From: Candidatus Moraniibacteriota bacterium
Lineage (GTDB): Bacteria > Patescibacteriota > Minisyncoccia > JAHIHE01 > DAOVOJ01
DNA: 33,256 nt
Direction of reading: 5' to 3'
Assembly: GCA_030629775.1 (NCBI GenBank)
Contig: DAOVOJ010000005.1
Span: forward strand, 1-33,256
Part shown: positions 1 through 33,256 of the stretch, in pieces
How positions within the stretch are numbered: the stretch's first letter is position 1
Layout: each line of letters begins with the position of its first letter
Made by a program: the position numbers and the translations under genes
The notes under the pieces: generated by a model
What the model was told of the DNA's origin: nothing
Seen by the model: only the letters and a program-made list of their open reading frames with translations
The model's database searches: none

Positions 1-3000
1 AGGGACCGGCTGATGTAATGCTGGTGATAGATCGTTCTGGTACCATGGGCGATGATTTAAAATTTAGCAGCGCGAAAACCGCCAGTGTGAATTTTGTGGA
101 TAAATTATTTTCAGCCGCGCCAACTACTAGTTTTTTGCTTAATTACCATCAGATAGGGCTAGTAGCTTTTAATCAAAATATAGATGCCAGACAATTAAAG
201 AAAGAAGAAGATAAAGATGAGATAAAAAGCAATATAAATGACGCGAATGGAATATTGGGAGAAAATAAGCCTTATCCGGGTTATCCCGTTGGTGGTCGCT
301 ATACCGATGTTGCGATTGGAAAAGCCAGATTGATGATGAAACTGGAGGAAGGAGGAAATCCTGACGCTACTAAAACAATGATTATTTTAACTGACGGAGT
401 GCCTAACGATTTAGACGATGCCAAGGCTCAGGCTGTTTTAGCTAAAAATAATGATATCAGGATTATTGTGGTGGGGTTAAAATTGGATAAAATCGCGGAT
501 GAAACAGATAGAGATAATGCTAAGGAATTTATAAAATATATCGCTTCTTCGCCCGCGGACTGTTTTTATGTTTATGATTCCGGCGAGGCGCTTGACAGTT
601 GCACTTCAATTGACGCCAGTGAATTGGAAACCAAATTGAACGGAGTTTATGACAGTATCACTGCCGCTGTTTGTGATGAAAGCGATCCTACTATATCAAT
701 TTCAAAAAAGCCGTCGGGAACTTTGTATAATGTTGATAATTTAAAAATTACATCAACCGCTATTGACGATGTTGGCTTTAAGGAGCACACGATAGTATGG
801 GATGGCAATAATGTAGAGTGCGCTGATCTTGCGGGGACGACCGTAGCTTGTGGCGCCGGAGAGTGTGTAAAAATAAGCTGTGACACAGGATATCTAGGTC
901 CGTTTAATGTTGGTCAAACTATAATTTATCGTTCCGCTGCGATAGACGCGAATGATAACTCGGTGAACATTGATCCGCCAAGAACTGTTACGGTTGCGAA
1001 TGTTGATTTAGATGTTCCGGTGCTATATAGAAATAAAAATAATACAATTATTGTTGATATTTCTAATTATGTCTACGCGACAGACAATGTTATTTCTATT
1101 AGTATTGACGCTAAAAGTATCGATCCTCTTGTTTTGGAAGGTATAGAAATTGATAAGGCAGTAATGACTTGTTCATCGTCCGGAGATTGCTCTTATATTT
1201 TTAATACTAAAAATTATGGAGACGGTTGTTTGGATTGGACGGATGGGATAACAAATGGCTCGGCTAATAATATAGATATTGATGTTTTTATTTACGCGTA
1301 TAATGATGATATGGGTACTCGCCAGATAGCTTCTTTGGAAAATCAGTTGCTTGTTTCGGGTTGTGAAGGTGTAGGTTGCGAGGAAGCAGGAACTTGTTCT
1401 GACGGATTAAATAATGACTGTGATTATGACGAATTTAACAATCCAATTATTGATTTGAACCCCGGTTTAGCTGAGGCGCTTTGCGATGTAACTGGTCCCA
1501 GTGTCGGAATTTTGCGTGTTCCAAGTGGAGATGTTTATGATTTAGAGAGTGATGGAGTTACTTCCATGACAGTAACGCTTGAATCTACCGCTACTGACAA
1601 CAACGGAATAAAACAGCACATTATTAAATATAAAAAAGAGGGAGATGTCAGTTGGACGACATTTGATTGTACGGATGGAGATCCAAGCGATGGAAAAATT
1701 ATATGCAACGGGGTAGAGATAACGCAAAGTATTGTTACTATTTCAACAGATGTCGGTCCGTTTAACGCGGGAGAAAAAATACATTATTATTCTGAGGCAT
1801 ATGATTATTCCGGGAATAATAATATCGGAAGCAGTTTAAATGAAGATTTTATTGTGAAAAGCAGGCAATGTTTTGAAGTCGGTGATACAGATCCACCGAG
1901 TGCGTGTTTAGTTAATACTTCAGGAAGATGTTGCGGCGGAGTTTGTAATGCCGCCATATCTTCCAGTTCTTATAACACGGATTTTTGCGCTAAAGAGATC
2001 TGTAGTGGAATTAATTGGGAATGGGGTTCAGCCAATGACGGTACTATATGCAGCGAAAGCGGAGAAGCTACCGAATGTTATTCTTACAACCCCGATCTTT
2101 TTGGTTCTCCTCCGGGCGATCCTAAATATTTTTATGACGGCGGATGTCAGGAAAGAGGATACGCGTGTTTGTCCGGATATTGCGAATATACTGTCACGGC
2201 GGATAGGCCAGATGCTTGCGGTTATGACGGCAATCCCTTGAAACTTAAAGATTACGAATGCAGCGCTGACGGACTTACTTGTGAACTTGATCCGGCTACT
2301 CCCGTAGAAAATACTATTTGTGATGTTGAATTAGACAGTCTTTCCATAAATGCCTATAACAATGAAGGTGATTTTATCTGCGGAGGTTCTGAAGCAACAG
2401 GCGAGGTGTTGAATGACAAAACAGCAGTTCCGAATAAAGTTTCTTTGACCGCCGCTGTTTCTGATTCAAATGGGATTGGAAGTTATAAAATATACTGGCA
2501 GGTAGATGGCGGGACATGGAATAATACTGGTACTGGTTGCGGGACATGCGCGGACGGAGCAACTTGCAGTTGCGTTGAAAAAATAGGGGCTTTTAGTCCG
2601 GGTCAGGTTGTGAAATTTTATGCCTGGGCAAAAGATAGCAGTCCTAATGAGACGGAAAGTCAAACTGCTACTTATTCCTTTACTGTTCGTGATCATGAAT
2701 GTTATTATATTAATTCTCAGGATGATAAAGGAAATATCGCCAATTTAACTCCTTGTAATTCTGGAAGCGGGATGTGTTGCGGCGGGACTTGCGATGGCGC
2801 TATTTCAGCAACTTCTTACGATGAAGGATGTTATGTTGATTCTTGCAGCGGAACGAACTGGGTGTCTGTCGCGGGAAATGAAACTGATCCTTGCGGGGTC
2901 AGCGATACTTGTTTTGATTATTATTCCCCTAATGTTGATTTTTACAGCGGTTGTATGAATGGCGGAAATGAATGCAAGTCTGGTTATTGTGTTCTTTCTT

Positions 3001-6000
3001 CAAGTGAAACTTTTCCTTCCTCTTGCAATGGAAATCTGCTTACTAGTTATGATTGCGATGATTATGAAACCGGGACTTGTAAAAAGAGAGACACTGGAAC
3101 TGATATTGATTGTTCTGTTGCCGGTAGTTATGACAGTGACACCGTAACTTGTAATTGTGATTGTAATAATTACGACATTGAAGAAAAAATTTATTCTTCG
3201 TTGAAGTTTGACGGGGTGAATGATTATGTGGATATGGGAGATGTTTTAGATCCTGGCAGTAACTCTTTTTCTGTAGGATTATGGTTTAAGTGGGACGGCA
3301 AAAGCGGGGAAAATATATTATATAATAAAGAAAGTTTATATGAGGCAAGAGTTTATAATGGTTATTTTCACTATGCATGGTATCCTAATTGGAGCTGGTA
3401 TGGTGGAAATAATTTCTCAGTAAATTCTGGAGAATGGTATTATGCAACAGTTGTTTATGACAAGGCAAAACAATATGTATATAAAAACGGTGAACTTGTT
3501 TATTCTAGAAATCATACTGGTGATATGGGGAGTAATAGCAATAAACTTTTATTTGGAGCTCGTGGCAATACAGTTCCTCGTAGTTTCTTTGATGGCTTAA
3601 TGGACGATGTTCGAATTTACAATCGCGCGCTTTATCCGGAAGAGGTAAAAGCTCATTATAACGGAATTTTTGCAGATGATACCGGATTGGTAGGGCATTG
3701 GGATTTTGATCCAATTAACACGGAGGAAGAGGATGGAATTGCGGGAGATCGTTCTGAAAATGAAAATGATGGAGTTTTGAGTAATGTTGACGGTATTTTA
3801 GGAGGTGGCTCTGCTACTTACAGACCATCGTGGGTTAGTGGTAAATATGGAAGTGGTTTAGATTTTGACGGAAGTAATGACTATGTGAAAATTCCAAGTG
3901 TAAATCCAACTAATGCTATAACTGTTGAAATGTGGGCTAAGAGCGACACTTCATTGTGGAATAACTATGGCTTTCTGGTGTCGAAAAGAAATGCGTATAT
4001 TATGCATCCAAAATCAAATACAAAAACAATGAATTTTTATCTTTATCTTCCGAGCGCGGGCGGCTGGAGGGCAACAACAACTAATATTGATGATATAACA
4101 ATTTGGAATCATTATATCGGAACTTATAATAGTTCAACTGGCAAACTTAAATTATATGTAAATGGTGATTTAAAAAAAGAAGAAACATATTCTGGAGCTA
4201 TAAATTCTGATACAGGGTCTATGTTTATTGGTAGAGATGATGGTTTGGCAAGATATTTTAATGGTTCAATGGACGAAATCCGTATCTATAATCGTGCGCT
4301 TTCGGAAACAGAAGCCGCGGAACATCATAAAGGTGTTTTTAGCGATAATTCTGGTCTTATTGGATATTGGGATTTTAATGAAAGTTCAGGGACGACTGCA
4401 GAAGACAGTTCCGGAAACGGTCCGCAGTGGATGAAACATTATCACGGAAGCGCTACTGGTGCTGGCGGAAATGTGCCGGAGAATTGGCAGGTTTGTACGG
4501 ATGGGAAAGATAATGATTGCGATGGAGATACCGCCGCTGAAAAAGACGAATATGATATTAGTCTTGGAGTTTCTGATTGCGATGGAGAGGTTTATGATAC
4601 TCTCACCGGACAATCAGTTTCTGTTACGGCAACGGCGAATAAAGCTTGTGTTAGTGACGCGGAAGATCCGTGCGCGGGACCTACTGATCTAACTGATTTA
4701 CTTGACGCGAGCGCTAATAATCATATCGAAATTTTTGACATTAACATCAAAAATGCCAGTAATGACTTTACATTGTCAGCCAATGCTCTTGACGACTTTT
4801 TGATTTATCAAACTAGAATTGAATGGACAGTGGATAATTGGGGCACTACGAATAGCAAAACTTGTAACGGTACGGGAGTTTGCGAAGTGTGTGTTGAAGG
4901 AGGGTCTTGCGGAGAAGATAATGACGATATTTTATCCTCGTCATTGTCGGCGGACAATGTTTTCAAATTCAAAGTTTGCGCGGTGGACAATAGTGTTAAT
5001 AATAATCAAAAATGCACTGATGAATATGCTATTGAAATACTAAGCTCCAACGCGGTTCCTGTGATAACTCCGCTTTCGGTTATTGAACCCAATTTTTGTT
5101 TGGAAGGATTGAAATATATTTTAAAATGGGAATTTAGCGATGACGGCGCTGACGCGCAGGCATCTTTCGAAATTCAAGTGGAAGATGTTGAAACAGGCAA
5201 TCTTGTAGTAAATAAAACATTTAGTGCTTCGGATTTATTTTATCAAATCAATTCCGATGATTTTGAAACAGGAGAGGAAATAGAATACGGAAGTAAAGCT
5301 TACAATTGGCGTGTTAAGGTGACGGATAATCGTGGTGGGGGATATGAACAGACGACGGATTGGGAAGCGGGTCCCGCATTTACCACACCGCCTCACGAAT
5401 ACCCCCAGTTTGATTTTGTGGCGGTTCCGGATTTTTCCGATAATTGCTTATATGAGATTGATGCCGTGGGAACTGACAGGTGTGATTATGGTGAGAATAT
5501 AACATTTTCTCCCCAAAATCTTACATTCATTGAGTGTGATAATAACAATGATAAACAATGCCTGACAATCACCACCGCCAAGTGTGATATCACTAATAAT
5601 ATTTGTGTATCTTGTGCAGGTGGTCCTAACGAATGTAATAATTTTAATTCAGGAGGTGTTATTTACGTTTGTGATACTGAAAATGGAGTTTGTAAAATTT
5701 CCGGATCTTGCGTAACTGATACTGAAATTGATTGTTGTTCTAGTGATGATGATTGTATGGCTGCCGATTTCGCGAGGTGTGATACCGGCACTGGATTATG
5801 CGCGATCTGTGATGATGATTCTCAGTGCGAAAAGTTCAATGAGGAAAATATTGATAAAGGATCATTGTGGAATGCTAGTTCGGGAGGTCCTGACACTCTT
5901 ACTGATAACAGTAAATTGTGGGTTATTGATGAATGGGTCGGAGGAACTGTTAAAATAATTTTCGGAACCGGATCAAACCAAGTTAGAACCATAATTTCCA

Positions 6001-6329
6001 ATACCAGTGAAGAAATCACCGTGGATTCTAATTGGACTTCTATTCCAAACAGTTCTTCGGATTATAAGATAATTAAATATATTTGCAACAACGAAGGAGT
6101 GTGCGAAGACAAGGAACATCGCAAGTGGTGGTTTTATGGCGATGACAGTTTAGATGTTGACAGCAGAGATCCTCATCCGATAAATAATTATATTGAGTCC
6201 GAGGTTAGTGATTATAATGTAATTTTGAAAATAAAAGATATTTTCGGCAATTCTTGTTCTCGGGTAAAAAAGATTATTTTAGGAATAAACAAATATCCGA
6301 AATGGAACGAAGTTTCGCCGTCTAATTAA
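1..6329 (+). CDS. Giant secreted/surface protein (5'-truncated by window): VWA domain, Ig-like/cadherin-like segments, two Cys-rich modules, two LamG/concanavalin-like domains, MopE-like DNDCDG motifs
   Basis: Frame is open to the window edge (G-P-A-D-V precedes the listed Met), so ATG 18 is probably internal. VWA MIDAS-like 'MLVIDRSGTMGDD'; LamG-like 'SLKFDGVNDYVDMG...MDDVRIYNRAL' and 'GLDFDGSNDYVKIP...MDEIRIYNRAL'; 'DGLNNDCDYDE' and 'DGKDNDCDGD' motifs. Confidence 0.9.
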   Translation, partial: GPADVMLVIDRSGTMGDDLKFSSAKTASVNFVDKLFSAAPTTSFLLNYHQIGLVAFNQNIDARQLKKEEDKDEIKSNINDANGILGENKPYPGYPVGGRYTDVAIGKARLMMKLEEGGNPDATKTMIILTDGVPNDLDDAKAQAVLAKNNDIRIIVVGLKLDKIADETDRDNAKEFIKYIASSPADCFYVYDSGEALDSCTSIDASELETKLNGVYDSITAAVCDESDPTISISKKPSGTLYNVDNLKITSTAIDDVGFKEHTIVWDGNNVECADLAGTTVACGAGECVKISCDTGYLGPFNVGQTIIYRSAAIDANDNSVNIDPPRTVTVANVDLDVPVLYRNKNNTIIVDISNYVYATDNVISISIDAKSIDPLVLEGIEIDKAVMTCSSSGDCSYIFNTKNYGDGCLDWTDGITNGSANNIDIDVFIYAYNDDMGTRQIASLENQLLVSGCEGVGCEEAGTCSDGLNNDCDYDEFNNPIIDLNPGLAEALCDVTGPSVGILRVPSGDVYDLESDGVTSMTVTLESTATDNNGIKQHIIKYKKEGDVSWTTFDCTDGDPSDGKIICNGVEITQSIVTISTDVGPFNAGEKIHYYSEAYDYSGNNNIGSSLNEDFIVKSRQCFEVGDTDPPSACLVNTSGRCCGGVCNAAISSSSYNTDFCAKEICSGINWEWGSANDGTICSESGEATECYSYNPDLFGSPPGDPKYFYDGGCQERGYACLSGYCEYTVTADRPDACGYDGNPLKLKDYECSADGLTCELDPATPVENTICDVELDSLSINAYNNEGDFICGGSEATGEVLNDKTAVPNKVSLTAAVSDSNGIGSYKIYWQVDGGTWNNTGTGCGTCADGATCSCVEKIGAFSPGQVVKFYAWAKDSSPNETESQTATYSFTVRDHECYYINSQDDKGNIANLTPCNSGSGMCCGGTCDGAISATSYDEGCYVDSCSGTNWVSVAGNETDPCGVSDTCFDYYSPNVDFYSGCMNGGNECKSGYCVLSSSETFPSSCNGNLLTSYDCDDYETGTCKKRDTGTDIDCSVAGSYDSDTVTCNCDCNNYDIEEKIYSSLKFDGVNDYVDMGDVLDPGSNSFSVGLWFKWDGKSGENILYNKESLYEARVYNGYFHYAWYPNWSWYGGNNFSVNSGEWYYATVVYDKAKQYVYKNGELVYSRNHTGDMGSNSNKLLFGARGNTVPRSFFDGLMDDVRIYNRALYPEEVKAHYNGIFADDTGLVGHWDFDPINTEEEDGIAGDRSENENDGVLSNVDGILGGGSATYRPSWVSGKYGSGLDFDGSNDYVKIPSVNPTNAITVEMWAKSDTSLWNNYGFLVSKRNAYIMHPKSNTKTMNFYLYLPSAGGWRATTTNIDDITIWNHYIGTYNSSTGKLKLYVNGDLKKEETYSGAINSDTGSMFIGRDDGLARYFNGSMDEIRIYNRALSETEAAEHHKGVFSDNSGLIGYWDFNESSGTTAEDSSGNGPQWMKHYHGSATGAGGNVPENWQVCTDGKDNDCDGDTAAEKDEYDISLGVSDCDGEVYDTLTGQSVSVTATANKACVSDAEDPCAGPTDLTDLLDASANNHIEIFDINIKNASNDFTLSANALDDFLIYQTRIEWTVDNWGTTNSKTCNGTGVCEVCVEGGSCGEDNDDILSSSLSADNVFKFKVCAVDNSVNNNQKCTDEYAIEILSSNAVPVITPLSVIEPNFCLEGLKYILKWEFSDDGADAQASFEIQVEDVETGNLVVNKTFSASDLFYQINSDDFETGEEIEYGSKAYNWRVKVTDNRGGGYEQTTDWEAGPAFTTPPHEYPQFDFVAVPDFSDNCLYEIDAVGTDRCDYGENITFSPQNLTFIECDNNNDKQCLTITTAKCDITNNICVSCAGGPNECNNFNSGGVIYVCDTENGVCKISGSCVTDTEIDCCSSDDDCMAADFARCDTGTGLCAICDDDSQCEKFNEENIDKGSLWNASSGGPDTLTDNSKLWVIDEWVGGTVKIIFGTGSNQVRTIISNTSEEITVDSNWTSIPNSSSDYKIIKYICNNEGVCEDKEHRKWWFYGDDSLDVDSRDPHPINNYIESEVSDYNVILKIKDIFGNSCSRVKKIILGINKYPKWNEVSPSN
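3195..3720 (+). other. LamG/concanavalin A-like domain 1 within the giant protein (approximate bounds)
   Basis: 'LKFDGVNDYVDMGD...FSVGLWFKWDG...MDDVRIYNRALYPEEV' is a LamG-like signature. Confidence 0.8.
3835..4385 (+). other. LamG/concanavalin A-like domain 2 within the giant protein (approximate bounds)
   Basis: 'GSGLDFDGSNDYVKIPSVNPTNAITVEMWAKS...MDEIRIYNRALSETEAAEHHKG'. Confidence 0.8.
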
Positions 6330-6347
6330 GGGTTATTTTTACCGATT

Positions 6348-6425
6348 ATTCCCCTCTTAGGAGGGGCTAGGGGTGGGTCTTTTCGCTAATTTAACCCACC
6401 CCCAACCCCCTCCCAAGAGGGGAAT
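6348..6425. repeat. Family A palindromic element, two inverted arms
   Basis: attcccctcttaggaggggctaggggtgggt ... acccacccccaaccccctcccaagaggggaat; arms are near-perfect reverse complements. Confidence 0.9.
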
Positions 6426-6458
6426 TATGAGAAGATTAGCAAAGTCTAATTAGAAAAT

Positions 6459-7664
6459 ATGAAATTTAAATATAAAGCAAGATCAATAAAAGGCGAGGAG
6501 CAAACAGGAAAAATTGAAGCGGACAGTAAAGACAGAGTGGCAGAATTACTTCAAAAGCATAAAATGGTGGTTACATCTATTGAGCCTGTTAAAGATTTTT
6601 TTTCTTTCTCTAAAATTTCTTTCCTTTTACACAGAGTCAGCAACAAGAAAATAGTAATGTTTTCCAAGGAGCTCTCTGTTTTGCTTTTGGCGGGAATACC
6701 TCTTGTAGAAGCCCTGAGAATACAACACGCGCAGGAGGAAAATCTTCATTTCAGAAAACAAATATCTGAAATCGCCAATATGATTGATGACGGTTCTTCT
6801 TTTTCAGCCGCCTTGTCTTGTTATCCAAAAACATTTTCAGATTTCTATGTCAACATTGTTAGATCCGGGGAAACATCCGGAAAAATGCAGGAGTCGCTTC
6901 TTCATCTGGCGGATTATATTGAAAAACAGTATCTTCTAAATAGCAAAGTTAAAAACGCTTTGATGTATCCCGCCGTTATTTTAGGGGGGTTTGGTTTAGT
7001 CGGCGCGGGAATGATGGCCTTCGTGGTGCCGCAATTAGTTGTTATGTTTGAAGAAAATGAGCAGGAACTTCCTCTTCCCACAAAAATTGTGATCGCTATC
7101 AGTGATTTTATGCAAAATAATTTCGTTTTATTTATTTTGTCGGTAGTCGCTTTTATCTATATTGTTAAAAAATATATCAGCACTCCCGGCGGAAAAGAAA
7201 AATTAGACAAATTTATTTTCAAAATCCCGCAATTTAATTCCTTATTTAAAAAGTTTTATGTGGCGCGTTTTGCGGAAAATCTCTCAATGCTTATTAACAG
7301 CGGAATTCCTATAATTGATTCTTTAAGAATATCCGGTGATGTTGTCGGCAATGAAGTTTATAAAAAAATAATTTATGACAGTGTTGAAGAGGTAAAAACG
7401 GGAGGTTCTATTGCCTACGCTTTTGAGAGGAGCGATGATCTGCCGCCGCTTGTGCCAAGAATGATAAAGGTTGGAGAAAAATCCGGAAAACTTGATATGG
7501 TTTTAAAAGATGTCGCTGATTTTTACACTAAAGAAGTTGACATAGCGGTTGACGGGCTGATGGCTCTCATAGAACCGATTTTAATATTTGTTCTTGGCGC
7601 CGGAGTTGGCATTCTTGTCGCCGCTATTTTATTGCCCATATATCAAATGACTTCAATGATTTAA
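6459..7664 (+). CDS. pilC: Type II secretion / type IV pilus inner-membrane platform protein (GspF/PilC family)
   Basis: 'MKFKYKARSIKGEEQTGKIEADSKD', 'FSKELSVLLLAGIPLVEALRI', 'MIKVGEKSGKLDMVLKDVADFYTKEVD', 'LIEPILIFVLGAGVGILVAAILLPIYQM'. Confidence 0.95.
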   Translation: MKFKYKARSIKGEEQTGKIEADSKDRVAELLQKHKMVVTSIEPVKDFFSFSKISFLLHRVSNKKIVMFSKELSVLLLAGIPLVEALRIQHAQEENLHFRKQISEIANMIDDGSSFSAALSCYPKTFSDFYVNIVRSGETSGKMQESLLHLADYIEKQYLLNSKVKNALMYPAVILGGFGLVGAGMMAFVVPQLVVMFEENEQELPLPTKIVIAISDFMQNNFVLFILSVVAFIYIVKKYISTPGGKEKLDKFIFKIPQFNSLFKKFYVARFAENLSMLINSGIPIIDSLRISGDVVGNEVYKKIIYDSVEEVKTGGSIAYAFERSDDLPPLVPRMIKVGEKSGKLDMVLKDVADFYTKEVDIAVDGLMALIEPILIFVLGAGVGILVAAILLPIYQMTSMI

Positions 7665-7665
7665 A

Positions 7666-7764
7666 CTTGGAACTTATAACTTATACATTTATAATGTAAA
7701 TTCCAAGCTCTATGTTCTAAATTCCAAGCTCTATGTTCCAAGCTCCAAGCTCCAAGTTCCAAGA
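7666..7764. repeat. Degenerate tandem/inverted short-repeat array (ttccaagct / aagttcc units)
   Basis: ttggaacttataacttatac...aaattccaagctctatgttctaaattccaagctctatgttccaagctccaagctccaagttccaag. Confidence 0.85.
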
Positions 7765-8296
7765 CAAGGGTTTTACTCTTATTGAATTAATTTTAGTTAT
7801 GGCTATTGCGGGAATAATGTCTGTTGTGGTTGTTTCTCAATATAGCCAGCAACGCGATTACAAAGCGTTGCTTTTGGGCGAAGAGCAAATTGCGAATGAT
7901 ATAAGAATGGCGCAAAGTTATTCCTATAACATCTTGATGGATAACGGATCTTTTTCTGTCGGCGGATATGGAATTAATTTTTCAAGCGCTGCGGGTTCAA
8001 ATAATAAATATATTATTTTTGCTGATAAGGATGGTGATAAAGAATATGACAGCGGTGATGAAAAATTTGAAGAGATCGAGCTTCCTAGAAATACTAATAT
8101 TACATCTTTGAAAATAAATAATACGGAGGAGGCTGATAAAACTGTTGATTTGGTTTTTGTGCCGCCTTATGGAGAAGTGTTTATGGATAAGGAAAATAAA
8201 ATAAGTGGAAGCTTTATAAAACTGGAGATTAAAATTGAAAATTCTGATGGTCTTACTAAAATTATTGAAGCGAGCAGTTCTAGATTGATAAAATAA
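7733..8296 (+). CDS. Prepilin-like / GspH-type pseudopilin
   Basis: 'KGFTLIELILVMAIAGIMSVVVV' prepilin peptidase site and hydrophobic helix. Confidence 0.9.
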   Translation: MFQAPSSKFQDKGFTLIELILVMAIAGIMSVVVVSQYSQQRDYKALLLGEEQIANDIRMAQSYSYNILMDNGSFSVGGYGINFSSAAGSNNKYIIFADKDGDKEYDSGDEKFEEIELPRNTNITSLKINNTEEADKTVDLVFVPPYGEVFMDKENKISGSFIKLEIKIENSDGLTKIIEASSSRLIK

Positions 8297-8300
8297 TTTA

Positions 8301-8873
8301 ATGAAAATCTCATTTTTTGCGAAACAGAAAAGTTCAAAGAAAAACGGCTTTAGTTTAATAGAAGTTGTTTTTGCGATTGGAATCATTACTGTTGGTCTTA
8401 TTTCCATACTGTCGCTTTTTATTCATAATGTCAGAACTGAAATTAACAGTAAAAATAAACTGATTGCTATTTATCTTGCCAACGAATCAATTGAGATTAT
8501 CAGGCAAACAAGGGATAATAATTGGTTCAATAACAGAGATTGGATGTTTCAGGTTTCCGAAGGGGATGTCATAGTCGGTCTTGTTGATAAAACTGACATA
8601 AGAAAGGGATGGGAGATTGAAACCAGTAATGTAAATAGAAAAAAAGTTTATTTGTCTAATAGCTCTTATGTCCAATGCAAAACTTCTCCAGTGGCCGCGG
8701 ATGGTTGGGTCGAAACTAATTTTGAAAGATATTTAACGATAAATGAAAATTCCGGCGGCGCTATCACGGGGTGTCTTGGTGTTACGGATTGTATGGAAAT
8801 AACTTCCCACATTTCTTTAAATGGAACTCAGATTGTTGAAGTGACGGCATATTTGTATGATGGATGGTATTAA
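8301..8873 (+). CDS. Prepilin-like minor pilin (PilV-like)
   Basis: 'NGFSLIEVVFAIGIITVGLISILSLF' N-methylation motif; starts 4 nt after the previous stop. Confidence 0.88.
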   Translation: MKISFFAKQKSSKKNGFSLIEVVFAIGIITVGLISILSLFIHNVRTEINSKNKLIAIYLANESIEIIRQTRDNNWFNNRDWMFQVSEGDVIVGLVDKTDIRKGWEIETSNVNRKKVYLSNSSYVQCKTSPVAADGWVETNFERYLTINENSGGAITGCLGVTDCMEITSHISLNGTQIVEVTAYLYDGWY

Positions 8874-8894
8874 GGTGTAATTTTGAATTACGAA

Positions 8895-9178
8895 CCGTCA
8901 TTGCGAGGAGCCCGAACGAACGCAGTTCGCGAGAAGGCGACGTGGCAATCCCGTTGTTATACACCGTCATTGCGAGGCGATAGCCGTGGCAATCTCGTGA
9001 CAATATCTCGAAGTTTTATGATTCATGGCACGGGATTGCCGCGCTCCGTTCCGTCCCATTCCAAAATTTACAAGATTACTTATTGGTATATAATATTTTA
9101 ATTACTTTGTATCATTTATTATTGCCATACTGCATTATAAATTTTGGAACGGGACTCCACTTCGCTTGCAATGACGGT
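8895..9178. repeat. Family B composite palindromic element (TCATTGCGAGG type), copy 1, with an extra half-element and an apparent nested insertion
   Basis: ccgtcattgcgaggag...gtggcaatcccg; accgtcattgcgaggcgatagccgtggcaatctcgtga; cacgggattgccgcgctccgttccg...ctccacttcgcttgcaatgacgg. Confidence 0.88.
9054..9154. repeat. Candidate nested 101-bp element bounded by 17-bp inverted repeats
   Basis: tcccattccaaaattta (9054-9070) versus taaattttggaacggga (9138-9154), 16/17 complementary. Confidence 0.6.
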
Positions 9179-9231
9179 AAAATTTTGAGTTTTATAATTC
9201 AAAAAATTTAGTATTAGAATATTTATTTTTT

Positions 9232-9855
9232 ATGAGGAGCAATGATTTTAAAAATAATAATGGTCTTACGATAATTGAAGTGCTGGTTGCTCTTGGGATA
9301 TTTGCGTTGGTAATTTCTACGGCTGTGGGGGTTTTTGTAAGCGGCAGCGGATCGCAAAGAAAAACCATAGAACTTTATGAAGTTCAAAGGGAAGGAAGTT
9401 ATTTAATGGAAACCATTTCCAGAGAGTTGAGAATGGCAACTGAGACAAGTTCAACCGATGACGATAATCAAGATAGCGATGGTAATGATATCGGCCAGCA
9501 AAACAATAATAATTCCAGTATAGAATTTACAAATTATAATGGAGATTTAGTGAGGTATTGCAGATCTGACGCAAGTGGAGCTTGTAATGCCACTGGAAAT
9601 TTTTTGTCACGAGAAGTATGTATGACTGCCAATTCTACTCCTCCTCCGGATTTTATTTCTGTTGATTGTGATTCTGTGACATATGAAGAAAGGATAAATT
9701 CACCCAGTGTAATAATAGAGGATTTAGTGTTTTATACATCTGAAACTTTCAGCCAAACACAACCCATCATTACTGTAAGTATGAAAATAAAATCAACAAG
9801 CAGATATGGCACTGAGCTTATATTGCAAAACAGTATTGCTATGAGAATATATTAA
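9232..9855 (+). CDS. Prepilin-like minor pilin (PilW-like)
   Basis: 'NNGLTIIEVLVALGIFALVISTAVGVFVSG'. Confidence 0.85.
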   Translation: MRSNDFKNNNGLTIIEVLVALGIFALVISTAVGVFVSGSGSQRKTIELYEVQREGSYLMETISRELRMATETSSTDDDNQDSDGNDIGQQNNNNSSIEFTNYNGDLVRYCRSDASGACNATGNFLSREVCMTANSTPPPDFISVDCDSVTYEERINSPSVIIEDLVFYTSETFSQTQPIITVSMKIKSTSRYGTELILQNSIAMRIY

Positions 9856-9870
9856 TAATTAAAACTTTTT

Positions 9871-10026
9871 ATTCCCCTCTTGGGAGGGGCTAGGGGTGGG
9901 TTTTATAAATAGATTATTTATTAACGAATTAACGAATTAACGAATTCAATCCGTTAATCCGTTAGTCCGTTAATTTTTCAATTTCTTAATAACCCACCCC
10001 CAACCCCCTCCCGAGAGGGGAGTTAT
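9871..10026. repeat. Family A palindromic element with a second tandem/inverted 8-mer array in its loop
   Basis: Outer arms attcccctcttgggaggggctaggggtgggtt / aacccacccccaaccccctcccgagaggggagt; loop attaacga x3 then ccgttaat x3. Confidence 0.9.
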
Positions 10027-10059
10027 AAGAAAATGAGCAACCTCTAAATAATATAGTAT

Positions 10060-10467
10060 ATGATAAATAAAATTTCAAAAGGCATAGAGGATCAAAACGG
10101 GCAGGCCGCTTTGGCGATCGCGCTGATTGTAACGTCTTTGTTATTGTTTGTCGGTTTATCTTTAGTTAATACAACGCTGAAACAAACAAAAATAACAAGA
10201 AACGCGTATCGATCTATGCAGGCCTATTATTTAGCTGATGCTGGAACGGAAAGACTTTTATATGAAAACAGAGTGGCGGGCACAATAGATCCTACCGAGA
10301 ATCTTGCGAGTAATCCATTATTATTGGCTGATATGAATGTTGATTTTGACGGGGACGGTGACAGTGACGGGTCTTTCAACATTACCAGAATTGCGCCTTC
10401 TCCGTTGAATATAAGAATTATTGGCGTGTATAAAAATACTGCCAGGGCGGTAGAATTGTTATGGTAA
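10060..10467 (+). CDS. PilX-like minor pilin / pilus assembly protein
   Basis: 'NGQAALAIALIVTSLLLFVGLSLVNTTLKQTKITRNAYRSMQAYYLADAGTERLLYE' is typical of PilX-like N-termini. Confidence 0.75.
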   Translation: MINKISKGIEDQNGQAALAIALIVTSLLLFVGLSLVNTTLKQTKITRNAYRSMQAYYLADAGTERLLYENRVAGTIDPTENLASNPLLLADMNVDFDGDGDSDGSFNITRIAPSPLNIRIIGVYKNTARAVELLW

Positions 10468-10530
10468 TAATGTTTTTATGTTTTCATTTTATTTATTTGG
10501 AGAAGAGATTTTTAAAAATTTTAATTTATA

Positions 10531-10560
10531 AAAAAACCGCTTCATAATAAGCGGTTTTAA
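10531..10560. terminator. Intrinsic (probably bidirectional) terminator between pilX-like gene and tRNA-Asp
   Basis: aaaaaaccgcttcataataagcggttttaa: AAAACCGCTT/AAGCGGTTTT stem with A/T tracts. Confidence 0.85.
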
Positions 10561-10563
10561 GAA

Positions 10564-10640
10564 TGGCGGGGACGACCGGACTCGGACCGGCGACCTTCTG
10601 CGTGACAAGCAGACGCTCTAACCAACTGAGCTACGCCCCC
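10564..10640 (-). tRNA. tRNA-Asp(GTC), CCA encoded
   Basis: Reverse strand GGGGGCGTAGCTCAGTTGGTTAGAGCGTCTGCTTGTCACGCAGAAGGTCGCCGGTCCGAGTCCGGTCGTCCCCGCCA; loop TTGTCAC. Confidence 0.95.
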
Positions 10641-10645
10641 AAAAT

Positions 10646-10720
10646 CGTGTAACGCATAACGTGTAACGTGTAACGAAAACATGTCAAAATTTTGCGTTAT
10701 ACGCCATACGTTATACGTGT
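10646..10720. repeat. Tandem/inverted short-repeat array between tRNA genes (cgtataacg type)
   Basis: cgtgtaacgcataacgtgtaacgtgtaacg ... tgcgttatacgccatacgttatacgtgt. Confidence 0.85.
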
Positions 10721-10793
10721 AGCAGGGGCGGGGGTCGAACCCGCAACCTCGGGCTTATGAGTCCCGCGCTCTAACCAACTGAGCTACCCTGCC
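10720..10793 (-). tRNA. tRNA-Met(CAT), elongator-like
   Basis: Reverse strand GGCAGGGTAGCTCAGTTGGTTAGAGCGCGGGACTCATAAGCCCGAGGTTGCGGGTTCGACCCCCGCCCCTGCTA; loop CTCATAA; CCA not encoded. Confidence 0.93.
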
Positions 10794-10798
10794 TTTTC

Positions 10799-10930
10799 TT
10801 GGAACTTATAACTTATAACTCATAACTTGGAACTTATACATTTGTAATATAAATTTTAAGTTCCAATTTCCAAGCTTTAGGTTTTAAGTTCCAAGTTCCA
10901 AGTTCCAAGTTCCAAGCTTTAAGTTCTAAG
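10799..10930. repeat. Tandem/inverted short-repeat array (aagttcc / ggaactt units)
   Basis: ttggaacttataacttataactcataacttggaacttatac ... ttaagttccaagttccaagttccaagttccaagctttaagttctaag; related to the array at 7666-7764. Confidence 0.88.
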
Positions 10931-10937
10931 ATATCTG

Positions 10938-11009
10938 TTGCGGGGGCAGGATTCGAACCTGCGTCCTCGAGGTTATGGGCCTCGCGAGCTGCCGCTGCTC
11001 TACCCCGCG
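10938..11009 (-). tRNA. Initiator tRNA-fMet(CAT) with unusual C33
   Basis: Reverse strand CGCGGGGTAGAGCAGCGGCAGCTCGCGAGGCCCATAACCTCGAGGACGCAGGTTCGAATCCTGCCCCCGCAA; C1xA72 mismatch and A11:U24 are initiator hallmarks; loop CCCATAA. Confidence 0.92.
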
Positions 11010-11091
11010 ATGGGTTTGTGACTAAATTTATATTTCGTTTTTTATTCACTTTAATAGAGTAAATTATTTTAGCTTGTTTGTCAAACTGTGT

Positions 11092-11193
11092 CATATTAAC
11101 ATACTAACATCTTAACATTTTAACATCTTAACATATATAAATAAGAAAGGATTTTAAATATTATTTTGTTAGTATGTTAAAATGTTAAAATGA
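11092..11193. repeat. Tandem/inverted short-repeat array (ttaacat / atgttaa units) ending just before yraN
   Basis: attaacatactaacatcttaacattttaacatcttaacat ... gttagtatgttaaaatgttaaaatg. Confidence 0.85.
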
Positions 11194-11197
11194 TCTT

Positions 11198-11590
11198 ATG
11201 ATTACTTTTCGTCGGGAGTTAGGCAATTTGGGGGAAAGATTAGCCTGTGAATATTTAGAAAAACAAGGTTATGAAATTGTTGCTCGCAATTATCAAAAAA
11301 AATGCGGAGAAATTGATCTGATCGCCAAAAAAAATAAGATCATTATTTTTATTGAAGTTAAAACAAGAAGCAAAAATAAAAACTGGGAGTGCGGGCTGCC
11401 GGAGGAAGCGGTTAATTTTTCCAAACAAAGGAAAATAATTAGAACCGCCCGATCATATCTTTTTGAAAATCATTATTCCGGCAAAACGGACTGGCAGATC
11501 GATATCATTGCCATATGGCTGGATTGGGAAACCAGACGAGCGAGCCTCAATCATATTAAAAACGCGGTGGTTTATGACAGATGCTGGTAA
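11198..11590 (+). CDS. yraN: YraN/UPF0102 family endonuclease-like protein
   Basis: 'RRELGNLGERLACEYLEKQGYEIVARNYQKKCGEIDLIAKKNKIIIFIEVKTRSKN'. Confidence 0.93.
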   Translation: MITFRRELGNLGERLACEYLEKQGYEIVARNYQKKCGEIDLIAKKNKIIIFIEVKTRSKNKNWECGLPEEAVNFSKQRKIIRTARSYLFENHYSGKTDWQIDIIAIWLDWETRRASLNHIKNAVVYDRCW

Positions 11591-11600
11591 AAGATGGGAT

Positions 11601-11852
11601 AATGAATTAAGAATCACGAATTAAGAATCATTTTGAATTACAAACTGTCATTGCGAGGAGCTCAAGCGAACGCAGTTCGCGAGAAAGCGACGCGGCAATC
11701 CCGTCATTTAATTCTTTGATTTATGGCACGGGATTGCCGCGCTTTGTTCCGCTATCGCTCCACTTCGCTCGCAATGACGGTAAAATTTAAGTTTCGTAAT
11801 CCAATGGAGTTAGGAATTTTCTATTCGTAATTCTTGATTCGTTATTCATAAT
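11601..11852. repeat. Family B palindromic element copy 2 (core about 11630-11803) nested inside an inverted 'gaattaagaatca' array
   Basis: Outer aatgaattaagaatcacgaattaagaatca ... attcgtaattcttgattcgttattcataattct; core ctgtcattgcgaggag...cggcaatcccg / cacgggattgccgcgc...cgctcgcaatgacgg. Confidence 0.88.
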
Positions 11853-11865
11853 TCTTTCACACTTA

Positions 11866-11893
11866 TTGAAAAAAAGTGATAACATGCTATTAT
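11866..11893 (+). promoter_or_regulatory. Putative sigma70-type promoter for the POR beta gene
   Basis: TTGAAA - 16 nt - TATTAT, preceded by TGC (extended -10-like). Confidence 0.65.
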
Positions 11894-11928
11894 GGTAAAG
11901 TAGCTAAAAAATAAATAAACTAATCATT

Positions 11929-12867
11929 ATGAATCTTAAAGAAATTGCCAAACAGCCGGAGAAAATTACTTCCGGACATCGGTTATGCGCCGGGTGCGCT
12001 GAGCCGATTATCGCTAAATTAGCTTTAGCTTCCATTAAAGATCCTGTTGTCGTTATCAACGCCACTAGCTGTTTGGAAGTGGCGACGACTATTTATCCTT
12101 ACACCGCCTGGAAAATTCCCTGGATGCATAACGCTTTTGAAAACGCGTCTGCTACCGCCAGCGGGATTATTGAGGCTTACAATATCATTTTAAAAAAGAA
12201 GCCGAGCGAGCGTCCCGAGTGGGCGAGAAAACTGCCCGAAAATATAAAATTTATTGTTTTCGGCGGCGACGGAGGAAGCTATGACATCGGACTGCAGAGT
12301 TTGTCCGGAGCTTTGGAACGAGGGCATAAATTTTTATACATCTGCTACGACAACGAGGCCTATATGAACACCGGCAATCAGCGTTCGGGAGCCACGCCTC
12401 TGGGATCCGCAACCACCACTTCGCCGGCGGGAAAAGTCAAGCAGGGCAAAGAAGAATGGCGGAAGGATCTAACCGCTATCGTTGAAGCTCATCACATTAA
12501 TTATGTTGCTCAAGCTTCCATTTCTCATTGGGCGGATCTATCCGGGAAAGTTCAACGGGCAATAGAGGTTGACGGACCTTCATTTATCAATATAATTAGT
12601 CCTTGTCAGCGGAGTTGGGGATTTGATTCTTCTCTGACAGTTCAAATAGCGAAACTGTCGGTGGAAACGAATTTCTGGCCGCTCTATGAAGTTGATAATG
12701 GAAAGTTTACTTTAAATTATGAACCGAAAGAAAGGACGCCTATTTTTGAATGGATAAAATCTCAAAAAAGATTTAAGCATTTATTAAAACCGGAAAACAA
12801 AAAAATCATAGATAAAATTCAGGAGCATATTGATGAAGAATTTAAAAGGATTAAGAATAGGGCTTAG
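11929..12867 (+). CDS. porB: Pyruvate:ferredoxin (2-oxoacid) oxidoreductase beta subunit
   Basis: 'SGHRLCAGCAEPIIAKLAL', 'NATSCLEVATTIYPYTAWKIPWMHNAFENA', 'FGGDGGSYDIGLQSLSGALERGHKFLYICYDNEAYMNTGNQRSGATPLGSATTTSP' (TPP-binding), 'SPCQRSWGF'. Confidence 0.95.
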   Translation: MNLKEIAKQPEKITSGHRLCAGCAEPIIAKLALASIKDPVVVINATSCLEVATTIYPYTAWKIPWMHNAFENASATASGIIEAYNIILKKKPSERPEWARKLPENIKFIVFGGDGGSYDIGLQSLSGALERGHKFLYICYDNEAYMNTGNQRSGATPLGSATTTSPAGKVKQGKEEWRKDLTAIVEAHHINYVAQASISHWADLSGKVQRAIEVDGPSFINIISPCQRSWGFDSSLTVQIAKLSVETNFWPLYEVDNGKFTLNYEPKERTPIFEWIKSQKRFKHLLKPENKKIIDKIQEHIDEEFKRIKNRA

Positions 12868-12873
12868 AATAAA

Positions 12874-12911
12874 TCCCCTCCTTAGTAAGGAGGGGGCAGG
12901 GGGGAGGTTGT
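12874..12911. repeat. Family A half-element
   Basis: tcccctccttagtaaggagggggcaggggggaggttg. Confidence 0.8.
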
Positions 12912-13017
12912 AGAAATAAAATTGTTATATTGTTATATTGTTGGGTGATAGAAGCAGTTCTTGGTAATACAGTAATTGAATGTTTAAATGTTAAAATGTT
13001 AAGATATTAAATGACTT

Positions 13018-13089
13018 GCCCTGATAGCTCAACGGATAGAGCACCGCACTCCTAACGCGATGATGTAGGTTCGATTCCTACTCGGGGCA
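13018..13089 (+). tRNA. tRNA-Arg(CCT) with weakened anticodon stem
   Basis: GCCCTGATAGCTCAACGGATAGAGCACCGCACTCCTAACGCGATGATGTAGGTTCGATTCCTACTCGGGGCA; acceptor and T stems intact; loop CTCCTAA. Confidence 0.85.
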
Positions 13090-13093
13090 CAAT

Positions 13094-13168
13094 TCGTATA
13101 ACGTATAACGTATAACGTAAATTCCATCAATGTTTTGTGTTACACGTTATACGCTATACGTTACACGA
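13094..13168. repeat. Tandem/inverted short-repeat array between tRNA-Arg and tRNA-Ala (cgtataacg type)
   Basis: cgtataacgtataacgtataacgta ... tgtgttacacgttatacgctatacgttacacg; similar to 10646-10720. Confidence 0.87.
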
Positions 13169-13171
13169 CCC

Positions 13172-13244
13172 GGGCTCGTGGCGCAGTTGGTAGCGCGCCT
13201 CCATGGCATGGAGGAGGCCGGGGGTTCAAATCCCCCCGAGTCCA
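13172..13244 (+). tRNA. tRNA-Ala(GGC)
   Basis: GGGCTCGTGGCGCAGTTGGTAGCGCGCCTCCATGGCATGGAGGAGGCCGGGGGTTCAAATCCCCCCGAGTCCA; G3:U70; loop ATGGCAT. Confidence 0.95.
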
Positions 13245-13353
13245 CCCCGTTATTGTTACATTTTACAATATTGTTTAGAGTCTGGTAATTTCTATCGATT
13301 ATTCCCCTCCCGAAAATGTAATAATTGGTCAAAATCACTAGGCTTTATTTATT

Positions 13354-14187
13354 ATGAAACTCATTACTTCTCTTAACAATTTCATCTTAGACATTCTTTT
13401 TCCTATCAAATGTCTTGGCTGCGGGAAAGAGTTTGAAGATAGGGAACCAAAGGAGAGGTGGGTTTGCGATGATTGTCTGAGTAAAATAATTATTAGAAAA
13501 GAACAGGTTTGTCCGGTTTGCGAGAAAGCTTCTGAAGGCGGGAAAACCTGCTGGTATTGCCGAAAGAAAACCGGATTGGATGGGCTGTGGGTCGCTTCGG
13601 AATACAGTGATAAACTTTTAGCTCAGACTATCCATAAATTCAAATTTAATTTTGTCAGGGACTTATCTTATCCTCTTGGCAAGATAATTTTAAAAAGTGT
13701 TTTAGAGCAGGAGGAATTTGGCGATTTTCAGGATTTTTTATTTACTCGTTCGGTCCAAAATTTAGAAGAGGATTTAGAAAACACAGATTCTTTCAAGAGC
13801 GCTAAATCTTTTCAGACAATTATTGTTCCGGTTCCGCTTCATCGACGAAGATTTAATTGGCGGGGATTCAATCAGTCGGAGTTGTTGGCCAAGCAAATCG
13901 CCGCGAAGTCCGGCTTGAAAGTTTATAATAATTTGTTAATTCGTTGGCGAAACACTACGCCGCAAACGAAAATCAGATCAATGGAAGAGAGGAGAAAAAA
14001 TATCAAAGGCGCTTTTAAAGTTGTAAGGATGGGTTTGAAACCCATCCCTACGGGATTATTAAAAAATAAAAACATCATCATAGTTGACGATGTTTGCACA
14101 ACGCTGGCGACTTTAAATGAATGCGCTTTAGCGGTCAAACGAGCCGGGGCGAAGAATGTTTGGGGAGTGGTGGTAGCGAGGAGGTGA
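13354..14187 (+). CDS. comF: ComF family amidophosphoribosyltransferase-like protein
   Basis: Zn-finger 'CLGCGKEF...CDDCL...CPVCEKAS...CWYCRKK', 'PVPLHRRRFNWRGFNQSELLAKQIA', PRPP-loop-like 'NIIIVDDVCTTLATLNECALAVKRAGAKNVWGVVVAR'. Confidence 0.92.
   Translation: MKLITSLNNFILDILFPIKCLGCGKEFEDREPKERWVCDDCLSKIIIRKEQVCPVCEKASEGGKTCWYCRKKTGLDGLWVASEYSDKLLAQTIHKFKFNFVRDLSYPLGKIILKSVLEQEEFGDFQDFLFTRSVQNLEEDLENTDSFKSAKSFQTIIVPVPLHRRRFNWRGFNQSELLAKQIAAKSGLKVYNNLLIRWRNTTPQTKIRSMEERRKNIKGAFKVVRMGLKPIPTGLLKNKNIIIVDDVCTTLATLNECALAVKRAGAKNVWGVVVARR
14023..14051. repeat. Family D palindrome inside comF
   Basis: gtaaggatgggtttgaaacccatccctac; 10-bp perfect arms around a single G, extending to 14 bp with one mismatch. 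Confidence 0.9.
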
Positions 14188-14258
14188 GTAAAATGAAAAG
14201 CAATGGATTATTTTGAAATATAAAACATAAATAAAACATAAAATGTTATACTTGTTAA

Positions 14259-14382
14259 AAAATTACAAATTCAAAATTCCAAACAAATCCAAAATCCAAA
14301 TATTCAAAATTCTAAACTGTTTTGAATTTTGAATTTCGGTCATTGTAATTTATTTGTAATTTGGAATTTTGAATTTAGTGCT
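14259..14382. repeat. Short tandem/inverted repeat region (attcaaaatt / aattttgaat units)
   Basis: aaattacaaattcaaaattccaaacaaatccaaaatccaaatattcaaaattc ... gaattttgaatttcggtcattgtaatttatttgtaatttggaattttgaattt. Confidence 0.8.
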
Positions 14383-14456
14383 TAAAAACTGTTTTAGATT
14401 TAATGAATAATTTAATTGTCTTGTAATTTAAGAAATAAGATGATTGGCAATTAAAA

Positions 14457-16175
14457 TTAATGCGGAAACAGCAATGGCGATTGATAGCGGCTGTAAAAAG
14501 TATCTTTTCTCTCCAGTTCTCCGTCGCGGTAGATTTCCTGGTGGAGAGTCGCTTTCATAGAACCGTCGCTTTTTCTGTCGTAAATATAAGGACCGTCGAT
14601 CTTAACTTCCCGTCCGTCGTCGGAACCATAAAATTCAAAAGTTAAAACATTGCCTTTTATTTTGGTTTGAATAAGAAGGAAAGAAGGGGTGTCGTTGATA
14701 AAACGCAGATCCGGATGGGGAGGATAAATAGTGGCGTCGGTGCCTTGCGGATCGTAGTATCTGACGGGATAGGCGTGAGGCCGCCGCTCGGTGATCTTCA
14801 GGCCGCTGTTAAGGGCGGCGCGGAAAGTGGTGGTGGAAACCTGGCACAGTCCGCCGCCATATTCGGGGACGGTTTTATTTTTTTTGATAACCAGTTCCGG
14901 CAGATAACCGGCTTGCGGTCCGACTTTGCCCAGAATTTTATTGAAAGAAAATTCTTCGTCGGGTCCGACTAAAACTCCATTGAATTTGCTGGCGCCGACG
15001 GCAATATTATGCCGCCGGTTTTTTGGCGAGCCGTAAAAATTAGATTCTCCTATTCCAAGTAGAGCGGTAATGCCTAAATTGTCAATACTCTCTGTGGTAA
15101 TTTCCGGCTGAGTTTTATTAACCGCTAATTCAATTTCCACCTTTTCCAGATTTTTATCTTTGTCTAAATAATTTTGGTAGCTAAAAATTTCTCTTTCAAT
15201 TTCTTCAACGCTTTCGCCAATCGTTAAGGCGACCCCCTCCCGGCTGAGGGCGAAAATCTCCACTCGGCCGTTTTTGATGGTCAGTTCGGCGTTGATCGGT
15301 TCACTGTTTATTTGAGGAGCAAGGGAACTAAGATAATCTTTTATTTTTTCTTTGTCCGCCTGAATGCCCAGAACTTTATTGCCTGGATTATTAATGTCTT
15401 CAACCGGGACAAATTTTATCCAGGAAATCAACTCTTCTTTTCCCAGAGGCCAGCCTTCGCTGTTGTATTTTAAATTTATTTCCGTGCTGATTAAATTTTT
15501 AGCCTGGCGGCAAGCTTCATCAGTTTCAAAACTTTCCGCTTCCGGTTTTACCGTTTCAAGATTTAAAATAATGATCTCATTTTTAAGCTCGGAAATATTT
15601 TTTCTAAAATTATCCTTTAGTTTTTCTCGGTTGATTAAAATTCCTTCTTTTGAATCAGTGAGTTTAAAGTCGTCATCAATAAAATCAAAGCCGGCGTTAA
15701 TCGGTTGAATTTCTAATTCAGCTAAATTATTTTTAAGATAATTTTCCAATTTATTCTCGTCAAAAGAAAAAGAAAGAGGAATGTTTTTTTTATTGTTAAG
15801 CGTCAGCCATCTTTCTTTTATTCTTTCAAATAAATTTTCCTGATGGCCGATCAAAAAAGCTTTTTCAACGGAATTCTCCGTTTTAATTTCTATGCCCAGT
15901 TCGTCCAGTTTGGTTCGGTAAACTTTGTCCTGATAAGTTAACAGCGCGCCGTCGCCGTACTTGTTGTTGATTTCCGAATTAATTTTTTCCAGCGCCTGAT
16001 CTTTTGTCAGTCCGTTTAAATCCTGACCGCCGACGGAAACTCCCGCCCAGACCTTATTTTGATAATAAGAATCTAAAATTGCCCCGGCGGCCAAAATAAT
16101 TAAAACAGCGAGAACATTAAAAGCCGTTCGGAACGATATTTTTTTATTGAGCGATTTTGTTTTGAATTTTTTCAT
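14457..16175 (-). CDS. VanW family protein with N-terminal TM segment and YoaR-like (putative peptidoglycan-binding) region
   Basis: 'VSVGGQDLNGLTKDQALEKIN', 'FSFNKILGKVGPQAGYLPELVIKKNKTVPEYGGGLCQVSTTTFRAALNSGLKITERRPHAYPVRYY..GTDATIYPPHPDLRFINDTP'. Confidence 0.93.
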   Translation of the reverse strand: MKKFKTKSLNKKISFRTAFNVLAVLIILAAGAILDSYYQNKVWAGVSVGGQDLNGLTKDQALEKINSEINNKYGDGALLTYQDKVYRTKLDELGIEIKTENSVEKAFLIGHQENLFERIKERWLTLNNKKNIPLSFSFDENKLENYLKNNLAELEIQPINAGFDFIDDDFKLTDSKEGILINREKLKDNFRKNISELKNEIIILNLETVKPEAESFETDEACRQAKNLISTEINLKYNSEGWPLGKEELISWIKFVPVEDINNPGNKVLGIQADKEKIKDYLSSLAPQINSEPINAELTIKNGRVEIFALSREGVALTIGESVEEIEREIFSYQNYLDKDKNLEKVEIELAVNKTQPEITTESIDNLGITALLGIGESNFYGSPKNRRHNIAVGASKFNGVLVGPDEEFSFNKILGKVGPQAGYLPELVIKKNKTVPEYGGGLCQVSTTTFRAALNSGLKITERRPHAYPVRYYDPQGTDATIYPPHPDLRFINDTPSFLLIQTKIKGNVLTFEFYGSDDGREVKIDGPYIYDRKSDGSMKATLHQEIYRDGELERKDTFYSRYQSPLLFPH

Positions 16176-16280
16176 AATCTCATTATAACTTTTTTAAAAG
16201 CTTTAAGCAAAGAAAATATATTTCTGATTTGCGCTTTTCTTTTTGGTGATTATGAAGTATAATTAAAATAATAAGATTAA

Positions 16281-16471
16281 GATTTTCTCACTTTAACCTG
16301 TCATCCTGAGCGACGATAGGAGTCGAAGGATCTGTCAGCGGATAAAGTGTGTGTTTCAATTGTTTTTACTTAAAAACAAGTATCTTGTATTTACAGATTC
16401 CTCCACTCCGCTCTCCTTCGGCTATCGCCTCAGGGTCACTCCGGTCGGAATGACAAAAAGTGAGGAAGTCC
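16281..16471. repeat. Family C palindromic element (TGTCATCCTGAGCG type)
   Basis: gattttctcactttaacctgtcatcctgagcgacgataggagtcgaaggatctgt ... acagattcctccactccgctctccttcggctatcgcctcagggtcactccggtcggaatgacaaaaagtgaggaagtc. Confidence 0.85.
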
Positions 16472-16521
16472 TAAAGATAAAGGAAAAAGATTTAATTATT
16501 ATAAAACTATAAACCAAAAAT

Positions 16522-17691
16522 ATGGCAAAAAACATTCCAATCAAAGCTTTAACAAAAAAAGATATTGAAGAGCTGTCTCAAGAAAAAAATGTGAAGAGCA
16601 CCGCTTTTAGCTTGTATCTCGGCATTAAAGCGAGACGCAATTTTGTAGCAGAGGCAAATTCCGTTATATCAAACGCTCTTAAGGAAATTGAAGAAGAAAA
16701 AGTCTATTCTAAAAAAGAAAAGAAAAGAATAAAAGAAATATCCAGTGAGATGAAAAATGAAATAAGATCTTTAAAACTGCCTGACAAAACCGGGAGCATT
16801 GTCTTATTTCGCGACACGCGAAGAATGAATAAGGCCTATCATGTTCCGGTTTATATCCCTTCAAGATTTATTGTTGAACCGGATCCATACATTCATCCTC
16901 TGGTAAGGGTATTGGAAAAGTACCCGCGGTATGTGGTTGTTGTTTTAGAGAGAGACAAGGCAAGATTTTTCAGCATTTTTCTTGGCGAGATTGAGGAAAT
17001 TTCGGAAATTTTGCTTGACGATGTTCCACAAAGAATCAACGCGGCTCGCGCTGAGTGGAAAGGTTTGAGAGAAACAAAGATCCAAGGGCATATCCGTGAT
17101 CATTTGCACAGGCATTTGAAAAGAGTGGCCGGGGAAACGGAAGATTATTTCAGATACAAAAAAAACGGATGCAGCCATTTGGTAATAGGGGCGCACAGGG
17201 AATTAGTGGAAAAATTCACAAAGATTTTGGGCGCAAAATCAAGAGAAAAACTAGTTGGTTCTTATCATATTGTGCCGGGTTATGATCTTAATCGCATAAA
17301 AGAGAAAAGCAAAAAGATCATAGATGAGTATGAGAAAAAAGTTGAAGCGGAAACAGTTGAAAATTTATTTAACAGATCGAACAAAGAGAAAAGGTCTGCT
17401 ACGATCGGAATTAATTCTGTCTTGGAAAATTTTTATCTTCACAATGTTGACGCGTTTATCGTAGGGAAGAATTATAAGGAGTCGGGGTACACTTGTCCGG
17501 AATGCCATTACATTTCTTCGTATATGAGATCCTGCCCAAAATGCAAAAGCAAAATGTTAAAAGCCGGCGATATAGTCGATGAGATCATTGAGGAAGCTAC
17601 CGCAAATAAAATAAAAATAAAACATCTGTTTTACGCTCATAAAGAATTTGACAAGTTTGGAATTGGCGCGTTTTTGAAATCCGTAATTTAG
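16522..17691 (+). CDS. Archaeo-eukaryotic release factor 1-like protein (bacterial aeRF1 homologue) with Zn-ribbon
   Basis: 'RYVVVVLERDKARFFSIFLGEIEEI', 'HLHRHLKRVAGETEDYFRYKKNGCSHLVIGAHRELVEKF', 'VENLFNRSNKEKRSATIGINSVLENFYLHNVDAFIVGKNYKESGYTCPECHYISSYMRSCPKC'; order matches eRF1/baeRF domain 2-3 architecture. No GGQ seen. Confidence 0.7.
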   Translation: MAKNIPIKALTKKDIEELSQEKNVKSTAFSLYLGIKARRNFVAEANSVISNALKEIEEEKVYSKKEKKRIKEISSEMKNEIRSLKLPDKTGSIVLFRDTRRMNKAYHVPVYIPSRFIVEPDPYIHPLVRVLEKYPRYVVVVLERDKARFFSIFLGEIEEISEILLDDVPQRINAARAEWKGLRETKIQGHIRDHLHRHLKRVAGETEDYFRYKKNGCSHLVIGAHRELVEKFTKILGAKSREKLVGSYHIVPGYDLNRIKEKSKKIIDEYEKKVEAETVENLFNRSNKEKRSATIGINSVLENFYLHNVDAFIVGKNYKESGYTCPECHYISSYMRSCPKCKSKMLKAGDIVDEIIEEATANKIKIKHLFYAHKEFDKFGIGAFLKSVI

Positions 17692-17742
17692 AAAATTTAG
17701 TTCCGGGCATTGGTGTTGTCTCGCGCCGGTCAAGACCTGCTG

Positions 17743-17771
17743 TTGACATTTTTTAGAAGAGGATGTATCAT
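17743..17771 (+). promoter_or_regulatory. Strong sigma70-type promoter for secE-nusG-rplK
   Basis: TTGACA - 17 nt - TATCAT. Confidence 0.8.
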
Positions 17772-17851
17772 GAAGATACAATTAAAATCATCAAAATAGC
17801 CTGCGAGGGCTGTTTTAAAAACATTAAAAACAATAAAATTAAAAATCAAAT

Positions 17852-18046
17852 ATGAACATCATTAAAAAAATAATCCGGTTTTTATCGGAAGTAAAAGTAG
17901 AGTTAACCAAAGTAACCTGGCCCAGCCGGCAGCAGACAATCAAAGATTCTTTCATCGTTATTTTTATAAGCCTGGTTACGGCTGCTTTTCTCGGCGGAGT
18001 TGATTTTCTATTTTCTTTTCTAGTAAAAGAGTTTGTCAATAAATAA
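17852..18046 (+). CDS. secE: Preprotein translocase subunit SecE
   Basis: 'FLSEVKVELTKVTWPSRQQTIKDSFIVIFISLVTAAFLGGVDFLFSFLV', directly upstream of nusG. Confidence 0.95.
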   Translation: MNIIKKIIRFLSEVKVELTKVTWPSRQQTIKDSFIVIFISLVTAAFLGGVDFLFSFLVKEFVNK

Positions 18047-18121
18047 TGTTAAAATTGTTACATTGTTAAGAGTTTTTATTATTTGGCAATACAGCAATAT
18101 AACAATTTAGCAATTTAAATA
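18042..18121. repeat. Short inverted/tandem array between secE and nusG
   Basis: aatgttaaaattgttacattgttaa ... ttggcaatacagcaatataacaatttagcaattt. Confidence 0.65.
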
Positions 18122-18125
18122 ATTT

Positions 18126-18671
18126 ATGCCTAAACAAATAACTGATCTCAAAAAAAAGTGGTATGTCCTTCATACCTATTCGGGATACGAAGATAATGTT
18201 GCTCGGAACCTGAAACAGAGAATTGAATCCATGGGAATGGAGGACAAGATTTTTGACGTCCTGGTTCCCAAAGAAACCAAAATTAAAATTAAAAACGGAA
18301 AAAGAAAAACAGTTGAAGAAAGAATTTTTCCGGGATATGTTTTGGTGGAAATGATCGTTGCCGACGATTCATGGTATGTTGTCCGCAACACTCCTAATGT
18401 GACGGGCTTCATTGGCTCGGGAGTAACACCGACGTCGATCTCGGAAGAAGAAATTAATACTTTGAAAAAGAGGATGGGTGTTAAGGAGCCAAAATATAAA
18501 ATTGATGTGGCGGTGGGCGAGTCGGTTAAAATTATTGACGGACCGTTTAAAGATTTTGATGGCAAGATCAGCGCGATTGACGAAGAGAAAGGAAAAATAA
18601 AAGTTTTAGTTTCTATGTTCGGCCGCGAAACACCGGTGGAACTGGATTTCTTGCAGATTAAGAAAATTTAA
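18126..18671 (+). CDS. nusG: Transcription termination/antitermination protein NusG
   Basis: 'KKWYVLHTYSGYEDNVARNLKQRIESMGMEDKIFDVLVP', 'IFPGYVLVEMIVADDSWYVVRNTPNVTGFIGSG', KOW 'GESVKIIDGPFKDFDGKISAID'. Confidence 0.98.
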   Translation: MPKQITDLKKKWYVLHTYSGYEDNVARNLKQRIESMGMEDKIFDVLVPKETKIKIKNGKRKTVEERIFPGYVLVEMIVADDSWYVVRNTPNVTGFIGSGVTPTSISEEEINTLKKRMGVKEPKYKIDVAVGESVKIIDGPFKDFDGKISAIDEEKGKIKVLVSMFGRETPVELDFLQIKKI

Positions 18672-18679
18672 ACACACAT

Positions 18680-18768
18680 TTCCCCTCCTTGCGAAGGAGG
18701 GGACTAAGGGGAGGTTGAATCTTTATTTATAAACCACCCCTACCCCCTCCTTGCTAAGGAGGGGAAAA
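18680..18768. repeat. Family A palindromic element, two inverted arms
   Basis: ttcccctccttgcgaaggaggggactaaggggaggttg ... aaaccacccctaccccctccttgctaaggaggggaaa. Confidence 0.9.
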
Positions 18769-18818
18769 TATCAAATTCGGATAAAATTTATAAAATTTTA
18801 GAATAATAAAATAAAATT

Positions 18819-19244
18819 ATGGCAAAGAAAATAACGACAACTATCAAACTTCAAATTCCGGCTGGAAAGGCCAATCCGGCGCCGCCGATAGGGCCGGCGT
18901 TAGGGCAGGCGGGAATTAACATTCAGGAATTTTGTACTCGGTTCAATAACGACACAAAAGACAAGGGCGGGGATATTATCCCGGTGGTCATTAGTGTTTA
19001 TGAAGACAAATCTTACGATTTTATTTTAAAGACCCCGCCGGCAGCCGAACTTATAAAAAAAGCGGCGGGAATTAAAAAAGGATCCAAAGAACCGCAGAAA
19101 GACAAAGTGGGAAAAATTACCAAAAAACAGCTTCAGGAAATCGCGGAAATTAAAATGCCGGATCTTAACGCGAATAATATTGAAGGGGCGATGAAAATTA
19201 TCGCCGGCACGGCACGGCAGATGGGAGTTGAGATAGAGTCGTAA
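18819..19244 (+). CDS. rplK: 50S ribosomal protein L11
   Basis: '[35 protein letters not shown]', '[19 protein letters not shown]', '[17 protein letters not shown]'. Confidence 0.98.
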
Positions 19245-19318
19245 AGTCCATAAAGTCCATAAAGTCGAAAGTTTGCAAAGTCTAAACTTTTAACTTTATG
19301 GACTTTTAACTTTTGGCT
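19243..19318. repeat. Short tandem/inverted array (aaagtcca / tggacttt units) abutting rplK stop
   Basis: aaagtccataaagtccataaagtcgaaagtttgcaaagtc ... cttttaactttatggacttttaacttttggctagactt. Confidence 0.75.
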
Positions 19319-19344
19319 AGACTTAGTTATCCACAGCCTTGCTC

Positions 19345-19372
19345 TTGACAAATTCTTTAGATATGCTATATT
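19345..19372 (+). promoter_or_regulatory. Strong sigma70-type promoter
   Basis: TTGACA - 16 nt - TATATT with preceding TGC (extended -10-like). Confidence 0.75.
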
Positions 19373-19378
19373 GATGGC

Positions 19379-19464
19379 GTTAAATAAAAAGGTCTCTGTA
19401 ACAAGGGTGATATTTGGAAGTTAACATAGAGATCGTTCTCTTTTTTGTGAAGAGGACGATTTTT
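19379..19464 (+). ncRNA. Candidate structured leader RNA or small RNA ending in an intrinsic terminator
   Basis: ggtctctgtaac(aagggtgatatttggaa)gttaacatagagatc hairpin, directly followed by a terminator hairpin; own promoter just upstream. Confidence 0.5.
19434..19464 (+). terminator. Intrinsic terminator
   Basis: CGTTCTCTT-ttttgtg-AAGAGGACG followed by ATTTTT. Confidence 0.75.
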
Positions 19465-19504
19465 AAAAAGTTAATTTCTGAATTTCACCTTTTTTATTTT
19501 ATTT

Positions 19505-19539
19505 AACCCACCCCCTAGCCTTTCTCAAGAGGAGAATAA
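19505..19539. repeat. Family A degenerate half-element
   Basis: aacccaccccctagcctttctcaagaggagaataa. Confidence 0.65.
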
Positions 19540-19611
19540 TTAAAGAAAAGGGGAACACAAAAAATAAAATTAAATAAAATAAAATTAAGGAGTAAACAAA
19601 TAATAGAGGGA

Positions 19612-19755
19612 ATGATAAATATAAAAAACAAAATAAAATTTTATAAAAAAGAAATGTTTTATTCGGACGCGGTTTTTGGCGCGGTTTTTTTATTGGCAAT
19701 CAATTTCGTTTCAATAATTTTAAATAATAATTTTAACAGACAAACAGTTTTATAA
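19612..19755 (+). CDS. Possible 47-aa small membrane protein
   Basis: MINIKNKIKFYKKEMFYSDAVFGAVFLLAINFVSIILNNNFNRQTVL; one hydrophobic segment; not in the supplied ORF track; poorly spaced GAGGG upstream. Confidence 0.3.
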   Translation: MINIKNKIKFYKKEMFYSDAVFGAVFLLAINFVSIILNNNFNRQTVL

Positions 19756-19821
19756 ATTTTATAGAACTGTTTTTAATTATTTCGTGTTACATATTACACG
19801 AAACAAAGAAGGAAAACAAAA

Positions 19822-22800
19822 ATGAAAAATTTAAAAAGGAAAATCAAAAAAAGCGCTCAGAAAATAATGGCGTCTTTTTTAATGGTGACGATGATCATGT
19901 GGACGCTGGGCGCGTCATTGATGGTGTCTGTTCCGGTAACTCATGCTGCCGGAACTGTTCTGGTTGGATATGGACCGCCGAACGGACAGACTGATTTTCC
20001 AACAATGGCGCCGCTGGACTTTATGTTCAACGCCGCTTTAAATTCTACAGTAATTGATAATTTAAATACCGAGAGCAATCCTTTTAGCATCTCGCCGTCG
20101 GTAAGCGGGGAGTGGCATTATTTTGAAGAAACTTGGGGAACTAATACTATGTACCGTGTTTCGTTTATGGCTTTAGACGGATTAGCTTTGAGCACCGAGT
20201 ATACTATCTCTGTGGATCTTTCCGGTGTTACTGGCGCCGATAGCGGCGCGGCAACCATGACTCTTGAAGGAGAACAGAGTGCTTTAACTTTTACTGATCC
20301 GGTTTATTCATTTATTGTTACTACCGGCGATACGGAAATGCAGGGCGGGATTTATCCGCCAATGGCTTTTGCCGGTTATCCAACTGAGGGAATGCAGCAG
20401 GTCTCTCCGAGCATCACTTCCATCACGATTAATTTTGACCGCGACAATATGGACGCGACCACTTTTACTACTAGCAATATTTATTTAGAAAAAATTGGAA
20501 CTGGAGTAGTAAGCGGCACAACAGTCAGTCCGACTTCGGGGACTAGCGGGGTGGCGACTATTCAAGGTTTTGCTTTAGCCGCCAGCAGCCAGTATCGGGT
20601 TTATGTGACCAGAGATGTAAAAGATTCTAATGGACAGGCTTTGTCGGGAATGCCGTTGCCGGACGGTAGTGCCGGACCATATTCTTATGATTTTTATACG
20701 GCTGCTTCAGGGACAACTGTTACTGCCAATTATATCGGTTCAAATTTAGATCAATATTTAAGCGGTGGCAGCATTACCGGTGTTCCAACGGGAACGGTGA
20801 TCACAGCCACTTTTGATAATTCGCTTGATCCGACAACAGTTACGACGGATAATGTTCAATTAAATGCTGGCGCGGTAACTGGCAGCGTTAGTTACGACGC
20901 GCAGGGCAATATGATCCGTTTTATTCCAAACGCTATATTATCCGCCGCCACATCGCACACTTTTGCTATTTCAACCAGCGTGAAAAGCGTGACTGGGACA
21001 GCCATTACGGCGGTTAGTAAAACATTCACAACTGGCGCCGCGGATGAAACAAAACCGCAGGTGGTTTTTTCCGAGGGCGATAACTATGGTTTATTTGTTG
21101 AATTTAACGAACCGTTAAATTCAACCACGGCGGAAAATAAATCATATTATACTTTAAAAACAAGAAGCGATAGTGGCACGGCTTGGGGTGATGTGACGGC
21201 GGTAAGTTTGACGGGCGCCAACATCCGCTACCAACCGGATTATAATGAAGTGATGATAGACGGTTTGACTTTGACTCCCGGTCAGGAATTCCAAATAACC
21301 GTTTCAACAGGCGTTACCGATATTGCCGGTAATATTATGGATAATACCGCCAATGTCAGAACCGGCTATATTATGGACGCCAGTTTGTTTTTCGGCGGAG
21401 GGGGAATGTTTACGATGGATGATATGGGGATGGAAGATTTTGATATGTTTGATATGGGAATGAAACCGATTGGCGTTTGGCCGATGAGCAATATGGTCAG
21501 CGCTACCACTAAATATTTTATTGACATTCCAATCGCGACGGCTATTCCAGCCGATGGAATAATTGAATTGAAATTTCCCACTGGATTTAATGTAACTTCC
21601 GTGGTTAAAGACGCGCAAAGCCCGATGAACGATGATTTTAACGGCGGCAATACCGGCACGATAACTTTTGCCGGCACTGATCCGACTGGCACTACGAGTA
21701 ACGGCGTAAATAACGACGGCTTGGGCGTTATTGGCGAGCGAACGGTAGTTATTAAATTAAGCTCCGCTGTTCCCGCGAATGATTTTCTGGCTATTGATTT
21801 AGATAACATTCAAAATACCAGTGTTCCAAAAGGATTTGAAACGAATGGCTATCAAGTGGAAATAAAAACAAAAACTTCCGCCGGGATTTTACTGGAAGCG
21901 TTGTATTCAATGCCCTTCTTTATTACGGGCGGCGGCACTAATACTATTTCCGGTTCGGTTCATGGCGTGGCTTCCGGACATGATGGCACGATTCAAGTAT
22001 TTTTAGGTTCTCCGATGACCGGTCCGATGCAGCAAGATGTGGCAATTACCGGTACGGGCGACGCCACCGCGGACGGTACTTACAGTTTCGGCAATTTGCC
22101 GGACGGAGAATATTTCTTATTTACCGATCCGTCAATTGCAATCGGCGCCGGCTCCTATTTCGGTAATCCAATGCCGGAATCTATTTGGATAAGCGGCGGC
22201 GCTACGGAAACCAAAGATACCGCTCTAGTGGCGGAAAATTCCGGCAGTGTTTATACTTTAGCGGTAACATTGGTTGGTGATTTTACCACTGGCGTCGTAA
22301 ATGACAGTGTAGATATATTTGCCGGATCGCCGACCGGTTTTCGCGTAAAAACAGTAACGCCCGGCAATACAGCCGGTGTGACTTACAATTTATATTTGCC
22401 GGACGGCGACTGGATGGTTGGAGTTGGTCCGGCGATGCCGACCGGTCCGATGGCGGGTCCTCCGCCAATGCCGGACTGGATGCCGCCGATGCCGACCAAT
22501 GTTAAAATTTCCAGTGGCGGAACAGCGTCTTCTGTTGGCGCTACATTAACAATTAATTTAGGAACTCAAGCAAGCACGACCGTGGCGGGATATGTCAAAG
22601 ACGGTTCAAACAATGCTATTGCTAACGCCGAAGTATTCGCTTATCAACCGGTGGGCGGGTTTGGCGGCGCGCATACTAAAACCGCCAGCGACGGTTCGTT
22701 CACTTTGAAAGTTCCAGTTTTGGGAATATATAAAATCGGCGCTTTTATGCCGGGTCTTCCAAGTTCGCAGGAAATAGTTCAGGATGTTCAGAGCAATGTG

Positions 22801-25530
22801 ACGGGATTAATTATCGTGATGCAAAAACCGTCTTACACAATTTCCGGACAAGTGTCTAATGCCAGTTCTCAGGCGGTGCCTTACGCGCCGGTCTGGGCTT
22901 ACCAATCAGACGGCTGGGCGCATGCGGACACGATGACGGACGCTGCCGGAAATTATATTTTATATGTTGATAATGGCAATTGGACAGTGGAAGCGGACGC
23001 GCCGGGAGTCGGCTGGATGGAATACGGTTCAGCAATTGCGATCAGCGGCGCTTCGCAAGCGGGGATTAATCTCAGTCCTTCCGCGGATGTGACTTGGTAC
23101 ACAATTAAAGGAGAGGTAACAATCAATGGAAGCAAGCAAGCCTTTATGCCGATCAGAGCCGTGTCGTATGACGCTAATGGAAATTATTTAGGACGCGAAT
23201 ATAGTGGTATGACCGATTCTGTTGGCGTGTACACAATTTCCGCGCCGGCCGGAACTTATCGCGTGGATATTTGGACACCGGAATATGGCGAGGTTGAATT
23301 GCTTACAGACGGAGTGTCTGGCAGTCCCGCCAATCTTTCAGTATCTGGCAATGTGACGGGAGCGGATATTACGATAGCAGCGTTAGCTTTAAAAACAGCA
23401 ACCGTTCAATTTGATAATAAAGAGGATTATTCAAACAAAGAAGCGTTTATCAAAATTGACGAAGTTGCTATTAGCGGAGGCGTGGCTATTCCGACAGGCT
23501 ATCATCGGTCAATCAGGGTTAATGATATTTCTGGCAGCGATCAAGAAATAAAATTAGAAGATGGCGATTATTTCTTCTTTGTTGATGTGCCGGGAACGGG
23601 CAATTTTGTTCCGAAATCTACCAGCCCCGCTTTTGACGGAACAAAGGGATGCATTACTATTGATGGAACTGAGGATACTATTCAATTTGCTTTGCCTGAT
23701 TTGGATGACACTAGCGCGGCGATTACTATTTCCGGCGTTGTCAGCGGACCATCGTCCGGACAGCAAGATGCTTGGGTTTGGGTAGGAAATCCCGAAACAG
23801 GATTCCATACCGGCGAACAGGCCAACGCGACTACCGGCGCCTATTCTCTGACTGTTCCTATTTTATCGTCAGGCAACTATATGGTTGGCGCTGATAAACC
23901 GGAATACATTTCTGGCGAACCTGTATCTAATGCTGGAACTATTGACGCTACTATTAATTTTAGCTTAACAGCCCAGAGCAATACTATTTCCGGTAAGCTG
24001 TTCGTTGATACTAACGGCAACGGCGTCTATAATTCCGGAGAAGAAATTCAAAATGGCTGGGTTTACGCCGAGGATAGCAGCGGCGCTAAATCGCATGCTC
24101 CGGTTGACGGAACGGGCGCTTATTCACTTGGCGTAACGAGCGGCAATTGGAAAGTATACGGCGCGGCTAGCGGATATTTGGAACTTCAATATTCCGAGAA
24201 TGATATCCCGACAGTTATTGATTCAAGCAGCAATCCGACAGGCAAAAATATTAAATTAACGGTTGATTCCAACTGGACTAATAAAACCAAATCTTCGCCG
24301 ATGACGCCGGCCTCTGGCGGGGTAATTGACGATACGGCGCAAGACATTGTTACTGGCAAAGCGTCCGGCACGGGTTTGAAAATAACTGTGCCGCCAAACG
24401 CTTTAGGAAGTTCAAATTCCAGCGGTAATGTAAGCTCTGCGGAAACAGCCGCTGTTTCCGCGACTAATTCTCATAAACCTTTTGCCGGCAAGGGAAAGAA
24501 TGTTACCACCGCCGACAATTCAGGACAGCCGATAACTAATCTTGATAATTATGTGGACATGGAGATGGTATTGTATAAAGCTGATGTTGACGCAGAAGAG
24601 GTGGCTGGAGGAATTAAGGATTTCTCTAAACTGAAAACTATGAAGATGGGCTATTGGGACGACACTTTGAATGAGTGGGTAAGTCTGCCGACTACTAAAA
24701 CCGCCTATCATAAGAAAACGACTGATAAAGAATGGACAATGTATAATGGCACAACCACTCAAACCGGATTTGAAAAATTTATTGACGACGCTTTAGCCGT
24801 TCCGCTGACATTTACCGGCGGCGGCGTGGATTATGACGATTACAAATTAGTATTCAAGGCGTCCACAAATCACTTTTCCGTTTTTGCTCTTGGAACTTCT
24901 CCGGACGGCGTGAAGCCAAGCGCGCCGGCAAATGTGGCGCAAAGCGCGGGTAGTGGAACTTCGGTCGCTTTGACCTGGGACGCGGTAACTACAAACGCGG
25001 ACGCTACTCCTATTACGGATCTATTTGGCTACGCGGTTTATCGTTCCACGGACGGTACGACTTATTCTCAAATTAGCGCGTCCGCTATTACAGCCGGAAC
25101 TGAAACTTACACAGACTCTACAACTACCGCATTCACTTCTTATTATTATAAAGTAACCGCTGGCGACGATGATAATTTAGAATCAGCGTATTCATCCGCT
25201 TTACAGATATGTTCTACCTCGGCAGTTTCTAATGGAACAGTAGCCGCTGATTGTTCTATCACTTGCGACTCCGGTTATGCCGTAAGCGGCAACAGTTGCG
25301 CCGCTTCTGGCGGAGGAGGCGGAGGAGCGGTTTCTTCTGTCCCTTCATCTGCTACCGGACAAGTGGCGGCAACTCCTTCTATGGGAGGAATAGTTAGCAA
25401 AACCAATTCTGACGGCAGTAGCGCGAAAGTAGTATTGCCGGCAGGCGCTTTGTTAGAGAACGCCACTATAACAGTTTCTCCAAAAAACCAAAACTTCAAT
25501 CACCGCTTCTCGTCCGGTTTCATCCGGTAA
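19822..25530 (+). CDS. Giant secreted surface protein: signal peptide, Ig-like domains, multiple carboxypeptidase-regulatory-like/prealbumin-like repeats, FnIII; appears frameshifted at 3' end
   Basis: Signal-like N-terminus ending 'THAAGT'; Big_5-like 'VSPSITSITINFDRDNMDATTFTTSNIYL'; repeats 'TISGSVHG...GTYSFGNLPDGEYFL', 'VAGYVKDGSNNAIANAEVFAYQ...DGSFTLKVP'; FnIII 'KPSAPANVAQSAGSGTSVALTWDAV'. Confidence 0.9.
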   Translation: MKNLKRKIKKSAQKIMASFLMVTMIMWTLGASLMVSVPVTHAAGTVLVGYGPPNGQTDFPTMAPLDFMFNAALNSTVIDNLNTESNPFSISPSVSGEWHYFEETWGTNTMYRVSFMALDGLALSTEYTISVDLSGVTGADSGAATMTLEGEQSALTFTDPVYSFIVTTGDTEMQGGIYPPMAFAGYPTEGMQQVSPSITSITINFDRDNMDATTFTTSNIYLEKIGTGVVSGTTVSPTSGTSGVATIQGFALAASSQYRVYVTRDVKDSNGQALSGMPLPDGSAGPYSYDFYTAASGTTVTANYIGSNLDQYLSGGSITGVPTGTVITATFDNSLDPTTVTTDNVQLNAGAVTGSVSYDAQGNMIRFIPNAILSAATSHTFAISTSVKSVTGTAITAVSKTFTTGAADETKPQVVFSEGDNYGLFVEFNEPLNSTTAENKSYYTLKTRSDSGTAWGDVTAVSLTGANIRYQPDYNEVMIDGLTLTPGQEFQITVSTGVTDIAGNIMDNTANVRTGYIMDASLFFGGGGMFTMDDMGMEDFDMFDMGMKPIGVWPMSNMVSATTKYFIDIPIATAIPADGIIELKFPTGFNVTSVVKDAQSPMNDDFNGGNTGTITFAGTDPTGTTSNGVNNDGLGVIGERTVVIKLSSAVPANDFLAIDLDNIQNTSVPKGFETNGYQVEIKTKTSAGILLEALYSMPFFITGGGTNTISGSVHGVASGHDGTIQVFLGSPMTGPMQQDVAITGTGDATADGTYSFGNLPDGEYFLFTDPSIAIGAGSYFGNPMPESIWISGGATETKDTALVAENSGSVYTLAVTLVGDFTTGVVNDSVDIFAGSPTGFRVKTVTPGNTAGVTYNLYLPDGDWMVGVGPAMPTGPMAGPPPMPDWMPPMPTNVKISSGGTASSVGATLTINLGTQASTTVAGYVKDGSNNAIANAEVFAYQPVGGFGGAHTKTASDGSFTLKVPVLGIYKIGAFMPGLPSSQEIVQDVQSNVTGLIIVMQKPSYTISGQVSNASSQAVPYAPVWAYQSDGWAHADTMTDAAGNYILYVDNGNWTVEADAPGVGWMEYGSAIAISGASQAGINLSPSADVTWYTIKGEVTINGSKQAFMPIRAVSYDANGNYLGREYSGMTDSVGVYTISAPAGTYRVDIWTPEYGEVELLTDGVSGSPANLSVSGNVTGADITIAALALKTATVQFDNKEDYSNKEAFIKIDEVAISGGVAIPTGYHRSIRVNDISGSDQEIKLEDGDYFFFVDVPGTGNFVPKSTSPAFDGTKGCITIDGTEDTIQFALPDLDDTSAAITISGVVSGPSSGQQDAWVWVGNPETGFHTGEQANATTGAYSLTVPILSSGNYMVGADKPEYISGEPVSNAGTIDATINFSLTAQSNTISGKLFVDTNGNGVYNSGEEIQNGWVYAEDSSGAKSHAPVDGTGAYSLGVTSGNWKVYGAASGYLELQYSENDIPTVIDSSSNPTGKNIKLTVDSNWTNKTKSSPMTPASGGVIDDTAQDIVTGKASGTGLKITVPPNALGSSNSSGNVSSAETAAVSATNSHKPFAGKGKNVTTADNSGQPITNLDNYVDMEMVLYKADVDAEEVAGGIKDFSKLKTMKMGYWDDTLNEWVSLPTTKTAYHKKTTDKEWTMYNGTTTQTGFEKFIDDALAVPLTFTGGGVDYDDYKLVFKASTNHFSVFALGTSPDGVKPSAPANVAQSAGSGTSVALTWDAVTTNADATPITDLFGYAVYRSTDGTTYSQISASAITAGTETYTDSTTTAFTSYYYKVTAGDDDNLESAYSSALQICSTSAVSNGTVAADCSITCDSGYAVSGNSCAASGGGGGGAVSSVPSSATGQVAATPSMGGIVSKTNSDGSSAKVVLPAGALLENATITVSPKNQNFNHRFSSGFIR

Positions 25531-26224
25531 AAGCGTGGCAGGAAATTATGTCTACAGCTTTACCGCCGTTGCGGGGACGACGGCCGTAAGTTCATTTAGT
25601 AAAACGGTGACTGTTACTTTTAAATATGCTAATGAGCAAATAGCCGGATTAAACGAAGGATCGTTGCAGATTCACTATTGGGATGATACAACAAACGTGT
25701 GGGTTGCTTTGGCAGACAGCGCGGTTAATACCGCTACGAATACTGTTACCGCCACGACAACTCACTTCACTTATTTTGCAATCTTAGGAACGCAAACGAG
25801 TGAAGGCGAAGGCGGTGAAACCACCACCGAAGTCATAGACGGCGATATTATCCAATGCGAGACTTCAGATAATCCTTTCGCTGTTTACATCGTCAAAGTT
25901 GTCGGAGACACCAAATACATCCGACACATTGTTTCTCTTGAGATCTTCAACTACTACGAACATCTTGATTGGAATAATCTGAAACAGGTTGATTCTCTGA
26001 CCAACTATTCATTATCCGGCTGGGCAAGAGTAAACACCGGTCCAAACAACACTCCCGGACCAACCGACAAGGTTTATGAAATTAACGGCGACCAGTCCAA
26101 ACACTGGATCAATATGACCGCTGAACAATTCCTAACCCACGGAGGATCTGATTCTGCAATCTACACAGTCAATCAAGGAGAATTAAATCTTTACACGACT
26201 GGTCCTGATGTGATGAGTTTGTAG
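25481..26224 (+). CDS. Probable continuation (+1 frame) of the giant surface protein; ORF track start is GTG 25535
   Basis: Frame 2 reads QKTKTSITASRPVSSGKSVAGNYVYSFTAVAGTTAVSSFSKTVTVTFKYANEQ without a stop from the A6 tract, continuous in style with upstream 'ENATITVSP'. Confidence 0.75.
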   Translation, partial: QKTKTSITASRPVSSGKSVAGNYVYSFTAVAGTTAVSSFSKTVTVTFKYANEQIAGLNEGSLQIHYWDDTTNVWVALADSAVNTATNTVTATTTHFTYFAILGTQTSEGEGGETTTEVIDGDIIQCETSDNPFAVYIVKVVGDTKYIRHIVSLEIFNYYEHLDWNNLKQVDSLTNYSLSGWARVNTGPNNTPGPTDKVYEINGDQSKHWINMTAEQFLTHGGSDSAIYTVNQGELNLYTTGPDVMSL

Positions 26225-26250
26225 AGACGCCGATTCATCGCGTCTCTACA
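26220..26250. repeat. Family F palindrome overlapping the stop codon
   Basis: tgtagagacgccgattcatcgcgtctctaca; TAG stop at 26222-26224 lies in the left arm. Confidence 0.85.
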
Positions 26251-26261
26251 ATTGGAAACAA

Positions 26262-26291
26262 AAAAAGCGGTGTAGTAAAAACGCCGCTTTT
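26262..26291 (+). terminator. Intrinsic terminator after the giant surface protein
   Basis: aaaaaaagcggtgtagtaaaaacgccgcttttt hairpin with T tract. Confidence 0.75.
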
Positions 26292-26393
26292 TGATTTTTA
26301 TTTTTTGATCCAACCTTGATTTTTACGGCAAAAAAGAGTAAGCTGGAGGTAGGTTTTGAATAATTCTTTTAGGGTTTTAATAAAAAAATAATT

Positions 26394-29189
26394 ATGAACA
26401 AACACAAAGCCAAAGAAAACATTTCAGAATTGGTTAAAAAATATAATAGAATTGCCAAAGCTGGAAAAGTTAAATCTTATAACGAGGCTCAAACACGCAT
26501 TGAATTTATTGAGCCGCTTTTTGGTTTTCTCGGGTGGGATATGCGGAACGCGAATAATGATAATGAAGTTACGACTGAGGAAACAATTTCCAGGGGCAGA
26601 GTTGATCTGGCGTTTCGGATCAATGGAATTCCAAAGTTTTTTCTGGAAGCGAAATCATTGAAATCAGATTTGGATATTGAAAGCTACGCGCGGCAAGCGA
26701 TTAATTATTCATGGAACAAGGGAATAAATTGGGCGATGCTGACTGATTTTGAAGGCATTAAGGTTTTTAACGCCAATGCCAAATCAAAATCTTTGAGAGA
26801 TAAAATGGTGTTTGAAATTCCTTACGACGAATACACCAGCGACTTTGAACGGTTATGGCTTCTTTCCAGAGAAAGTTTTGAAAAAAACGCTCTTGATATT
26901 TACGCGGAAAAACATGGTAAAAAATCCAAAAGCCTTACTGTGAATGAAAAACTTTTTGGCGATTTAAAACAAGCTAGAGAAATTCTGACAAAAAGTTTTA
27001 ATAACTGGAAAGAATATTGGGATAAGAATAAAAATATTGACCAAGAGACGCTGGACGAAGGAGTGCAAAGAATTATAGACCGCCTTGTGTTTATCAGAGT
27101 TTTGGAAGATAAAAAATTAGAACCGCCGATCCTTAGACCGATTATTCGCGAGTGGGACAAAGACCGCAGCAATAACAAGCAATTATTTCAAATGCTTACG
27201 GAAAAATTCCGCGAATTGGACGACATTTATAATTCCAGCCTTTTTACCAAGCATGCCTGCGAGGATTGGGAGGAATATGATGACGCCACAAAAAAAGCGA
27301 TTGAGTTGCTTTATGGAAACGATGTCTACGAATACAATTTCAAAGAAATTCCGGCGGATATTTTGGGCGGAGTGTATGAAAGCTATCTCGGCTATATTGC
27401 TCAAAAGCCGATTAAAGCAGGCGTAGGGATGGGTTTGAAACCCATCCCTGCTAAAGATAAAAAGGCTTTAAAAATAAAATCTCGCAAGAAAAGGAAAGAG
27501 CAGGGGATTTATTACACGCCTAATTTTATCGTGGATTATATTATCAAAAACACTTTGGGAAAGAAACTGGAAGAAATTGAAAATATAAACGATCTGAAAC
27601 AAATTAAAATTCTAGACCCCGCCTGCGGTTCCGGGTCTTTTCTCATCAAAGCGCTGGAAACGGTCAATGAAAAATACAAAGACTTTAATAATCCCGGCGA
27701 CCAATACACCAAAAGTGGAATTCTCTTAGGAAATATTTACGGCGTTGACCTTGACCCGCAAGCGGTGGAGCTGGCGAAACTCAATTTGCTCATCGGCGCG
27801 CTGGATCAAAAAGCCAAACTTCCAAATTTAACCGACAATATCCGTGTGGGCAATTCCTTGATTTCCGGTTCGGAAAAAGAGCTTAAAAAATATTTCGGCA
27901 AAAACTGGCGCGACAAAAAACCGTTTAATTGGGAAGAGGAATTTCTCTTCTGTCATTCCCGTGAAAACGGGAATCCAGAAAGCGGGTTTGATGTGATTAT
28001 TGGGAACCCGCCGTATGTTAGAAATAGAGATTTAGATGAAAAAGATAAAAATTTATTTAATGAAAAGTATTATTCTGCTCATGGTCAATATGATATTTAC
28101 CAGTTGTTTTTTGAACAATCAATAAAACTTTTAAAGGAAAATGGTTTTTTGGGATTTATTACTTCCAATAAATATGCCATTGCTGATTATGGAAAAAAGC
28201 TAAGAGAATTTATTTTGGATAATTGCAAAATAGTTTCTATTATTGATGTTTCCAGTCTTCAAGTTTTCAAAGATGCTTCTACTTATCCGTATATTATTAT
28301 TTTACAGAAAACAAAAAACAATTCTGGAAATATTATAAAAGGATATAAAGCGAGCAATGAATTAGATTTTAGTGATAATAAAGTTTTGATAAATCAAGAC
28401 GATATTAAAAACAGTCAAACTAAAAACTTTGTGATTAAGAAAGAGTTAAAATTTTTGAAAGATGTTGAGAAGAGGTCTGTAAAACTAGGCGAGATTGCGA
28501 CAATTAAAGAGACAATCCATACAGGCAATATTAGGAATAAATTGATAGTTGATAAAAAGATTGATGAAACTTGTAAAAAATTATTGGCTGGTAAAGATTG
28601 CCATCGTTATATGTTTAAATGGAATGGCAAATATGTTCGGTATGATCAAGGTTTGATTGATAAGAGTAAGAAAGAATATGCTAATCTTTGTGGTAAAGAA
28701 TATTTTGAAAAACCGAAAATCTTATTGAGGGACATTTCAAAATATCCCGAAGCAGTTCTTGATAAAGAAAAATATTATAGTGTCAATACACTTTATTCCA
28801 TACAGTCAAAAGAAAAGGATTACAGTTTGTATTATTTGATGGCGCTTATAAATTCCAAACTAATATCTTTCTATTTTCACCAAAAATTTGAAAATGCTCA
28901 TATAAGCGGTGGATTTTTAAGATTCAAGAAAATATACACTTCTCAAATCCCAATTTACAAAATAGACTTTTCTGACAAAAAAGAAAAAGCCAAATATAAC
29001 AATTTGGCAAAATTAGCAGATAAAATGTTAAATCTCAACAAACAACTCCAATCAACCCCCGAAAATTCTGATAAGTGGAATGGGATTAAGAAGGAAATTG
29101 AGAAAGTTGATGGGGAGATTAATAAAAATGTTTTTGAGTTGTATGGGTTGGGAGAGGAAGAGATTGAGATAATTAAGGGAAAAAATTAA
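26394..29189 (+). CDS. Type IIG-like restriction-modification enzyme (N-terminal PD-(D/E)XK-like nuclease, N6-adenine methylase, specificity region)
   Basis: Nuclease-like 'GRVDLAFRINGIPKFFLEAKSLK'; MTase motif I 'LDPACGSGSFLIKAL'; 'GVDLDPQAVELAKLNLLI'; motif IV 'FDVIIGNPPYV'; C-terminal TaqI/Eco57I-like target-recognition region. Confidence 0.92.
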   Translation: MNKHKAKENISELVKKYNRIAKAGKVKSYNEAQTRIEFIEPLFGFLGWDMRNANNDNEVTTEETISRGRVDLAFRINGIPKFFLEAKSLKSDLDIESYARQAINYSWNKGINWAMLTDFEGIKVFNANAKSKSLRDKMVFEIPYDEYTSDFERLWLLSRESFEKNALDIYAEKHGKKSKSLTVNEKLFGDLKQAREILTKSFNNWKEYWDKNKNIDQETLDEGVQRIIDRLVFIRVLEDKKLEPPILRPIIREWDKDRSNNKQLFQMLTEKFRELDDIYNSSLFTKHACEDWEEYDDATKKAIELLYGNDVYEYNFKEIPADILGGVYESYLGYIAQKPIKAGVGMGLKPIPAKDKKALKIKSRKKRKEQGIYYTPNFIVDYIIKNTLGKKLEEIENINDLKQIKILDPACGSGSFLIKALETVNEKYKDFNNPGDQYTKSGILLGNIYGVDLDPQAVELAKLNLLIGALDQKAKLPNLTDNIRVGNSLISGSEKELKKYFGKNWRDKKPFNWEEEFLFCHSRENGNPESGFDVIIGNPPYVRNRDLDEKDKNLFNEKYYSAHGQYDIYQLFFEQSIKLLKENGFLGFITSNKYAIADYGKKLREFILDNCKIVSIIDVSSLQVFKDASTYPYIIILQKTKNNSGNIIKGYKASNELDFSDNKVLINQDDIKNSQTKNFVIKKELKFLKDVEKRSVKLGEIATIKETIHTGNIRNKLIVDKKIDETCKKLLAGKDCHRYMFKWNGKYVRYDQGLIDKSKKEYANLCGKEYFEKPKILLRDISKYPEAVLDKEKYYSVNTLYSIQSKEKDYSLYYLMALINSKLISFYFHQKFENAHISGGFLRFKKIYTSQIPIYKIDFSDKKEKAKYNNLAKLADKMLNLNKQLQSTPENSDKWNGIKKEIEKVDGEINKNVFELYGLGEEEIEIIKGKN
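27422..27451. repeat. Family D palindrome inside the type IIG gene
   Basis: cgtagggatgggtttgaaacccatccctgc; same GGATGGGTTTGAAACCCATCC core as in comF. Confidence 0.92.
27951..27981. repeat. Family E palindrome inside the type IIG gene (encodes CHSRENGNPES)
   Basis: tgtcattcccgtgaaaacgggaatccagaaa; ATTCCCGT/ACGGGAAT arms. Confidence 0.9.
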
Positions 29190-29191
29190 AG

Positions 29192-29220
29192 TTGAGACTA
29201 TTTCTAAAAAATGTTATAAT
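29192..29220 (+). promoter_or_regulatory. Sigma70-type promoter for the second methylase operon
   Basis: TTGAGA - 17 nt - TATAAT. Confidence 0.75.
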
Positions 29221-29251
29221 AAAAATAAAATAAAATAATAAATTTGTTTTT

Positions 29252-31888
29252 ATGAATATTCAACAAATTATAAAAAGGCAAGGATGGGAAGAAAGTAAGC
29301 AAAATAGTGGTATTTACGAACTTGAAAAAGATGTTGATACGATAAAAATATATCTTGAAGATAGAAAAGACAATATTGAAGAGCTTAAAGATAAACTCTG
29401 GAATGCTTATTATTCTAGAGTTTTAATATACAAAAATTTTTCAAATGATTATATAATTTGGAGCAATAGTCAAAGTCCAAAAAGTGAAGGTGTAGATTTT
29501 AAAGAAAAGCCGTTTGATGAAAAAATTTCTCCAATTGAATATTGGGATGAATACATATCTAAAACTTCTAAAAATGCTGTTGATAAAAAATTAAAAGAAA
29601 GTATCTTAACTGTTTTTAGAAGATTAAATAAAGAACATCCAAAAAGAAAAGATGATTTAATATCTATTATATTGGCGTGTACTTTTGTTCGTTTCTTGGA
29701 AGACAGAAATTTAACTGATATCAAAACAGAACTTGTAAATGCTTTGGAGTCAAAAAAAGAGACCGTTGCTTTATTTAATGAATATGATGAATTGCACAAC
29801 GGAATTTTATTTAAAAATAATGTTTTATCTGTTCTTGATAATAACTCTTGTAAAATATTAAAATCTTTTTTAGAGGATGATTTATTTCCTCAAAAAAGTT
29901 TTTTCCGTTTTGATTTTAGATATATACCGATTGAATTGATAAGTAATATTTACGAAGAATTATTGACTGAAAAATTAGGTGCAGAGGAAAAGAAGGATCA
30001 GGGTATTGCATATACTCCTCCAAGGCTGGCTAATTATGTAACCAAGCAGGCGTTTAAACAATTAGATAAAAAATTTGATGGTCAAGATTTTTCAAATATA
30101 AAAATAGGAGATTTATCCGTTGGCTCTGGAATTTTTTTGGTTTTATCATTTAGGGAACTTCTAAAAAGATTAGACAGCAAAAAAAATAATAAAAAAACTT
30201 TCAAAGAAAAGAAAGATATTTTAGAAAATTCTTTTTATGGTATGGACTCAGATGAATCGGCGATTAAAATAACGAAATTTAGTTTATATGTTGAGTTATT
30301 AGGGAATAGAAAGAATAACAAAAGGCTAGCTTCTAAAAATAAATTTCCTATTTTGGAAAATATAAAAAAGGATGATACTCTTAGATATCGTCAAAAAGAT
30401 AATTTTTTTGATTTAGTCATCGGTAATCCTCCGTGGAAATCTAGCGCCAAGAGTCTTAAGAAAATAGAAAAAAGCAAATTTAGTAAAGATATTGGCAATA
30501 AAGAATTAGCTCAAATGTTTGTTCATATTGGTTTGAAAAAATTAAAAAACAATGGAGTATTGACTATGGTTTTACCAACTGCAACTTTTTACAATGAAAC
30601 TTCTTTCAATTTTAGAAATTCAATATTAACAAATTCTATCGTTAAAGAATTCATTGATTTTTCTTCGATTAGAAGCCATATTTTTAAAAATAGCGTTGAG
30701 ACAAGCGTTGTTGTTATTGAGAAAAAAAATAACAATGGTTCTTATATTATACCCATGAGAAGAGTTACAAATAAAGCTGATTATTTATATTTTAATCATA
30801 TTTCTGGAAATACTAATAATATTGATAGCAGTTTTTTGCAATCAAGAAATGATTCTTGGCAAATTGCTATAAGGGGCGGAAATATGGCAGCGTTGTTAAT
30901 TGAAAGATTAAATAGAGATTATTCAAATATCAAAAATGTTGTTGGATCTAAAAACATTACTACAGGATATCAAGGAACTATTGGAGAAACTATTAGTAAC
31001 AACAAAAATAATCTTTTTTCAACACCTTTAATTTATGATTTGGATAAAAAATATTATTGCGTAAAATCAAAAAAAGCAAGAAAAAGTCATAAATTATTAA
31101 ATCAATCTTTTATAGATAGCGAATGTTTAATCATTTCTAAAATATATAAATTTAAAAAGACGAATCGTTTGCCAGTTTTATTAAAGCCGAAAGATTTTGC
31201 GTTCTATGAATATTTTATAGGGATTAATCCAGAGAAAAAAGATTTGTTACATTTTTTATCTGCTTTGCTTGTGTCAAGAATGGCTATGTTTTTTATTAAT
31301 ATGATTTGCACAACTATGCCATTATTTGCGAGTGAACAGAAAAATGCAAAACTTTGCAAGTCAGATTTTGTAAAAATACCTTTTCCTGAAGAATACTCAG
31401 AATATAAAAATATTATAAATATGGGTCATAAATTAATTGATAGTAAGTTTGATAATTTACAGAAAATTCAGGACGACATCGATAAAGAAATTGAGAGAAT
31501 ATATAAAATTAGTAATTTAGAAAAGAAAGTTATAAAACAATGGGAGGTAATGACAGAAAGAAAAAAGTTAAGTAGTAATAATTTAAAAAATTATCAATTC
31601 GGTTTTGAATATATGTTAGATAGTTATGATTTGCCAAAACCTAAAAAATGGAATCCGAACTCACGAATTATAAATGGGGTAGAAATTATTTCTTTTTCAG
31701 AGAATAATATATTGCCAGAAATAAATAGCAAGGTTAAAGAAAAAATAAGTAATATAATAATTGCTAAAAAAGAAATGGATTATGAATTTACAACAAGTAG
31801 CCGATGTGTAATTATGCGCAGAGAAAAAAGCAATTATGGATTCTTAACGGGGTTGTTGGACGCCGAGTTAATATTAAGTTCTTTATAA
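29252..31888 (+). CDS. Eco57I-like N6-adenine DNA methyltransferase (class I SAM-dependent)
   Basis: 'IGDLSVGSGIFLVLSFRELL' (motif I), 'FYGMDSDESAIKITKFSLYVELL', 'FFDLVIGNPPWKSSAKSL' (motif IV NPPW). Confidence 0.88.
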   Translation: MNIQQIIKRQGWEESKQNSGIYELEKDVDTIKIYLEDRKDNIEELKDKLWNAYYSRVLIYKNFSNDYIIWSNSQSPKSEGVDFKEKPFDEKISPIEYWDEYISKTSKNAVDKKLKESILTVFRRLNKEHPKRKDDLISIILACTFVRFLEDRNLTDIKTELVNALESKKETVALFNEYDELHNGILFKNNVLSVLDNNSCKILKSFLEDDLFPQKSFFRFDFRYIPIELISNIYEELLTEKLGAEEKKDQGIAYTPPRLANYVTKQAFKQLDKKFDGQDFSNIKIGDLSVGSGIFLVLSFRELLKRLDSKKNNKKTFKEKKDILENSFYGMDSDESAIKITKFSLYVELLGNRKNNKRLASKNKFPILENIKKDDTLRYRQKDNFFDLVIGNPPWKSSAKSLKKIEKSKFSKDIGNKELAQMFVHIGLKKLKNNGVLTMVLPTATFYNETSFNFRNSILTNSIVKEFIDFSSIRSHIFKNSVETSVVVIEKKNNNGSYIIPMRRVTNKADYLYFNHISGNTNNIDSSFLQSRNDSWQIAIRGGNMAALLIERLNRDYSNIKNVVGSKNITTGYQGTIGETISNNKNNLFSTPLIYDLDKKYYCVKSKKARKSHKLLNQSFIDSECLIISKIYKFKKTNRLPVLLKPKDFAFYEYFIGINPEKKDLLHFLSALLVSRMAMFFINMICTTMPLFASEQKNAKLCKSDFVKIPFPEEYSEYKNIINMGHKLIDSKFDNLQKIQDDIDKEIERIYKISNLEKKVIKQWEVMTERKKLSSNNLKNYQFGFEYMLDSYDLPKPKKWNPNSRIINGVEIISFSENNILPEINSKVKEKISNIIIAKKEMDYEFTTSSRCVIMRREKSNYGFLTGLLDAELILSSL

Positions 31889-31892
31889 TTTT

Positions 31893-32492
31893 ATGATAAA
31901 ACAAGATTGGAAAAAATTCAGAAAAATCTTTTTTAGAAAGTGTTGTGAATTGATTTGCGAATTTAAACCCGTTAACAAACCTAAATATTTAACTGACAAA
32001 AAATATTCAAAACCAGAAGATTGGATAACTTGTGATTATGTGGAGGGGATTACAAAAATGGATATTAGAAGGGGAGTGAGAGTAGAAAGTGGAAAACAAA
32101 GGTGTGGAAATAATGTCACACTTCAGGAACCTGATATAACCTTTTCAACATTAGACAATAGAGTTAAGACTTTTTTTGAATGTAAAATACTTGGTGATAA
32201 TTCAAAATATACTGGTGAAGATGGTATGCAAAGATTTATTACTGAAAAATATAGGTTCGATAAAATGCCTTTTTATGGAATGCTTGGTTATGTTAAAGAT
32301 GATTCGGCAACAGAGAAACAAAAAAAATTACAAAAAAGCATAAAGAATAAAAAGAATGATTTAAATTTGACTAATCAAGAAACTTTAGAAAATTCTGACT
32401 CGCAAGTAATATTTAAAACAAAACACAAGACTATCAATAAAAGATGTAATGTGAACATAGAAATTACCCATATCTTACATTCTTGGGAGTAG
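31893..32492 (+). CDS. Small putative restriction endonuclease, PD-(D/E)XK-like
   Basis: 'QEPDITFSTLDNRVKTFFECKILG' resembles the PD...ExK core; begins 4 nt after the methylase stop. Confidence 0.6.
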   Translation: MIKQDWKKFRKIFFRKCCELICEFKPVNKPKYLTDKKYSKPEDWITCDYVEGITKMDIRRGVRVESGKQRCGNNVTLQEPDITFSTLDNRVKTFFECKILGDNSKYTGEDGMQRFITEKYRFDKMPFYGMLGYVKDDSATEKQKKLQKSIKNKKNDLNLTNQETLENSDSQVIFKTKHKTINKRCNVNIEITHILHSWE

Positions 32493-32500
32493 ATTAAATT

Positions 32501-32731
32501 ATGTTTAAAATAAAAAGAAATTCACGCAGGGAAAGAATATTAGTACCTGTTAAATATTACGGTTTTGTGGCTATTATAAAGTTTAAAGTAAAAATAAAAA
32601 TTATTGTAAAAGAGATAGAAAGCGGACAGCCATTTTTTTGGAGCGTCATCCCTTTTTGGAAAACTAAAAAAGATTCTATTACCGAACAAACAAAAAAAGT
32701 CTTCCATGATGGAGACTTAGAAAAACAATAA
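32501..32731 (+). CDS. Hypothetical small basic protein (76 aa)
   Basis: ORF starting 8 nt after the nuclease stop, same strand; 'MFKIKRNSRRERILVPVKYYGFVAIIKFKVKIKIIVKEIESGQPFFWSVIPFWK'. Confidence 0.5.
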   Translation: MFKIKRNSRRERILVPVKYYGFVAIIKFKVKIKIIVKEIESGQPFFWSVIPFWKTKKDSITEQTKKVFHDGDLEKQ

Positions 32732-32950
32732 AACTTTTTTTGTAATGATATCTGTCTGCGGTTTTATGTATTTAACCGCGGGAGAGCCAAAGCCCTCACA
32801 AATACCATCAATGACATAATATCATAAAAATTATAAAACGCAAGAAGTAGTTATCCACAGACCAAAATATACGACAATATCCTGCAATCTGACTTTACAG
32901 TCCTGCGAGACCATGGAATCAACAGTTCAATATCCCAATAAACCAAATCC

Positions 32951-33256
32951 ATGGAAAAACGACTGATCGTTGGGTTGCATAAAAATTTTGAAGATTGCGC
33001 GCGTGAAAAAGACGGGGTGGAATTTTGGTATGCAAGAGAAGTGCAAGGACTTTTAGGATATGGAAAATGGGAGAATTTTGAAAATGTCATAAAGAAAGCA
33101 AAGATAGCCTGCGAAACCGCTAAACAAAAGGATTTTGATCATTTTGCCGGCGTCAAGAAGATGATCCCAATGCCCATAGAGGCAAGCGATAAATGTAAAA
33201 ATCAAATTCTAAAAAATAAAAAACACGCGTGTTGCGGTAGGGGTTCAAAATTTTGA
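32951..33256 (+). CDS. dinD: DinD-like protein fragment, apparently truncated C-terminally
   Basis: 'LHKNFEDCAREKDGVEFWYAREVQGLLGYGKWENFENVIKKAKIACETAKQKDFDHFAGVKKMI' resembles the DinD N-terminal region; the tail 'PMPIEASDKCKNQILKNKKHACCGRGSKF' does not. Confidence 0.7.
   Translation: MEKRLIVGLHKNFEDCAREKDGVEFWYAREVQGLLGYGKWENFENVIKKAKIACETAKQKDFDHFAGVKKMIPMPIEASDKCKNQILKNKKHACCGRGSKF

Follow-up and report, generated by a model that had tools for sequence, protein, structure and literature searches.

Why should the same palindromic DNA be read in the same frame within two unrelated genes of one bacterial genome? In the window (the whole stretch of 33,256 nucleotides analyzed here), a comF-like gene and a type IIG-like restriction-modification gene each carry such a palindrome (Table 1). 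We conclude, with high confidence, that the palindrome is a 29-nt GTAG-tagged double-foot REP, a non-autonomous single-strand mobile element presumably seeded by a RAYT transposase of subclass 2.4.

Table 1 Coordinates of the host genes and palindromes in the window
Feature	Position	Strand	Location or reading	Basis
comF-like gene, 277 aa, double zinc ribbon and phosphoribosyltransferase domain	13354..14187	+		ORF, Pfam
Double-foot GTAG REP, copy 1	14023..14051	+	within comF; reads V-R-M-G-L-K-P-I-P-T	
Double-foot palindrome with another core (GTAGAGACGCCGATTCATCGCGTCTCTAC)	26221..26249	+	provides the TAG stop codon of ORF 25535-26224	
Type IIG-like restriction-modification gene, 931 aa, HSDR_N, N6_Mtase/Eco57I and TaqI_C	26394..29189	+		ORF, Pfam
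Double-foot GTAG REP, copy 2	27423..27451	+	within type IIG gene; reads V-G-M-G-L-K-P-I-P-A	
CGTC-type REP-like palindrome (GTCATTCCCGTGAAAACGGGAATCC)	27952..27976	+	in frame in type IIG gene; CHSRENGNPE	

The palindrome and its repeat family

The comF copy, GTAAGGATGGGTTTGAAACCCATCCCTAC, is present exactly where the initial annotation had placed it. The type IIG copy, GTAGGGATGGGTTTGAAACCCATCCCTGC, is also real and shares the 21-nt core as claimed, but its span is wider, 27423-27451 instead of 27425-27448. The identical cores occupy 14027-14047 and 27427-27447 (0 expected from 100 shuffles) within a shared run of 23 nt, and mismatches between the copies are limited to positions 4 and 28 of the 29. 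Folded as single-stranded DNA, both copies form hairpins that are better than those of 200 of 200 shuffles, with z-scores of -3.7/-4.3 for copy 1 and -5.3/-5.7 for copy 2.

Both genes singled out in the annotation hold a copy, but these are not the only ones, as this genome (829 kb, assembly about 94% complete) contains nine copies within three mismatches of the 29-nt consensus GTAGGGAYGGGTTTGAAACCCRTCCCTAC, and a reversed-pattern control found 0. Nine is a low copy number for a REP family. Each window copy departs from the consensus once, copy 1 by GTAA for GTAG and copy 2 by CTGC for CTAC. The consensus has 5' GT[AG]G and 3' C[TC]AC at the hairpin foot, GTAG being paired with CTAC; the copies are mostly of the form GTAGGGA(C/T)..(G/A)TCCCTAC, and the element is nearly the same when read on either strand. 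Seven of the nine copies are intragenic and read through in long ORFs, the hosts being comF, the type IIG gene, a GT4 glycosyltransferase (L011), a 287-residue ORF without an assigned family (L012), PMT_2 (L016), NlpC/P60 (L017) and a sortase (L018), and the remaining two are intergenic or lie ahead of a gene. Among the six hosts with Pfam matches, five have the insert outside the match to the main catalytic domain; in L011 it occupies the space that separates the two glycosyltransferase domains, and copy 2 stands directly ahead of the methyltransferase domain. A looser search for GTAGRG..CYCTAC returned 20 double-foot palindromes with several cores in this genome (2 in the control), among them the one at 26221-26249 in the window, and a plasmid search with a 31-mer gave no match.

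The window contains other repeats as well. The CGTC-type REP-like palindrome in the type IIG gene has five sites within 3 mismatches in this genome, and the peptide that it encodes is absent from type IIG orthologues, so that this gene holds two unrelated coding palindromes. Two repeats at 8880-8954 and 11630-11704, 91% identical to each other, contain GTCATTGCGAGG and end in GCAATCCCGT; they resemble CGTC-type REPs in dimeric form, and have kin at 8957 and 9014/11712. At 6346-6425, 9869-9903, 12874-12902 and 18679-18765, CCCCTCTT(A/G)GGAGGGG and CCCCTCCTT..AAGGAGGGG palindromes with CCCACCCCTA-like tails occur between genes in either orientation. Finally, arrays of short AT-rich units (TTCCAAG, TTATAAC, ATGTTAAA, CGTATAACGT, AATTCCAAA) are found at 7643-7784, 10645-10931, 11092-11200, 12973-13168 and 14258-14376; they are mostly intergenic, and several are close to tRNA genes.

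Insertion into protein linkers and the reading frame

The identity of the two host genes was examined with Pfam, which matched DZR_2 (5.7e-9) and Pribosyltran (4.5e-5, slightly under its curated cut-off) in ComF, and Eco57I (2.2e-45), N6_Mtase (7e-25) and TaqI_C (3.1e-24) in the type IIG protein. GTA is used as a codon in both window copies, giving VRMGLKPIPT and VGMGLKPIPA. The initial annotation had proposed an inserted palindrome that is read through in frame at a variable linker of ComF, and had weighed against this a conserved motif carried by all orthologues. The insertion is borne out and the motif is not, since the peptide occurs in 0 of 29 aligned ComF homologues and in 0 of 10 type IIG homologues, which identifies it as an insertion and not a protein motif. 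Where ComF orthologues within the order have a linker of 9-13 residues, this one has 16, an excess of 7 over the nearest orthologues and of 3 over the longest of the order; in the type IIG protein, the segment from GY to KRKEQG has 31 residues here and 13-16 in the three nearest orthologues, an excess of 15-18. The annotation had expected insertion-free orthologues to define the element length. Such orthologues were indeed found, but as protein-level estimates against sequences of about 50-60% identity their length differences (7 and 15-18, for an element that encodes 10 residues) do not fix it, implying that the adjacent linker sequence has varied too. Solved structures offered weak templates for ComF and, for the type IIG protein, none that spans the insert.

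The shared reading frame, which the initial annotation had emphasized, is true of the two genes but is weak evidence. The TAG of GTAG and the TGA of TTTGAAA close the same frame and leave the other two open, and both open frames are in use: among the intragenic copies, five read VGMGLKPIPT-like and two CRDGFQTRPY-like peptides. Two copies would therefore share a frame at about even odds, and we rejected the common frame as evidence of design. Sequence and selection account for both the shared frame and the read-through, neither of which is peculiar to comF and the type IIG gene.

RAYT transposases and distribution across bacteria

A scan of GTDB representatives matched at least 119 stretches, and near-identical 29-mers were found in at least 12 phyla, single phylum placements being open to error because most of the genomes are metagenome bins. 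The fetched loci include Spirochaetota, Desulfobacterota, Omnitrophota, Pseudomonadota (with the isolate Lamprocystis purpurea DSM 4197), Chloroflexota, Cyanobacteriota (Roseofilum), Gemmatimonadota, Nitrospirota, Acidobacteriota, Hydrogenedentota, Zixibacteria, Glassbacteria and others. One identical sequence, GTAGGGGCGGGTTTGAAACCCGCCCCTAC, accounts for 76 of 84 copies among the matches listed. In the phylum of the window the element is rare (3 of 287 genomes); in its order, 3 of 17 sampled relatives carry it, two of which (G293 and G295) share the GGGAY variant with this genome. The common form in other phyla is GTAGGGGC, from which the copies of this genome differ. In Lamprocystis (L035, L050, L069, L074 and others), a longer conserved repeat, cagacagaccttcgt-element-gtccggttatcacgt, encloses the 29-mer, giving the impression of a REP that sits within a second repeat family.

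The ends of the element are sharp. In the flanks of 71 distinct copies, information is at most 0.05 bit beyond position -1, where 114 of the 142 flanks have a pyrimidine. No target duplication was detected among these copies, as 61 of the 71 share 0 bases across the element and the longest match is 3. Sharp ends without target duplication fit a Y1 HUH enzyme and not a DDE transposase.

Several of the fetched copies lie inside RAYT (Y1_Tnp) genes, always at one site, the loop after the HuH motif. We assembled 52 RAYTs by a directed search of 51 palindrome-carrying genomes and from further stretches; by a strict rule, 23 of the 52 contain a double-foot palindrome between HuH and Y, a proportion that is not a population frequency because element-bearing genomes are over-represented in the sample and the query sequence contained the element as well. 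In-frame insertion within tnpAREP between HuH and Y is thus seen in the RAYT set, and also in a RAYT of this genome with a sister palindrome (L249, below). The motifs that PMC6006769 gives for subclass 2.4 (NH[IFV]H, WQ and YIxNNP) are recognizable in most RAYT loci as MPNHVH..WQR..YI..NP, and we assign these genes to subclass 2.4 putatively, on the motifs and the loop insert.

The palindrome cores vary among the RAYTs, with GGGTTTGAAACCC, GCATGC-, CGCGA- and others. On a RAYT tree built with the loop excluded, the TTTSAAA core requires 3 changes, whereas shuffled labels need 10.3 on average and 0 of 500 shuffles were as low, a result tempered by near-copies and some long branches in the tree. 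A contig of a relative in the same order (G295:C35) begins within a RAYT fragment that has the motifs of the clade (SLSEIIRAFKTFSSRKIN) and carries GTAGGGATGGGTTTGAAACCCATCCCTAC, translated as VGMGLKPIPT, which matches the window consensus letter for letter and also the type IIG peptide. Other RAYTs of the order have cores like those of other dispersed families in this genome (GTCGCGAC and AAAATTTT-like). The best such RAYT of this genome (C59, L249) carries GTAGGGGCACAAAATTTTGTGCCCCTAC twice, once in frame within the loop and once at the flank, and is placed outside the TTTSAAA side of the tree.

A RAYT of the GGGTTTGAAACCC clade was not found in the assembly of this genome, in which two RAYT contigs end beside repeats. 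The cognate RAYT may have been lost, or may lie in an assembly gap, or another RAYT may serve the element. The RAYTs first found in this genome were rejected as cognates, since their flanking palindromes differ. Two further loci of this genome were recorded. At L010 (G000:C44, 1357-1788), a RAYT fragment has a head-to-head dimer, GTAGAGACGAGGC..GCCTCGTCTC, in frame before the catalytic part and a second dimer right after its stop codon; at L008 (G000:C37), a RAYT-like gene has AGATTCCGAATCC..GGATTCGGAATCT hairpins on both sides, without the GTAG foot.

Origin of the copies and comparison with known systems

The proposed mechanism for a RAYT-seeded REP draws on the biochemistry of the enzyme family. 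A subclass 2.4 TnpAREP (RAYT), which is a Y1 HUH transposase, would recognize the hairpin and the GTAG foot in single-stranded DNA, a state that probably arises during replication, and would cut and rejoin the element, placing copies elsewhere without target duplication. Each RAYT clade has its own palindrome core, and copies landing in a protein linker with the frame kept would survive as about ten extra, presumably neutral residues (VGMGLKPIPT-like), comF and the type IIG gene being examples. We also considered that the RAYT-internal copy is the master. Because this copy is translated within the transposase, its daughters would be pre-selected to be stop-free in a coding frame; they would spread as tolerated peptides, and the 29-mer would have crossed at least a dozen phyla with the RAYT gene. 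We hold this extension to be rather doubtful.

Among the other explanations, it is unlikely that the copies were brought in on genes gained by horizontal transfer and have at no time moved within this genome. That no cognate RAYT was found in the assembly and that the element is patchy in the phylum are in keeping with such an arrival, but the GTAGGGA(C/T)..(G/A)TCCCTAC variant is shared with two relatives of the order and is unlike GTAGGGGC, and the copies sit in several unrelated genes, both of which point to amplification inside this lineage. A Rickettsia-type RPE, a coding palindrome adapted for in-frame insertion into proteins, would explain palindromic inserts in frame in unrelated proteins, and two such elements, RPE-4 and RPE-6, belong to the CGTC super-family of REPs. 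The likeness to Rickettsia that the initial annotation pointed out holds for this behavior but not for the sequence class, as the present element has a different core and GTAG/CTAC ends without the CGTC tag and falls in the GTAG REP super-family tied to RAYT subclass 2.4. It is associated with RAYT genes, whereas CGTC repeats are without a transposase association in PMC3733652, and its frame choice fits survivorship; we therefore consider an RPE very unlikely. A MITE moved by a DDE transposase would also be short, palindromic, dispersed and devoid of genes of its own, but the target-site duplication of a MITE is absent, the element has no terminal repeats apart from its own palindrome, and it is HUH transposase genes that are closely associated, making this origin highly improbable. 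We give practically no credence to a conserved GLKPIP motif common to ComF and the restriction enzyme with the palindromic DNA as its by-product, because, despite the same peptide in two proteins, the orthologues lack it, other copies of the DNA are read in the second open frame or lie outside genes, and the element is almost strand-symmetric.

The reading of the palindrome as a RAYT-seeded REP places it within a kind described in PMC3733652, PMC6006769 and PMC8266576. In PMC6006769 (Quentin et al. 2018), double-foot REPs with 5' GTAG and 3' CTAC are substrates of TnpAREP/RAYT subclass 2.4, and REPs occur in frame within subclass 2.4 tnpAREP genes between HuH and Y, where they are suggested to occupy a peripheral variable region. 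The present element resembles these REPs in its GT[AG]G/C[TC]AC feet, long perfect hairpin, in-frame tnpAREP copies and patchy spread over phyla, but differs from those described there in its Patescibacteria-like host, its core GGGTTTGAAACCC, its location mostly in ordinary genes and the cognate RAYT not found in the assembly. The GTAG and CGTC classes of REP are set out in PMC3733652 (Di Nocera et al. 2013), according to which some copies lie within ORFs and the TAG stop is often supplied by GTAG. The GTAG tag, a dispersed palindrome of 20-40 nt, copies in ORFs and the occasional TAG stop are common to those REPs and ours, whereas the classical GTAG REPs of that account have an unpaired tag at one end only and are mainly intergenic, and here GTAG is paired with CTAC and most copies are in genes. 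RPE-4 and RPE-6 share the in-frame palindromic inserts in unrelated proteins, but have the CGTC tag, another sequence and no reported transposase. With the E. coli REP/TnpAREP system (REPtron) the element has in common the GTAG foot, the hairpin and the HUH-Y1 enzyme, for which PMC8266576 provides a cut-and-rejoin biochemical model; in that paper cognate REPs were cut and joined for three other REP/TnpAREP pairs, with enzyme-REP co-evolution. Only one end of the E. coli REP bears GTAG and its stem is bulged, whereas the present element has two feet and a perfect stem.

A literature search on the exact motif returned nothing relevant, and the core, the near-identity across phyla, the association of core and clade within subclass 2.4, and the bias of the copies in a Patescibacteria-like genome towards coding sites do not appear in the available portions of the three papers. 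The kind is already known, and the window element is a new, unusually widespread example of it. It brings coding REPs into a genome that we judge to be Patescibacteria-like from its size, its gene content and the sampled relatives, and in which most copies are in genes, and it means that GLKPIP, GLKPAPT, GFKPAPT and GFETRPY in unrelated predicted proteins of many phyla are translated REP DNA and not a motif. Since the core GGGTTTGAAACCC is tied to one RAYT clade, the specificity of these enzymes is directly testable on substrates that do or do not match them.
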